Source of the DNA: Pseudofulvimonas gallinarii | GTDB taxonomy: Bacteria > Pseudomonadota > Gammaproteobacteria > Xanthomonadales > UBA2363 | DNA: 64,000 bases | Direction of reading: 5' to 3' | Assembly (NCBI RefSeq): GCF_004343305.1 | Contig: NZ_SMAF01000004.1 | Coordinates: 1 to 64,000, forward strand | In this document: positions 1-64,000 of the stretch, one piece after another | How positions within the stretch are numbered: position 1 is the stretch's first letter | Layout: every line of letters starts with the position of its first letter | Made by a program: the position numbers and the translations under genes | The notes under the pieces: generated by a model | Seen by the model: the letters and a program-made list of their open reading frames with translations, nothing else | Database searches by the model: none | Told to the model about the DNA's origin: nothing

Positions 1-81
1 GACGAGGACTACCTCAAGCTCAAGGTCATCGCCAGCTTCCTGCCAGCGCTACCCCAAAACGTCCGTTTGGACCCACACTGA
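1..81 (+). CDS. 3' end of an unrecognised gene (26 residues visible)
   Basis: The frame is open from base 1 and closes at TGA 79-81. It reads DEDYLKLKVIASFLPALPQN and then VRLDPH. Only the C-terminus is in the window and I do not recognise the family. The palindromic tract that follows at 162-197 makes a mobile-element protein (transposase or recombinase) possible, but that is inference from position only. The reading frame itself could be chance, since no start is visible. Confidence 0.4.
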   Translation, partial: DEDYLKLKVIASFLPALPQNVRLDPH

Positions 82-161
82 TCCGCGAAGACCCACAATT
101 GTTAACAGGAGAAAACCCGGATGCGGAATCGTGGCGAAACCTCGATCCAGGTAATGTCGGC

Positions 162-197
162 GTTATGCGGCGTGTTCACCGAGTTATGCGCCATAAC
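162..197. repeat. GTTATGCG direct repeats with a perfect palindrome; possible mobile-element end
   Basis: GTTATGCGG at 162-170 is repeated as GTTATGCGC at 183-191. The second copy is the left half of a perfect inverted repeat, GTTATG-CGC-CATAAC (183-197). GTTC lies between them at 174-177. Paired short repeats plus a hairpin next to GTTC are reminiscent of ends of rolling-circle IS91-like elements, or of core sites bound by tyrosine recombinases. No transposase is visible in the window, so identity is inferred. The tract lies between the partial gene and the 3' end of hda. Confidence 0.4.
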
Positions 198-240
198 GGC
201 GGCCGCCGCGCCATATCAGGCGCAACGCGCAAAACGCGGG

Positions 241-975
241 TCAGCTCTGGGACGACTTCAGCCCCGGCCCCTCTTCCAGCACCGCCCGCACCAGCGGCAC
301 GGTGACGCGCCGCTGGCGCGCCAGGCTTTCGCGGTCGATGCGGTCGACGAGGTCGAGCAGCGCCGGCAGGTCGCGGCGGTGCCGGCGGAACAGGAAGTCG
401 AGGACGGTGTCGTCGAGGTCGAAGCCGCGGGCGCGGGCGCGGCGTTGCACTAGGCGGCGGCGCGCGTCTTCGGGCAGCGGGTTCAGTGCGTGCAGGGTGG
501 CGGCGTTGAGCCGCGAGCGCAGGTCGGGCAGTTGCAGCGGCAGCTGCGCGGGCGACTGGTCTGACAGCAGCAGCAGCGCCCTGCCCTCGTCGCGGCAGCG
601 GTTGAACAGGTCGAAGACGGCGACTTCGGCGTCGCGGCGGCCGGCGCAGTGTTCGATCTCGTCGATGACGACGAGGTCCTGCGACGACAGCGCGACCAGC
701 GCGTCGACATCGAAGTCGGACCAGCGCGACAGGGCGATATAGGCAGTGCCGACGCCGGCGGCGCGTGCGGCGCTGGCGGTGGCGATGGCGAGGTGCGTCT
801 TGCCGGCGCCGTCGGGCCCGACGACCAGCAGCGGCGCGCCGTCGAAGGCCTGCCGCGAAAGGCTTTCCAGCAGCGATTGCAGCGCGGCGACGACGCCTTC
901 GTTGCCTTCGCTGTCGAATTCATCGAAGCGGGCGTGCGCGGGCGTCGGCCAGTTCAGCGGCAGCTGCGGACTCAT
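241..975 (-). CDS. hda: DnaA regulatory inactivator Hda
   Basis: This 244-residue AAA+ protein promotes hydrolysis of DnaA-bound ATP at the DNA-loaded sliding clamp and so limits re-initiation of replication. Visible features are an N-terminal QLPL clamp-binding motif (residues 4-7), a Walker A motif GPDGAGKT (53-60) and a Walker B IDE (104-106). A lid region rich in Arg follows, as in DnaA-like domain III. The long DnaA DNA-binding domain IV is absent, which separates Hda from DnaA. The ATG at 975 overlaps the TGA of the upstream permease gene (ATGA), so the pair is translationally coupled. It is the last gene of a minus-strand cluster, and its 3' end borders the repeat tract at 162-197. Confidence 0.92.
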   Translation of the reverse strand: MSPQLPLNWPTPAHARFDEFDSEGNEGVVAALQSLLESLSRQAFDGAPLLVVGPDGAGKTHLAIATASAARAAGVGTAYIALSRWSDFDVDALVALSSQDLVVIDEIEHCAGRRDAEVAVFDLFNRCRDEGRALLLLSDQSPAQLPLQLPDLRSRLNAATLHALNPLPEDARRRLVQRRARARGFDLDDTVLDFLFRRHRRDLPALLDLVDRIDRESLARQRRVTVPLVRAVLEEGPGLKSSQS

Positions 976-2264
976 GCCTTGCCCTTGCCGCGGCGTGCGC
1001 GCCGGCCCGGTGGTTTTTCCGGCGCGGGCGGCGGCGATGGCGGCGATGGCGGCACCGAGGCGGCAGCAGGCGTTTCCGCGGCCGCGACGGCATGCGCCGT
1101 GTCGGCGGCGCTGCGTGCGCTGACCTGCGCGTCGGCCGGTGCGGCGACTTCGACCTGCACGACGACCGGCTCGGTCTTCGGCGCCGGCTCCGGTTCGATG
1201 CCGGCATAGACGTCGCTGGCGCGATAGCGGCGATGGAAGTGGCGCAGCACGACGACCAGCACGGCGGCGACGGGCAGCGCCAGCAGCACGCCCAGGAAGC
1301 CGAACAGCTGGCCGCCGGCCATGATGGCGAAGATCACCGCCACCGGGTGCAGGCCGATTCGGTCGCCGAGCAGCAGCGGCTGCAGCACGAAGCCTTCGAC
1401 CGTCTGGCCGATGCTGAAGACGATGGCGACGCCGACCAGCGGCCACAGCTCGCCGAACTGCACCAGCGCGGCGATGACCGCCATGCCGACGCCGACGATC
1501 GCGCCCAGATACGGAACGAATGAGATCAGGCCGGCGACCAGTCCGATCAGCAGCGCCAGGTTGATGCCGACGATCCAAAGGCCGACCGAATAGATCGTCG
1601 CCAGTGCCAGCATGACCAGCATCTGGCCGCGCAGGAAGGCGCCCAGGACCTGGTCGGATTCGCGCGCGAGGCGACGCACCACCGGCGCGTTCGGACGCGG
1701 GACCAGGCGATCGACCTGCGCCACCAGCGTGTCCCAGTCGCGCATCAGGTAGAAGGCGACGACCGGGATCAGCAGCAGGTTCACCACCCAGCTGATCACC
1801 GCCATGCCGGACTTCGAGACGCTGGCGACGACGGTGGCGGCGATGCCGCCGGCGGTGCGCCAGTGTTCGCCGAGCAGCGTCGCGACCTGGCCGCCGTCGA
1901 GCGTCGGTGTTTCCAGGCCCAGGCGCTCGGTGATCCACGGCAGCGCCGTTTCCTGGAACCACTGGAAGTAGCGCGGCAGTTCGTTGATGAGGCGGCCGAT
2001 CTGCCGTTCCAGCATCGGCACCAGCCACAGCAGGACCAGCACGAGAATGATGACCCAGGCGGCGAAGACGACGACGACCGCGCCGGTGCGTCCCAGCGCG
2101 CGGCCGGCGATGGACCAGCGTTCCATGCGGTCGACCAGCGGATCGGCCAGGTAGGCCAGCAGCGCGGCGAAGACGAACGGCGTCAGGATCGGCGCCAGCA
2201 GGTACACCAGCACGGCGGTGACCAGCACCGTCACCAGCCAGAAACGGCCATTGGCGGTAATCAT
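972..2264 (-). CDS. AI-2E family (PerM-type) membrane permease
   Basis: This is a 430-residue polytopic inner-membrane protein. Hydrophobic segments start at residue 8 (a run beginning FWLVTVLVTAVLVYLL). A long amphipathic middle stretch contains the conserved AFLRGQ and VPYLGAIVG motifs of the AI-2E/PerM family. Family members have been linked to autoinducer export or to Na+/H+ antiport; the substrate here cannot be read from sequence. The last 85 residues or so form an Ala/Pro-rich tail that ends in a basic cluster (RRARRGKGKA), longer than typical for the family. The gene lies between a phosphatidyltransferase gene and hda and overlaps hda by 4 bases, an arrangement common in xanthomonads. 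Confidence 0.88.
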   Translation of the reverse strand: MITANGRFWLVTVLVTAVLVYLLAPILTPFVFAALLAYLADPLVDRMERWSIAGRALGRTGAVVVVFAAWVIILVLVLLWLVPMLERQIGRLINELPRYFQWFQETALPWITERLGLETPTLDGGQVATLLGEHWRTAGGIAATVVASVSKSGMAVISWVVNLLLIPVVAFYLMRDWDTLVAQVDRLVPRPNAPVVRRLARESDQVLGAFLRGQMLVMLALATIYSVGLWIVGINLALLIGLVAGLISFVPYLGAIVGVGMAVIAALVQFGELWPLVGVAIVFSIGQTVEGFVLQPLLLGDRIGLHPVAVIFAIMAGGQLFGFLGVLLALPVAAVLVVVLRHFHRRYRASDVYAGIEPEPAPKTEPVVVQVEVAAPADAQVSARSAADTAHAVAAAETPAAASVPPSPPSPPPAPEKPPGRRARRGKGKA

Positions 2265-2307
2265 GCGGTGGCTCCGTGGGTGCGGGTGGGGGTGGGGGTG
2301 CAGGCTG

Positions 2308-2868
2308 TCATGACGCGCTCCGGTTGCGCCAGACCGAGCGGGCGCGCCGGCTCCAGACCCAGACGTAATGCGCGCCGCTGGTGATCGCCAGCGCGGCGAC
2401 GACGGCGATCAGCGCGGTGATGGCCTGCTGCGGCACCGGCAGCGCGGCCAGCTGCGCCAGCACGGCCAGCACCAGCAGCACCTGCGCCATCGTGCAGGTC
2501 TTGCCGGGAATGCTCGGCTCGGCCGGCACCGGTTCGACGTAGTGGTTGTAGGCGAAGGCACCTGTGACGATCACTGCGTCGCGCAGCATGACGATCACGA
2601 TCAGCCACCACGGCAGCGCGCCGATCCACGCCAGCGCGACGAAGGCGCAGACCATGAAGAACTTGTCGGCGATGGGATCGAGCAGCCCGCCGAGCCGGCT
2701 CTGCCAGCCCAGGGTGCGCGCGAGGAAACCGTCGAGCACATCGCTGAGTCCCGCGAACACCGCCAGCCACAGGGCAGCCTGCTCACGCCCGCTCACGATC
2801 AGCCACACCAGCGGCAGGCAGGCGCCGATGCGTGCCAGGGTGATCGCGTTGGGCAGGTGGCGCAGCAT
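2308..2868 (-). CDS. CDP-alcohol phosphatidyltransferase family protein
   Basis: This 186-residue integral membrane enzyme transfers a phosphatidyl group from a CDP-linked donor to an alcohol. The family signature is complete: D43, D46-G47, A50-R51, G60, D64 and D68 (DGFLAR, then GGLLDPIAD). The aspartates bind the metal and the CDP. The size and the LPNAITLARI start are PgsA-like, but the acceptor alcohol is not certain. I chose the ATG at 2868, which gives this canonical N-terminus; an upstream ATG at 2928 would add 20 unlikely residues. It sits between the DUF2066 gene and the PerM-type gene. Confidence 0.85.
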   Translation of the reverse strand: MLRHLPNAITLARIGACLPLVWLIVSGREQAALWLAVFAGLSDVLDGFLARTLGWQSRLGGLLDPIADKFFMVCAFVALAWIGALPWWLIVIVMLRDAVIVTGAFAYNHYVEPVPAEPSIPGKTCTMAQVLLVLAVLAQLAALPVPQQAITALIAVVAALAITSGAHYVWVWSRRARSVWRNRSAS

Positions 2869-3020
2869 GTCCGGGTCGGTCGTTCCATTCTTCAGGCCCG
2901 CGCCGGCCGCACGTTGCAGCCGACGCAAGGGCTGAGGTTTGCCGAAGTGTACTTGCCAGCACCGTCGAGGCGCAGGCGCTGCCTGCCGCGGGGCAGGCGG
3001 GCATCAGCGGCCGGCCCGTT

Positions 3021-4094
3021 TCAGGGCTGCCACTGCAGGCTCAGGTCCGCGTCTTCCGGCTTGTCCGCCAGCACGCGCAGGCGGCCATCGGCGGCGAGCA
3101 GCGCCAGCAGCTGGCCCAGCGGTGCGGAGACCTGCGCACGCACGCGGACGCGGGTGCCGTCGGCCTGTTCCGGCGATACGCCGGTGACCATCGGCTGCGC
3201 GCGCAGCAGTTCCAGCGCCTGCACGTAGCTGCCGGCGCGATCCAGGCCGGTCAGCCAGATGACGTAGTCGCCGGCGCCGCGATCGACGTCAGCGCTGGAT
3301 TCGATCACCGACTCCGGGCGCACGGCAAGCGCGGCGGCGAACAGCTCCAGCAGGGTCGGCGCACCGGCTGCCAGCGTGCCGGCGATGTCCTCGCCTTCGC
3401 TCGTGAACCGGTGGTCGCGACCGGCGGCGTGAACGTACCACTGCGCGACCAGGCCGGTGTCGGCGGCACGCAGCCATGCAAGCACGGCGGGCTCGGCACC
3501 GGTACGCAGCGCCGCGACCGGGAGCGCCTCGGCGACGCCGTCCTCGCTCAGGGCATCGACCATGCGCCAGTCTTCCAGGTCGTTCAGGGCCGGCATCACG
3601 CGCACGCCCTGGACACCCAGCGCCTTGCCCAGTCCATCGAGCAGGCCGGGCTCGTTGCCGTCGACCAGGCGGCGCTGGTCGCTGCTGTCGTCCACAAGCC
3701 ACAACGTCGCGCCGACGCCGCCCCCCGGCCACACCGGCACGCCGGCGTTGACCAGCAGGCTGCGCGCCTTCGGCACGTTGAACCAGGCCCGCAGCATCAG
3801 CTTGATCGAGGGAATGCCGCTGGCGGTCGGACGGATGACCTGCTCGTATTCGAAACGCTGCAGGACCAGCGGGTCCGCTTCCAGTGCCGCCGCCAGGTCG
3901 ACGCGATCCTGCGGCGCCGTCTCCGGCGTCAGCCGGCGGATGGCTTCGGCGAACACCTGCGGCAGCGCGGCGGCGCGCGTGGCGTCGCTGCGATTGGCCA
4001 CCGCGACCTCGCCCATCACCACGTCCGCGGTCTGCGCCTGCACCGTCAGCACGCTGGCACACAACAGGAACAGGGCGAGGATCGAAGCGCGCAT
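3021..4094 (-). CDS. DUF2066 domain-containing exported protein
   Basis: This 357-residue protein has a clear signal peptide (MRASILALFLLCASVLTVQA, then QTADV). The ADVVMGEVAV opening, the EAIRRLTP motif and the WLVDD segment match what I know of the DUF2066 family, which in gammaproteobacteria usually sits beside purM/purN and hda-cluster genes. Its function is not established. It is the first visible gene of the minus-strand cluster that ends with hda. It is divergent from the beta-propeller amidohydrolase; the 198-base gap at 4095-4292 must hold both promoters, though I see no convincing box. Confidence 0.78.
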   Translation of the reverse strand: MRASILALFLLCASVLTVQAQTADVVMGEVAVANRSDATRAAALPQVFAEAIRRLTPETAPQDRVDLAAALEADPLVLQRFEYEQVIRPTASGIPSIKLMLRAWFNVPKARSLLVNAGVPVWPGGGVGATLWLVDDSSDQRRLVDGNEPGLLDGLGKALGVQGVRVMPALNDLEDWRMVDALSEDGVAEALPVAALRTGAEPAVLAWLRAADTGLVAQWYVHAAGRDHRFTSEGEDIAGTLAAGAPTLLELFAAALAVRPESVIESSADVDRGAGDYVIWLTGLDRAGSYVQALELLRAQPMVTGVSPEQADGTRVRVRAQVSAPLGQLLALLAADGRLRVLADKPEDADLSLQWQP

Positions 4095-4292
4095 GGCCGG
4101 ATACCGTGGGAAAGCCGGCGAGTTTCGCGCATGCGGCCAAGGCAAGTCCACCCGGCGGCCGCGCCGGGACGTGGCCGGAAGCGCCTCGCCGCGTCCCGTT
4201 GCCGGCACCGCCCGCCGCGCATCCCGAGCTTTCCAGGTGTCCGCCCGCGGGCCGGCGGCTATCCTGACCGCCTGTTTTTCCAGGAGGACATG

Positions 4293-7568
<3,276 letters not shown>

Positions 7569-7582
7569 TCCAGTCGCGGCGC

Positions 7583-7605
7583 GGCGACGCGATCCATGCG
7601 TCGCC
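7583..7605 (+). terminator. Hairpin after the amidohydrolase gene
   Basis: GGCGACGC (7583-7590) pairs perfectly with GCGTCGCC (7598-7605) around a 7-base loop. It starts 14 bases after the stop codon. No T-run follows, so termination is inferred from position and stem only. Confidence 0.4.
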
Positions 7606-7833
7606 GTGCCGCGCGATGGCTGGAATCACCAACTGGCGGACATCTCCTGAAGCCCGCACCCGAGCTGGCGGCGCACAGCATCGCACCCGGGCGCGGGTGC
7701 CGGCATGGCGCCGTCGTTGCGAAGCCGGCGCCGAGGTGACCTGCGGAATCGGCCGGGCAACCTGCGTTCCGCCATTCAACGACCGGTCGCTCGGCCGTAG
7801 GGCTTCCGTGGATTGGAAAGACACAGGAGCCGC

Positions 7834-7864
7834 GTGCCGGCAGCGGGCTGTGCGCTGCCGGCGC
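7834..7864 (-). terminator. Hairpin after the TPR methyltransferase gene
   Basis: GCCGGCAGCG (7836-7845) pairs perfectly with CGCTGCCGGC (7853-7862) around a 7-base loop. A G-C pair and a T-G wobble extend the stem outwards. On the minus strand it lies directly after the stop at 7866 and is followed by a moderately T-rich run (TGTGTCTTTCC). It also faces the plus-strand gene, so it may act in both directions. The rest of 7606-7833 shows nothing I can name. Confidence 0.6.
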
Positions 7865-7865
7865 A

Positions 7866-9977
7866 TCAGGTCCGCGGCGTCACCCAGAACACATACATCG
7901 CCGCGAAGGTGTCGGGGTGCTCGGTTTCGAAGGCGTCCCACGCCGCCAGGTCGACCTTTGCCTGTGGCGACGGGAACCGGCGCTCGAAGGCCGCGGCCAC
8001 CGGCCCCGGCACTTCCATGCCCAGCAGTCGCAGGCGCTGGCGATCGAGCAGTCCGGCGATCCCTGGCAAGGTGAAGCGATGTTCCTGGACATGGAACAGC
8101 AGGTCGCGGCACTCGCTCATCGAATGGAAATCGTTGAAGACGGTCGCCGGTTTCCGTGGATCCTTGTCCGGCAGGCACTTCAGCTCGGCGCGACAGGCGC
8201 GGATGCCTTCGCTGGTGGCCTCATGGCCACGCTCGGCAACATGGGCGCGCGCGGCGACGATGCCGCGGCGCGCCCGCTCGCTGTAAAGCGCGATGCGCAT
8301 GACGCCGTTGTCGGCGAGCAGGCCGCGCAGGACCGACAGGCCCCGTTCGGGATCGGCCATGTGATGCAGCACGCCGGTCGATTCGATCAGCCCGAAACGT
8401 CGATCCAGCCGCCCGAGCTCGACGATGTCGCCCTGCACGAACTCGATGTTGTCCAGGCCCATGGCCTGCGCCTGGCGCTTGCCGTAGGCCAGGCTAGCAA
8501 GGCTGAGGTCGACGGCGAGGATCTGGATCCCGGCAATCCGGCTGGCCATGTCGATCGGATGCTGGCCGGTGCCGCATCCAGCATTCAGGGCGTGCACCTT
8601 CGCCGAGGCATCCAGCACGGGCAGCCCGGCTCCGGGCAGCTGCGCTGCCAGGAACCGCGGCAGCGGCAACGGCCGCAGGTCGCGCGGCAAGGACGACCAG
8701 CGCGGATACGGATTGCGCTCGTACTGCGCCCGCACCTTGACGGAGACGTCGTCGCTGATCGGGGTGACGGCGATGATGCCTGCACGCAGGCCGCGCTCCA
8801 GCATCGGCTCGCGCAACTGGCGTTCGATCAGCAGCCGCATCGGCGCCAGCCACGACTTCGCCGCCAGCGCTTCGCTGCCCTCGATCGATTCCAGCGACTG
8901 GTAACTGCCCAGCGCGCACAGCCACGAAGCGGGAATCGCCGCCTCGGCGCGCAGGCGCGCGCGCACCTTGCCGGCCAGTGCGCGCACCAGCGCCTTTTCA
9001 TCTTCGTCCACCGCCCAGACGAATTCGTTGAGGTGGCACTGGACCGCCAGTGCGGCATGCAGCCGGAGCAGCGCCGGATCGGCGTAGTCGCCATCGCTTT
9101 CGGCGGCACGCTGCAGCAGCGCGCGGCGAACGCCAGTCAGCACCTGCTCCAGCGGCAGGGACGTCACCAGCGCGTGTTGAAGCCATGCCGGCAGCAGTGG
9201 CTCGCGCGCCACCACCTCGGGTTCCAGGCCGGGCAGGTCGCTGGCACCCGAGGATGCCGACGCCAGGACTCCGGCCAGCGCACCGCGGCTGCGCATGCGT
9301 GCAACCAGGGCGGGAACGATCGTCTGCGGACGCGCCCACGGCGTCGAAACGGCCTGGACCAGCAGCGCATCGAATTCCTCGGCCGGCCCTGCCGGCAGGT
9401 GCCCGGTGTCCAGCACCAGATGGATGAACCGCTGCCCCGCTGCCGCGAGTCCCGGCGCCATGCGCAGCGCCTGCATGAAACCCGCCAGCGCCTCGCCGTG
9501 CCGCCCCATTGCAGCCAGCACATCGGCGCGATTGAGGACGACACCGACCTCGTCGGGCCGCAGTGACAGGGAGCGGTCGAAGGCCTGCAGCGCCAGCTGC
9601 AAGCGACCCAGTTGCCGCAGCACCATGCCATGGTTGTTGTGCGCGATCGGATCGTCCGGCTGCAGGGCCAGCTGGCGCTCCAGTCCGGCCAGCTGCCGCT
9701 GCGGGTCGGCGTCCTGCTGGCCGCGGCACAATGCCAGCTGGTTGCGGGCCTCGGGGTCCTCCGGCGCGACCACGACGGCCCGTTCCGCAAGGACCAGCGC
9801 CTCGTCGAAGCGTTCGCTGGCGATCAGCAAGGCAGCCAGGTTGACCAGCAGCGAAAGACGGTCGGGGAGCAATGCCAGTGCCTGGCGGTAAAGCGGCTCG
9901 GCCTGGTCCAGCCGATTGTGGTTATGGTGATCGAGCGCCTGCATGAACAGGCGGCGCGCCTGATCGGTAGCATCCAT
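7866..9977 (-). CDS. TPR-repeat protein with C-terminal SAM-dependent methyltransferase domain
   Basis: The 703-residue protein begins with several TPR-like helices (residues about 1-200; DQAEPLYRQALALLPD, ALQAFDRSLSLRPDE). A poorly conserved middle follows, then a class I methyltransferase. The AQYERNPYPRW motif precedes the domain. The SAM motif AGCGTGQ is near residue 465 and LAVDLS follows as the acidic post-I motif. VLHHM marks motif IV. Such TPR-methyltransferase fusions are common in Xanthomonadales and related bacteria, but the substrate is unknown. It has no signal peptide and is probably cytoplasmic. It appears monocistronic, with a hairpin immediately downstream. Confidence 0.83.
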   Translation of the reverse strand: MDATDQARRLFMQALDHHNHNRLDQAEPLYRQALALLPDRLSLLVNLAALLIASERFDEALVLAERAVVVAPEDPEARNQLALCRGQQDADPQRQLAGLERQLALQPDDPIAHNNHGMVLRQLGRLQLALQAFDRSLSLRPDEVGVVLNRADVLAAMGRHGEALAGFMQALRMAPGLAAAGQRFIHLVLDTGHLPAGPAEEFDALLVQAVSTPWARPQTIVPALVARMRSRGALAGVLASASSGASDLPGLEPEVVAREPLLPAWLQHALVTSLPLEQVLTGVRRALLQRAAESDGDYADPALLRLHAALAVQCHLNEFVWAVDEDEKALVRALAGKVRARLRAEAAIPASWLCALGSYQSLESIEGSEALAAKSWLAPMRLLIERQLREPMLERGLRAGIIAVTPISDDVSVKVRAQYERNPYPRWSSLPRDLRPLPLPRFLAAQLPGAGLPVLDASAKVHALNAGCGTGQHPIDMASRIAGIQILAVDLSLASLAYGKRQAQAMGLDNIEFVQGDIVELGRLDRRFGLIESTGVLHHMADPERGLSVLRGLLADNGVMRIALYSERARRGIVAARAHVAERGHEATSEGIRACRAELKCLPDKDPRKPATVFNDFHSMSECRDLLFHVQEHRFTLPGIAGLLDRQRLRLLGMEVPGPVAAAFERRFPSPQAKVDLAAWDAFETEHPDTFAAMYVFWVTPRT

Positions 9978-10170
9978 GGAAGATCCGGTCCCGTGGCGAT
10001 GAGGAACGACGGCACCCGATACCTGGCATCACCGCCCTCCCGGCGGCGACCGGCGTGACACACGGGCGGTCAAGCCGCCATGTTAAACGACCGGAGCGGA
10101 TGTGTCCGGGCCCGCAATGGATCGGGCCGGCACCCGCGTGGAAGATAGACCGGGAAATGGTCGACAGGGA

Positions 10171-10204
10171 AAGGGTGTCCACGGTGGTTGCCATGGACAC
10201 CCTT
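10171..10204 (-). terminator. Hairpin after the Sel1-like gene
   Basis: AAGGGTGTCCA (10171-10181) and TGGACACCCTT (10194-10204) form a perfect 11-bp stem with a 12-base loop. It lies 33 bases downstream of the minus-strand stop at 10237. The A residues at its left edge become a short T run in the minus-strand transcript. The rest of 9978-10236 shows no gene. Confidence 0.6.
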
Positions 10205-10236
10205 CCGGTCAGCCCGACTTGCGGGCCGAGGTCAAA

Positions 10237-10977
10237 TCAGCGCCGGCTGTTGTCGGCCAGTCCACGGGGCTCGGAAGCGAGGCGCTCGAGGACTTCGTCC
10301 TGCCACTTCCAGTACAGGTCGGGCTGCCAGAAGCGGCGGTCGAACAGCAGTTCGCCGGTCACCATGTCCGGAAAGATCCCGGACTGCATGTACCCCGCAT
10401 CACCGATCTGGCTGGTGGCGCGCAGGTTGCCGACGTGGCCGAGGCGGCTGCCGGTGATCGATCCCTGGTGGCGGCGCATCGCCTTCGCCTGCCGGGGCTT
10501 CGCCACCGCATCGCCATACCGGTCGTACACGCCCTGGCCGACCGCGATGGCCTCGTTGCGCTCGGCCTCCGACAACTGCTGCCAGAGGTATTCACGCCGG
10601 ACCAGGAAAAGGCGGTTACCGCGCTCGGCCGCCAGGTCCATCCAGGCGTAGGCCAGCGGGCGGTTCCGCGACGTGCCATGCCCGATCCAGTAAAGCTCGG
10701 CGACCATGGCCTGCGACGGCTTGTCGGCGTAACGGGCGGCCTGCTCGAAGTTGACGAAGGCATCGCCGTGGTCGCCCTTGCGCATGGCATCCAAGCCGGC
10801 ATGCCGCCAGCGCAGGTCCGGGTGACCGTTGATGAACGTCTCGCTCTCGACGATCGCGGCACTGGGCATCAACGACTGCCAGGACTCCGACCTCATGCCA
10901 TCCGACGCCGTGGCCAGGCCCGCGCACAGGGCCACCGCCGTGACCGGTCCCAGCATCAGTTTCCATGTGTTCCGCAT
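10237..10977 (-). CDS. Secreted Sel1-like repeat protein
   Basis: This 246-residue exported protein has a signal peptide (MRNTWKLMLGPVTAVALCAG, cleavage after about residue 24). One clear Sel1/TPR-like unit follows (AFVNFEQAARYADKPSQAM, then a segment containing PLAYAWMDLAAERG). The C-terminal 90 residues are rich in aromatic residues, end in WQPDLYWKWQDEVLERL and are unfamiliar. Sel1 repeats bind other proteins; no partner can be named. Tandem ATGs lie at 10980 and 10977. A GGGAGG sits 3 bases from the first and 6 from the second, so I favour 10977. Confidence 0.72.
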   Translation of the reverse strand: MRNTWKLMLGPVTAVALCAGLATASDGMRSESWQSLMPSAAIVESETFINGHPDLRWRHAGLDAMRKGDHGDAFVNFEQAARYADKPSQAMVAELYWIGHGTSRNRPLAYAWMDLAAERGNRLFLVRREYLWQQLSEAERNEAIAVGQGVYDRYGDAVAKPRQAKAMRRHQGSITGSRLGHVGNLRATSQIGDAGYMQSGIFPDMVTGELLFDRRFWQPDLYWKWQDEVLERLASEPRGLADNSRR

Positions 10978-11211
10978 CATGCACCTCCCGCTCTGGTGAT
11001 CCGTCTTCATCCTACTGCCGACCGGCAGGAATGTGCGGGTGGACTTCCCGGCCCGCTGCAATCGAGGACGGCGCCCACGGGATTTCCGTCGCAGCCCCGT
11101 CGCCGGGACGGCTTGGGAACGTCCCGGGAGCGGACGGCGTCGCCGGCCCGGCATGGCCGTTCCCCCCGCAGACGGGTGCGTGCCCGGGAAAAACAGGCCC
11201 TTCGGGTGGAC

Positions 11212-11562
11212 TCAGCGCTGTGGCCGGCCCGCGCCCTGCCCCGGTCCCGACAGCAGGCCGCAGCGACGGAACCCGTAATCGAGCGGCAGCGTGAGCAGCG
11301 GCGGGATCGCCGCCAGCACCGCCAGCAGCAGCGCCCACATCGGCCAGCGCAACCGGGCGCCGGCGATGAACGCGGTCGCGAGATAAAGCAGGAAGGCACC
11401 GCCATGCAGCCAGCCGAAGATCTGCACGCCGAGGTCGGTCGTGCCGCTGCCGTATTTCAGGTACAGGCCGACAAGCAGCCCGGCCCAGGTGATCGCCTCG
11501 ATCAGCGCCACGGCGGAAAAGATCCTGCCGGCGGTGCCCGGTGGTTCGGCTTGCATTCGCAT
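11212..11562 (-). CDS. DUF3817 domain-containing integral membrane protein
   Basis: This 116-residue protein is mostly hydrophobic, with about three membrane segments. The first (RIFSAVALIEAITWAGLLVG) and the central HGGAFLLYL are characteristic of the DUF3817 family (YdzA-like). The C-terminus is a short basic tail. The function is unknown. An ATG two codons in (11556) is an equally good start. The gene stands alone between the Sel1-like gene and acnB, with a strong hairpin upstream of it at 11622-11652. Confidence 0.78.
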   Translation of the reverse strand: MRMQAEPPGTAGRIFSAVALIEAITWAGLLVGLYLKYGSGTTDLGVQIFGWLHGGAFLLYLATAFIAGARLRWPMWALLLAVLAAIPPLLTLPLDYGFRRCGLLSGPGQGAGRPQR

Positions 11563-11621
11563 CCGGTTCTTTCCAGTGAAGGTGGCCGGACGGATCTCCG
11601 GCCGGGGTGCAGTGCAGATGG

Positions 11622-11652
11622 ACGGACGCCCGGCGCTGGGCCGGGCGTCCGT
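11622..11652 (-). terminator. Strong hairpin between acnB and the DUF3817 gene
   Basis: ACGGACGCCCGG (11622-11633) and CCGGGCGTCCGT (11641-11652) form a perfect 12-bp stem with a 7-base loop. It begins 19 bases after the acnB stop on the minus strand. There is no clear T tract, as with other hairpins in this window. Confidence 0.6.
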
Positions 11653-11671
11653 TTGCCTCGGGCGCAGGCCG

Positions 11672-14263
11672 TCAGGCGGCGGCGGTGTCGGCGACCTCGC
11701 GGTACTCCTCGATCTGGTCGAAGTTCATGTACCGGTAGATCTGGTCCCCGTTGGCGTTGATGACGCCGATGTCGGCCAGGTATTCCTCGCGCGTCGGGAT
11801 GCGCCCCAGGCGCGCGCAGATCGCCGCCAGCTCCGCCGAACCCAGGTACACGTTGGTGTTGCGGCCGAGGCGGTTGGGGAAATTGCGCGTCGAGGTGGAC
11901 ATCGCCGTCGAACCTTCACGGATCTGTGCCTGGTTGCCCATGCACAGCGAGCAGCCCGGCATTTCCATGCGCGCGCCCGCGGTGCCGAAGGTGCCGTAGT
12001 GGCCTTCCCTGGTCAGCTCGGCGGCATCCATCTTGGTCGGCGGTGCCACCCACAGGCGCGTCGGGATGTCGCGCTTGCCTTCCAGCAGCTTGGCGGCGGC
12101 GCGGAAGTGGCCGATGTTGGTCATGCACGAACCGATGAATACCTCGTCGATCTTCGCGCCGGCGACGTCGGACAGCGACTTTGCATCATCCGGGTCGTTG
12201 GGGCAGCAGACGATCGGCTCGACGATGTCGTTGAGGTCGATCTCGATGACGGCGGCATAGTCGGCGTCGGCGTCCGGCTCCAGCAGCTGCGGGTTTTCCA
12301 GCCACTGCTCCATCCTGGCGATGCGGCGCTGCAGGGTCCGAGCGTCCTGGTAGCCCTCGGCGATCATCCATTTCAGCAGCGTGATGTTGCTGTTGAGGTA
12401 TTCGACGATCGGCTCCTTGTTCAGGCGCACGGTGCAGCCGGCGGCGGAACGCTCGGCCGAGGCGTCGGCCAGCTCGAAGGCCTGTTCGATCTTCAGGTCG
12501 GGCAGGCCTTCGATCTCGAGGATGCGGCCGGAGAAGATGTTCTTCTTGCCCTGCTTGGCGACGGTCAGCAGCCCCTGTCTGATGGCGTACAGCGGGATCG
12601 CGTGCACGAGGTCACGCAGCGTGACGCCCGGCTGCAGCTGGCCCTTGAAGCGCACCAGCACCGACTCGGGCATGTCCAGCGGCATGACCCCGGTGGCCGC
12701 GGCGAACGCCACCAGGCCCGAGCCGGCCGGGAACGAGATGCCGATCGGGAAGCGCGTGTGCGAGTCGCCGCCGGTGCCGACGGTGTCTGGCAGCAGCATG
12801 CGGTTGAGCCAGCTGTGGATGATGCCGTCGCCCGGGCGCAGCGACACGCCGCCGCGAGTGGAGATGAACTCCGGCAGCGTGTGGTGCGTCTTCACGTCCA
12901 CCGGCTTCGGATAGGCGGCGGTGTGGCAGAACGACTGCATGACCAGGTCGGCGCTGAAGCCCAGGCAGGCCAGGTCCTTCAGTTCGTCGCGCGTCATCGG
13001 GCCGGTGGTGTCCTGCGAACCGACCGTGGTCATCTTCGGTTCGCAGTAGGTGCCCGGGCGCACGCCCTGGCCTTCCGGCAGGCCGCAGGCGCGGCCGACC
13101 ATCTTCTGCGCCAGGGTGAAGCCCTTGCCGGTGTCGGCGGGCTGTTGCGGCTGGCGGAACAGGTCGGTGCGCGGCAGTTCCAGCGCTTCGCGCGCCTTCG
13201 CGGTGAGGCCGCGGCCGATGATCAGCGGGATGCGGCCGCCGGCGCGCACCTCGTCGAACAGCACTTCCGACTTCACCTCGAACTCGGCGATCACCTCGCC
13301 GTCCTTCAGCGCCTTGCCTTCATACGGGCGCAGTTCGATGACGTCGCCATGCTGCATCTTCGACACGTCGAGCTCGATCGGCAGGGCGCCGGCGTCTTCC
13401 ATCGTGTTGTAGAAGATCGGGGCGATCTTGCCGCCCAGGCAGACGCCACCGAAGCGCTTGTTCGGGATGTAGGGAATGTCCTCGCCGGTCCACCACAGCA
13501 CGCTGTTGGTCGCCGACTTGCGCGAGGACCCGGTGCCGACGACGTCGCCGACGTAGGCGACGAGGTGGCCCTTCTCCTTGAGCTTGAGGATCTCGCCGAT
13601 CGGGCCGCGCTTGCCGTCTTCCTCCGGCACGAACGGCGCATCCGGGCGCGCGTTCTTCAGCATCGCCAGCGCGTGCATGGGAATGTCCGGGCGCGTGGTC
13701 GCGTCCGGCGCCGGCGACAGGTCGTCGGTGTTGGTTTCGCCCGGCACCTTGAACACGGTCAGCGTCATCGACGCCGGCACGTCCGGCTTGCTGGTGAACC
13801 ACTCGGCGTCGGCCCAGCTCTGCAGCACGGCGCGGGCATGGGCGTTGCCGTTCTTCGCCTTTTCCTCGATGTCATGGAAGGCATCGAAGACCAGCAGCGT
13901 GTGCTTGAGCGCATCGGCGGCGATGTGGCCGACGTCGATGTCGTCGAGCAGTTCAATCAGCGGATGCACGTTGTAGCCGCCCAGCATGGTGCCGAGCAGG
14001 CGCGTGGCGTCCTCGCGCGACAGCAACGGCGTGGTTTCGCGACCGAAGGCGACGGCTGCCAGGTAGGACGCCTTCACACGCGCCGCGTCGTCCACGCCCG
14101 CAGGCACACGGTGGGTGAGCAGTTCCAGCAGGAACCCGGCCTCGCCGGCCGGCGGGTCCTTGATCAGCTCGATCACGTCGGCGGTCTGCTGCGCGGTCAG
14201 CGGCAGCGGCGGGATGCCGAGCGCGGCGCGTTCGGCCACGTGTTGGCGATAGGCTTGCAGCAT
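11672..14263 (-). CDS. acnB: Aconitate hydratase B
   Basis: This 863-residue enzyme isomerises citrate to isocitrate in the TCA cycle and in some bacteria also handles 2-methyl-cis-aconitate. Length matches E. coli AcnB (865). The AcnB-specific N-terminal HEAT-like domain comes first (starting [16 protein letters not shown]), before the swivel domain. The [4Fe-4S] cysteines are C713 (GSCMTNIG) and C771/C774 (CSLCMGN). The ATG at 14263 has a GGAG 6 bases upstream. Only 47 bases separate it from the stop of vapC on the same strand, so it may be co-transcribed with the toxin-antitoxin genes or use a promoter inside them. Confidence 0.96.
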
Positions 14264-14310
14264 GGAAGTCTCCAGGAGGTGTCGCGGGTGTGGTGGGGCG
14301 TGGGTCGGGC

Positions 14311-14739
14311 TCAGGGGGCCTTGGGTACGATGATCTTCAGGCCCTTGAAGTAGTCGCGGAAGAATCCGGCGTCGCGGGTGATGAGGCCCGCGCATTGCAG
14401 CAGCGCGTGGGCACCGACGATGAAGTCCGGCACGGTGCGCGATGAAACGGAACCACCCTGCCCGGCTGCGCGGCGACGCTGGTTGAAGCGGCGCTGCATT
14501 TCGCCGGCACGGATGGCGGAGCGGCGCTCGACGGGCACGTAGCGCATGCCCATTTCCTCGACCACGTCCATGATGTCGGTGCCGTGGCCGAGTCCGGCGG
14601 TGATTTCGCTGACGACGACGTCGCAGAGCACGACCGGGCCCTGCGCCAGCGCGTCGCGGACGCACTGCTCGGCGGCGTCGGCGCGGGCCGGGTCATTGCC
14701 CAGCAGGTCGATCAGGACCGGCGTGTCGATCGCGATCAT
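14311..14739 (-). CDS. vapC: VapC-type PIN-domain toxin
   Basis: This 142-residue PIN-domain endoribonuclease carries the four acidic residues expected for Mg2+ binding: D5 ([13 protein letters not shown]), E45 (VVVSEI), D105 ([10 protein letters not shown]) and D123 (TRDAGFF). VapC toxins cleave tRNA or rRNA when free and are held inactive by VapB. The target here cannot be predicted. It starts 12 bases after the stop of the antitoxin gene, the classic vapBC layout. acnB follows 47 bases downstream on the same strand. Confidence 0.87.
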
Positions 14740-14751
14740 GCCGTCGACCGG

Positions 14752-14997
14752 TCAGGGTTCCACCGGATCGTCCGGTGCGCGGCCGCGCAGTTCGCGCATC
14801 ACGTCATCGGTGCTGACGCCCTCGGGCAGCCTGAACCGGCCGCGGGCGCGGGAAATGGCGTCGTCGACGTTCTTGCGCAGGATGATGCGGCCGCCCTCGA
14901 GTTCGACCTTGAGCAGCGTGCCCTTGGTCAGGCCCAAGGCATCGCGGACCGCCTTGGGCAAGGTGATCTGCCCGCGTTCGGCAACGGTGGCTTCCAA
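14752..14997 (-). CDS. vapB: VapB-type AbrB/MazE-fold antitoxin (TTG start)
   Basis: This 81-residue protein has a swapped-hairpin AbrB DNA-binding domain in its first 45 residues (ATVAERGQITLPKAVRDALG, then LKVELEGGRIILRK). An acidic C-terminal part follows that would wrap the toxin. The frame extends upstream to an ATG at 15060, but an AGGAGG ends 5 bases before a TTG at 14997, and translation from that TTG gives the normal AbrB N-terminus. The palindromic promoter at 15025-15079 lies before this start, so a longer protein would begin inside its own promoter. Autoregulation by VapB/VapBC is expected for the family. Confidence 0.85.
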   Translation of the reverse strand: MEATVAERGQITLPKAVRDALGLTKGTLLKVELEGGRIILRKNVDDAISRARGRFRLPEGVSTDDVMRELRGRAPDDPVEP

Positions 14998-15024
14998 GGC
15001 AACCTCCTGCAAAGTAGGCGTCAG

Positions 15025-15079
15025 CCGGTATGCGCGCATTATACATACCTGGCATGACATACTTCCAGAGGCATACCGG
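15025..15079 (-). promoter_or_regulatory. vapBC promoter with palindromic operator
   Basis: On the minus strand a perfect -10 box TATAAT occupies 15038-15043. It is flanked by a perfect 9-bp inverted repeat, CCGGTATGC (15025-15033) and GCATACCGG (15071-15079). Further copies of the core lie inside, CATACC at 15044-15049 and GGCATGACATAC at 15051-15062. The -35 region (around GGAAGT, 15061-15066) is poor. The arrangement is what a self-repressing antitoxin/toxin complex would bind. The regulatory role is inferred. Confidence 0.72.
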
Positions 15080-15084
15080 GCTGT

Positions 15085-15903
15085 TCAGGCAACTGCGGCT
15101 GGCAAAACCACGGTTTCCGGGGCCTCGACGGTGAATGCCAGGCACTCGCCGTCGTCCGGGATGGACAGCCGGTCGGCGACACCGGCGCGGGCCGCTTCCG
15201 CGGCAAGGCCGGCACGGGTCTGCGGACAATGGCTGAGCGCCTCCAGATGGTTGGCCACGACGTGGCCGCGCACCAGGGTCGCCAGCTCGACCGCGGCGGC
15301 GCCGTCCATGATGACCTCCCCACCCAGGTCGAAGCGCGCGCCGCCGGCCGGGACCACGCACACATCCGGCTGCTGCCGCGCGACGAAGGCACGGATCTCG
15401 TCCGTGAGCAGTGTGTCGCCCGCCAGGTAGACGGACGGCTCGCCGGGCATCTCGATCAGGTAGCCGACGCCATGCTCCATCAGCCGCCCGATCAACCCCC
15501 GGCCGTGCAGGCATCGCTGCGTGCGGATCTGTCCGTCCAGGAAGGGGCTGGGATGTCCGTGATCGGCGGGCAACGGCACCACATTGAGACCTTTCCGTCG
15601 CAGGTGCGGGGCGTCATGCGGCGTGCAGACCACGGGCAGCTGGCGTTCGCGCAGCCAGCGCGCGCCAGCCCTGTCCAGGTGATCGAAGTGGCCCTTCTGG
15701 CAGTGGGTGATCAGGCCGTGCGTGACCTGGTCCAGCAAGGGTTCGTGGCCTGCGGGCAGGTCGACCAGCGGATTGCGCAGACGCCCGCCGCCCAGACGCA
15801 ACGGCGGCAGGGCCCCACGCGGCGCCAGCATGGGATCGACCAGGACCCGTGCCTGGCGGTATTCGAGGACGAGGGTGGCATTCCGCAGCTGGTGGATCTT
15901 CAT
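15085..15903 (-). CDS. MBL-fold (UlaG-like) metal-dependent hydrolase
   Basis: This 272-residue cytoplasmic protein shows an early LVDPML, then THCQKGHFDHLD. The metal residues are probably H67, H72, D74 and H75. The family norm is THxHxDH, so the spacing is slightly altered. YLAGDTLL supplies the later Asp and VVANHLEALSHCP the final His. It fits the L-ascorbate-6-phosphate lactonase-like branch, but the substrate is unknown. The ATG at 15903 has GGAG 8 bases upstream; a longer ATG frame to 15975 is less likely. It is divergent from an AraC-type regulator gene, which probably controls it. Confidence 0.82.
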   Translation of the reverse strand: MKIHQLRNATLVLEYRQARVLVDPMLAPRGALPPLRLGGGRLRNPLVDLPAGHEPLLDQVTHGLITHCQKGHFDHLDRAGARWLRERQLPVVCTPHDAPHLRRKGLNVVPLPADHGHPSPFLDGQIRTQRCLHGRGLIGRLMEHGVGYLIEMPGEPSVYLAGDTLLTDEIRAFVARQQPDVCVVPAGGARFDLGGEVIMDGAAAVELATLVRGHVVANHLEALSHCPQTRAGLAAEAARAGVADRLSIPDDGECLAFTVEAPETVVLPAAVA

Positions 15904-15994
15904 GGCATGGGCTCCGATCGGGGTGCCCACATGGTCGGCTCGCCAGGCGGCCACCGAAATGGCATGATTCGCCATCTTTCATTCGATTCCTGCC

Positions 15995-16960
15995 ATGGTT
16001 GCCCCGTTGCGCATCGGCCTGCTGCTCTATCCGGGCTGCATGCCGGCCGGTCTGTTCGCGTTCGCCGACCTGCTGCACGCCGCCAACCGGCGCGGCGGCC
16101 GCCGGCTGTACGAGACCACGTTCGTGTCGGCGCAACCGTGGACCGCGACCGGGCCGCACGGGACGCCCGTGCGCGCGCAGGATCGCCTGCCCTTCGCCGG
16201 TGACGCGTTGCTGGTGCCCGGCTTCTGGGCCGAATCGCAGGCGGACGTCGAGGCCGCGCTGTCCGCCAATGCCGACCTGGTCGCAACACTTCGCCGGCTG
16301 GGCCGTCGCTGCCAGCTCTGGAGCTACTGCGCGGGCGTGAGCCTGCTCGCCGCCGCCGGACGTCTCGACGGCCGGCGGGCGACCGCCACCTGGTGGCTGG
16401 CCGATGCATTGCGGCGGCGCCATCCGCGGGTGCACTGGGCGTTCGGGCAGGACTGCGTCGCCGGCGAGCGGACGATGACCGCGAGTGGTACGAATGGCCA
16501 TCTGCCAATTGCCCAGGCCTTGATCGAACGCGATCTCGACGCCGAGGCCTTCCTGGATCTGACCCGCCTGATGGTGCTGCCGCGTCCCACGCCGGGCCAT
16601 GACGCCTTTGAACAGCTGGCGCTGATCGAACAGGGCAGCGACTGCCTGCGCGACCTGCACCGGGTGGTCGAACGCCTGCCGGCCTCGAGGCTCACCGCCA
16701 GCGCACTGGCAATGGCGCTGGGCATGTCTTCACGCACGCTGGCTCGGCGTGTGAGAAGCGAAACCGGGCTTTCCCTGGCCGCGCATGTGCGCCGGCTCAA
16801 ATTGCGCCAGGTCAGCGACCGCCTGGTCCTGACCAGCGAGCCGGCCAGCGCCATCAGCGCTGCCCTGGGTTTCAGCAGTGAATCGAACATGCGCCGCGCC
16901 TTCAAGGCGGTCACCGGGATGACGCCCGGCGACTACCGCCGGCGCCATGGCCGGCGCTGA
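15995..16960 (+). CDS. DJ-1/PfpI-domain AraC-family transcriptional regulator (GlxA/FtrA type)
   Basis: The 321-residue protein joins an N-terminal class I glutamine amidotransferase-like domain to a C-terminal AraC DNA-binding domain. The nucleophile-elbow Cys is C112 in WSYCAGVSLL. The C-terminal pair of helix-turn-helices covers about 230-315 (ALAMALGMSSRTLARRV, then SAALGFSSESNMRRAFK, ending GMTPGDYRRR). Proteins of this type sense small metabolites and activate nearby genes. The start is 91 bases from the divergent MBL hydrolase gene. The gap holds ATGGC-N7-GCCAT (15959-15975), a possible operator. Confidence 0.87.
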   Translation: MVAPLRIGLLLYPGCMPAGLFAFADLLHAANRRGGRRLYETTFVSAQPWTATGPHGTPVRAQDRLPFAGDALLVPGFWAESQADVEAALSANADLVATLRRLGRRCQLWSYCAGVSLLAAAGRLDGRRATATWWLADALRRRHPRVHWAFGQDCVAGERTMTASGTNGHLPIAQALIERDLDAEAFLDLTRLMVLPRPTPGHDAFEQLALIEQGSDCLRDLHRVVERLPASRLTASALAMALGMSSRTLARRVRSETGLSLAAHVRRLKLRQVSDRLVLTSEPASAISAALGFSSESNMRRAFKAVTGMTPGDYRRRHGRR

Positions 16961-17053
16961 GCCTGACCGACATCTGACGGGCGCCGGCGCGCCGGAAGCG
17001 CGGGCGACGTAGACTGCGACATTGCCAGCCATGCCAGCCAGAGGAGCCCCGCC

Positions 17054-19801
<2,748 letters not shown>

Positions 19802-19862
19802 GGCACGGCATGGTCCACAAGGACTTCGGCGCCGGCGCGGCCTGCGCGCGGGACATTCGGGC

Positions 19863-20351
19863 ATGACGACGAAATCCCTGCCCGCGGCCATGGTGCATGT
19901 CGGCTACGCCCTGCCCCGCAGCGGCCTGCCTTCTGTGGTGTCGTTCCGCGCCTGGGTCGCCGCCGCGCTGGCAGGCGCGCGGCGGCGGGCGGCCAGCGAA
20001 CTGTCGATCCGCCTGGTCGATGCCGACGAAGGGCGGGCGCTCAACCGCGACTACCGCGGCCGCGACTACGCCACCAACGTGCTGTCGTTCCCGGTGGAGC
20101 TGCCGCCGGGCGTGCGCTCGCCGCTGATCGGTGACATCGTCATCTGCGCGCCCGTGGTCGCCCGCGAAGCGGCTGAACAGGACAAGCGGCTGCGCGACCA
20201 CTACGCCCACCTCACCGTCCACGGCGTCCTGCACCTGCTCGGCCACGACCACGAGAACGACGCCGACGCCGAACGCATGGAGAAGCTGGAGGTCCGCATC
20301 CTCGCCGGCCTCGGCATCGCCGATCCCTACCGGAAGGCCGAGAGACGCTGA
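19863..20351 (+). CDS. ybeY: Endoribonuclease YbeY
   Basis: This 162-residue enzyme is a metal-dependent single-strand RNase needed for 16S rRNA 3' maturation and ribosome quality control. The zinc motif [11 protein letters not shown] provides H120, H124 and H130. The earlier [18 protein letters not shown] is the other conserved family segment. In most proteobacteria it lies between phoH/ybeZ and corC/ybeX. Here no phoH is beside it, acnA is immediately upstream, and a 3.5-kb tandem-repeat gene separates it from corC. Confidence 0.93.
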
Positions 20352-20365
20352 ATCCGTCCAGATCG

Positions 20366-20385
20366 CGCCGGCCGGCAGGCCGGCG
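20366..20385 (+). terminator. Hairpin after ybeY
   Basis: CGCCGGCC (20366-20373) and GGCCGGCG (20378-20385) form a perfect 8-bp stem closed by GGCA, 14 bases after the ybeY stop. A short T run (CCTTTGCC) follows a few bases later. Confidence 0.5.
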
Positions 20386-20458
20386 TGGCGCCTTTGCCCC
20401 GTTTCCCGCGTAACATGGCAGAGCAAGGCCAGTCGCTGCGCCATCCGGGAGGGATTCC

Positions 20459-23400
20459 ATGCGCCGCCTATTCGTTGCATGCATCGCCATGGCGACCACC
20501 ATCGCCGCGGCTGCGCCGCCATGGTCGACCGACGACGACAGGACTCCGAAGGTGACCGACCCCTCGGTGCCGATCACCTACGTCGGCGGCGACGGCAGCA
20601 TTTCCATCGGATTCAATGCCGAAGGCGAGACCGAAGGCCAGCTGATGGGCGTCTTCGGCCGCAACGACGAGCACGCCGTGGTCGGCCAGCTGTGGTGGGA
20701 CCGCAGCGGCGCCGGCGGCGTCCAGGGCGACTACAACTGGCTCTGGGGCGCCACCGCCGACGAAGTGCGCGAGGATCCCTCGAAGGCGGCGGTGGCGCGC
20801 CTGTCCTTTGCGATCGTCCAGAACGGCGACCACAACCGCAAGGCGACCCTGGGCTTCGGCATCGAGCGGCCGAACTACGCGGTCGACGCTTACCTGTCGC
20901 GCGGATTCGGTGGCGGCCGATCCGCCGGCAGCAGGTTCAACGACATCGCGCGCCCGGTCACCGGCAGCGACGAGATCGGCGCCTACACCGAAATGGAGAT
21001 CACCACGATCGAAACGCTGCTGGCGACGAAGGCCTACGACACCGAGGTCGGCGTGCAGTTCAGCCATGTCTTCGACCCGCTTGGCATGCGCGTTTACGGC
21101 GGCGCCGGCCTGCAGGACGGCGACGGCGCCGCCCGCGCGGCCATCTATTCGATCGGCCTGGACTCCCCGCTCGGCCGCCGCGGCTGGGCCATGACGGCGC
21201 GGGCCGAGCACCAGCGTCGCGAAGGCGACTTCGAGGACGAACATTCCGACACGCGGCTATCGTTCTTCCTGCGCTACCAGTTCGGCCGCAACGGAGTCTT
21301 CGTGCCCAGCACCGGCCAGGCCAGCCCGGCATGGGTGCAACGCGCCTTCGGCCGGCCCTCGAACGCCGCCCCGCGCACCGTCGATTCCTATGTCACCTCG
21401 GCCGGCACGCGCGTCAGCGTCAGCCAGGGCCCGCGCGAATACAGCAACTACTTCCCTGTTGCCCAGCCGGACAGTGCAACGACCCGACGTGGAACGGCTG
21501 TCGCCATCGCCGTGCTGGCCAACGACGGCGATCCCGATGGCGATCCGCTGGTCCTCACTGGCGTCAGCCAGCCGGCCAACGGCAATGCGGCCATCCAGGG
21601 CATGCAGGTCGTGTACACGCCGGACCCGGATTTCATTGGCGTCGACACCTTCACGTACACCGTGGCCGATCCGGATGGCGGCACCGGCGGCGCCACCGTC
21701 ACCGTCACGGTCGAGGAACAGCCGGATCCCAACCGTGCCCCGGTGGCCCGTGACGACCAGGTGGTCGCACAGGCCGACACGGCGGTCAGCATCGACGTAC
21801 TGGCCAATGACGAAGATCCGGACAACGACAGGCTGGTCCTGGTCGAAGCCGGACCGGCAGCCAACGGAACGGTAGTGGCTTCCGGTGACCGGGTCATCTA
21901 CACGCCGCTCCCCGGTTTCGTCGGCACGGACAGCTTTGCCTACACCATCAGCGATGGCCGCGGTGGTACTGCTACGGCAACGGTCGTGGTCACGGTCACG
22001 CCGGCGCCGAACCGGCCACCGGTCGCCAGCAGCGACGGCGCCAACACCACCGTCAATACGCCGGTCAGCATCGACGTGCTCGCCAACGATTTCGATCCGG
22101 ATGGCGATCCACTCGTGATCTTCGCCACCAGCGCGCCGTCGTCCGGCACCGCCGTCGTGGCCGGCAACGTGGTCGTCTATACGCCGGCGGCCGGATTCAC
22201 CGGCAACGATGCGTTCTCCTATACGGTCGGCGACCTGCGAGGCGGCATCGACACCGGCTTCGTCAGCGTCCGCGTCGACGCCGCGGCGAACACGCCGCCG
22301 GTTGCCGTCAACGACACCACCACGACGACCAGCGGCACGGCGATTTCCATTCCCGTGCTGGCCAACGACAGCGATCCCGACGGCGATCCGCTGACGATCA
22401 TCGCGGTGGGCACGCCGGCGCTGGGCACGGCGTCGATCGCCGGCGCGAACATCCTCTACACACCGGGTGCCGGCCTCGTGGGCGCCGACAGCTTCAGCTA
22501 CACCATCGACGACGGCAACGGCGGCCAGGCCAGCGCGACGGTCACGGTGAACGTGCTGCCGCCGGTGAACCTGCCGCCCGTCGCCGTCAATGACACCCGC
22601 ACCATCCTGCTGGGCGCGCCGACCAGCATCGATGTGCTGGCCAATGACAGCGATCCCGATGGCGATCCGCTGACGATCGTGTCGGTGACGACGCCAGCGG
22701 CCGGCACGGCGACGATCAGCGGCAACATGGTGGTCTACACGCCAGCCGTCCCGTTCCCGGGCACCGACAGCTTCGACTACACGATCAGCGACGGCAACGG
22801 CGGTTTCGCGACGGCGACGGTGTTCCTTGCAGCCGCGGTGAACAACCCGCCGGTGGCGGTCAACGATACCCGCACGGTCCCGCCGGGCGTCCCGACGGCC
22901 ATCGACGTACTGGCCAATGACAGCGATCCGGACGGCGACCCGCTGACCATTGTCTCTGTGACGACACCGGGCGTCGGCACGGCATCGATCAGCGGCAACA
23001 TGGTGATCTACACCGCTGTTGCCGGTGGCCCGGCGGCTGACACCTTCGATTACACGGTCAGTGACGGCAACGGCGGCTTGGCGACGGCGACGGTGTCCAT
23101 CGCGATCAGCACGGTGAACCAGCCACCGGTTGCCGCCAACGATGCCGCGACGACCTCCGAAAGCGTTCCGGTGATGATCCCGGTGCTGGACAACGACAGC
23201 GATCCCGATGGCGACCCGCTCACCCTGGTGTCGGTGACCACGCCGGTGTCCGGCACTGCAAGCATCGTCGGCAACATGGTCGAGTACGTACCGGAAGCCG
23301 GCTTCGTCGGCGCGCTGACGTTCCAGTACACCATCAGCGACGGCAATGGCGGCACGGCCACGGCGACGGTCACGGTCACGGTGACGCCGGTCAACCAGGC

Positions 23401-23941
23401 GCCGGTCGCCCTGGATGACAACGTCACCATCGACCCGGCCACCTCGGCCACGATCAACGTGCTCGCCAACGACTTCGATCCGGATGGCGATCCGCTGACC
23501 ATCGTCGCGGTCGGTCCGCCGTCCAGCGGCAGCGCCGTCATTTCCGGCAGCGTGATCGTCTACACCGCCATCGCCGCGTTCCCGGGAGCCGACGAGTTCA
23601 CCTATACGATCAGCGACGGCAACGGTGGCACCGCCACGGCGCTGGTCCGCGTCACCGGCGCCCCGCCGAACCAGCCGCCGGTCGCCAACGACGACGTCGC
23701 CGTCACCGATTTCGGCACGCCTGCCGTGATCCAGGTGCTCAACAACGACTTCGATCCGGATGGCGATCCGCTGCTGATCATCTCGACCACGCAACCTGCC
23801 AATGGAATCGTGTCGTTCAACAACACCACGGTGACCTACAGCCCCAACGGCGGTTTCACCGGGGTCGACGCATTCACCTACACGATCAGCGACGGGCGCG
23901 GCGGCACCGCGACGGCCACGGTGCTGGTCGCCGTGAACTGA
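20459..23941 (+). CDS. Predicted surface protein: N-terminal beta-barrel-like domain plus nine cadherin-like repeats
   Basis: The 1160-residue protein has a signal peptide (MRRLFVACIAMATTIAAAAP). Residues about 35-310 show around twelve alternating amphipathic strands (SISIGFNAE, HAVVGQLWW, RKATLGFGIE, YAVDAYLSRGF, GWAMTARAEHQ, TRLSFFLRYQFG), suggesting an outer-membrane barrel. From about residue 332 to the last residue run nine Ig/cadherin-like repeats of about 92 residues. Each has VLANDSDPDGDPL, a likely calcium loop, and YTISDGNGG. There is no C-terminal anchor or type I secretion tail. Barrel first and Ig passenger last is the layout of inverse autotransporters such as intimin/invasin. 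That assignment is inference. GGGAGG precedes the ATG. Confidence 0.75.
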   Translation: MRRLFVACIAMATTIAAAAPPWSTDDDRTPKVTDPSVPITYVGGDGSISIGFNAEGETEGQLMGVFGRNDEHAVVGQLWWDRSGAGGVQGDYNWLWGATADEVREDPSKAAVARLSFAIVQNGDHNRKATLGFGIERPNYAVDAYLSRGFGGGRSAGSRFNDIARPVTGSDEIGAYTEMEITTIETLLATKAYDTEVGVQFSHVFDPLGMRVYGGAGLQDGDGAARAAIYSIGLDSPLGRRGWAMTARAEHQRREGDFEDEHSDTRLSFFLRYQFGRNGVFVPSTGQASPAWVQRAFGRPSNAAPRTVDSYVTSAGTRVSVSQGPREYSNYFPVAQPDSATTRRGTAVAIAVLANDGDPDGDPLVLTGVSQPANGNAAIQGMQVVYTPDPDFIGVDTFTYTVADPDGGTGGATVTVTVEEQPDPNRAPVARDDQVVAQADTAVSIDVLANDEDPDNDRLVLVEAGPAANGTVVASGDRVIYTPLPGFVGTDSFAYTISDGRGGTATATVVVTVTPAPNRPPVASSDGANTTVNTPVSIDVLANDFDPDGDPLVIFATSAPSSGTAVVAGNVVVYTPAAGFTGNDAFSYTVGDLRGGIDTGFVSVRVDAAANTPPVAVNDTTTTTSGTAISIPVLANDSDPDGDPLTIIAVGTPALGTASIAGANILYTPGAGLVGADSFSYTIDDGNGGQASATVTVNVLPPVNLPPVAVNDTRTILLGAPTSIDVLANDSDPDGDPLTIVSVTTPAAGTATISGNMVVYTPAVPFPGTDSFDYTISDGNGGFATATVFLAAAVNNPPVAVNDTRTVPPGVPTAIDVLANDSDPDGDPLTIVSVTTPGVGTASISGNMVIYTAVAGGPAADTFDYTVSDGNGGLATATVSIAISTVNQPPVAANDAATTSESVPVMIPVLDNDSDPDGDPLTLVSVTTPVSGTASIVGNMVEYVPEAGFVGALTFQYTISDGNGGTATATVTVTVTPVNQAPVALDDNVTIDPATSATINVLANDFDPDGDPLTIVAVGPPSSGSAVISGSVIVYTAIAAFPGADEFTYTISDGNGGTATALVRVTGAPPNQPPVANDDVAVTDFGTPAVIQVLNNDFDPDGDPLLIISTTQPANGIVSFNNTTVTYSPNGGFTGVDAFTYTISDGRGGTATATVLVAVN
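21452..23938 (+). repeat. Nine tandem cadherin-like repeats (period about 276 bases)
   Basis: The repeats encode units beginning PPVAVNDT or a variant and ending with ATATVxVxV, about 92 residues each. Units 5 and 6 are closest to each other, sharing LANDSDPDGDPLTIVSVTTP. Units 1-3 and 9 are more diverged, which points to recent expansion of the middle of the array. It is in-frame protein repetition, not a CRISPR or satellite. Confidence 0.9.
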
Positions 23942-23947
23942 TCCCGG

Positions 23948-23977
23948 GCAGCGGCGGCCGGAGACGGCCGCCGCTGC
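23948..23977 (+). terminator. Perfect 13-bp hairpin after the repeat gene
   Basis: GCAGCGGCGGCCG (23948-23960) pairs with CGGCCGCCGCTGC (23965-23977) around a GAGA tetraloop, six bases past the stop codon. No T run follows. It should insulate the downstream corC operon. Confidence 0.6.
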
Positions 23978-24085
23978 GTGGAGGGGAACATCCCGCAGGT
24001 CTGCAGCGGGCCCGATTCGCTCGGAACGACCGCCCAGCGGCGGCCTTTCTGCACAAAGTACCGGCAAACCCTTGATTTTCCGCGC

Positions 24086-24115
24086 TTACCAAGCTGAGCA
24101 GCAATCGGGTACACT
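24086..24115 (+). promoter_or_regulatory. Possible corC operon promoter
   Basis: TTACCA (24086-24091) and TACACT (24110-24115) are 18 bases apart in the AT-richer stretch just before corC. Each matches the sigma-70 consensus only partly. Position supports it; sequence alone is weak. Confidence 0.35.
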
Positions 24116-24139
24116 CGGTTTCCCCGCTCCGTCGCGAGC

Positions 24140-24997
24140 GTGTTTTCCCGCTACATGAACGGCGAACCCCCCAGTAGTACGCAACCTTCCCGCTCCTGGC
24201 TGGAGCGACTCGGCCACATGCTCGGCGGTGAACCGCAGAGTCGTGAGGAGCTCATCGACGAGCTGCGCGCCGCGCAAAGCAACGGCCTGCTTGCAGCCGA
24301 CACGCTCGCAATGATCGAAGGCGCGCTGCGCGTCACCGACCTGCGCGTGGCCGATGTCATGATCCCGCGCGCACAGATGGTGTCGATTCCGCTCGATGCC
24401 ACCTACGACGACATACGCGCCGTGGTGATCGAATCGGGGCATTCGCGTTTTCCGGTACATGGCGAGGACCGCGATGAAATCGTCGGCATCCTGCTCGCGA
24501 AAGACCTGCTGAAGGTCCCGGCCTGCGACCACGGCCGCTTCGCCCTCGGGCCGATGCTGCGTCCGGCGGTGCTGATTCCCGAAAGCAAGCGCCTGAACCT
24601 CCTGCTGACCGAATTCCGCGCCAGTCGCAACCACATGGCCATCGTCGTCGACGAGTACGGCGGCGTCGCCGGCCTGATTACGATCGAGGACGTGCTGGAG
24701 CAGATCGTCGGCGACATCGACGACGAGCACGATGCCGACGATGCCACGGTCGTGCACATCCAGCCGGATGGCGACGGCTGGAAGGTCAGCGCGCTGACGC
24801 CGATCTCCGAATTCAATGCCCGCTTCGACTGCCAGTTCTCCGACGAGGACTACGACACGGTCGGCGGTCTGGTGACGGCGACCGCGGGCTACGTACCGGA
24901 GACCGGCGAAACCATCGAGATTGGCGGCTTCCGTTTCCAGGTCGCCCAGGCCGACGATCGCCGCGTGCACATGTTCACGCTGGCCTCGGCGAGCTGA
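24140..24997 (+). CDS. corC: CorC/YbeX family CBS-domain protein
   Basis: This 285-residue cytoplasmic protein has tandem CBS domains (VADVMIPRAQMVSI near residue 72, and NHMAIVVDEYGGVAGLITIEDVLEQIVGDI near 165-200). A C-terminal CorC/HlyC domain follows (DTVGGLV, then PETGE). CorC/YbeX has been linked to magnesium/cobalt efflux and to ribosome metabolism. It lacks the membrane DUF21 domain, so it is the short YbeX type. Either GTG 24140 or ATG 24155 could start it. Its stop overlaps the next ATG (TGATG). The usual neighbour lnt is absent; a DUF4105 gene follows instead. Confidence 0.9.
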   Translation: MFSRYMNGEPPSSTQPSRSWLERLGHMLGGEPQSREELIDELRAAQSNGLLAADTLAMIEGALRVTDLRVADVMIPRAQMVSIPLDATYDDIRAVVIESGHSRFPVHGEDRDEIVGILLAKDLLKVPACDHGRFALGPMLRPAVLIPESKRLNLLLTEFRASRNHMAIVVDEYGGVAGLITIEDVLEQIVGDIDDEHDADDATVVHIQPDGDGWKVSALTPISEFNARFDCQFSDEDYDTVGGLVTATAGYVPETGETIEIGGFRFQVAQADDRRVHMFTLASAS

Positions 24998-26307
24998 TGC
25001 CTGCGCAGACCGGCCACCAGGGAATGTTCCCGGGTGGCCAGGCGTTCCTGCTGTGCATGCTGATATGGCTCTGCGGCAGCCTCGCGCAGGCCGCGGAGCC
25101 GGTGCCGCCGGCGGCGGAAGGCATGAGCGTCGCCGCGAACGACGCCGAAGCGGCGGCGGACGGCACGGACCTGCCCGATCCGACACCGGCCGCGACGGTC
25201 GCCCTGGCCACCATTGCGCCCGGCGAGATCTACTGGGAGCGTTTCGGCCACAACATGCTGCTGGTCACACCACCCGGCAGGGAAACGCTGTCCTTCAATT
25301 TCGGCTATTTCGATTTCGAACAGCCGGGTTTCATCCGCCGCTTCATCCTCGGGCGCATGCTCTACCAGGCGCTGGCCTTCGCGGCCGAGGACGACCTGGC
25401 GGCCTATGTGTCCGATGACCGCGGCATCGTCGTGCAGGATCTGGCGCTGACACCTCGGCAGGCGGATGACCTGCTGCGATCACTCGTCGACGCGGTGCGT
25501 CCGGAAAACCGTGACTACCTGTACGAGTACTTCCGCGCCAACTGTTCGACGCGCGTACGCGACGCCATCGACTCGGCGCTGGGTGGCGGACTGCGCCGGC
25601 AGACCTCCGGCCGCTCGCGCGGATTCACCTACCGCATGCATGCGGCAAGGCTGGCCAAGGACGACGCCTGGCTGGCACTGAGCATCGATCTTGGCCTGGG
25701 CCCGGACACCGACCGCCGCCTGAGCCTGTGGGAGGAAATGTTCATTCCGGGCATGTTGCAGCGTTACCTCCGCGATGTCGTCAACAGCGAAGGCGAACCG
25801 CTGGTGACGAACGAGCGCGTGCTGCATCCCGGTCGTGGCAATGCGCCGGCCGAGCTGCCGCCGGATCGGCGCACGTCAATGGCCGTCACCGGCCTGTCCG
25901 TCGCAGTGCTCCTCCTGTGGCTGTCGTCACGTGCCCGGGCGCGCCGGGGCGCTGCACGCGCACTGGAATTCACCGCATTCCTGCTGCACCTGCTGTTCGG
26001 CGTAGCCGGCGCCGTGCTGCTGTTCCTGTGGCTGGGCACCGACCATGTCGCTGCGCATCGGAATGAAAACCTGATGCTGCTCAATCCTCTAAGTCTGGCG
26101 CTTGCGGCGTTGTGGCTGCTTGGACCGCGCGCCACAAAGTCTGGAAATACCCTCGCCTGGCTGGTAGGGTTGTCGGCCATGTGCGGGCTGGCGGTCAAGG
26201 TCGTGCCCGACACGTTCATCCAGCAGAACCTGCATTGGTGTCTGCTTTTCATCCCGATTCACGTATCCCTGCTTGTCGCCTGGAGGCGAAGCACCGTGAC
26301 CAGATGA
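24997..26307 (+). CDS. DUF4105 membrane protein
   Basis: The 436-residue protein starts with an N-terminal hydrophobic segment (AFLLCMLIWLCGSLAQA). A periplasmic DUF4105 domain follows, with the family motifs YWERFGHNML, FNFGYFDF and YEYFRANCSTRVRDAID. The conserved His and Cys in these motifs suggest an NlpC/P60-like papain-fold catalytic site, which would be acylhydrolase or peptidase-like, but no activity is proven. About four membrane segments occupy residues 290-430. The ATG at 24997 overlaps the corC TGA. Its own stop is overlapped by the GMC start, so all are translationally coupled. Confidence 0.82.
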   Translation: MPAQTGHQGMFPGGQAFLLCMLIWLCGSLAQAAEPVPPAAEGMSVAANDAEAAADGTDLPDPTPAATVALATIAPGEIYWERFGHNMLLVTPPGRETLSFNFGYFDFEQPGFIRRFILGRMLYQALAFAAEDDLAAYVSDDRGIVVQDLALTPRQADDLLRSLVDAVRPENRDYLYEYFRANCSTRVRDAIDSALGGGLRRQTSGRSRGFTYRMHAARLAKDDAWLALSIDLGLGPDTDRRLSLWEEMFIPGMLQRYLRDVVNSEGEPLVTNERVLHPGRGNAPAELPPDRRTSMAVTGLSVAVLLLWLSSRARARRGAARALEFTAFLLHLLFGVAGAVLLFLWLGTDHVAAHRNENLMLLNPLSLALAALWLLGPRATKSGNTLAWLVGLSAMCGLAVKVVPDTFIQQNLHWCLLFIPIHVSLLVAWRRSTVTR

Positions 26308-27776
26308 TTGTCGACCTGCTGGACCAGACGCGCCTGCCCCTGCAGGACTGTGATGTGTGCATCCTCGGTGCCGGTCCTGCCGGCATCACCTTGGCACTCA
26401 CCCTCGCCCGACTGCGTCCGGACTGGCAGATCGTCCTGGCCGAAGGCGGCGGCGAATCGCTGCCGACACCCGACGAGAACGACAGCTACCGACCCGCGGG
26501 GGACGATCCCGGCGTGTATCCGGTGGGCGCGACGCGACTGCGTTTCCTCGGCGGCACCAGCAACCATTGGGGCGGCTGGTCGCGACCGATGGACCCGGAC
26601 ATCTTCGAGCCGCGCGACTGGCTGGGCAATGGTGGCTGGCCGATCGCGCACGCCGAACTCGCGCGCCATTACGACCATGCCGCGACATGGTGCGAGATCG
26701 GCAGCAACGACTACGACGCCGACACCCATCTGGAACCCTGGCGTGATGCGCTCCTGGATGTCAGTGGCTCATCCCTGCTCTGCCACAAGCTGTTCCGCTT
26801 CAGTCCGCCCACGCGTTTCGGCGTCCGCTACCGCCCGGACCTGCAGGACGCCAGCAACGTCCAGTGCTGGTTGAATGCCACGGCCGTCGGCCTGGGCATG
26901 CGGGGTGACCGGATCCATGAGGCCGAGCTGGCCAACCGCACTGGACTGCGGGCGCGCCTGAAGGCGCGCCACTTCGTTGTCGCGATGGGCGGCATCGAGA
27001 ACGCGCGATTCCTGCTGGCCGCCGCAGCCGGCGGCGCGCCGTCGGACAGCGGTCTCGCCTCGCCTGCCCTGGGACGGTACTTTGCAGACCATCTCGGTTT
27101 CGCACCGGCGCTCGTTCTGCTGCCGGCACGACTGGAATACGGACGCCGCTCGCACGAGTCCGGACCCGTGATGCCGATCCTGTCGCTGAAACCGGAAGCG
27201 CAGCGCGAACTGGAGCTGGGCAATTTCGCCATCACGCCCGTCGCGCACGCGGATGACCAGTTGATCCCGCACCGCTACGGTCGAAACGAAGCGCTGGGAC
27301 TGCGCGGCGATGATTGCTGGTGGTACCGGATGCAGGTCGTCCTCGAGCCGCAGCCCGACCCCGACAGCCGGATCTCTCTCAGTGGCGAGCGCGACGCGCT
27401 GGGTGTTCCGCGCCTGCGCATCGACTGGCACATGCTCGACAGTGACCGCGAACGCGGCGACCGGTTGTTGCAGGCGCTGGCCAGTGAATGGGGCAGCCGT
27501 CGCACCGGCCGCGTGCGACTGATGCCGCCGGAACTCGCCTTTGAACGCAGTCCCACTTTCGTCGCCCACCACATGGGCGCCACGCGAATGGGCGCCGACG
27601 CCGAGGGCAGCGTCGTCAACGGCGACTGCCGCGTCCATGGCATCGAGAACCTGCACGTCGCCGGCTCTTCGGTGTTTCCATCGTATGGTTTCAGCAACCC
27701 GACGCTGACCATCGTCGCGCTGGCCCTGCGCCTGGGCGAACAGCTGTCCGGCCGCAGTGGAACGGGTACAGCGTGA
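26304..27776 (+). CDS. GMC-family FAD-dependent oxidoreductase
   Basis: This 490-residue flavoprotein belongs to the choline-dehydrogenase-like GMC family. The FAD Rossmann motif GAGPAG is at 22-27. GGTSNHWGGW is the flavin-loop segment. HHMGATRMG carries the catalytic His region, and HVAGSSVFPSYGFSNPTLT is the C-terminal family signature. It would oxidise an alcohol or sugar; the substrate is unknown. It has no signal peptide, yet the next, overlapping gene encodes a Tat-type lipoprotein. Export as a folded complex on that partner, as in fructose and gluconate dehydrogenases, is plausible. ATGA overlaps with the upstream gene. Confidence 0.88.
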   Translation: MIVDLLDQTRLPLQDCDVCILGAGPAGITLALTLARLRPDWQIVLAEGGGESLPTPDENDSYRPAGDDPGVYPVGATRLRFLGGTSNHWGGWSRPMDPDIFEPRDWLGNGGWPIAHAELARHYDHAATWCEIGSNDYDADTHLEPWRDALLDVSGSSLLCHKLFRFSPPTRFGVRYRPDLQDASNVQCWLNATAVGLGMRGDRIHEAELANRTGLRARLKARHFVVAMGGIENARFLLAAAAGGAPSDSGLASPALGRYFADHLGFAPALVLLPARLEYGRRSHESGPVMPILSLKPEAQRELELGNFAITPVAHADDQLIPHRYGRNEALGLRGDDCWWYRMQVVLEPQPDPDSRISLSGERDALGVPRLRIDWHMLDSDRERGDRLLQALASEWGSRRTGRVRLMPPELAFERSPTFVAHHMGATRMGADAEGSVVNGDCRVHGIENLHVAGSSVFPSYGFSNPTLTIVALALRLGEQLSGRSGTGTA

Positions 27777-28864
27777 TGGAACGCCGCGAATTCATCACCG
27801 GCAGCCTGGGCGGCCTTTCACTGATCGCACTGGCCACCACCCTTCCCGGCTGCCGCAGCGGCCCGGCGGCACCCGTTGTCGAACCGGTGCAGGGCCTGCT
27901 CGACTCGCAGGCACTGGCTGTCATCCAGCAGTTGCGTGGAACGACGCCGGTGGCGCTGGCATGGAAGGCACGCCATGGCGGCGGTGAAAGCCCGGACCGT
28001 GAAGAACTGGAGCGTCGCCTGCTGGCGATGCTCGAAACCGACGAGCCCGTCCATGCATCGGCGCCGCACTTCAGCGAGCGGCTGGCGGCGGCCGTCAGCC
28101 GCGACTTCGAGGCCGGCAGGCTCTGCGAGATCGAAGGCTGGCTGCTCAGCGAGACCGAATGCCTGGCCGCGACCTTGCGACTCGTGCTGTACGGGGAAAC
28201 GGAACCCGCGGGCGCGACCGACTGGCGCCAGGGAGAGCTGGCCGAAGTCGTCGACTGGGGCCCTCGGGAAACGACGCGCGGCGTGGGCGTCAACGTGCAG
28301 CCGGACGGCCACTCCGGACTCTGGTTCAAGATCGATCATGCGCCCTCCTGGCTGAAGATCGAAATCGACGGCGTGGTGGCGCCGACCGTGATATCCGAAG
28401 CCGTGGTGACGTCCGGACTGTACGGAGAACTGCGCGACCGCATCCTGGATGCCCCGGGCGAGTACCCCATCGCCCTGGTCGATCCGATGCAGCGCATCCG
28501 GCAACCCATCGGGCACTTCGTCGTGAAGGCACCGCCGCCCTATCTGGTCCTCGAAGACGGCTCGACCTCGGTGTTCTGCGCCGTGGAAGCATGGGGCCCC
28601 GATGTCACCTTCGCCGGCCGCCCCAGCAATCCGCAGCGGGAGGGTCACGAAGGACTGTGGATCCGAACGGCGTGTGCGCCCGACCAGGTACAGGTCCTTT
28701 ACGACGGCGATGCGCTGGTGACCACCAACGATCGCGGCAACGGCCTGATTACGGCACTCCTGCCACCCAGCCACTTCGCAGTCGCACGCGAAGCCCGTCT
28801 ACAGCTCCACGACATGGAAACCGGCGAAGTCCTCGATGTCGGCGTACTCGTCGTGAAGGATTGA
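27776..28864 (+). CDS. Tat-signal lipoprotein, probable GMC oxidoreductase partner
   Basis: The 362-residue protein has a twin-arginine start (MERREFITG, R3-R4) and a lipobox LPGC with C26. Residues about 40-140 are helical and end in GRLCEIEGWLLSETE, resembling small subunits encoded beside GMC dehydrogenases. Residues about 160-362 look like two beta-sandwich units (VGVNVQPDGHSGLWF, and LVLEDGSTSVFCAVEAWGP). I do not recognise that part as a named family. The ATG at 27776 overlaps the GMC stop (TGATG); a GTG at 27773 is the alternative. The likely role is to carry and anchor the flavoenzyme outside the inner membrane, which is inference. Confidence 0.6.
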   Translation: MERREFITGSLGGLSLIALATTLPGCRSGPAAPVVEPVQGLLDSQALAVIQQLRGTTPVALAWKARHGGGESPDREELERRLLAMLETDEPVHASAPHFSERLAAAVSRDFEAGRLCEIEGWLLSETECLAATLRLVLYGETEPAGATDWRQGELAEVVDWGPRETTRGVGVNVQPDGHSGLWFKIDHAPSWLKIEIDGVVAPTVISEAVVTSGLYGELRDRILDAPGEYPIALVDPMQRIRQPIGHFVVKAPPPYLVLEDGSTSVFCAVEAWGPDVTFAGRPSNPQREGHEGLWIRTACAPDQVQVLYDGDALVTTNDRGNGLITALLPPSHFAVAREARLQLHDMETGEVLDVGVLVVKD

Positions 28865-29001
28865 AATCCCTGTGGCGGTCCGGACGGCGTAAGCGCCGCC
28901 CCATCGTGGCCGCCGTGCGCCCCTGCCGCTGCTTTTCACCCGGCCCGCTCCATCCAGTGCGGGATCGACGGGCGCAAGGCACATATCGATCAGCTTCCTG
29001 T

Positions 29002-29022
29002 ATATTGGCAAGCTTCCAATAT
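29002..29022. promoter_or_regulatory. AT-rich inverted repeat before the GT-C-like gene
   Basis: ATATTGG (29002-29008) and CCAATAT (29016-29022) form perfect 7-bp arms around CAAGCTT. TATATT at 29001-29006 resembles a -10 box. It is the most AT-rich spot in the 204-base gap and lies 47 bases before the next ATG. It could be an operator or promoter. Confidence 0.4.
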
Positions 29023-29068
29023 CCCCCGATGATCCAGCATCGGATCTTGTCACGCCATTGTCAGGTGC

Positions 29069-31291
29069 ATGAACGCAGGACGCGGATCGACCAGCAGATC
29101 GCAGCAGCCGTGGTGGGACTTCCTCATACCGGTGGCCGTCATCACCGCCCTGGCGATCGTCGCCTGGGATCTGCTGGTGGTGAAAGGCATGAACTGGCAT
29201 CTGAGCCAGCCCAGTGCCGTCGAGGGCGGAATCGAGGCGCTGGCGCTGCTGGGCTGCCTGGCGCTGGCGGCAGCGCGACGCCGGCGCGGCATGATTCTCA
29301 TGGCCGTCGCGGTGACCCTTGTTTTCCTTCGCCGGCACAATGCCGAGCTCACGCTGCTGTCAGGCCTCTTCATCATGGAAAGCCTGTACGCGATCGGGGC
29401 GATGCTGCGCCGGACGCCGGGAGCCAAAGCGGCCGACCCGGCCGGCGCCGACATCTTCCCCGCATTCATCGCCGGGACGGGTGCGTGGGTTCTTGCCGTC
29501 GCCACACTCTCGCTTTTCAGCCTGGCGACCCCTGCCCATCTCGGCTGGCTCTTGCTGGCCATCGGCATCGCTGCAATCGCCGCTCACCCTAATCCGCTTT
29601 GCATCCAGCTGTTCCGCGCACTGCGATCGCGCCCCAGGTCGGACTGCGTGAAGGCAAGTCTGCTGCTCGGATGGCTGCTGATCCTCATGGCGCGAACGGC
29701 GAACGTGATCGGCCATGACACCGTCTGGTACCTCGGCCAGGGCGACCGCCTGCTCGCGCCGGGCGGATCGATCTTCCAGCCCCTTTCGCTGGTGGCGCCG
29801 GTGCACTATTTCCCGAAGCTGTGGGAAGTGCTGCTGTTGCCATTGACGTCGTTTGACCAGCTGCGGCCGCAGACCGGACTCGCCATCGCCGTCGGTGCCC
29901 TGTTCTGGATTGCCCTTTGGCAACTGGCAACGCAATTGGGAATCACGCGCCGCTGGCGATGGTGGGCGCTCTGGATCATTGCGACGCTGCCCGCCGTCGC
30001 CAACACGGCGTTGACGCTCAAGAGCGACACACTCTGCGCGCTGTTCATGGCGGTGATGTGCCTGCAACTGCTTGACTGGTTCCAGCGGCGAAGACCGCCA
30101 GCGCTGGGCTATGCGCTGGCCGCGGCGGCGCTTGCCTGTTCGACCAAGCTGACCGCCATTCCCTACGTCGGCATGGGCTTCATCGTGCTGGTCGCACACG
30201 AGCTCACACTCAGTCGGATGGCAACAGGCTGGCGACCGGAAAAAACGGCTGCCGCTGCCGAGCCGGTACGCGCTGTCGTCATCACGACGACACTGGCCCT
30301 GCTTGCCGCGCTGGTGCTCCTTGCGCGCACCTGGGCCCTCGCCGGCGTCCCTACGATCGGCCCTGACGCCCTGCTGTCACTCTGGAACGCCCTGGGCATG
30401 CACATCGCCGAGCCGGCCGGCACGCTCAACTGGACGCGGCCGCAAGACTGGTCCGATGTGCCCGCCCTGTTCCACGACTGGCTGTTTGCACCGAGCACCA
30501 TGCCGAAGATGCCGATCGGCTGGACCGGCAACATCTGGGCTGTGCTGTCCGTGCTGTCGCTTGCTGCCGCGGCGATGGGCCGCGAACCACGTGGGGCTGG
30601 GCCACCCTCTCCCTGGTCGCGGGTGCTGCTGCTGGTGCTGGCGCTGACCGGACTGTTGCTGGCCATCGCCTGGCGCTACCACTCGCGCGGCAGCGACGGC
30701 AATTACTTCATGCTGCCCGTGGCGCTCGCCACGCTGCTCGCGATGCGCGCAGCGTCCTCACGCCTGGGCGACGCGGGCCGCCGCACCGGTGCGATACTCG
30801 CGACGACACTGCTGCTGACCGGGCTGGTCCACGCCACCCATTCCTTCATCAGTGCCGGATGGGGACAGCCGGGCACGCGCCCTTTCGATAGCCAGTTCGG
30901 GAAGACCCCGTTCGAAACCGGAGCGTGGCGGGAGCGCATCCTCCAGCGCGCGGGCGTTTCGGGCATTGCGCGGCGCCTTGCCTCGCGTCCGGCCTGGGAA
31001 CGCGGCATCGGCTTCGACCCGCGAGACGAACAGTACTTTGCGGCCCTGCCGATCGCCGTGGAGGAGATCCGCAGCATCGGCTATTCCCGACCCGCCTACG
31101 TTCGGGATGGCGGCGCCCTGCTCGAATTCATGGACCTGTGGGGCATCCAGCATGTCGTCTTGCCACCCGACGAGGGATCGCCGCCAGCCATCGCCGACTA
31201 CCGTCGGGCACTTCTTGCAGCGGGCTGGCTGTCGTTCGGGGACGCCGGCGCAACCTTGTATTCCCGGCCGGGTGCATTCAGCGGACAATGA
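29069..31291 (+). CDS. Polytopic membrane protein, GT-C glycosyltransferase-like
   Basis: This 740-residue protein has many hydrophobic segments through about residue 600, then a soluble C-terminal domain of about 130 residues. After three N-terminal helices comes NVIGHDTVWYLGQGDRLL. An acidic residue in this first large loop is the hallmark of GT-C (ArnT/PMT-like) enzymes that use lipid-linked sugars. The SDTLCALFMAVMCLQL helix and long re-entrant loops also fit. I cannot name donor or acceptor. It starts 204 bases after the Tat-lipoprotein gene and may belong to the same surface-glycan function. Confidence 0.6.
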   Translation: MNAGRGSTSRSQQPWWDFLIPVAVITALAIVAWDLLVVKGMNWHLSQPSAVEGGIEALALLGCLALAAARRRRGMILMAVAVTLVFLRRHNAELTLLSGLFIMESLYAIGAMLRRTPGAKAADPAGADIFPAFIAGTGAWVLAVATLSLFSLATPAHLGWLLLAIGIAAIAAHPNPLCIQLFRALRSRPRSDCVKASLLLGWLLILMARTANVIGHDTVWYLGQGDRLLAPGGSIFQPLSLVAPVHYFPKLWEVLLLPLTSFDQLRPQTGLAIAVGALFWIALWQLATQLGITRRWRWWALWIIATLPAVANTALTLKSDTLCALFMAVMCLQLLDWFQRRRPPALGYALAAAALACSTKLTAIPYVGMGFIVLVAHELTLSRMATGWRPEKTAAAAEPVRAVVITTTLALLAALVLLARTWALAGVPTIGPDALLSLWNALGMHIAEPAGTLNWTRPQDWSDVPALFHDWLFAPSTMPKMPIGWTGNIWAVLSVLSLAAAAMGREPRGAGPPSPWSRVLLLVLALTGLLLAIAWRYHSRGSDGNYFMLPVALATLLAMRAASSRLGDAGRRTGAILATTLLLTGLVHATHSFISAGWGQPGTRPFDSQFGKTPFETGAWRERILQRAGVSGIARRLASRPAWERGIGFDPRDEQYFAALPIAVEEIRSIGYSRPAYVRDGGALLEFMDLWGIQHVVLPPDEGSPPAIADYRRALLAAGWLSFGDAGATLYSRPGAFSGQ

Positions 31292-31692
31292 GCAATGTGC
31301 ATCCCACGATCCCACGACACCCGCGCAGGCGACGCGCGGGGAATCGCGGGATTGAGCGCGGTCCGGTCGGACCACTGCAGCGGCGGTTCAATCCGGGCAG
31401 CCGCATCGTGCCCGGCGCCAGGCGCAGCCGCTCGGCGTTGCGCGGCGGGTCGGGCCGTTCGGCCCCCGGCATCAGTCCGGTCGGGACAGGAACCGGCGCG
31501 CACGGGCCCGCGCCCGTAACGGGATCTACGGCGGTACGGGACAGTTTCCGGCTGCGCCAATGCACCTCGGATACAGCACAACCATCCGCCCTTTTGCAGA
31601 CCGGATGCCGGCCATCCACTTGAACACCACATGCACGCGTCCTTGCGTGGGATAGCATGGACCCGGTCCCCTTGACCGTCTGGCACTAACCC
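31292..31692. other. Gene-free stretch between the two large membrane protein genes
   Basis: These 401 bases contain only open frames that lack plausible starts or protein-like composition on either strand. One short stem, GGGCC-GTTC-GGCCC, lies near 31450 and could end the upstream transcript. I see no convincing promoter, RNA gene or repeat. Confidence 0.5.
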
Positions 31693-33447
31693 ATGGTTGG
31701 CAACGCCGTCCAACGTCTACCGCGCCCCAGTGCGAACATCGTTTTCCTCCCAGTTGCCGCTGTTTTCGTCGTTCTTGGACTGGTCGCCATTGCCAAGTAC
31801 GGGTGGACCGAGATCCATGCCGACCAGTGGCGGCTCTATCGCATCTACCTGGAAAAGCCCTTTCCCGCCGACATCCTGACCCTGGAGAACGGCCATCGGC
31901 CGGTTTTCCCGGCCCTGCTGCGCGTGGTGGAGATGGAATGGCTGCTTGCCAACCAGGTCCTGCAGCTGGCTGTGGGCGCCCTTCTCGCCCTGTGTACCGT
32001 CCTACTCCTGGCCCATGTCGCGCGGCACGATGATTCATTGCCCGCGGCGTGCCGCGGCGCCGCCATTGCCATGGCGGCATTCGGCATTTTCTGGATGGGG
32101 AATGCCCGCTACCTGCTGCACGGCAACGAATCGGTCCACGGCTACCTGCTGACCACCTGCCTGGCTGGCGGGCTGCTGCTGGTCACCGGAAGCAGGCAGG
32201 GCGCGAGGCCGCTGCTGTCGGCGCTGCTGCTGGCCTTCATCGCCACCTTCAGCTTTGGCCCCGGCATGGCGACCTTCGTCGCGCTCGGGATGGTGCTGGC
32301 AATCCAACGCCGGTACCGCCTCCTGCCCTGGCTCGCCGCGGGCTTGGCGATGACGGTGACGCTGTATTTCCTGTTGCCGGGCGGTACCGGCGTCCGCGAC
32401 CGGCTCGCCTTCGATCCGGTCCTGACCCTGACGACAGCCGCCACCTGGCTGTGCTCCGCGCCGGTGAACATGCTGCTGGCCTTCATCGACCCCAAGGTTG
32501 GCAGCTACCTTCCGGATTTGATCAAACCGGTCGCCGCCGCCAGTTCAGGACTGTACGAACGGGCATTTGGTTCGATCTGGAGCAATCACCGACATGTTGC
32601 CGTCGCCGGCCTGTCAGCGATCGCCTACGTCACCTGGGCAAGCGTCGACACCTGGAGGCACCGGCTCGGCTCCCGCACGTTGCTGGTCGCCCTGGGCCTG
32701 GCATGGTTCGCCATCGCCGCCTCGATCATCGTCGCGCTGGCACGGGCCGACTACTTCGTGCAGTTTCCGGAACAGATCTTCGCCACCCGGTTCCTGCCCT
32801 GGTCCAGCCTTTTCTGGATGGCTGTCACCTGGATCGCACTCGTCCGCGGCAGCCGGGCAACGGCGGCGGGGAAGCCGCGCCTGGCCACGGTTTTCGTGGC
32901 GCTTGCGCTGGCGACCGGACTGGCCACGGGCATCGGCTATGTCGGCTGGGGACACCGGGTCCAGAAGGATATCCGCCTGGTGGCCACCGGCCTGGCTGTG
33001 GGCGTGTTGCCCGTCAACGGGGGCCGCTACGGCGAGACCTATCTGAACGAGGTGCTGGAAGGACTGCCGGCGGTACGTAGCGCTGGCCTGTCCATGTTTG
33101 CCTGGCCCGAGTCGCGCATGCAGGGCCGCCGGATCACATGGGCAGCCACCGAGGCCTGGCCGGATCCGCCGGTCATCGAGTTCGATGACGTGGACAACGA
33201 ACTACCCGACGCGCCGGCATGGGAAATCCGGTTCACCGCGCCTGCGGGCGAAGGCAGGCGACGGCTGCTGGCCGTCGATGCGGAACACCGTGTCGTCGGT
33301 TTGTTGTCCCGCTTCGTCGAGGGCGACAGCATCCGGTTCAGGGGCTATGTGGTCGGGCTGGACGACAAGCGCGGCCTCCGCATCGCGAGTCTCGACAAGG
33401 ATGGTCGCATCCGCTGCCATGCCAACTGCATGCCGGCCGTCGATTGA
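31693..33447 (+). CDS. Polytopic membrane protein of unknown function
   Basis: The 584-residue protein has about eleven hydrophobic segments from residue 16 to about 440. A soluble beta-rich C-terminal domain of about 140 residues follows. After the first helix comes the loop EIHADQWRLYRIYLEKPF and then LENGHRPVFPALL. An acidic loop after helix 1 again resembles GT-C membrane glycosyltransferases, but similarity is loose and I do not recognise the family. It lies in the same direction as the preceding GT-C-like gene and has a similar overall plan, so the two may act on related surface molecules. Confidence 0.55.
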   Translation: MVGNAVQRLPRPSANIVFLPVAAVFVVLGLVAIAKYGWTEIHADQWRLYRIYLEKPFPADILTLENGHRPVFPALLRVVEMEWLLANQVLQLAVGALLALCTVLLLAHVARHDDSLPAACRGAAIAMAAFGIFWMGNARYLLHGNESVHGYLLTTCLAGGLLLVTGSRQGARPLLSALLLAFIATFSFGPGMATFVALGMVLAIQRRYRLLPWLAAGLAMTVTLYFLLPGGTGVRDRLAFDPVLTLTTAATWLCSAPVNMLLAFIDPKVGSYLPDLIKPVAAASSGLYERAFGSIWSNHRHVAVAGLSAIAYVTWASVDTWRHRLGSRTLLVALGLAWFAIAASIIVALARADYFVQFPEQIFATRFLPWSSLFWMAVTWIALVRGSRATAAGKPRLATVFVALALATGLATGIGYVGWGHRVQKDIRLVATGLAVGVLPVNGGRYGETYLNEVLEGLPAVRSAGLSMFAWPESRMQGRRITWAATEAWPDPPVIEFDDVDNELPDAPAWEIRFTAPAGEGRRRLLAVDAEHRVVGLLSRFVEGDSIRFRGYVVGLDDKRGLRIASLDKDGRIRCHANCMPAVD

Positions 33448-33570
33448 ATACGGCAACGCCAGCGATGTCGACCCGCGGGCCGGCGCACGAGCATCAGGCC
33501 GGGGTCCCCTGAAGGGTAGCGCCGGTGCCGCCGGCTCGGACAGATCAGCAGTCGGAAGGACAGCCTTGTT

Positions 33571-33595
33571 CGTGCCGCCGGTCGCGGCCGGCACG
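33571..33595 (-). terminator. Hairpin between convergent genes
   Basis: CGTGCCG (33571-33577) and CGGCACG (33589-33595) pair perfectly, with further inner G-C pairing. It lies 5 bases past the minus-strand methyltransferase stop and between two convergent genes, so it could serve both. No T run is seen. Confidence 0.4.
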
Positions 33596-33599
33596 CGGG

Positions 33600-34652
33600 T
33601 CAGCGCAGGCTGGGATGGACGCTGGCCTCGGGCGTGATGCCACGGCTGCAGAAACGCCGCTGCGCCGGCTCCGTCGCCAGCACCGCGAGCATGTGCGTCG
33701 GGGTCAGCCGTCCCTCGGCCAGGCCGGCTTCGTCGTAGGCATGCAGGCGGTCGACGAAGGCGCGGTCCCACTCGGCGTCGGCATTGAAGTTGTGACCGAA
33801 GTTGCGGTCGACGAAGACATCGATCACGTTGCCGAAGCCGATGAAACAGTGGAAATGCAGTCGTTGCAGCAGTGCCGGAACGATATCCTGGGCACGGATG
33901 CCCTCGAAGCCTTCGTGCGAGCAATCCCAGTTGATGTACTGCGGCTCGTGGCGCTTCAAGGCCTGGTTGTAGCGGTAGGCATCCGGCAACTCTGTCCAGA
34001 ACGACTGCACCGCCCTCAGTGCCTCCGGCCAGCGCGCATGACCGTTGCGGCCGATGATGTCGCTGACCACGAACAGGGCGCCATCAGCCAGGCAGTCATG
34101 TACGCTGGCGAACAGGGCCTCCAGCTCCACCACATGATGCAGCGACTGGTTGGCCATCACACCGTCGAAAGTCCGACCCGGCCGCCAGTGGTTGAAATCC
34201 CCATGCAGCGGCCGGATATGCGCGGCCACGCCTTCGGCTTCGGCCAGCGCCATGCCGCGCGCCAGCATCGCCGGGTTGATGTCCAGACAATGGATGACAA
34301 AGTCCTGCAAGCCCTGTTCGCGCAGCAGTTTCGCCACGCGCACCTCGGTGTCGCAGTTGCCTGCGCCGATGCTCACAAATTGAGCAGCCGCCCCGCTATT
34401 TCCATTTTGGGCACTTTGCATCAGGAAGCGGGCGAAGAACTGGTCGGGATTGGACGCCCCGACCTCCTCGATCATCGGCCGGATATAGGTATCCGACCAG
34501 TAGTGGAAGATTTCCGGAAGCGCGTTGACATCAACGCAGGCGGAGTAGTTGGCCAGCTCCTGCTGCAGCCGCCGGTCGTAGGCATCGCCCGTCTCCGCGG
34601 CGCGGACCTTTCGCAGCCATCGCGCCACCGATTTCAGTGCACACATCGGCAT
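33600..34652 (-). CDS. Class I SAM-dependent methyltransferase
   Basis: The 350-residue protein has SAM motif I FVSIGAGNCD (residues 92-101). CLDINPAML supplies the acidic residue that binds the ribose. DGVMANQSLHHVVE is motif IV and ADGALFVVSDIIG follows. The first 90 residues form a helical cap. The family resembles small-molecule or lipid methyltransferases, but the substrate is unknown. The start could be ATG 34652 or ATG 34646. It lies only about 10-16 bases after the S9 peptidase stop on the same strand and may be co-transcribed with it. Confidence 0.8.
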   Translation of the reverse strand: MPMCALKSVARWLRKVRAAETGDAYDRRLQQELANYSACVDVNALPEIFHYWSDTYIRPMIEEVGASNPDQFFARFLMQSAQNGNSGAAAQFVSIGAGNCDTEVRVAKLLREQGLQDFVIHCLDINPAMLARGMALAEAEGVAAHIRPLHGDFNHWRPGRTFDGVMANQSLHHVVELEALFASVHDCLADGALFVVSDIIGRNGHARWPEALRAVQSFWTELPDAYRYNQALKRHEPQYINWDCSHEGFEGIRAQDIVPALLQRLHFHCFIGFGNVIDVFVDRNFGHNFNADAEWDRAFVDRLHAYDEAGLAEGRLTPTHMLAVLATEPAQRRFCSRGITPEASVHPSLR

Positions 34653-34662
34653 CTCTATAACT

Positions 34663-36729
34663 TCACCGAGCCGGCTTCTCGACCAGCCACTGCGTCAGCC
34701 AGGCGTTGACGGTGTCGTGCCAGAGGATGGAGTTGGCCGGCTTGAGGATCCAGTGGTTCTCGTCCGGGAAGCGCAGGAAGCGGCTGGGAATGCCCTTGCG
34801 CTGCAGCGCCGTGAAGGTGCTGATGCCCTGCTCCAGCGGCACGCGGAAATCGAGATCGCCGTGCACCACGAGCATCGGCACGCGCCACTTGGCGACGTGG
34901 TTGGCGGGATTGAACTGCTCGTAGACCTCCGGCGTCTCGTAGTACGGGCGACCGCCGTGCTCCCATTCGTCGAACCACAATTCCTCGGTGGCGTAGTACA
35001 TGGTGCGCGCGTCGAAGATGCCGCTGTGGTTGACCAGGCACTGGAAGGCATCCGGCCAGTTGCCGGCGATCCAGTTGATCATGTAGCCACCGTAGGATGC
35101 ACCCAGCGCGCAGACCTTGTCGCCATCCAGCCAGTCGTACTTGGCGAGCGCGGTGGCCAGCCCCTTCTGCAGGTCGACCAGCGGCTTGCCGCCCCAGTCG
35201 GTGCGGATGGCATCGGTGAACGCCTGGCCATAGCCGGTGGAACCGTGGAAGTCGATGAACACGGCAGCGAAGCCGGCGCCGGTGTAGGTCTGCGGATTCC
35301 AGCGGTAATGCCAGTGGTTGCCCATCGAGCCCTGCGGGCCGCCATGGATGATGAAGGCGACCGGATAGCGCTTGCCCTGCTCGTAGTTCCACGGCTTGAC
35401 GACATGACCGTACACCGTGGCGTCATTGGCACCGTAGAAGCTGAACTGCTCATAGGCTCCGAAGGCGACATCCTGCAGGCGCTCGCGGTTGAGCTGCGTC
35501 AGCGGCTGCACGTTGCCGCCCTGCAGGTCCATGCGGAACAGGTCGGCCGGCGTGGTCAGGTCGTCATAGACATAGACCAGGTCCCTGGCGCCGACGGCGA
35601 CCGCGCCGACATAGCCGACGTCATTGAGCGCGCGCACCGTGCCCTTGGCGATGTCGATGGCGAACAGGCGATGCTGGCCAAGCTCGTCAGCGGTGACATA
35701 CAGCGTCTTGCCATCGGGCGAGAACGCCAGCGAACCCGCCGAACGATCCCAGTCGGCGGCCAGCTCGCGGGTTTCGCCGCTGGCGAGGTCGCGCAGCAGG
35801 ATGCGCTGGCGGTCGGCCTCGTATTTAGGCCGCGACATCGCCAGGTAGGCCAGCGTCCTGCCGTCCGGCGACACCACCGGCGTGCTGTCGCTGGCGTCGT
35901 TGTCGTCGGTCAGGTTCACCGGACGACGACTGCCGTCCACCGGCGCCTGCCAGATGTCGAGGTTGGTGGACAGCGGCTCCAGCGCGGCATCGACGTCGCG
36001 CAGCACGAAGAACACGCTGCTGCCATCGGCGCTGAAGGTGAAGTCGCCATCGCCGCCGAAGGGCTTGGAGGGCGTGTCGCCGTTCAGGCCCTTGCTGACC
36101 CAGACCGGCGTGCCGGCCTTGCCGTCGCGACCGATGTCGGCGACGAACAGCTGCGAGCGCGTGCCGTCCTTCCAGGTGTCCCAGTGACGCACGAACAGAC
36201 TGTCATAGACGTGGCCGCTGGCCTTCTCCGAGGCACGCGCCTCGTTGCGCTGCACCGTGCAGGCAATGTCGGCGCAGTCGAGGAACATGTCCATCGACAC
36301 GGCGATCCTGCGACCGTCGCGGCTCAGTCCATAGGCACCGATGCCGAGCGGATAGCTGGTCACCTGCTCGGCCTCGCTGCCGTCCAGCGGCAGGCGCCAT
36401 ACCTGCGCCGAGCCGGACTTGCCGGACACCGCATAGAGCCGGCCGTCACCCGCGAAACGCGCGCTGGACCAGCTTTCGCCGGCCGGCGTCAGGCGGACCG
36501 CCTCGTCGTCGCGGCGGTCAAGGCGACGCAGCCACAGGCTGTTGACGCCCTTGTTGTTCTCCAGGTCGGTCTCGCGCACGGCATAGACCAGCAGCGTGCC
36601 GTCCGGGGAAACCTGTGGGTCGGACACGCGTTCCAGGGTGACCAGGTCGCGGACATCGAATCCGCGGGTGTCGGCCAGTGCGGGCACGGCGACAAGGGAA
36701 CACAACACGGCGGCAGTCAATGCGCGCAT
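34663..36729 (-). CDS. Secreted S9-family prolyl oligopeptidase/dipeptidyl aminopeptidase
   Basis: The 688-residue protein has a signal peptide (MRALTAAVLCSLVAVPALA). A TolB-like beta-propeller with several SPDGxxL blades spans about 30-410, and an alpha/beta-hydrolase domain follows. The catalytic triad is S545 (GASYGGYM), D627 (HGDLDFRVP) and H659 (ENHWI). It should cleave short peptides in the periplasm. I used the ATG at 36729, which has GGAG 7 bases upstream; the frame runs open further upstream without a signal peptide. It is divergent from an OPT transporter gene, which suggests a peptide-use pair. Confidence 0.9.
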   Translation of the reverse strand: MRALTAAVLCSLVAVPALADTRGFDVRDLVTLERVSDPQVSPDGTLLVYAVRETDLENNKGVNSLWLRRLDRRDDEAVRLTPAGESWSSARFAGDGRLYAVSGKSGSAQVWRLPLDGSEAEQVTSYPLGIGAYGLSRDGRRIAVSMDMFLDCADIACTVQRNEARASEKASGHVYDSLFVRHWDTWKDGTRSQLFVADIGRDGKAGTPVWVSKGLNGDTPSKPFGGDGDFTFSADGSSVFFVLRDVDAALEPLSTNLDIWQAPVDGSRRPVNLTDDNDASDSTPVVSPDGRTLAYLAMSRPKYEADRQRILLRDLASGETRELAADWDRSAGSLAFSPDGKTLYVTADELGQHRLFAIDIAKGTVRALNDVGYVGAVAVGARDLVYVYDDLTTPADLFRMDLQGGNVQPLTQLNRERLQDVAFGAYEQFSFYGANDATVYGHVVKPWNYEQGKRYPVAFIIHGGPQGSMGNHWHYRWNPQTYTGAGFAAVFIDFHGSTGYGQAFTDAIRTDWGGKPLVDLQKGLATALAKYDWLDGDKVCALGASYGGYMINWIAGNWPDAFQCLVNHSGIFDARTMYYATEELWFDEWEHGGRPYYETPEVYEQFNPANHVAKWRVPMLVVHGDLDFRVPLEQGISTFTALQRKGIPSRFLRFPDENHWILKPANSILWHDTVNAWLTQWLVEKPAR

Positions 36730-36920
36730 GGGAGGACTCCAGGACGGCAATACGGTCGGGCGATGGTAGCAGCCGGCCGTTGGCGCCGGCACGGGCGCGA
36801 CAATCACGGCGAATTGCGCTACGGTCCGCGCTGGCGTTGCCGGCCAAGGAATGCGGCGCGCCGACCGGATGGGAGGCCGGCCATCGCATGGTCGATCGCT
36901 CCCGAAGTCGACCCCACTGC

Positions 36921-38882
36921 ATGGAATTTCCGATGCGCGCCGAAGCCTTACCGCAGCTCACTGCACGTGCCGTCATCCTGGCCATTGTCCTGGCCGTGAT
37001 CCTGGCCGCCGCCAATACCTACCTCGGCCTCTTCGCAGGCATGACCATCGCGTCGGCGATCCCGGCGGCCGTGGTGTCGATGGCCGTTCTGCGCGCCCTG
37101 GGGGGCGGCACCATCCTCGAAAACAACATCGTCCAGACCGGCGCCTCGGCGGGTTCCTCGATCGCCTCCGGCGTGATCTTCACCATTCCCGCGCTGATCA
37201 TCCTGGGCTACTGGACCGAATTCAAATACAGCTGGGTGCTGGCCATCGCCGGCCTCGGCGGCCTGCTCGGCGTGCTGTTCTCGGTGCCGCTGCGCCGCTC
37301 CCTGATCGTCGACCAGGGCCTGGCGTTCCCGGAGGGCAAGGCGGCGGCGGAAGTACTGAAGACCGGTGAGAACCCGGCCCAGGGCGTGAAGATCCTCGCC
37401 GGCGCCGCGCTCCTCGGCGGCTTCATGAAGCTGGCGGCCGCCAGCGGCCTGCGGCTGATCTCCGATACCGCCGCCGGCGCCGTCTGGCTCGGCAAGGGCA
37501 TCGCCTATGCGGGCACCAACCTGTCGCCGGCCCTGCTCGGCGTCGGCTACATCGTCGGACTGAACATCGGCATCGTCGTCCTTGCCGGCGGCGTCATCGG
37601 CTGGAACATCGCGATTCCGCTGTACAGCATGTTCGCCGAAAGCAATCCCGACCTGCTGGCCGCCATCACCGGCGCCTGCGGTGCGATCGGCACCGGCGAC
37701 GCCGAATGCGCGGCCGGCGTGATCTGGTCGCGTGAAGTGCGCTACCTCGGCGTCGGCGCCATGCTCGTCGGCGGAGTCTGGACCCTGATCTCGCTGCGCA
37801 AGTCGCTGTTCTCCGGCATCAGGACCGGTCTCGCCGTCGCCCGTGCCGGCGCCAATGCCAACATCGCGCATACCGAGCGCGACCTGCCGATGAAGGCCAT
37901 CCTGATCGGCCTGGTGCTCTTCACCCTGCCCCTGCTGGCGCTGTACCAGGCCATCGTCGGCAACTGGGGCGTCAGCGTGCCCATGACCATCATCATGATC
38001 GTCGCCGGCTTCCTGTTTGTGTCCGTGTCTGCCTACATGGCCGGCCTCGTCGGCTCGTCGAACAACCCGGTGTCGGGCATCACCATCGCCACCATCCTGT
38101 TCTCGGCCGGCGTGCTGGTCGTGCTGCTCGGACCGGATGCCGAGATCGGCCCGGTCGCGGCGATCATGATCGGCGCCGTCGTCTGCTGTGCGGCCTGCAT
38201 CGGCGGTGACAACCTGCAGGACCTGAAGTGCGGTTACATCGTCGGCGCCACGCCCTGGAAACAGCAGGTCATGCTCGCCATCGGCGCGATCTCCAGCGCG
38301 CTGGTCATGGCGCCGGTGCTGAACCTGCTGGCGCAAGCCTACGGCATCGGCGTGCCGACCGAATCGCATCCGAATCCATTGCTGGCGCCGCAGGCCAACC
38401 TGATGGCGTCGGTGGCGCGCGGCATGTTCGGTGGCGACCTGCCCTGGAACACCATCGGCATCGGCGCCGCCATCGGTGCCGCCATCATCGCGCTGGACAG
38501 CTGGCTGAAGGCGCGCGGCTCCTCCTTCCGCGTACCGGTGCTGGCCTGCGCCATCGGCATCTACCTGCCGATCGAGCTGATGGTGCCGATCTTCCTCGGT
38601 GGCCTGCTGGCGCACTTCGTCGAGCGTCGCGCTCACGTCGGCAACGACGAGGAAGCGCGCGACAAGGTGCATCGCATGGGCATGCTGTTCGCCGCCGGCC
38701 TGATCACCGGCGAGGCGCTGATGGGCATCTTCATCGCCATTCCGATCGTCGTCGCCGAAAGCGCCGACGTGCTTGCCCTGCCGCCCAGCATGCAGCTGGG
38801 CAAGTGGCTGGGCCTGGTGATGCTGGCAGTGGTGGCATGGCTGCTGTATCGCAGCGCCACCAAGGCGCGCCCGGAGCACTGA
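36921..38882 (+). CDS. OPT-family oligopeptide transporter
   Basis: This 653-residue inner-membrane protein has many hydrophobic helices. The family motifs ANTYLGLFAGMTIASAIPAA, NNIVQTGASAGSSIASG and GDNLQDLKCGYIVGATPWKQ are all clear. OPT proteins import oligopeptides or metal-chelator conjugates by proton symport. The divergent S9 peptidase next door favours peptides. The ATG at 36921 has no obvious ribosome site; a second ATG at 36933 is possible. A strong hairpin follows the gene. Confidence 0.92.
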   Translation: MEFPMRAEALPQLTARAVILAIVLAVILAAANTYLGLFAGMTIASAIPAAVVSMAVLRALGGGTILENNIVQTGASAGSSIASGVIFTIPALIILGYWTEFKYSWVLAIAGLGGLLGVLFSVPLRRSLIVDQGLAFPEGKAAAEVLKTGENPAQGVKILAGAALLGGFMKLAAASGLRLISDTAAGAVWLGKGIAYAGTNLSPALLGVGYIVGLNIGIVVLAGGVIGWNIAIPLYSMFAESNPDLLAAITGACGAIGTGDAECAAGVIWSREVRYLGVGAMLVGGVWTLISLRKSLFSGIRTGLAVARAGANANIAHTERDLPMKAILIGLVLFTLPLLALYQAIVGNWGVSVPMTIIMIVAGFLFVSVSAYMAGLVGSSNNPVSGITIATILFSAGVLVVLLGPDAEIGPVAAIMIGAVVCCAACIGGDNLQDLKCGYIVGATPWKQQVMLAIGAISSALVMAPVLNLLAQAYGIGVPTESHPNPLLAPQANLMASVARGMFGGDLPWNTIGIGAAIGAAIIALDSWLKARGSSFRVPVLACAIGIYLPIELMVPIFLGGLLAHFVERRAHVGNDEEARDKVHRMGMLFAAGLITGEALMGIFIAIPIVVAESADVLALPPSMQLGKWLGLVMLAVVAWLLYRSATKARPEH

Positions 38883-38901
38883 TCCGGCGATGGCAGGACC
38901 T

Positions 38902-38929
38902 GCGCGGGGCGCCTTCAGGCGCCCCGCGC
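38902..38929 (+). terminator. Strong hairpin after the OPT transporter gene
   Basis: GCGCGGGGCGCC (38902-38913) and GGCGCCCCGCGC (38918-38929) form a perfect 12-bp stem with a TTCA loop, 20 bases past the stop codon. A weak T-rich patch (CCTTTCC) follows. Confidence 0.65.
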
Positions 38930-39011
38930 ATGGGTGGCCTTTCCTCGATGCCGCATGCCATGCACCTTCCCGCCTGCGGGCCGCTGTTCCAATGACCGAC
39001 GCAACCCCGAC

Positions 39012-39584
39012 ATGATCGAACGCCTGCCCCAGTGGCTGCAGAACTGGCTGCACGAGTTGCTGCCACTGGTCCTCACGATCCTCGTCCTGCTTGCGGCCTG
39101 GCTGCTCAAGCGCATCCTGCGGCGTGTCATCGACGAGGCCGGTCGGCGCTACCAGATGCCGGCGGCGATGGTGATGGCGCCGAAGCGCCTGGGCGGTTTC
39201 GTCATCAATGTCGCCGCACTGCTGCTGATCCTGCAGTTGCTTGGCGTTTCGGGCACGGTGCTGTGGACGGCGTTCACGGGTTTCGCGGCGGTCGGCGCGG
39301 TCGCCTTCTTCGCCGCCTGGAGCGTGCTGTCGAACCTGTTCTGCACGCTCCTGATCATCACCACGCGGCCGTTCCGCCTGCATGACCGCGTCGAACTGCT
39401 GGAAAACGGCGAGAAGCCCGGGCTGAAGGGCGAAGTCATCGACATCAACATGGTCTATACGACACTGCGCGAGGACGGAGAAGCCGGCACCACGCTGCGC
39501 GTCCCGAACAACCTCTTCTTCCAGCGCACCATCCGCCGCTGGCCGCCGGGCACCGCGCCGGCACCGGAACCAACCATCCAGTAG
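39012..39584 (+). CDS. Small MscS-family mechanosensitive channel protein
   Basis: This 190-residue membrane protein has a first helix (LLPLVLTILVLLAAWLLKRIL), a second helix near 60-80 and a pore-type helix rich in Gly and Ala (GFAAVGAVAFFAAWSVLSNL). The MscS beta-domain opening RPFRLHDRVELLE, then INMVYTTLR and VPNNLFFQR follow. E. coli MscS has 286 residues; the C-terminal alpha/beta cage is missing here, and the protein ends in a Pro-rich tail soon after the beta-domain. Whether it gates alone is open. I chose ATG 39012 because upstream codons do not look like coding sequence. Confidence 0.82.
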   Translation: MIERLPQWLQNWLHELLPLVLTILVLLAAWLLKRILRRVIDEAGRRYQMPAAMVMAPKRLGGFVINVAALLLILQLLGVSGTVLWTAFTGFAAVGAVAFFAAWSVLSNLFCTLLIITTRPFRLHDRVELLENGEKPGLKGEVIDINMVYTTLREDGEAGTTLRVPNNLFFQRTIRRWPPGTAPAPEPTIQ

Positions 39585-39667
39585 GCACACGGCGGTTGTC
39601 CTGGCGGCGGAGCGCCATGACCGATCGGCCTACGGGTACCACGGCGCAGCCGCACGCCCGGCGGCGA

Positions 39668-39690
39668 CGGTCGCGGCATCACCGCGACCG
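39668..39690. terminator. Hairpin between convergent mscS-like and epmA genes
   Basis: CGGTCGCGG (39668-39676) pairs perfectly with CCGCGACCG (39682-39690) around CATCA. It lies between two converging genes, 9 bases from the epmA stop, and could terminate both. Confidence 0.5.
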
Positions 39691-39699
39691 GCACGCGGC

Positions 39700-43193
<3,494 letters not shown>

Positions 43194-43226
43194 CTAAACT
43201 GCGCGCACCCGCGACAGGAATCCACC

Positions 43227-44747
43227 ATGCCACACCGTTCGACCGGCAACCGCGCTGCCATCAAGGATGGCGACCTGCTGGCTGCCGTCGACCTCGGATC
43301 GAACAGTTTCCGGCTGGTCGTCGCCCGCTATTCGCTGGAGCAGCTGCATGTCGTCGACCAGCTGCGCGAAAGCGTGCGCCTGGCCGCCGGCCTGACGGCG
43401 ACCGGTGACCTGATGCCCGAGAAGCGCAAGGCGGCACTGGACTGCCTGTCGCGTTTCGGTCAACGCCTGAAGGCGATTCCCGCCGAACGGCTGCGGGCCG
43501 TCGCCACGCACACGTTCCGGCGCATGCGTGCGCCGCAGGAATTCCACCAGGCCGCCGAAGCGGCGCTGGGCCACAGCATCGAGGTGGTGTCCGGTCGCGA
43601 GGAAGCGCGGCTGATCTACCAGGGCGTGATCCAGAGCGTGCACGAGAGCGGACGCCGGCGTCTTGTCATCGACATCGGTGGGGGCTCGACGGAATTCATC
43701 ATCGGCGAGCGCGACCAGGCGCTGGAAACCGAAAGCGTCCAGGTCGGCTGCGTGGCGACGACGCTGCGCTTCTTCGGCGACGGCCGGCTGGGGGCGAAAC
43801 GCTGGAAGCAGGCCGTCACCGAGGTCGGCGCGGAACTGCAGCAGTTCGCCGCCGACTACGTGCAGCGCGGCTGGGGCGAGGTCATCGGCTCGTCGGGCAG
43901 CGTCAAGGCCATGCTGCGCATCGCGCATGAAGCCGGCTGGTGCGATCGCGGACTGTCGGCGCAGGCACTGGCGCGCATGCGCGACCGCGTCCTGCAGGCC
44001 GGGCGCATCGACGACATCGACCTGCCTGGCCTTGGCGCGGAACGGCGACAGGTGCTGCCCGGGGGCCTGGTGATCCTCGATGCCGCCTTCCAGGTGCTGG
44101 GCATCACGCAGATGGAGTTCAGCGAAACGGCGATGCGCGAAGGCGTGCTCAACGACCTGCTTGGCCGTGCGCAGCATCGCGACCCGCGCGAAGCCAGCAT
44201 TGCCGCGCTGGCGCGACGGTTCAGCGTCGATGCCGCGCAGGCGGCGCGTGTCGAGGATACCGCCTTCCATCTGTTCGACCAGATCGCCAGCCAGTGGTCA
44301 CTGGGCGACGTCGAAGCCGACTGGCTGGCCTGGGCCGCGCGCGTGCACGAGGTCGGCCTGGCGATCGCACACAGCCAGCATCACGTCCACGGCGCCTATC
44401 TGCTGGCGCATTCCGACCTGCCCGGCTTCACCCGTGGCGAGCAGCAGATCCTGTCCATCCTCGTCCGCTGCCATCGCCGGCAGGTCGCGCTGCAGGCGCT
44501 GCGCTCGCTGCCGGCGCGCCTGCACCAGCCGGTGACCCACCTGATCGTGCTGCTGCGCCTGGCGGCTCTGCTGCACCGTCCGCACAGCAGTGAGACGCTG
44601 CCCGCGCTGCGGCTGGGCCAGGACGGGGCGGTGCTGGCGCTTGGCCTGTCGAAGGACTGGCTGGATGCACACCCGCTCACCGCCATGGACCTGGCGCAGG
44701 AGCGCAAGTACCTGAAGCCGCTGGGATACAAGCTGGAGCCTTGCTGA
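43227..44747 (+). CDS. Exopolyphosphatase/pppGpp phosphohydrolase (Ppx/GppA family)
   Basis: This 506-residue cytoplasmic enzyme of the ASKHA phosphatase fold contains AAVDLGSNSFRLVVARY near residue 20. VVSGREEARLIYQGV and the phosphate-binding VIDIGGGSTEFI near 150 follow. The C-terminal half is the HD-like domain (WAARVHEVGLAIAHSQHHVHGAYL). It hydrolyses polyphosphate or the alarmone pppGpp. Length fits Ppx (about 510) and GppA (about 495) equally, so I do not choose. It starts 153 bases from the divergent ligA and lies upstream of a GT4 gene. Confidence 0.9.
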   Translation: MPHRSTGNRAAIKDGDLLAAVDLGSNSFRLVVARYSLEQLHVVDQLRESVRLAAGLTATGDLMPEKRKAALDCLSRFGQRLKAIPAERLRAVATHTFRRMRAPQEFHQAAEAALGHSIEVVSGREEARLIYQGVIQSVHESGRRRLVIDIGGGSTEFIIGERDQALETESVQVGCVATTLRFFGDGRLGAKRWKQAVTEVGAELQQFAADYVQRGWGEVIGSSGSVKAMLRIAHEAGWCDRGLSAQALARMRDRVLQAGRIDDIDLPGLGAERRQVLPGGLVILDAAFQVLGITQMEFSETAMREGVLNDLLGRAQHRDPREASIAALARRFSVDAAQAARVEDTAFHLFDQIASQWSLGDVEADWLAWAARVHEVGLAIAHSQHHVHGAYLLAHSDLPGFTRGEQQILSILVRCHRRQVALQALRSLPARLHQPVTHLIVLLRLAALLHRPHSSETLPALRLGQDGAVLALGLSKDWLDAHPLTAMDLAQERKYLKPLGYKLEPC

Positions 44748-44904
44748 CCGCGGCGGTGTGACCGGATCGCGGCGGGCAGTCGATTCGGTGTAACGTACGG
44801 GCATGTCGCCGGCCTTGCGAACCGGTCGTGTCGCACCCGCGCCGGACCGCACGATTCCGCCAGGCACCGCTGCCCCGGCAGCCGCGCCATTCCGAAACGG
44901 CACC

Positions 44905-46095
44905 ATGGCGACAAGGAATTCCGAGGCTTCAAGCGTGCCGCAAAACGACAGCGCCCGCCTTCACATCTGCCTGGTCACCGAGACCTATCCGCCGGAGATC
45001 AATGGCGTCGCCCTGACGCTGCGGACGCTGGCGCACTCGCTGGCGGCGCAGGGCCACGCGGTGTCGCTGCTGCGTCCCCGGCAGCCGCGGTCCGCCGGCG
45101 ACGCGGGCACCGGATTCGACGAACTGCTGGTGCCCGGCGCCGCCCTGCCCCGCTATCCCGGCCTGCGCTTCGGCCTGCCGGTCACCGGACGTCTCGCCGG
45201 TCAGTGGCGCAAGAACCGCCCTGACGTGATCTATGCGGCCACCGAAGGCCCGCTCGGCTGGGCGGCGGTGCGCGTCGCACGACGTCTTCGCATTCCCGTC
45301 GCCACCGGATTCCACACGCGCTTCGACGACTACTTGGGCCACTACGGCCTGCGTTTGCTGACGCCTGTGGCGTTCGCCTGGCTGCGGCGCTTCCACAACC
45401 AGGCCCAGGCCACGCTGGTGCCCACGGCGCAGCTGCGCGATGTCCTGTCCGGCAAGGGTTTCCGCAACGTGCAGGTACTGCGGCGCGCCGTCGATGTGCG
45501 ACGCTTCGATCCGGTTTGGCGCGATGCCGGCCTGCGTCGCCAGTGGGGCCTGGACGACGACGACCTTGCGGTGATGTATGTCGGCCGCATCGCCGCCGAG
45601 AAGAACCTCGCGCTGGCGGTCCGCGCCTTCGAGGAAATCGCCGCGCGGCAGCCGCGTGCCCGTTTCATACTCGTCGGCGACGGACCGGCGCGTGCCGGGC
45701 TGTCGCGCGCGCATCCGGACTTCGTGTTCAGCGGCCTGCAGCTGGGTGAAGACCTGTCGCGCCACTACGCCAGCGGCGACCTGTTCCTGTTTCCCAGCCT
45801 GACCGAAACCTTCGGCAACGTGACGCTGGAAGCGATGGCCAGCGGTGTCGCCACGGTGGCCTTCGACTATGGCGCAGCGCATGAACACATCGTCGATCCA
45901 GGGCTGGGCCGCGCCGTGCCCTGCGCCGACGAGGCGGCCTTCATCGCCGCCGCGGTCGAACTGGCCGGCGACAGCGGACTGCGCCGGCGCATCGGTGCCG
46001 CCGCGCGCACCTCACTGCAAGGCCTGGACCCCGAAGGGCTTGCGGAGCGTTTCGTTGCCCTCGCCCGCGACCTGCAGGCGCGGAGCACGGCATGA
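44905..46095 (+). CDS. GT4-family glycosyltransferase
   Basis: The 396-residue GT-B enzyme opens with ICLVTETYPPEINGVALTL, typical of mannosyl/glucosyl lipid transferases such as MgtA-like GDP-mannose enzymes. ATGFHTRFDDY and YVGRIAAEKNL follow. E301 and E309 form the GT4 E-x7-E motif in ETFGNVTLEAMASG. The probable acceptor is a lipid at the inner membrane, but neither donor nor acceptor is certain. The frame extends to an ATG at 44803, though the extra residues look non-coding. The downstream PAP2 gene overlaps by ATGA, so they form an operon. Confidence 0.87.
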   Translation: MATRNSEASSVPQNDSARLHICLVTETYPPEINGVALTLRTLAHSLAAQGHAVSLLRPRQPRSAGDAGTGFDELLVPGAALPRYPGLRFGLPVTGRLAGQWRKNRPDVIYAATEGPLGWAAVRVARRLRIPVATGFHTRFDDYLGHYGLRLLTPVAFAWLRRFHNQAQATLVPTAQLRDVLSGKGFRNVQVLRRAVDVRRFDPVWRDAGLRRQWGLDDDDLAVMYVGRIAAEKNLALAVRAFEEIAARQPRARFILVGDGPARAGLSRAHPDFVFSGLQLGEDLSRHYASGDLFLFPSLTETFGNVTLEAMASGVATVAFDYGAAHEHIVDPGLGRAVPCADEAAFIAAAVELAGDSGLRRRIGAAARTSLQGLDPEGLAERFVALARDLQARSTA

Positions 46096-46622
46096 GCCTG
46101 CCCACCCACGTTCCGGAGCCGCAAGGTGCCGAGCTGCGCCTGACCCTGGCGCTGAACCGGCTCGGCGTGCACCGGCCCGTACTGCGGCTGTTCCGCGCGG
46201 CCAGCCGGCTCGGTGACGGATGGATCTGGTACGGGCTGCTCGCCACGCTTGCCTTGTTCGGCGGCTATCCCGGTTTTCGGGCCGCCGCGCATATCGGCCT
46301 GACTGCGCTGTTCGTGGCCGGTCTTTATCGCGGCATGAAGCACCTGGTCCGCAGGCAGCGTCCGTACCGGCGCCATGCGGTGATCGTCGCACGCGTGCGA
46401 CCGCTGGATGAGTTCAGCTTTCCCTCCGGGCATACGCTGCATGCCACCTGCTTCACGCTGATGACCATGGCCTACTACCCGCGACTGGGCTGGCTGCTGG
46501 TGCCGTTCTCGCTGCTTGTGGCCGCGTCGCGCGTGATCCTCGGCGTGCACTACCCCAGCGACGTGCTGGCCGCGGCGGTGATCGGCGCCCTCGTCGCCTT
46601 AGCTTCGCTGGCGCTGTTCTGA
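46092..46622 (+). CDS. PAP2-family membrane phosphatase
   Basis: This 176-residue integral membrane protein has the three phosphatase motifs: KHLVRRQRP, FPSGH and SRVILGVHYPSD. Its active site should face the periplasm. Substrates of the family are undecaprenyl pyrophosphate or phosphatidate-type lipids. Overlap with the GT4 gene (ATGA) suggests that it acts on the lipid carrier or product of that enzyme. It ends 13 bases from the convergent queA stop. Confidence 0.9.
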   Translation: MSLPTHVPEPQGAELRLTLALNRLGVHRPVLRLFRAASRLGDGWIWYGLLATLALFGGYPGFRAAAHIGLTALFVAGLYRGMKHLVRRQRPYRRHAVIVARVRPLDEFSFPSGHTLHATCFTLMTMAYYPRLGWLLVPFSLLVAASRVILGVHYPSDVLAAAVIGALVALASLALF

Positions 46623-46635
46623 AAGGCCGCCGCCT

Positions 46636-47691
46636 TTACGACTGCGGCTGCGGCTGCGTTGGCATCTCCGCCTTTTCCACCAGCATCGCGTCGCCATAGG
46701 AGAAGAAGCGGTAGCGTTCGGCCACGGCGTGCCGATAGGCGGCGAAAACACGCTCTCGACCGGCATAGGCGCTGACCAGCATCAGCAGCGTCGATTCCGG
46801 CAGGTGGAAATTCGTCAGCAGCAGGTCGGCGCTGGCGAAACGGTAACCGGGATAGATGAAGATCGCCGTCTCGCCGGTGTAGGGCAGCACTTCGTCACCG
46901 CCCTGTCGCGCGCTTTCCAGCGCCCGCATCACCGTGGTCCCGATGGCGACAACGCGTCCACCGCGCGCGCGCGCCTGGCGGATCTGCGCGCACAGACCGG
47001 CGCCGACGTTGATCCACTCGCTGTGCATGCGGTGTTCGCGGATGTCATCCGCGCGCACCGGCTGGAAGGTGCCGGCACCGACATGCAGCGTGACGTTGCC
47101 GGACTCGACGCCCTGCGCGGCCAGCGTGTCGAGCAGTTCCTGGTCGAAATGCAGTCCGGCGGTGGGCGCGGCGACGGCGCCGGGTTCGCGCGCGAACACC
47201 GTCTGGTAGCGCTGCGCGTCGGCCTCGTCGACGGGACGGTCGATGTACGGCGGCAACGGCATCCGCCCCAGCCTTTCCAACCGCTGCGCCAGCGGCAGGT
47301 CGGCATCGAAACGCAGCAGGAAGAAGGCGCCGTCGCGCCCGAGCACTTCGACGCCACTGCCGTCCGCCAGCGCCAGGCGATCACCGCTGCGCGGCTTCTT
47401 GCTCACGCCCAGCATCGCCTTGACGTCGAACGGGCCGAGTACGCGCTCGATGAGGATCTCGGCGCGTCCGCCGGTGCGCTTCCGCGCATCCAGGCGTGCC
47501 GGCAGCACACGCGTGTCGTTGAACACAAGCAGGTCACCCGCGCGCAGCAGCGACGGCAGGTCGCCGATCCGGCGATCCTCGAGGTTACCGGAGGCCGGCA
47601 GGTGCAGCAGGCGCGAATCGCTGCGCCGTGGCAGCGGCGCCTGTGCGATCAGTTCGGGCGGCAGTTCGTAATGGAAGTCGCTGCGTTTCAC
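46636..47691 (-). CDS. queA: tRNA preQ1(34) S-adenosylmethionine ribosyltransferase-isomerase QueA
   Basis: This 351-residue enzyme adds the ribosyl moiety of SAM to preQ1 in tRNA, giving epoxyqueuosine. Conserved segments are DFHYELPPELIAQ, DLLVFNDTRVLPARL, AAPTAGLHFD, VGAGTFQPV and TNFHLPESTLLMLVSA. I prefer the GTG at 47691, which gives MKRSDFHYELPPEL as in other xanthomonad QueA proteins; an in-frame ATG at 47724 would add 11 residues. The usual neighbour tgt is not present. The frame of the broken gene upstream runs into its first 107 bases. Confidence 0.93.
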   Translation of the reverse strand: MKRSDFHYELPPELIAQAPLPRRSDSRLLHLPASGNLEDRRIGDLPSLLRAGDLLVFNDTRVLPARLDARKRTGGRAEILIERVLGPFDVKAMLGVSKKPRSGDRLALADGSGVEVLGRDGAFFLLRFDADLPLAQRLERLGRMPLPPYIDRPVDEADAQRYQTVFAREPGAVAAPTAGLHFDQELLDTLAAQGVESGNVTLHVGAGTFQPVRADDIREHRMHSEWINVGAGLCAQIRQARARGGRVVAIGTTVMRALESARQGGDEVLPYTGETAIFIYPGYRFASADLLLTNFHLPESTLLMLVSAYAGRERVFAAYRHAVAERYRFFSYGDAMLVEKAEMPTQPQPQS

Positions 47692-48235
47692 GTCGGATGG
47701 CCTTGCGAATTCGGAATCGGCCATCCGCTCGTGCGAAGGCCAGCGTGTCAATTGTCGCCGATTCCCGCACAGACCTTTTCGGGATCGCTCCCGTGGGACG
47801 GGTCACCGGAGAATCCGGCATCCGGGGACCGGGCTGATGCCCTGCAGACCAGGCAAGGCGCAGCCGCTCGGCCTCGGCGTGGACCGCCACCATATCGATA
47901 TCCGGGCCCGGTTTCAGCGCCGGGTCGAACCAGCCTGCCGGCGGCGGTTCGGCCCGCCCTTCATCCGGATTCAGAAGTCGGTCCAGTTCAGCGTAGACGA
48001 AGTGCCGGAACGCATCGGGTTCGCGCATGACCGTCGCCTGCGCAGTCAGCGCATCGGTCGGGAGGTGCACGCGCGCGAGCACAGCCGGGGCTTCGGGCAA
48101 CCCTGACTGCAACGCTTCATCCAGATAGCGTCGCGCCACGGCTCGATAGCGCGCCCATTCCTCCAGATCGTCGAGAAAAAACGAAGGATCCAGGGCAGGC
48201 TCGGCGACATACCAGAGCCGCACGCGTGCATCGCC
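47585..48235 (-). pseudogene. Downstream part of a gene interrupted by an in-frame TGA
   Basis: This stretch is in the same frame as 48236-48793 and continues directly past its TGA. It reads GDARVRLWYVAEPALDPSFF and then LDDLEEWARYRAVARRYLDEAL. The style continues the upstream Sel1-like helical protein without any frame change. It keeps coding character to about 47830. The frame then runs on without a stop through a Pro/Arg-rich stretch and overlaps queA by 107 bases, so the original stop may also be lost. A GTG at 48223 could restart translation. Confidence 0.5.
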
Positions 48236-48793
48236 TCACTCTGCGGCGATGCGCTGATGTTCGACGGCACGACGCCAGTGCTCAGGTCCGATCCCTTCGC
48301 AGCGACGCCTGGATGCCAGCTGGCGATCCTCCATCTTGGCGAGCAGGTCCAATTCGAAATCGGAGATTTCGCCCCGGCGCTGCTGTACAGCGGACCGGAG
48401 CAGGTTCTGGATGTTCTCCTGCTGGCTGTGATTGCGACAGCGCAGCAGTTCGACGCCGAGGCGGCAGGCCGCCCGGGCATCTCCGCGCCGGGCGCGCGGT
48501 TCCAGCTGTTCGATGAGCTGCAGGACCGGCACATCGGCCGCAGGCAGGTCGCTCGACCTGGATGCCACGACATCGTTGGGCGTGACCGTCGGCGTTGCCG
48601 ACAACGCGCGGACGTGTCCAACGGCGGCGTCGGCGGGGTCCGGCTCGAGCCTGGTCACTGCGCTGGCCTCGGCGTCCGGGGACGCCACGGCGTAATCGGA
48701 AGGAAGACCGGCGGGAAACCGGCTGCCTGCAAGATAGGCGGCCAGTGTGACCGGGATAATGACCAGGCCCCGCACCCACTTCCTGTTGAACAT
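48236..48793 (-). CDS. Signal-anchored hypothetical protein, cut short by an in-frame TGA
   Basis: This 185-residue frame starts with an N-terminal hydrophobic segment (WVRGLVIIPVTLAAYLAGS). An acidic linker and a Sel1-like helical stretch follow (ARRGDARAACRLGVELLRC, then RRCEGIGPEHWRRAVEHQRI). It ends at TGA 48236-48238 in the middle of a repeat (AAE-stop-GDA), and the same frame stays coding afterwards. Proteins of this kind in xanthomonads are usually longer. It may be a broken gene, a read-through case or a sequencing error. Function unknown. Confidence 0.55.
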   Translation of the reverse strand: MFNRKWVRGLVIIPVTLAAYLAGSRFPAGLPSDYAVASPDAEASAVTRLEPDPADAAVGHVRALSATPTVTPNDVVASRSSDLPAADVPVLQLIEQLEPRARRGDARAACRLGVELLRCRNHSQQENIQNLLRSAVQQRRGEISDFELDLLAKMEDRQLASRRRCEGIGPEHWRRAVEHQRIAAE

Positions 48794-48848
48794 CCCCAGC
48801 GTATCCCTTCTGGACGAGTCCAGAGGGATCGTCGCGCCCCCGAAAAGT

Positions 48849-49760
48849 TCACGTTGTGCGGGCGGCGCGCGCGGCGGCGATGGCTCCGGCGTGTTCGACC
48901 AGGTCCTCGCGCTGCAGGACGAATACGCCCATCTGGCCGACCTTGAACTCGACCCAGGCGAAAGGCACGTCCGGCAGCAGCGTCTCCAGCGCGCGCTGCG
49001 ACTCGCCGACTTCGACGATCAGTACGCCCTGCCCGTTGAGGTGGTTGGCCGCCTCGTCGAGCATGCGCAGCGTCAGGTCCAGGCCATCGTCACCGGAAGT
49101 CAGGCCCAGCTGCGGCTCGTGCGCGTATTCGGCGGGCATGGCCGCGTACTCGGCGTGCGTGACATACGGCGGATTGCTGACGATGAGGTCGTAGCGGCGA
49201 CCGCCGAGGCTGGCGAACAGGTCGGACTGCACCAGACGCACGCGGTCGGCCACTTCGAAGCGCTCGACGTTCTCCGCGGCCAGGGTCAGCGCCTCCTGCG
49301 AGAGATCGACGCAATCGACGCTCCAGCCGGGGTTGTACACGGCCATGGCGATGCCGATGCAGCCGCTGCCGGTGCACATGTCGAGCGCGGAACCGACATC
49401 GATGTGGTCGATCCAGGGCGAGAAGCCCGACTCGACCAGCTCGGCGATCGGTGACCGCGGCACCAGCGCACGCGAGTCGGTGGAGAAGCACAGGCCGGCG
49501 AACCAGGCTTCCCCGGTGAGGTAGCAGGCCGGGATACGTTCCCCGATGCGACGGCGGAACAGGGCGCGGATCTCCTCCTGCTCCTCCTTGGTCAGGCGCG
49601 CGGCGCCGTACACCGGCGACAGGTCATGCGGCAGATGCAGCGCGTGCAGCACCAGTTGCGTGGCCTCGTCCAGCGCGTTGTCGTAGGAATGGCCGAAACT
49701 CAGGCCGGCGCGACCGAACTCGCTGGCGCCGAAGCGGATGAAATCCAGGATCGTCTTCAT
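48849..49760 (-). CDS. prmB: 50S ribosomal protein L3 N(5)-glutamine methyltransferase PrmB
   Basis: This 303-residue SAM-dependent enzyme methylates a glutamine of ribosomal protein L3. SAM motif I is ALDMCTGSGCIGIAMA near residue 130, and the catalytic NPPY is in DLIVSNPPYVTHAEY near residue 197. The N-terminal helical domain and PACYLTGEAWFAGL are typical of PrmB rather than PrmC (HemK), which methylates release factors. No frame disruption was seen. It is flanked by the broken hypothetical gene and an unrecognised secreted protein. Confidence 0.93.
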   Translation of the reverse strand: MKTILDFIRFGASEFGRAGLSFGHSYDNALDEATQLVLHALHLPHDLSPVYGAARLTKEEQEEIRALFRRRIGERIPACYLTGEAWFAGLCFSTDSRALVPRSPIAELVESGFSPWIDHIDVGSALDMCTGSGCIGIAMAVYNPGWSVDCVDLSQEALTLAAENVERFEVADRVRLVQSDLFASLGGRRYDLIVSNPPYVTHAEYAAMPAEYAHEPQLGLTSGDDGLDLTLRMLDEAANHLNGQGVLIVEVGESQRALETLLPDVPFAWVEFKVGQMGVFVLQREDLVEHAGAIAAARAARTT

Positions 49761-49868
49761 GGAACAGGGCTGCTTTGCGGGGGTGTGCAGGGTACAGCCA
49801 GCCGCTCCGCCACGGTAGCGCGGAGCCGGCCGGAAGTCGCAAAGCCGCGGGCCCGACGCCCGCCCGCA

Positions 49869-51002
49869 TCAGAAGCCGCGCCGCAGCCAGGCCTCGTAGG
49901 CGTTGGGCGGCGCCACGTTCACGCCGCAGTCGTCGATGCCGCGGTCCAGTGGCCACTGCAGGAAGTACCGCACCTGCCGGCCGGTGGTGGCCATTGCCGA
50001 GGAGAGGCCCGCGGCGGCGACGGCATCGTTGAAGTACGACTCCGCGACGATCCAGGGCTCGTTGCGGCCAAGATCGGCCATGGCGTGGTGGTGGCGTTCG
50101 AAGATCGTCCGTTCGTCGGTCGTGCCGCCGCCATAGATGTCGATCGCGAACAGCGGCGGATAGCGCACGCTGCCGTCCGCCAGCATGTAGATGTAGCGCA
50201 GGTGGCGCACGCGTGCGCGGGTTCGTACCGGGTCGCTGTCACTGACGAACGAGAATCCGACGCTGCGCCTGTAGTCGAACTCGGCCACGTAGTTGCGCCA
50301 TATCCGGCGTGCGTACTCGCTCCAGGCCGGATTGTCCGGCCGGTTGTCATCGATGTAGTACTGGCCCAGCGCCTCGACGAACCATGCCCGCGGCATGCCT
50401 TCGACACCCAGGTCGGTGCGGTAGGACAGCCCCGAGGCCTGCAGGATCGGCTCGATGCTGCGGATCAGCTGCCAGTTCTCCTGGAACAGGCTTTCGTCGA
50501 ACGTCGTCCACCACACCGGCGTGTTGTCGCCCTGCGGGAAATAGCGGAACAGCAGCTCGCTGAAGCCGGCGCGGTAGACGTCGCGCAGGAAGGCGACAAG
50601 GTTGTCGCGGATCCGCGGATGCAGCGTCCCGCCGGTCGAGTCGATCAGCGTCCCGCCGTAGCGTCCGTCGACCGACTGGCCGGCCGGCGCGCGCAGGTGG
50701 ACGATGCCGGTGGCGATCCGCTGCTGGCCGGCGTCGCGCATCGCCCGGAGTTGCGTCCGCACGGTATTGCGGACGCCGGCACGGTGATAGTTGGCGAGGA
50801 TGCCGTATGGATCACGCGCATCGATGCAGGACTGCACCGGATCGGCGGCATCCGGCGGCACCCGGTCGACCCGGTACCAGAGGAAATTGCTGCCGCCACG
50901 GGCCAGCGCCGCGTTCTGGAAACCGCCGACGAACAGCGTGTCGGCGCCGGCGAATGCCGCCGTTGAAACCATCAAGGCCAGTGCCGGGAACAGCCAGCGC
51001 AT
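49869..51002 (-). CDS. Secreted protein of unknown family
   Basis: This 377-residue protein begins with a signal peptide (MRWLFPALALMVSTAAFA, then GADTLF). The mature part is soluble and rich in Arg, Tyr and Trp. Stretches such as LVAFLRDVYRAGFSELLFRY and EPWIVAESYFNDAV are spaced like the strands and helices of a TIM-barrel glycosidase, but I see no diagnostic catalytic motif and do not recognise it. GGAG lies 9 bases before the ATG at 51002. It is divergent from the first kinase gene and stands alone on its strand. Confidence 0.65.
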   Translation of the reverse strand: MRWLFPALALMVSTAAFAGADTLFVGGFQNAALARGGSNFLWYRVDRVPPDAADPVQSCIDARDPYGILANYHRAGVRNTVRTQLRAMRDAGQQRIATGIVHLRAPAGQSVDGRYGGTLIDSTGGTLHPRIRDNLVAFLRDVYRAGFSELLFRYFPQGDNTPVWWTTFDESLFQENWQLIRSIEPILQASGLSYRTDLGVEGMPRAWFVEALGQYYIDDNRPDNPAWSEYARRIWRNYVAEFDYRRSVGFSFVSDSDPVRTRARVRHLRYIYMLADGSVRYPPLFAIDIYGGGTTDERTIFERHHHAMADLGRNEPWIVAESYFNDAVAAAGLSSAMATTGRQVRYFLQWPLDRGIDDCGVNVAPPNAYEAWLRRGF

Positions 51003-51185
51003 CGGGCAAACGACTCCGGTGGGGTGGGATCGCGCATGATGCGGTGCGGAAGCTGAAGGGGCGCCTGCCCCGCCGTACCCATGCCCGCGCTGGCGCGGTT
51101 CGTTCCCGGACGCGGACGCGGGGAGATGCACGGCGACCGGAAAGCCACCACAATCACCGCGCAGTCCAGCGATGGGAGACCTGGC

Positions 51186-53525
51186 ATGGCGATGATGACC
51201 GGCTCGGACGACGAGCGCACGGTCCTGCTTGCATCCGGCGTTGTCGAAGGCGGTGACGCCGGCGACGGCGCCAGCGCGGGCAGCCTCATTGGTGCCTACC
51301 GCCTGGAAAGACTGATCGGCGAAGGGGGCATGGGCCAGGTCTGGCTGGCCGAGCAGCGCGAGCCGATCCAGCGCAAGGTGGCGCTCAAGCTGATCCGCAG
51401 CCAGCTCGCCGGCAGCCTGGCCGAAGCGTATTTCGAGATCGAACGCCAGGCACTGGCGCGCATGGACCACCCGGCCATCGCCAAGGTCCTCGACGCCGGC
51501 CGCACCAGCGAGGGGTTCCCGTGGTTCGCCATGGAATACGTCGACGGCCAGCCGCTGGACGAATGGTGCAGCCACCACGCGCCGACACAGCGTGCGCGCA
51601 TCGAACTGATCATCGCGCTGGCCTTCGGCGTCCAGCACGCGCACCAGCGCGGCATCATCCACCGCGACCTGAAGCCCAGCAACGTGCTGGTCTCGCTCAT
51701 CGACGGCCGCCCGCAGCCACGACTGATCGATTTCGGCATCGCCACCGCGGTGGACAACCGGCAATCCAGCAATGCCAGGTCCAGCTACGAGCGCGTCGGC
51801 AGCGGTCTCTACATGAGCCCGGAACAGTATGCCGCGGACTCGTCGCTGGACACCCGCAGCGACGTCTATTCACTGGGCATGGTGCTGCTGGTGACGCTGC
51901 TGGCGGGCGAGGAATCGGACATCCTCAAGGGCCTGGATCCGCACACCCGCCAGCCACATGCACGCATCGACGCCTCGCTGCGCGCGCCCGGGCGCGAGCC
52001 GGCGCTGGAGCGCCTGCCGCGCGAGCTGCGCCATATCCTCGCCAGGGCCACGCATCCTGACCGCGAAGCACGCTACGACTCCGCGACGGCGTTCGCCGAC
52101 GACCTGCAGCGTTATCTGGATGGCGATGCCGTGCTGGCCGTTCCACCCAGCCGGATGTACCGGCTGCGCAAGTTCGTGCAGCGGCGACGGCGGCTGCTGG
52201 CCGCGACAGGACTGGTCGCCCTGGCCCTGGTCGTCGGCCTGGTGGTCGCGGTGTGGGGCTTCGTCGAGGCCGAGCGCCAGGCCCGGAAGAGCAAGGCGAC
52301 CTCGGAATTCTTCGCGACGGTCCTCTCCGGCATCGACCCCGAACTCGCCGCCGATCTGGACAAGACGCTGATGCGCAAGGTCCTCGACGAGGCCGCGCGG
52401 CGCGCCGCCGCGGGGCTGGGCGACCAGGCCGATGCCCTGGCGGAAATCGAGAACGTGATCGCCGGCAGCTACATGGCCCTGGGCGAATACGTGACCGCGC
52501 TGGAACACTCGCGCCGCGCCTATGACCTGTCCACGGTCCTGCACGGCGAGAATGACCCGCGCACCCTGAACATGACGCGCCAGCTCGGTCGCCTGATGGT
52601 GGACACCGGCGACGTTGCCGACGGCGTCCGGTTCCTGCGCGAAGCCGTGGCGCGAGCGCGTGAAGTCGGGGGTGGAAACGACCGCACCACGCTGATGACG
52701 ATGCAGGCGCTGGGCTGGGCGCTGCGCGAGGACCAGGAACGCGAGGAAGCGCTGGCCGTCCTGAGGCAGGCCGGGCAGGGCCTGATGGCGCTGCTCGGGC
52801 CCGACAACGACGACACCATCAACGCCCGTTTCATGGAGGCCATCCTGCTCGCCGACCTGGACCGCCACGAGCAGGCCATTCCGCTGCTCACCGAGCAGAT
52901 CGACCGCCTGTCGGCCCTGAACTCGCCCGACCACGCCGGCGTGTTGAACATGCGCAACAGCCTGGCAGTGTTCCATCTGCAGAAGCGACGCTTCGCCGAG
53001 GCCGAAGTGATCCTCAAGGACCTCGTCCCGGCCATGGAGCGCGTCTTCGGCCCGGACAACACCAACACCGTGATGGCTGCGGCCAACCTGGGTGGCGCCC
53101 TGCGCCAGCAGGGCAAGGTGGAGGAATCCGGCCCGCACTACCTGCGGGCGCTGGAGTCCAACCTGGCGCGCTTCGGCCCGCTGCACACGCGCACGGTCAT
53201 GGCCCAGCACAACTACGCCAACTACCTGCTCGATGCCGGCCGCGCCGCTGAAGCCTTCGAGTTGCAGGACACGGCCCTGCAGGCCGCGGGTGGGTCGCTG
53301 GGCGAAAAACACCCGGTATACGCGGGCGCCATGCGCGGCAAGGGCATGGCCGCCATGCACCTGGGTCGGCTGCAGCAAGCCGAAGAACTGCTGCTGCAGG
53401 CCCTGGCCCTCCAGGAATCGATGTGGGCGCCCGGCAACAGCCAGATCATCCAGACCCGCGAAGCACTGGTGAAGCTGTACGAGAAGATGGGCCGGCCGGA
53501 AGCGGCCGCGCGCTATCGCGACTGA
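51186..53525 (+). CDS. Transmembrane Ser/Thr protein kinase with C-terminal TPR region
   Basis: The 779-residue protein has an N-terminal PknB-like kinase. The Gly loop is GEGGMGQVW and the Lys motif is VALKLI. The catalytic D161 is in IIHRDLKPSN, DFG is in LIDFGIA, and SPEQY follows. One membrane helix (about 338-360, LLAATGLVALALVVGLVVAV) leads to about 400 residues of TPR-like repeats outside the cell membrane (LRRAYDL, HGENDPRTL, KHPVYAGAMRGKG). This is a one-pass receptor kinase. GGGAG lies 7 bases before the ATG at 51186. Its 3' end overlaps the convergent acetyltransferase gene by 13 bases. Confidence 0.92.
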   Translation: MAMMTGSDDERTVLLASGVVEGGDAGDGASAGSLIGAYRLERLIGEGGMGQVWLAEQREPIQRKVALKLIRSQLAGSLAEAYFEIERQALARMDHPAIAKVLDAGRTSEGFPWFAMEYVDGQPLDEWCSHHAPTQRARIELIIALAFGVQHAHQRGIIHRDLKPSNVLVSLIDGRPQPRLIDFGIATAVDNRQSSNARSSYERVGSGLYMSPEQYAADSSLDTRSDVYSLGMVLLVTLLAGEESDILKGLDPHTRQPHARIDASLRAPGREPALERLPRELRHILARATHPDREARYDSATAFADDLQRYLDGDAVLAVPPSRMYRLRKFVQRRRRLLAATGLVALALVVGLVVAVWGFVEAERQARKSKATSEFFATVLSGIDPELAADLDKTLMRKVLDEAARRAAAGLGDQADALAEIENVIAGSYMALGEYVTALEHSRRAYDLSTVLHGENDPRTLNMTRQLGRLMVDTGDVADGVRFLREAVARAREVGGGNDRTTLMTMQALGWALREDQEREEALAVLRQAGQGLMALLGPDNDDTINARFMEAILLADLDRHEQAIPLLTEQIDRLSALNSPDHAGVLNMRNSLAVFHLQKRRFAEAEVILKDLVPAMERVFGPDNTNTVMAAANLGGALRQQGKVEESGPHYLRALESNLARFGPLHTRTVMAQHNYANYLLDAGRAAEAFELQDTALQAAGGSLGEKHPVYAGAMRGKGMAAMHLGRLQQAEELLLQALALQESMWAPGNSQIIQTREALVKLYEKMGRPEAAARYRD

Positions 53526-54088
53526 AGCAGGCGCTCGCGGTTCTGCCGCCACTGCGCCCGCGTCTGGCCCCAGACAACGGTGCTGACGTCCTCGTACGGC
53601 GGCGGCATGCGTGCCTCGCCGAGCGCGGCCGAGCCCAGGCGCTGCGCGACGAGCTGCGAGGCGACGTTGGCCGGCGCGATGCAATGGATCACGTCGTCCC
53701 AGCCGAGATGCCCGAAGGCCCAGTCCATGGCGGCAGCGGCCGCTTCGGTGGCGAAGCCCCGGCCCCAGGCCGCACGCCGGAAGGCCCAGCCGATCTCGTT
53801 CCCCGGCCAGCCCTCGGGTTTCCAGGGGCCGGCCTGGCCCAGCCATTCACCGCTGGCCTTGTCGATCACCGAGAACATGCCGAAGCCCTGCACCAGCCAG
53901 GCGCCGGGCTGCTGCAGGAACTTGCGCCAGGCCGCCTCGCGCACCATGTGCCCACCAATGTGGCGCGCCGCCTCCTCGTCGCCGACCAGATCGGCATAAC
54001 CGTCGAAGTCACCGATGCGGGGCACGCGCAGCAGCAGGCGCGCGGTCTCGACGACCGTGTCCAGGCGGGAATGTCCTTCGCTGCTCAC
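53513..54088 (-). CDS. GNAT-family N-acetyltransferase (RimJ/RimL-like)
   Basis: The 191-residue protein starts its domain with ETARLLLRVPRIGDFDG. The acetyl-CoA pyrophosphate loop is RAAWGRGFATEA (residues 105-116), followed by the family helix AMDWAFGHLGWDDVIHC and then ANVASQLVAQRLG. RimL-type enzymes acetylate protein N-termini or small amines; the target is unknown. It ends inside the last codons of the convergent kinase gene (13 bases shared) and lies 10 bases after the gcdH stop, on the same strand as gcdH. Confidence 0.85.
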   Translation of the reverse strand: MSSEGHSRLDTVVETARLLLRVPRIGDFDGYADLVGDEEAARHIGGHMVREAAWRKFLQQPGAWLVQGFGMFSVIDKASGEWLGQAGPWKPEGWPGNEIGWAFRRAAWGRGFATEAAAAAMDWAFGHLGWDDVIHCIAPANVASQLVAQRLGSAALGEARMPPPYEDVSTVVWGQTRAQWRQNRERLLQSR

Positions 54089-54098
54089 CGGGTACGAC

Positions 54099-55262
54099 TC
54101 AGAACGCGTTGATGCCGGTCACCTCGCGACCGATCACCAGCTGGTGCACGGTCTCGGTGCCTTCATAGGTGATGACCGATTCGAGGTTCAGGGCGTGCCG
54201 GATCGCCGCGTGCTCGGTGGTGATGCCGGCCCCACCGAGCAGGTCGCGGCATTCGCGCGCGATGTCGATGGCCATGCGGCAGTTGTTCCACTTCGCCAGC
54301 GACACCTGCGACGGCACCATCTTGCCGGCATCCTTGAGGCGACCCAGCTGCAGCACCAGCAGCTGCGCCAGCGTGATGCGGCGGGCCATGTCGGCGAGCT
54401 TGATCTGCGCGCTCTGTGTCGCCGCCACCGGGCGGTTGAAAAGCATGCGCTCCTTCGAGTACTCGAGGGCCTCGCTGTAGCAGGCGATGGCGGCGCCGAT
54501 CGGACCCCAGGTGATGCCGTAGCGCGCCTGCGTCAGGCAACCCAGCGGCCCCTTGAGACCCTTTACGTTGGGCAGCCGGCTGGCGTCGGGAATGCGCACG
54601 TTGTCGAGGAACAGCGCGCTGGTGACCGAGGCGCGCAGGCTCATCTTCTTGTGGATTTCCTGCGCGGTGAAGCCCGGCGTGTCGGTGGGCACGATGAAGC
54701 CCTGGATGCCGTCTTCGGTCTGCGCCCAGACGATGGCGATCTGCGCGAGGTTGCCGTTGGTGATCCACATCTTGGCGCCGTTGAGCACCCAGTCGCCGCC
54801 GTCACGGCGCGCGCTGGTCTTCATGTTGGCCGGGTCGGAACCGCCGTGCGGCTCGGTCAGGCCGAAACAGCCGATGACCTCGCCGGCGGCCATGCGGGGC
54901 AGCCACTCGCGGCGCTGCTCCTCGCTGCCATAGGCGAAGATCGGATACATGCACAACGAACTCTGCACGCTGACGAAGCTGCGGATGCCGGAATCGCCGC
55001 GCTCCAGTTCCTGGCAGATCAGGCCGTACTGCACACCGCTCATGCCGGCGCAGCCGTATTCCTCCGGCAGCGACGAGCCGAGCAGTCCGAGGCTGGCGAC
55101 TTCCGGAACCAGCTCGCGCGGAAAGCGGCCCTGGTCGAAGCAGTCGCCGATGATCGGCAGCACCTTCTCGTCGGTGAAGCGGGCAACCGCATCCTGGACC
55201 ATGCGCTCCTCATCGGACAGCAGCGAACGGACATCGAAGAGGTCGGTGGGGTTCAGGCTCAT
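54099..55262 (-). CDS. gcdH: Glutaryl-CoA dehydrogenase-type acyl-CoA dehydrogenase
   Basis: This 387-residue flavoenzyme oxidises and decarboxylates glutaryl-CoA to crotonyl-CoA in lysine/tryptophan degradation. The N-terminal DLFDVRSLLSDEERMVQD, then GCFGLTEPHGGSDPANMKT (flavin/substrate segment) and WVLNGAKMWITNG match GcdH. The catalytic base is E367 in ITYEGTETVH. The C-terminus VIGREVTGINAF also fits the xanthomonad GcdH type. The ATG at 55262 gives the normal start (MSLNPTDLFDVRSLL); the frame runs 84 codons further upstream without coding character. Confidence 0.92.
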   Translation of the reverse strand: MSLNPTDLFDVRSLLSDEERMVQDAVARFTDEKVLPIIGDCFDQGRFPRELVPEVASLGLLGSSLPEEYGCAGMSGVQYGLICQELERGDSGIRSFVSVQSSLCMYPIFAYGSEEQRREWLPRMAAGEVIGCFGLTEPHGGSDPANMKTSARRDGGDWVLNGAKMWITNGNLAQIAIVWAQTEDGIQGFIVPTDTPGFTAQEIHKKMSLRASVTSALFLDNVRIPDASRLPNVKGLKGPLGCLTQARYGITWGPIGAAIACYSEALEYSKERMLFNRPVAATQSAQIKLADMARRITLAQLLVLQLGRLKDAGKMVPSQVSLAKWNNCRMAIDIARECRDLLGGAGITTEHAAIRHALNLESVITYEGTETVHQLVIGREVTGINAF

Positions 55263-55408
55263 GGAAAGACGGCTCCGGTGGGACGGTGCTGGACACCCGG
55301 CGCTTTCGGCCCGGGTCATGCGCACGTGCAAAGGGGCGGCTATTCTAGCGCCTGCGCCCGTGCAGGGCACGACGACCGGTCGTGCGGCAGCGGCCGCCAG
55401 CGGTTTCG

Positions 55409-56236
55409 ATGCGCATCCCTGTCCTGACCTATCACGCGGCCAATGTCGCCGGCATGGCCTATGCCGGCAATGACCACGTCGCCCTCGCCCACGACCTGCG
55501 GCTGATCGACGCACTGGGCTGGCAGATCATTCCGCTGGACGCCGTCCTCGACCTCATCGACGGGCGCCGGCCCTGGCCGTCGCGACCCTGCCTGGCCCTG
55601 ACCTTCGATGACGGCACCGACCTGGACGTGCGTGCGATCGAATGGCCGGGCATCGGCCTGCAGCCGGGTTTCCTGCCGATCCTTCGGGCTTTCCGCGATG
55701 AAACCGCCGGGCGCCAGCCCGAACTGCACGCCACCTGCTTCGTCATCGCCTCGCCGGCGGCGCGCGAGGCCATGGACCGCCAGTGCCTGTTCGGCGGCGA
55801 TGTCATGGGCGAGGACTGGTGGCCCATGGCGGCGGCGACCGGCCTGCTCGGCATCGGCAACCACAGCTGGGACCACAACCACGACGTGGCGCCGGAAGCG
55901 GCGCCCGATGGCCTGCCGCGCGGCCGGTTCTTCGCCGTGGACAATGCGGTCCGCGCCGACTGGCAGATCGCCCGCGCCCAGGACTACATCGCCGCCCGCG
56001 TGCCGGGGCAGCCCATCCGCCACTTCGGCTATCCGTATGGCGACGTGAACAGCTACCTGCGCGACGACTACCTGCCGTCGCGCGGGCAGGCACTGGGGCT
56101 GGCGGCGGCCTGGACCACCGATGGCCGGCCCGTCACCGCGGCGGAACAACGCTGGGCCCTGCCCCGCTATGTCTGCGGGCTGCACTGGCGCAGTCCGGAC
56201 GAACTGGAAGCGCTGCTCGCCGGAGCATCGGCGTGA
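55409..56236 (+). CDS. Polysaccharide deacetylase family protein
   Basis: The 275-residue protein has the NodB-type motif TFDDG (residues 65-69), which supplies the catalytic base and a metal Asp. The metal histidines are probably in GNHSWDHNHD, and GYPYGDVN resembles motif 3. It has no signal peptide. It should remove acetyl groups from an N-acetyl sugar polymer, or be a distant relative with another substrate. The ATG at 55409 gives MRIPVLTYHAAN, the usual family opening. It overlaps the downstream EamA gene (GTGA), so the two are coupled. Confidence 0.85.
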   Translation: MRIPVLTYHAANVAGMAYAGNDHVALAHDLRLIDALGWQIIPLDAVLDLIDGRRPWPSRPCLALTFDDGTDLDVRAIEWPGIGLQPGFLPILRAFRDETAGRQPELHATCFVIASPAAREAMDRQCLFGGDVMGEDWWPMAAATGLLGIGNHSWDHNHDVAPEAAPDGLPRGRFFAVDNAVRADWQIARAQDYIAARVPGQPIRHFGYPYGDVNSYLRDDYLPSRGQALGLAAAWTTDGRPVTAAEQRWALPRYVCGLHWRSPDELEALLAGASA

Positions 56237-57162
56237 TCCGCGCCGCCGCGTTGCCGAGCCAGCCGCTGACCGGCCGCGGCGTCGCCCTGATGATCGGCAG
56301 CGTGCTCTGCTTCGCGCTGATGGCGATCACCATCCGCCTGGCCAGCGATCAGCTTCACCCGTTCCAGATCGCGTTCTTCCGCAACCTGTTCGGGCTGGTC
56401 TTCACCCTTCCACTGATCTGGCGCGCCGGCCTGTCACTGCTACGCACGGATCGGCTGCGCCTGTACTTCCTGCGCTGCCTGACCGGCCTGTCGGCCATGC
56501 TGACCGGCTTCTGGGCACTGGTGCACCTGCCCTTGGCGCAGGCGGTGGCGCTGAGCTACACGACGCCGCTGTTCGTCACCATCCTCGCCGTCCTGGTGCT
56601 GGGCGAGGTGGTGCGCGCACGGCGCTGGAGCGCGGTCGCCATCGGCTTCGTCGGCGTACTCGTGATCCTGCGCCCGGGCGTCGATGGCCTGCAGTTCGCA
56701 GCGCTGGTCGCGATCGCATCATCGGCGCTGTCGGCCAGCTCGGCGATCAGCATCAAGTTCCTCTCGCGCACCGAGCCCGCCGATGCCATTGTCATCTGGA
56801 TGGTGCTGATCATGACCCCGATGTCGCTGCTGCCGGCACTGCCGGTCTGGGTGCCGCCGGAACCGATGAGCTGGCTGTGGGTCATCCTCACCGGCGGCCT
56901 TGGCACGCTCGGCCATCTCTGCATGACGCGCGCCTACAAGCTGGCCGATGTCTCGGCGCTGCAGCCGCTGAATTTCCTGCAACTGCCGATCGTCGCGTTC
57001 ATCGCCTGGCTGCTGTTTGCCGAACACGTCGATGCCTGGACGGTGGTCGGCGCGACGATCATCTTCTCGAGCACGTTCTATATCGCGCGCCGCGAGGCGC
57101 GCTTGCACCGCGCCAAGGTCATCGACCCGGAAATCGGCGCCGAATCGATGCCGAACCGCTGA
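56233..57162 (+). CDS. EamA/DMT-superfamily transporter
   Basis: This 309-residue inner-membrane protein has about ten helices in two EamA halves (GVALMIGSVLCFALMAITIR at the start, and FAALVAIASSALSASSAISI in the second half). GEVVRARRW and RAYKLADVSALQPLNFLQLP are family motifs. Members export amino acids, nucleosides or sugars; the substrate is unknown. The start is a GTG at 56233 that overlaps the deacetylase TGA. It ends 30 bases from the convergent kinase gene. Confidence 0.9.
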   Translation: MIRAAALPSQPLTGRGVALMIGSVLCFALMAITIRLASDQLHPFQIAFFRNLFGLVFTLPLIWRAGLSLLRTDRLRLYFLRCLTGLSAMLTGFWALVHLPLAQAVALSYTTPLFVTILAVLVLGEVVRARRWSAVAIGFVGVLVILRPGVDGLQFAALVAIASSALSASSAISIKFLSRTEPADAIVIWMVLIMTPMSLLPALPVWVPPEPMSWLWVILTGGLGTLGHLCMTRAYKLADVSALQPLNFLQLPIVAFIAWLLFAEHVDAWTVVGATIIFSSTFYIARREARLHRAKVIDPEIGAESMPNR

Positions 57163-57192
57163 GCGCCGGTCGGCCATCACCGGGCGCGCGGC

Positions 57193-59919
57193 TCACGGCG
57201 CCGATGCCGTCGCGTCCGGCACGCGCAAGACGGTTTCGCGCAGGCGCCGCAGGCGCGGCGCCAGCTGTTCGCCGTCGGTTTCAAGCAGCGGTCGCAGGTG
57301 CCGGCGACGGACGTCGTCGGCATCGGCGTCGCGACCCTGGCCGCGATAGAGCTCATACAGCGCCACCGCGAGCGCGTAACGTTCGTCGCCGGCCTCCACC
57401 GACTGCGCCGAGGCGGCATCCAGCAGCTCGCGCAGGCGCCGGATCGCGTCATCCGGACGGCCGATGTCCACCATCGCCCTGGCCGTCTGGATCGCCACAT
57501 CGATCGTGTCCTCGGCCCACGGTCCCTGCGTCTGGACAAGACTCGCGTGCATCTCGCGGGTCAGCGACAGCATCTGCTCATGCCGGCCCATGCGCTTGAG
57601 CAGGTCGGCCAGGCTGCGGCCGACCCGGTAGGTGTCCAGGCTGCCGGGACCGAGGATGCGTCGCCGCATGGTGTACACGTCGCTGTAGATGGCCAGGGCC
57701 TGGTCATGGCGGTCGAGGCGGACCAGCGCCCGAGCCAGGCTGGCGCGGCTGCGCAGCGTATGTGGATGTTCCGGACCGAGCACGCGTGCCCGGCCTTCGG
57801 CGGCTTCCTCCAGCGCGGCCATGGCCTCGACCGGATCACCCGCCTCCATCATCGACATGCCCATGTTGTTGAGGATCATCAGCGTCAGCGGATGGTCGGC
57901 GCCGAGATGCTGGCGGTTCAGCGCGTAGGCTTCGCGCTCCAGTTCCAGGGCCGCCGCCACGTCGCCGGTATCGGCCAGCAGCGCGGCGTAGTTCACCAGC
58001 ACGCCGACCAGCTGCTGCCAGTTGCCATCCTGGCCGCGCTGCACGGACAGGACCTGTTCGAACTGCGGCCGCGCCTGGTCGGAGGCCCCATCAAGGTGCA
58101 GCGACAGCGCGTACTGCTGACGCGCGCGGGCCACCTCGGGGTGGTCGGCCGGATGGATCCGCAGCGCGGCATCCAGCGCCTTCTCGTACCACTGGCGCGC
58201 CTTGCCGTATTCGATCTTGGAGCGGGCGACCTGGGCACGGACCATGGTCGCGGCGATGTGTCGGGAACTGTCTAGTGGCAGCCGTTCGACGGTTGCGACG
58301 GCCTCCGATGCCATGGCCTCGGCGGCATCGAACTGCCCGGAGCGCTCCAGGGAATTGGCCAGCGCCACCTGCGCGTCGACCACGGACTCGAGGTCCGGCT
58401 GCGGCAGCGCCACGCGCTGTTCCAGCACCGACTGCAAGGCCGCGACGGCCTCGTCGTACTGGCCGATCGCGTGATAGACCTCGCCCACCGACTGCAGCAG
58501 GTCGGCGGCCAGCGCCGGTTGCGTTTCGAAGCGCTGGCCGATGATCGACTCGGCGCGCTTGAGCACCGATTCCACCAGGATGGCTCGTGCCAGGCTGGGG
58601 CCGTCGAGAATGCCCGGCAGCTGCTCGACCTGCAGCACGGTGTCCCTTTCGCTGCGGCGCGACAGCTGGTCGCGCACATGGCCGACGAGTCGTCGACCCA
58701 TGTCCATGACGTCGATGTCGCTGAGCATGGCCTGCTGGAAGGCGACGACCTGTTCCAGTTCATGCTGGCGCGCCTCGGCGACGCCGCGCTGGATGCGCGC
58801 CTGGTTGAAGGCGTGCAGGCTGAGCACCAGGCCGCCGACCAGCGTGAGCAGGACCGCCGCGCCGGAAGCCAGCCAGAGCCGGTGCCGGCGCGCGAATCGA
58901 CGCAGCAGGTAACCCGGCGTTGCCGGCATCGCCTGCAACGGCAGGTGGGCCAGATAGCGGCGCAGCTCGTCGGCCAGCGCGATGGCGCTCGGATAGCGGT
59001 CGTTGCGATCGTGCGCCATCGCGGTCAGCACGACGCGGTCCAGTTCGCGCAGGCGGCCACGCCGCGGCGAGGCCGCGCCGGTGGGCAGGCGGCGGCTGCG
59101 CAGGCGCTGCGAAGGTGCCGTCAACGGGCCGGAACGCGTCGATGAAGCGGTTCGCCCGCTCTGGCTGGCGATGCCAGGGCGGTCACCGACGATCAGTTCG
59201 TAAAGCACCACGCCCAGTGCATAGACATCGCTGCGCGTGTCGATGCTGGCCAGTCGCCCTTCCAGCTGCTCCGGACTCATGTACTCCGGCGTGCCGGCCA
59301 TGTCGACCGGGCCTTCCACCGCGGCGTCGGCCAGCCCGGCGCGTGCCGCCGCGGTGGCGATGCCGAAATCGATGATCTTCGGCAGCCACTCGCCATCGAC
59401 GCGGGTGACCAGGATGTTGCCGGGCTTGAGGTCGCGGTGCACGACACCTTTCTGGTGCGCGTGCTGGATGGCATCGCAGACGCGCGCGAGCAGGGCCAGG
59501 CGCTGGTCCAGCGACAGGTCGCGCGCCACCTCGGTGATCGGGCTGCCCTCGATGAATTCCATCGCGAACCAGGGCACGCCGTCTTCGGTCGTGCCGGCGT
59601 CGAAGATCTGCGCGATGGCCGGGTGCTGCATCTGCGCCAGGGTCTGGCGCTCGATCTCGAAGTAGGCGCGCTGGCGCGTGCTCAGGCGGCCGCGCAGCAG
59701 CTTCAGCGCGACGGTGCGACGGACCGGCTGCAGCTGTTCGGCGCGGTAGATGGCGCCCATGCCGCCGCTGCCGATGCGGGCGACGACGCGGTAGTGGCCG
59801 ACCAGGGTGCCCGGCGCCAGCACGCCCGCTTCCGGCGCATCGACGCCTTCATCTGTGCGTGTTTCGAGCCGTCGCGTCGCGTCGGCATCGTCGGCATCCG
59901 TTTCTCCGGTCGGCAGCAT
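57193..59919 (-). CDS. Transmembrane Ser/Thr protein kinase with long C-terminal TPR region
   Basis: The 908-residue protein has a PknB-like kinase. The Gly loop is GSGGMGAIY and the Lys motif is VALKLL. The catalytic D163 is in VVHRDLKPGN, DFG is in IIDFGIA, and TPEYMSPEQ forms the activation segment end. A membrane helix at about 347-370 leads to about 530 residues of TPR-like repeats (YDEAVAALQSVLEQRV, KARQWYEKALDAALRIHP, HPHTLRSRASLARAL). The ATG at 59919 has GGAGG 4 bases upstream; one nine codons earlier does not. It is divergent from the FHA-GGDEF gene by 88 bases, a likely partner. Confidence 0.92.
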   Translation of the reverse strand: MLPTGETDADDADATRRLETRTDEGVDAPEAGVLAPGTLVGHYRVVARIGSGGMGAIYRAEQLQPVRRTVALKLLRGRLSTRQRAYFEIERQTLAQMQHPAIAQIFDAGTTEDGVPWFAMEFIEGSPITEVARDLSLDQRLALLARVCDAIQHAHQKGVVHRDLKPGNILVTRVDGEWLPKIIDFGIATAAARAGLADAAVEGPVDMAGTPEYMSPEQLEGRLASIDTRSDVYALGVVLYELIVGDRPGIASQSGRTASSTRSGPLTAPSQRLRSRRLPTGAASPRRGRLRELDRVVLTAMAHDRNDRYPSAIALADELRRYLAHLPLQAMPATPGYLLRRFARRHRLWLASGAAVLLTLVGGLVLSLHAFNQARIQRGVAEARQHELEQVVAFQQAMLSDIDVMDMGRRLVGHVRDQLSRRSERDTVLQVEQLPGILDGPSLARAILVESVLKRAESIIGQRFETQPALAADLLQSVGEVYHAIGQYDEAVAALQSVLEQRVALPQPDLESVVDAQVALANSLERSGQFDAAEAMASEAVATVERLPLDSSRHIAATMVRAQVARSKIEYGKARQWYEKALDAALRIHPADHPEVARARQQYALSLHLDGASDQARPQFEQVLSVQRGQDGNWQQLVGVLVNYAALLADTGDVAAALELEREAYALNRQHLGADHPLTLMILNNMGMSMMEAGDPVEAMAALEEAAEGRARVLGPEHPHTLRSRASLARALVRLDRHDQALAIYSDVYTMRRRILGPGSLDTYRVGRSLADLLKRMGRHEQMLSLTREMHASLVQTQGPWAEDTIDVAIQTARAMVDIGRPDDAIRRLRELLDAASAQSVEAGDERYALAVALYELYRGQGRDADADDVRRRHLRPLLETDGEQLAPRLRRLRETVLRVPDATASAP

Positions 59920-60007
59920 GGTCCCTCCACACCCTGGACCAGGCATGGTAGCCCAGCCTCCAATGGGTGAGGCGCTGCGCTATGCTTCCGCCAGCCAGAG
60001 GGTGGCC

Positions 60008-60901
60008 ATGAACCGACGAAGCGACGAAGCGAGCACCACGCGCAGGACCATGATCAGTCCCGGGCCGGACCAGCCCGAGCAGGGGACCATGTGCCTGGTG
60101 GTGATCCATGGCGAAGGCCTGGGCAAGCGCATCGACGTGCCCGAACAGCCGATCGTGATCGGACGCTCGCACGACGCCGACCTGCACATCCCCCACGTCA
60201 GCGTGTCGCGGCAGCATTGCCAGGTCTGGCGGGAAGGCAACGCCTGCCACGTCCGCGACCTGGGCGCGACCAACCGTACGCGCATCAACGACCTGCCGGT
60301 CGAACACGGCACGCTCAGCGACGGCGACCACCTCACCATCGGCGAGAGCATCCTCAAGTTCATCGGCGAAGGCAGCGTTGAGGCGCGCTACCACGAAGAG
60401 GTTTACCAGGTCGCCACCCACGATGCCCTGACCGGCCTGTGCAACCGCCGCCACTTCATCGAGATCGTCGACAAGGAAATCTCACGCTCGCTTCGCCATG
60501 AACGACCGCTGGCGATGTGCATCGTCGATGTCGACCTGTTCAAGCCGATCAACGACACCTACGGCCACATCGCCGGCGACGGCGTGCTGCGGCAGATCGG
60601 CGAGATCATGCGCAACCACGTGCGCGGCGACGACATCGCCGCCCGCATCGGTGGCGAGGAATTCGCGGTGCTGCTGCCCGAGGCCGGCATCGAGGCCGCC
60701 GGCACCTTCGCCGAGCGCCTGCGGCAGGCGGTGGCGGAGTCCAGTTTCACCCTCGGCGACCAGCCGCACAAACTCACGGTGAGTATCGGCGTGGCCATCC
60801 TGGGACCCGGCCGCGAGGAGCGCAGCAGCCTGATGGCTGCGGCGGACTCGGCGCTGTATCGGGCCAAGGAAGGCGGCCGCAACCAGGTCTGCACGGCCTG
60901 A
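60008..60901 (+). CDS. FHA-domain diguanylate cyclase (GGDEF)
   Basis: The 297-residue cytoplasmic protein has an N-terminal FHA domain with the phosphothreonine-binding G52-R53-S54, HVSVSRQHC and NRTRIND. A GGDEF domain makes cyclic di-GMP: the active site is GGEEF (215-219) with DVDLFKPINDTYGH upstream. RGDD at 206-209, five residues before GGEEF, is the inhibitory RxxD site. A flexible N-terminus rich in Ser/Thr precedes the FHA domain. I chose ATG 60008 for its GAGGG 5 bases upstream. It is divergent from a Ser/Thr kinase gene. Confidence 0.93.
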   Translation: MNRRSDEASTTRRTMISPGPDQPEQGTMCLVVIHGEGLGKRIDVPEQPIVIGRSHDADLHIPHVSVSRQHCQVWREGNACHVRDLGATNRTRINDLPVEHGTLSDGDHLTIGESILKFIGEGSVEARYHEEVYQVATHDALTGLCNRRHFIEIVDKEISRSLRHERPLAMCIVDVDLFKPINDTYGHIAGDGVLRQIGEIMRNHVRGDDIAARIGGEEFAVLLPEAGIEAAGTFAERLRQAVAESSFTLGDQPHKLTVSIGVAILGPGREERSSLMAAADSALYRAKEGGRNQVCTA

Positions 60902-60946
60902 CCAGGGCGGCGGCCGCGGGCGATGCCGTGCCCCGCCAAACCGCGA

Positions 60947-62212
60947 TCAATCCGTCGCCGTCGCCACCGCTGCCGCGACGTCGCCGGGACCGTAGCGGCG
61001 CTGCACGTAGTCGTCGATCAGCGCGACGAAGTCGTCGGCGATGCGCTCGCCGCGCAGCGTGGTGAATTTCCGCCCGTCCACGAACACCGGCGCCGCCGGC
61101 GCCTCGCCCGTTCCCGGCAGTGAAATGCCGATGTTGGCGTGACGACTCTCGCCGGGCCCGTTGACGATGCAGCCCATCACCGCCAGCGTCAGGTGTTCGA
61201 CGCCGGGATACTTCAGCTTCCACACCGGCATCTGTTCGCGGACATGGTCGGTGACCTGGCGCGCCAGTTCCTGGAAGAAGGTCGAAGTCGTGCGGCCGCA
61301 ACCGGGACAGGCGGTCACCATCGGCGTGAAGGCGCGCAGTCCCATGCTCTGCAGCAGCTCCTGCGCGACCACGACTTCCGTCGTGCGCGACTGCCCGGGT
61401 TCCGGCGTCAGTGAAACGCGGATGGTGTCGCCGATGCCTTCCTGCAGCAGCACGCCCAGCGCCGCCGCCGAAGCGGTGATGCCCTTGCTGCCCATGCCGG
61501 CTTCGGTCAGTCCCAGATGCAGCGCGTAGTCGCCGCGCGCCGCAAGATCGCGGTACACGGCGATCAGCTCCTGCACACCGGACACCTTGCAGGACAGCAC
61601 GATGCGTTTGCGCTCCAGGCCCAGTTCCTCGGCGCGCCGCGCCGACTCCAGCGCCGAGCGGATCAGGGCCTCGCGCAGCACGCGCGCGGCATCCCAGGGT
61701 TCGGCGCGCTGGCTGTTCTCGTCCATCATCCGCGCCGCCAGCGCCTGGTCGAGCGAACCCCAGTTGGCCCCGATGCGCACCGGCTTGCCGTGGCGGACCG
61801 CCAGTTCGATGATGGTTGCGAACTGGGTGTCCTTCTTGTGCCCGAAGCCGACGTTGCCGGGATTGATCCGGTACTTGGCCAGCGCTTCCGCACAGGCCGG
61901 TTCGGCGCTGAGCAACTGGTGGCCGTTGTAGTGGAAGTCGCCGATCAGCGGCACCGGCACCGACATCATGTCCAGGCGTTCGCGGATGCGCGGCACGGCG
62001 GCCGCCGCTTCCGGCGTATTGACCGTCAACCTGACCAGCTCGGAGCCGGCCCGCCACAACTCGGCCACCTGCCGCGTCGTGCCCTGGATGTCCGCGCTAT
62101 CGGTATTGGTCATCGACTGCACGACGACCGGCGCACCGCCGCCGATGCGCACGTTGCCGACCGTCACCGCCGTGGTGCGGCGGCGCTGGCCGGGCTGGAG
62201 ATCGGCGCTCAT
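60947..62212 (-). CDS. ispG: 4-hydroxy-3-methylbut-2-en-1-yl diphosphate synthase IspG (GcpE)
   Basis: This 421-residue enzyme carries out the penultimate step of the MEP isoprenoid pathway, using a [4Fe-4S] cluster. The cluster cysteines are C302 and C305 (ACPGCGRTT) and C348 ([10 protein letters not shown]). Early motifs include [14 protein letters not shown], then IGDFHYN, and GANWGSLD follows. Length is typical of the long proteobacterial form. It is divergent by 115 bases from the partial S9 peptidase gene and converges on the FHA-GGDEF gene with 45 bases between stops. Confidence 0.96.
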
Positions 62213-62327
62213 GTCCGTGGTTGTCCTCGAATGTTTGCGGCTGGACGCGTCAGCGCGGCCGGCGACTTGAGTCGTCCGCCGCTTTGGCCGAGACTGGGCC
62301 GCCGTTTACGGATTCCCGTCCGGCGCC

Positions 62328-64000
62328 ATGGCCCTTCGCTTCGTCCTGCGCTGTCTGCTTGACCTGCCAGCGGTGATGCCGGCGCACGCGCAGTTTACCG
62401 TGGAACGCCTGTGGGAACTGAACCGCATGGGTGACTTCGCCGTCGCCCCGGATGGCCGATCGGTCGCGGTGACGACCACCGCGTTCGACTTTGATGTGAA
62501 TGGCAGCCAGACCCGCCTGTGGCTGGTCGACAGCCTCGCCCGGCGCCCCGCCCGGGCCCTCGGCACGCCGGAAGGCAGCGACAGTGATCCGGCGTGGCAC
62601 CCGGATGGACGGCGCCTGTTTTTCCTCGGCACGCGGCCGGGCACACCGACGCAACTCCATGAAACCGGTATCGATGGCGGACCTTCGCGGGCACTGACGA
62701 GCCTGCCGGTGTCCGTTCGCCGCTTCCGCGTTGTCGAAGATGGCGAGGCCATCGTCTTCGAGGCCCTGACCTGGCCCGACCTCGATGCCGACTTCAAGGC
62801 CGTCCAGGCACGCCTGCAGGCGCAGCGCGCCGACGCGACGCAGGCGCGCATCAGCGAAAGCCGCCTGCTGCGTTACTGGGACCGCTACCGGACGGACGGC
62901 CGCGTGCCGCACCTGTTCCGCCTCGACCTTGGCGACGGCTCGATCCGCGACCTGATGCCGGGGTTCGACCGCCTGACGGGACTCGACGGCTTCGACTGGG
63001 ATGCATCGGCGGACGGCCGCTGGCTGGTGTACTCGGCCAACATCACGCCCGCGCCCTACACCACGATCGATTTCGACCTGTTCCTGCAATCGACCGAAAG
63101 GGGCGTCGACACGGCCCGCAACCTGACCGCGGACAACCCGGCGGACGACGTCGAACCCGTGTTCTCGCCCGATGGGCAGTCGATCGCCTACGGCCGGTTC
63201 AGTCGACCCGGCACCGGTTCGGACCTGAAACGCCTCGCCGTCCTCGACCTGCGGACATCCGGCCCGGCGCAAGTGGTCGGCGACGACCTGCCCGGGCCCG
63301 TCCGCGACTGGACCTTCACGCACGACGGCACGGCGCTCTACTTCCATGTCGAGGACGGCGGCCGCATCGATCTCTACCAGTGGAAGCAGCAGCGCCTGCG
63401 TCGGCTGGTCGAGGGCGGCAGCACCGCGAAGGTGCAGGTGGCGGGCAGCGGCATCGTCTATCTGCGCCATGCCTTCGACAGCCCGCACGACCTGTGGCGA
63501 CTGGATCCGGGCGCCGGCCCGCGCCGCTTCACCACGCTCAACGATTCACGCGTGAAAGCCCTGCGCCACGGCCGTTACCAGAGCGTGACGTTCACCGGCG
63601 CGGACAGCGACCCCGTGCAGATGTTCGTCGCCTATCCGCCGGGATGGCGACACGGCAGCCGCCATCCGGCCGTCGTGCTCAATCACGGCGGCCCGTTTTC
63701 GGCCTGGACCGACGGTTTCAGTTTCCGCTGGCATCCCGGCGTCCTGGCCGCGCGCGGATACGTCGTCGCATTGCCGAACGTGCACGGATCCACCGGTTTC
63801 GGCCAGGCGTTCGCCGACAGCATCCTCGGCAACCACGGCGAGAAGCCCGCGGCCGATGCCCTCGCCGCCGCGGACTGGCTGGTCGCCCATGCCGGCGTCG
63901 ATCCTGACCGCATCGCCGTGGCCGGTGGATCCTATGGCGGCTATCTCGCCGCCCTGCTGACCGGCCTGAGCGACCGGTTCCGCGCCGCGATCGTCCACGC
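62328..64000 (+). CDS. S9-family peptidase, 5' part (runs off the window)
   Basis: The frame opens at ATG 62328 with a probable signal peptide (MALRFVLRCLLDLPAVMPAHA, then QFTVERLWEL) and stays open to the last base (557 codons). A TolB-like propeller fills about 30-400 (APDGRSVAVT, HPDGRRLFFLG, SPDGQSIAYG). The hydrolase domain follows, with the nucleophile S535 in GGSYGGYLAALL. The Asp and His of the triad lie beyond the window. It is similar in plan to the S9 peptidase at 34663-36729 but diverged. Confidence 0.88.
   Translation, partial: MALRFVLRCLLDLPAVMPAHAQFTVERLWELNRMGDFAVAPDGRSVAVTTTAFDFDVNGSQTRLWLVDSLARRPARALGTPEGSDSDPAWHPDGRRLFFLGTRPGTPTQLHETGIDGGPSRALTSLPVSVRRFRVVEDGEAIVFEALTWPDLDADFKAVQARLQAQRADATQARISESRLLRYWDRYRTDGRVPHLFRLDLGDGSIRDLMPGFDRLTGLDGFDWDASADGRWLVYSANITPAPYTTIDFDLFLQSTERGVDTARNLTADNPADDVEPVFSPDGQSIAYGRFSRPGTGSDLKRLAVLDLRTSGPAQVVGDDLPGPVRDWTFTHDGTALYFHVEDGGRIDLYQWKQQRLRRLVEGGSTAKVQVAGSGIVYLRHAFDSPHDLWRLDPGAGPRRFTTLNDSRVKALRHGRYQSVTFTGADSDPVQMFVAYPPGWRHGSRHPAVVLNHGGPFSAWTDGFSFRWHPGVLAARGYVVALPNVHGSTGFGQAFADSILGNHGEKPAADALAAADWLVAHAGVDPDRIAVAGGSYGGYLAALLTGLSDRFRAAIVH

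Follow-up and report, generated by a model that had tools for sequence, protein, structure and literature searches.

A protein family with a predicted GT-C fold and a second, probable GT-C-type glycosyltransferase in a variable gene island of Pseudofulvimonas gallinarii

The glycosyltransferase ORF12 of Citrobacter youngae O1, a member of family GT136, consists of 11 transmembrane (TM) helices, a small domain after TM1 which contains the aspartate D31, and a beta-rich domain after TM11 which binds the glycan; the residues D31, E34, H106 and R349 are needed in vivo (PMC11127046). The same publication describes the three-component Gtr systems of O-antigen glucosylation, which also use a GT-C enzyme (PMC11127046). 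For the FAD glucose dehydrogenase, a GMC enzyme, PMC6719666 describes a Tat hitchhiker subunit that carries the RR export signal.

The stretch of DNA analysed here, referred to as the window, comprises 64,000 nucleotides of P. gallinarii; the genome measures 3.45 Mb, and the window belongs to its contig C4. The genes of interest are arranged in the order ybeY, corC, an lnb-type gene, P0003, P0004, P0001, P0002, a gene of family c6 and an S9 peptidase gene. P0004 and P0001 are separated by a gap of 204 bp, which holds an inverted repeat, and P0001 and P0002 by a gap of 401 bp. The two large polytopic open reading frames, which an earlier note on this DNA had placed downstream of flavoenzyme genes, are indeed present after genes for a GMC oxidoreductase and a lipoprotein-like protein. 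The features are as follows:

24997 to 26307, plus strand: Lnb-type protein (Lnb_N and 5TMH_Lnb), located after corC and bordering the variable stretch on its left.
26304 to 27776, plus strand: GMC-type flavoenzyme P0003; H422/H423 and N465 conserved, signal peptide not evident.
27776 to 28864, plus strand: P0004, partner of P0003; RR motif, lipobox-like N-terminus and two related C-terminal domains.
29002 to 29022, no strand: AT-rich inverted repeat with 7-bp arms and a 7-nt spacer; TATATT at 29001 to 29006 lies over the left arm.
29069 to 31291, plus strand: P0001, polytopic, 740 amino acids, probable GT-C-type glycosyltransferase; N-terminal extension of about 160 residues, EL1-like motif GHDTVWYL, invariant D217.
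31693 to 33447, plus strand: P0002, predicted GT-C fold, 584 amino acids; 11 TM helices, EL1 with invariant D44 and N66-G67-H68-R69, C-terminal beta domain at about residues 485 to 576.
33600 to 34652, minus strand: class I methyltransferase of family c6; converges on P0002.
34663 to 36807, minus strand: S9 prolyl-oligopeptidase-family protein; right border, common to the genomes G001 and G002.

Of 398 genomes of the order, 29 encode a homologue of P0002. Homologues were also seen in named records from Stenotrophomonas, Xanthomonas, Pseudoxanthomonas, Dokdonella, Rudaea and Tahibacter, and in metagenome-assembled genomes labelled Planctomycetota and Betaproteobacteria. A comparison of 18 members with Pfam gave nothing credible (seven families, each matched by one member, best value 0.013), none of the 18 matched NCBIfam, and a search of the P0002 profile against PDB sequences returned 0 hits at E <= 10. 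The AlphaFold2 model, built from 24 sequences, reached a pLDDT of 89.6 and a pTM of 0.91 and predicts 11 TM helices followed by the C-terminal beta domain. Foldseek alone found nothing in the PDB at E <= 0.001; its best matches were OST-type chains (E 3.4e-03 to 1.6e-02), and membrane pyrophosphatases, which do not have a GT-C fold, and AftA appeared from 0.034. Re-ranking of Foldseek's own PDB list with VIA-align, which worked on this list only, placed GT-C-fold chains in all of the best 41 entries, with Z scores from 15.2 to 8.8, and the next row dropped to 6.1. These 41 entries comprise AftB, ALG3, Pmt1/Pmt4, AglB, EmbB, OST, ArnT, PimE, PglB, AftA, DPY19, AftD and GPI-transamidase chains; PIG-U and STT3, which are among the structural matches, are taken here to be GT-C-fold chains as well. 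Because helical models can reach Z scores near 14 merely through a common layout, a caveat of VIA-align, weight is put on the uniformity of the list and on the drop in Z. The modelled membrane core thus supports the assignment of P0002 to the GT-C fold superfamily. The matches of its C-terminal beta domain to PDB entries are weak (Z up to 5.9).

Residue conservation in P0002 was analysed with 17 relatives, leaving out truncated and uncalled hits, and with a larger set of 23 proteins from 22 of 33 loci, from which near-duplicates, partial and uncalled proteins were excluded. The motif HADQWRLY contains D44, which lies in the loop after TM1 of the model and is invariant in both alignments (18 of 18 and 24 of 24 sequences). 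The 22 invariant residues examined, Met1 being excluded, are located on one side of the membrane, in loops or at helix ends toward that side, with W375 near mid-membrane; N, H, R and E residues on this side are invariant in all 24 sequences. By analogy with GT-C enzymes, we assign the conserved side to the periplasm, an orientation which loop charges alone do not settle. In this orientation, D44 would be the acidic residue of the first extracytoplasmic loop after TM1. The model shows the same order of parts as ORF12 of GT136, namely 11 TM helices, an EL1 domain and a C-terminal beta domain. ArnT, PMT and PMT_2 proteins resemble P0002 in the GT-C core (ArnT, 5ezm, Z 12.9) and P0001 in a weak PMT_2 similarity; however, none of their Pfam families is matched by the P0002 family, and P0001 carries a long N-terminal extension.

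At E <= 0.001, a P0001 homologue is present in 21 of 398 genomes, counting two matches that are weak and partial; no relatives were confirmed on viral contigs, and its profile gave 0 hits among PDB sequences at E <= 10. In an alignment of P0001 with 11 relatives (truncated or uncalled hits excluded), D217 within GHDTVWYL is invariant in 12 of 12 sequences, as are W220, Y221, P249, K250, E253, K318 and most of the motif GSDGNYF. P0001 matches PMT_2 (PF13231, cut-off 26.1 bits) with 8.7e-05 and 23.2 bits in one search and with 27.5 bits in the genome search, and two of the 12 members match this family, the best with 2e-07. Among NCBIfam models, the LIC_10190 family is matched by six of the 12 members and the putative glycosyltransferase LA_3751/LA_3752 by two (best 3.3e-07), all scores being under the cut-offs where these are given for P0001. 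P0001 is probably a GT-C-type glycosyltransferase as judged from these similarities; its structure model was built from three sequences only and has a pLDDT of 36.7. The earlier note had proposed the plan of GT-C enzymes for both proteins, with an acidic loop after the first helices and a soluble C-terminal domain. For P0002, all three parts agree with the model: the fold recognised in 41 of the 41 best entries, D44 after helix 1 and a well-modelled C-terminal domain. For P0001, the plan is suggestive only, the C-terminal domain is not well modelled, and the acidic motif follows about seven hydrophobic helices, a count taken from the low-confidence model, rather than the first ones.

The two polytopic proteins had also been called unrelated-looking, which is right at the sequence level: the profile comparison of P0001 with P0002 gave 1.4%. 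Larger sets gave 7-24%, compared with 0.1-1.1% when four membrane families without a GT-C fold (MBOAT, Acyl_transf_3, mgtE and RND) were compared locally. In a global hhalign alignment, which has a probability of 24% (7% in the reverse direction) and a single-pair P-value of 1.6e-4, P0002 covers P0001 beginning near residue 160. The profile signal is considered weak, because the PMT_2 protein c89 and the DUF6311 protein c108 likewise gave 0.3-1.1% against the P0001 and P0002 profiles, which is no closer than the controls. In the global alignment, H and W of the two EL1 motifs match and the two aspartates are one column apart, for which reason the latter are not claimed to be aligned. Recent duplication as the origin of the pair was rejected, since the profile similarity is too weak.

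Upstream of P0001, the flavoenzyme P0003 and its partner P0004 are encoded. P0003 retains H422/H423 and N465, which we take to be catalytic positions of GMC enzymes, in at least 10 of 11 sequences; by inspection, the protein starts at the FAD-binding region, and its best NCBIfam relative is a pyranose oxidase (3.5e-16, far under the model cut-off). Of 11 P0004 sequences, seven have an RR motif near the start, and the remaining four begin later or were cut short in the gene calls; a lipobox-like cysteine is likewise seen in 7 of 11, and the proteins of loci L141 and L149 have the RR motif without such a cysteine. P0004 matched no Pfam family above cut-off and no Pfam or NCBIfam model of a known gamma-subunit family at E <= 1. 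P0004 loci were sampled from 15 of 45 genomes with a match in a first round, followed by 12 further stretches; homologues of P0003 and P0004 occur together in 14 of 15 P0004 loci and also in L169, and in the fifteenth locus 0.5 kb separate the start of P0004 from the end of the contig. Since P0003 has no evident signal and P0004 has the RR motif, it is plausible that both are co-exported like a hitchhiker complex, and a lipid anchor of P0004 is plausible in most, but not all, relatives. The pair resembles the FAD glucose dehydrogenase in that a GMC enzyme is paired with an RR-bearing protein, as read from the sequence. In contrast to the subunit described there, P0004 is larger, lipoprotein-like, has two related C-terminal domains and stands outside Pfam families above cut-off. 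The C-terminal domain of P0004 (about 28220 to 28864, present as two related copies) is found at the end of eight larger proteins in relatives as well, each of which matches the Pfam family Sulfatase (L158, L159, L160, L161, L166, L167 and L168); it is possibly a common docking or glycan-binding domain.

A fixed five-gene operon was considered and rejected, as G001 and G002 lack most of it. Within the genus, the interval between lnb and the S9 peptidase gene holds P0003, P0004, P0001, P0002 and c6 in G000, P0002, c31 and c55 in G001, and remnants of P0002 and c31 in G002. In G001, P0002 adjoins lnb, and the flavoenzyme pair and P0001 are absent from the interval; neither P0001 nor P0004 has a match anywhere in G001 and G002. 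The P0002 relative of G002 (L119, L072) has degenerated: stop codons interrupt it, and an internal portion has been lost. Six genomes of the order carry both P0001 and P0002; the genes are adjacent in three (G000, G290, G327) and apart in three (G030, G268, G333), so that conservation of the neighbourhood, which the earlier note had named as a check, holds for half of them.

Around the relatives of these genes, a recurring pool was observed, which contains GT-C-like proteins, methyl- and acyltransferases, 2OG oxygenases, GtrA-like proteins and sulfotransferases. In Tahibacter aquaticus (L054, also L109) and Tahibacter harae (L055, also L122), P0001 and P0002 are encoded side by side after ptsI, in T. 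harae in a stretch that ends before mgtE. Their company in Tahibacter consists of c6, MBOAT, the SGNH-like c21, an Acyl_transf_3 protein (c37) and c29; in Pfam, c21 scores under the cut-off for its SGNH-like label and c29 has no match. In the genome G090 (L141), the order is mgtE, c37, c6, P0004, P0003 and ptsI, with c6 52% identical to that of the window and c37 51% identical to that of T. harae; its P0001 relative is located on a contig other than that of the flavoenzyme pair. The interval between ptsI and mgtE thus holds the flavoenzyme pair in G090 and both polytopic families in T. harae. The gene ptsI is seen in 13 of the 35 distinct P0002 loci, in 3 of the 14 for P0001 and in 1 of the 11 for the flavoenzyme. 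The ptsI side looks like an envelope-modification hotspot in several genomes of the order (L054, L055, L056, L077, L082, L088, L141).

After removal of 11 duplicate loci, an acyltransferase, methyltransferase, 2OG-oxygenase, SGNH-like or c29 family was found at most six genes away in 18 of 35 distinct P0002 loci, and the other 17 have no labelled modifier within six genes. Pool labels are carried by 11.2% of 409 near genes and 3.2% of 372 far genes, a contrast which is partly built in, because the pool families were picked for recurring at these same loci. A large polytopic protein is the immediate neighbour in 16 of 35 P0002 loci, compared with 8 of 382 genes (2.1%) further off; the locus counts are not independent, because related species are included and six of the 16 are from Stenotrophomonas. 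One type of these neighbours is PMT_2, which P0002 adjoins in Stenotrophomonas (Pfam run on one protein), and two of the 16 (879 and 877 amino acids) carry no assignment. GtrA and GT2 families are encoded a few genes from P0002 relatives in L077 and L088, which together with the GT-C enzyme itself resembles the Gtr systems; in contrast to these, gtrA is not beside P0002, and the two GtrA genes of the source genome lie on contigs C15 and C9, none being found on C4. Of the 14 called P0001 loci, five have a RimK/RLAN ATP-grasp gene next to P0001 and no pool genes. Later neighbourhood labels were obtained by tblastn, because gene calling yielded hardly any genes, or none, for some contigs of lower GC content (L144, L152, L154, L155).

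Family c6 occurs in 63 of 396 genomes at E <= 1e-30, and 40 regions from 39 of these 63 genomes were examined. It accompanies other labelled pool families in 17 of the 40 loci, five of these by a GT2 match of 26-29% only; the full P0003-P0004 pair is present once (L193), and the C-terminal domain of P0004 alone once (L194). In G087, P0003 and P0004 lie at most 4 kb from c6. A set of phosphodiesterase, sulfotransferase and sulfatase genes adjoins P0003-P0004 in 3 of 15 loci (L142, which was the probe source, L145 and L151); three of the 40 c6 loci (L185, L199, L209) have the set next to c6. The flavoenzyme pair keeps pool company in a few genomes. The family c6 is well conserved, many matches being 45-60% identical over most of their length, and Pfam gives general methyltransferase models only. 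The suggestion that the polytopic proteins form one system with the flavoenzyme and the lipoprotein survives as membership of a common pool, as in G090, and fails as a fixed operon, as in G001 and G002. No description of this gene set was found among the paper listings of an open-licence library.

We consider it fairly likely that P0002, and probably P0001, are inner-membrane GT-C glycosyltransferases in a variable island that is filled from a reshuffled pool of envelope-modification genes. The island (26304 to 34652, between lnb and the S9 peptidase gene) would provide P0001, P0002, a methyltransferase and the GMC flavoenzyme with its probably Tat-exported lipoprotein, and relatives would combine the pool differently. 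A sugar may be loaded onto polyprenyl phosphate in the cytosol and then flipped; on the periplasmic side, P0002 and P0001 would move single sugars from such carriers to an envelope glycan. In P0002, catalysis would rely on D44 of the first periplasmic loop as the base, while binding of the acceptor would fall to the C-terminal beta domain. The sugar-transfer steps, with their donor and acceptor, are drawn from the analogy with the GT-C class; the fold prediction and the gene facts stand apart from it. In the most speculative step, the flavoenzyme might oxidise the same glycan. The wider proposal of an extracytoplasmic oxidative glycan tailoring, in which sugars added in the periplasm by a GT-C family that neither Pfam nor NCBIfam names are oxidised there by a GMC flavoenzyme tethered through a lipoprotein, and in which species reshuffle these genes with those for acyl-, methyl- and sulfo-transferases to change their surface chemistry, is in our view rather unlikely as a whole. 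If true, oxidation of an envelope glycan by a tethered periplasmic flavoenzyme would be, in our judgement, an unusual step.

A tenable, if tentative, alternative is that P0001 and P0002 are GT-C enzymes which act separately on different acceptors, the vicinity of the flavoenzyme reflecting a variable insertion site and not a pathway. The separation of both genes in three of the six genomes that carry them, the absence of matches to P0001 and P0004 from G001 and G002, the different habitual neighbours of the two proteins and the 401-bp gap between their genes are in line with this proposal; however, the pool families recur together at different chromosomal sites, between lnb and the S9 gene in this genus and between ptsI and mgtE in others. 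It was also considered that P0001 and P0002 glycosylate proteins, or the lipoprotein P0004, instead of a polysaccharide. In favour of this, the structural matches include many enzymes that glycosylate proteins (OST, PMT, PglB), but the GT-C fold alone says nothing about the acceptor and the neighbours are modifiers of the glycan type (MBOAT, Acyl_transf_3, GtrA/GT2), which makes a protein acceptor improbable. That P0002 has a GT-C fold without a glycosyltransferase role, e.g., as a degenerate or accessory subunit like chain U of the GPI transamidase, a structural match which we take to be a non-transferase subunit of GT-C fold, is very improbable in view of the invariant aspartate after TM1 and the one-sided N, H, R and E residues that are invariant in 24 of 24 sequences.

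On the reading of P0002 as a glycosyltransferase, the locus represents an ordinary enzyme class, GT-C, with a family that has no name in Pfam and NCBIfam, in a reshuffled envelope-modification pool. The model assigns this family to the GT-C class and allows a prediction for a single residue, D44, and the pool links GT-C enzymes with a probably exported flavoenzyme.

The AT-rich palindrome with an overlapping -10-like box, which had been reported in front of the first polytopic gene, was confirmed. The repeat reads ATATTGG-CAAGCTT-CCAATAT (29002 to 29022), its arms are exact over 7 bp, and TATATT overlaps the left arm. AT-rich 7-bp repeats with a loop of 3-12 nt occur once in the 64 kb compared with 0.4 expected from 10 shuffles, and in 0.5% of 3000 shuffles of the 204-bp gap; 7-bp repeats of any composition are found in 16% of the gap shuffles and hence are not rare. 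A promoter scan gave one site in 4.9 kb, compared with 0.5 by chance, and this site overlaps the repeat. The repeat is thus real, single-copy and locally unusual, and it is at most compatible with a role as promoter or operator. An operator of a regulon was rejected, as no second copy exists in the genome at up to two mismatches.

Two observations concern the left flank of the island. The lnb-type gene lies 3' of corC, the place where L166 carries lnt. No Lnt above the family cut-off was found in the source genome (best 32.7 compared with 132.9 bits), and Lnb may therefore replace Lnt in this genome. Between ybeY and corC, which adjoin in G001, the window encodes a large protein (20459 to 23941) with nine Big_9/cadherin-like repeats.

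Follow-up and report, generated by a model that had tools for sequence, protein, structure and literature searches.

Near the end of a 64,000-nucleotide stretch of DNA from Pseudofulvimonas gallinarii (hereafter the window), a Ser/Thr protein kinase gene and a gene for an FHA-domain diguanylate cyclase lie back to back, and this arrangement raises the question of whether the kinase controls the cyclase. A sequence-only reading of the locus had proposed, as the simplest case, that the kinase senses an external signal through its TPR region, phosphorylates itself or a partner, and recruits or activates the cyclase. Our comparative analysis suggests that this long-kept pair probably forms a pathway, and that earlier studies have dealt with just its cyclase half, in Bdellovibrio DgcB.

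The two divergent genes and their products

The features of the pair, together with a second kinase gene of the window, are as follows.

51195..53525, plus strand: K2, a second TPR Ser/Thr kinase, unpaired (Pfam, kinase tree)
57193..59919, minus strand: Ser/Thr protein kinase gene, 908 aa (ORF calls, Pfam), catalytic motifs all intact
57271..58530, minus strand: kinase TPR region, approximately residues 464-883 (Pfam TPR_12/TPR_10), predicted periplasmic from inferred topology
58810..58878, minus strand: single predicted transmembrane helix, approximately residues 348-370 (hydropathy peak 2.16, 19-residue window)
59167..59793, minus strand: kinase catalytic domain (PF00069 match, Pfam)
59875..59877, minus strand: Thr15 codon, within the D-A-T-R-R-L motif of the kinase N-tail; putative autophosphorylation or FHA docking site
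59946, minus strand: possible alternative upstream in-frame ATG of the kinase, whose ORF spans 57193-59946
59920..60007, no strand: divergent intergenic region of 88 bases, from the kinase start M at 59919 to the cyclase ATG at 60008
60008..60901, plus strand: FHA-GGDEF diguanylate cyclase gene, 297 aa (ORF, Pfam); closest solved structure 6HBZ (DgcB)
60035..60049, plus strand: conserved T10-T11-R12-R13-T14 motif in the cyclase tail, a possible self-ligand for the FHA domain
60092..60364, plus strand: FHA domain, approximately residues 29-119, with pThr pocket R53, S67, R68, H70, T88 and N89 (Pfam, alignment, model)
60413..60886, plus strand: GGDEF catalytic domain (Pfam)
60623-60634, plus strand: I-site RGDD (RxxD), residue 206, five residues upstream of GGEEF
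60650-60664, plus strand: active-site GGEEF, residue 215 (sequence)

The kinase gives a Pkinase match in Pfam over residues 43-250 (2e-35) and carries VALK (70), HRDLKPGN (161), DFG (184) and GTPEYMSPEQ (209); with this domain and the VAxK, HRD and DFG motifs, it belongs to the Hanks-type bacterial Ser/Thr kinases. Assignment to the PASTA-type PknB/Stk1 kinases was rejected, as NF033483 (NCBIfam) scored 210.6 bits against a cut-off of 450 and TPRs are found in place of PASTA domains. The transmembrane helix separates the kinase domain from the TPRs and, because basic residues lie on the kinase side of the helix, the usual topology rule, if it applies, would make the TPRs periplasmic. Such a topology fits sensing by the TPRs, a role that is itself hypothetical.

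The cyclase consists of an N-terminal tail, an FHA domain (PF00498, 6.7e-16) and a GGDEF domain (PF00990, 2.3e-44), and in its architecture, its size (about 300 aa), the lack of a transmembrane segment and the possession of both GG(D/E)EF and RxxD it corresponds to the DgcB-type cyclases; the I-site is missing from many distant homologues. Within the FHA pocket, R53, S67, R68 and N89 show no variation among 54 homologues, and H70 and T88 reach at least 90% conservation. An AlphaFold2 model of the cyclase shows residues 1-24 as disordered (pLDDT <50) and the tail as undocked, with an uncertain domain orientation (pTM 0.63).

Among solved structures, 6HBZ, that of Bdellovibrio DgcB, was the best match by sequence (1.4e-45, P0003 residues 53-311), and full-length DgcB ranked first and second in a fold search with the predicted cyclase model. 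R53, S67, R68, H70, T88 and N89 align with R61, S75, R76, H78, T96 and N97 of DgcB, the numbering of the DgcB pocket being that of PMC6733907. Thus the details given in the sequence-only reading hold: the gap between 59919 (minus) and 60008 (plus) is exactly 88 bases, GGEEF and RxxD are both intact, and all six phosphothreonine-binding residues are kept.

Conservation of the pair in the order

A survey of whether the pair is conserved had been set beforehand as a test of the sequence-only reading, and the pair passed it. We sampled 398 genomes of the order, with genomes and loci designated by codes and positions taken from coordinates and from fetched loci with 6 kb flanks; matches were accepted at E<=1e-50 for the cyclase and, against the first 465 residues of the kinase, at E<=1e-75. 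A contig scan gave only one relative, an unclassified UBA2363 genome. The cyclase was matched in 107 genomes and the kinase in 101, and the cyclase occurred together with the kinase group in 92 of the 398 against 27 expected (Fisher p 7e-63, uncorrected for shared ancestry). In the window's family and one related family (f1 and f2), 31 of the 35 genomes with a cyclase at least 56% identical contained the divergent adjacent pair (28/32 in f2, 3/3 in f1). The pair was also found in all six assessable genomes of genus g54 in a third family (f12), where contig ends interrupt two further genomes, and in a single genome of a fourth family (f3), which brings the total across the order to 38. Because the divergent arrangement recurs in these 38 genomes, including ones that encode just 3-4 kinases, we regard the pairing as exceeding chance; in one genome, G342, the cyclase of the pair is the single FHA protein.

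Four f2 genomes possess the cyclase without an adjacent kinase. EamA lies directly upstream of the cyclase in G159 and G293, no kinase being found there at E<=1e-75, while G236 has a different neighbour at the cyclase and G308 a second FHA-GGDEF gene in tandem. Most genomes of genera g12 and g23 (f12) and of families f9 and f11 likewise lack the divergent pair; at a few loci (L059, L060, L077, L199 and L200), the cyclase is accompanied by a kinase that lies on the same strand or at a greater distance. Outside the order, FHA-GGDEF relatives of full length occur in two sampled genomes of the same phylum, and the flanks available there gave no kinase match. Tandem duplications were observed at L063, L202 and L195, comprising the two FHA-GGDEF genes of G308 and two kinases beside the cyclase in G169 and G333; in G169, the kinase nearer to the cyclase has lost its Thr motif.

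In f1 and f2, conservation extends to the whole block EamA-kinase-cyclase-ispG, and much of the pair count therefore represents one inherited arrangement. We rejected the linkage as a pure proof of function, EamA and ispG being equally conserved neighbours. The pair is nevertheless intact at four loci (L047, L052, L053 and L061) whose 6 kb flanks yielded neither EamA nor ispG. Furthermore, the 33 paired kinases of f1, f2 and f3 constitute one clade (99% SH-aLRT), to which those of g54, as members of another subgroup, do not belong. The linkage thus exceeds inherited gene order, and, with the g54 kinases outside the main paired clade, it probably arose more than once. K2, the second kinase of the window, lies 7.5 kb from the pair and is not adjacent to the cyclase; its orthologue is also near the pair in G002. 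K2 falls in the sister group of the paired clade, and in the kinase tree its subgroup is linked to FHA-GGDEF genes, divergently in f12 and on the same strand in f9 (L059, L060).

Threonine motifs in both N-terminal tails

Two elements that the sequence-only reading overlooked are the conserved threonines of the cyclase tail and a threonine motif at the N-terminus of the kinase. In the 34 cyclases with an adjacent kinase, T11 is invariant, and T14 (33/34), T10 (31/34) and R13 (29/34) are nearly so; position 12 is Q or R, positions 15 and 16 are hydrophobic, and S17 (30/34), G19 and P20 (31/34 each) follow. T11 and T14 are thus kept, as the motif T-T-[Q/R]-R-T, inside a tail that is otherwise variable and disordered in the model. 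A conserved tail threonine is a feature shared with the DgcB-type cyclases. The DgcB context, with hydrophobic residues at +2 and +3 and Glu at -2, is not reproduced here: T14 is followed by a mostly hydrophobic +2 and, in 30/34, by Ser at +3, with Gln/Arg at -2, and T11 has Thr at +3. Since the residues around the threonines differ, we file the window cyclase as a relative or variant of DgcB and not as its orthologue. The threonines also persist in cyclases without an adjacent kinase (T11 in 36/44, T14 in 33/44), so that another kinase can be the writer. As a further observation, FHA residue 92, which follows the T-N-x-T loop, is an Arg in 30/34 cyclases with an adjacent kinase and mostly Tyr or Phe in those without; this difference may bear on the choice of ligand.

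The N-tails of the paired kinases are short and contain D/E-x-x-T-x-x-L, as in DPDRTELLATR, LAPTESLATR and DATRRLETR. The motif acidic-x-T-x-x-[LIVM] was found in 34 of 36 paired kinases versus 7 of 66 others (from six genomes, searched over the first 32 residues); these counts are a description and not a test, because the pattern was defined after viewing the sequences, which are related and share it as a clade trait. We rejected the motif as specific to the pair, a similar one being present in the unpaired K2 and a few others. FHA domains usually prefer a hydrophobic residue at the +3 position of the phosphothreonine, and the kinase N-tail Thr has Leu at this position. In its T-Q-R-T sequence, the cyclase tail may resemble the Rad53 ligand of yeast Dun1, which is doubly phosphorylated.

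The FHA domain of DgcB (Bd0742 of Bdellovibrio bacteriovorus; PDB 6HBZ/6HC0/6HC1) binds its own N-terminal tail at pThr14, and a disulphide that locks this tail into the FHA cleft yields a strongly active enzyme; occupancy of the domain, and not its removal, activates the cyclase (PMC6733907). Like the window cyclase, DgcB has a tail of about 30 residues, an FHA domain with the same pThr pocket residues, a conserved tail Thr and a GGEEF with an RxxD I-site. In contrast, the two are only 32-34% identical in the structure alignment, the DgcB tail reads LEKTSIV with Val at +3 where TTQRT-hydrophobic-hydrophobic-S here lacks a hydrophobic +3, and the window cyclase gene is paired with a kinase, whereas the work showing that a pThr tail switches on the DgcB cyclase left the kinase unnamed (PMC6733907). 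A kinase, TPR and GGDEF parts also occur in one signalling protein of Clostridium thermocellum (PMC1262709), although this is a single fused protein for which an FHA domain is not reported. A known system that combines a kinase with a tail-FHA-GGDEF cyclase, likened here by description, is one polypeptide, whereas the window has two divergent genes.

Mycobacterial PknB/GarA and corynebacterial PknG/OdhI similarly comprise an FHA protein with an N-terminal Thr-Thr tail that is phosphorylated by a Ser/Thr kinase. Kinase docking occurs in both systems. Unlike in the window pair, their output is the control of metabolic enzymes and not a cyclase, and their kinases do not have TPRs of the window type. 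The phosphorylated tail of GarA/OdhI is bound by the protein's own FHA domain (PMC6733907).

A candidate relay and its alternatives

We slightly favour a model in which the pair is a phosphothreonine-to-cyclic-di-GMP relay. The membrane kinase, whose TPRs are probably periplasmic, would autophosphorylate, and the FHA domain of the cyclase would dock, probably as the initial contact, on the N-terminal pThr of the acidic-x-T-x-x-L motif. The kinase would then phosphorylate the T-T-[Q/R]-R-T tail of the cyclase, and binding of this tail by the cyclase's own FHA domain would rearrange the dimer into an active state, as in Bdellovibrio DgcB. The active cyclase would make cyclic-di-GMP, with product inhibition at the RxxD site limiting the output. 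The sequences themselves show the components of this relay and their conservation; we infer all phosphorylation, binding and activation steps, the direction of regulation and the role of the kinase as writer from the precedents of DgcB and GarA/OdhI. It is likely that the cyclase's own N-terminal threonines are among the FHA ligands, as in DgcB, and the kinase N-terminal Thr motif could be a docking site. More tentatively, and with somewhat less than even confidence, we propose that a two-gene pathway is conserved in the order, in which the FHA domain would dock first on the conserved N-terminal pThr of the partner kinase and afterwards on the cyclase's own T-x-R-T tail, which may carry two phosphates. 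The pathway put forward in the sequence-only reading is supported in part: the conserved pair, the single clade formed by the partner kinases of three families and the retained DgcB-like switch residues speak for it, and the cyclase tail, likely to be among the FHA ligands, has to be added.

The main misfit of a cis-acting tail is that T14, with Ser at +3, and T11, with Thr at +3, differ from the Val of DgcB; because the kinase Thr has Leu at +3 and the tail lacks a hydrophobic residue there, kinase docking is kept both within the relay and as a separate explanation. In the latter, which is the simplest form of the model in the sequence-only reading, the FHA domain would bind the autophosphorylated kinase in trans, at the N-tail Thr or the activation loop, and the cyclase would merely be localised or clustered at the membrane, its tail not being a regulatory ligand. 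The kinase T-x-x-L suits the FHA +3 preference better than the cyclase tail does, and FHA-kinase gene pairs with other outputs occur in the same genus. We nevertheless consider recruitment alone unlikely, since conservation of the tail motif reaches beyond that of the pairing and since DgcB, the nearest relative that has been characterised, relies on its own tail (PMC6733907).

The synteny might instead have been inherited without partnership, in which case the cyclase, a DgcB-type enzyme, could be switched on by one or another of several kinases while its neighbour acts on other substrates. The conserved EamA-kinase-cyclase-ispG block, the G159 and G293 loci, where EamA and the cyclase remain but no kinase separates them, and the 30 kinases of G000 would agree with this idea. 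It becomes rather improbable given that the pair persists in different contexts, that f12 and f9 show linkage between sister-group kinases and FHA-GGDEF genes, and that some genomes have just 3-4 kinases or, as in G342, no FHA protein other than the cyclase of the pair. Least plausible, and to our minds very improbable, is that phosphorylation or FHA occupancy turns the cyclase off, in the manner of the GarA/OdhI tail that blocks the protein's own FHA interactions. The tail-FHA layout does resemble that of GarA/OdhI, and P0003 residues 20-136, a span that takes in the tail, match the OdhI model with a score below the model cut-off; however, residues 53-311 align with DgcB, in which occupancy is activating (PMC6733907).

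Taken singly, FHA-GGDEF cyclases, TPR kinases and pairs of a kinase with an FHA protein are already known. In a limited search of the open-access literature, we found no report of a named kinase whose gene is conservedly paired with that of a DgcB-type cyclase, and no papers on Lysobacter with diguanylate cyclase and FHA or on a kinase phosphorylating a diguanylate cyclase. The pair nominates a candidate kinase for DgcB-type cyclases; if the relay is correct, this would be, within the open-access literature searched, the first such cyclase with a named kinase, and it would join Ser/Thr kinases and cyclic-di-GMP, which are usually studied apart. The FHA docking motifs would then be testable with peptides, and the conserved neighbouring kinase and the culturable members of the group make the whole chain testable in one organism.

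Other kinase-FHA loci were also observed. Genome G000 contains another divergent kinase-FHA pair (L004/L155, contig C32), in which the partner, as judged by eye, seems to combine an FHA domain, a sigma54-type AAA+ domain and a helix-turn-helix at its C-terminus. More FHA genes lie beside kinases at L002 (G000 contig C18) and at L171-L174 (G002), one of the proteins having two FHA domains, and the kinase L171, beside an FHA gene, carries QPTERLER in its N-tail. G000 and G002, with genomes of about 3.5-3.9 Mb, encode 30 and 34 Ser/Thr kinases, respectively, versus 3-10 in four sampled f2 genomes, and many of these G000 and G002 kinases have, instead of a short Thr tail, an N-terminal stretch of about 80 residues, ahead of the kinase domain, that appears helix-like by eye.
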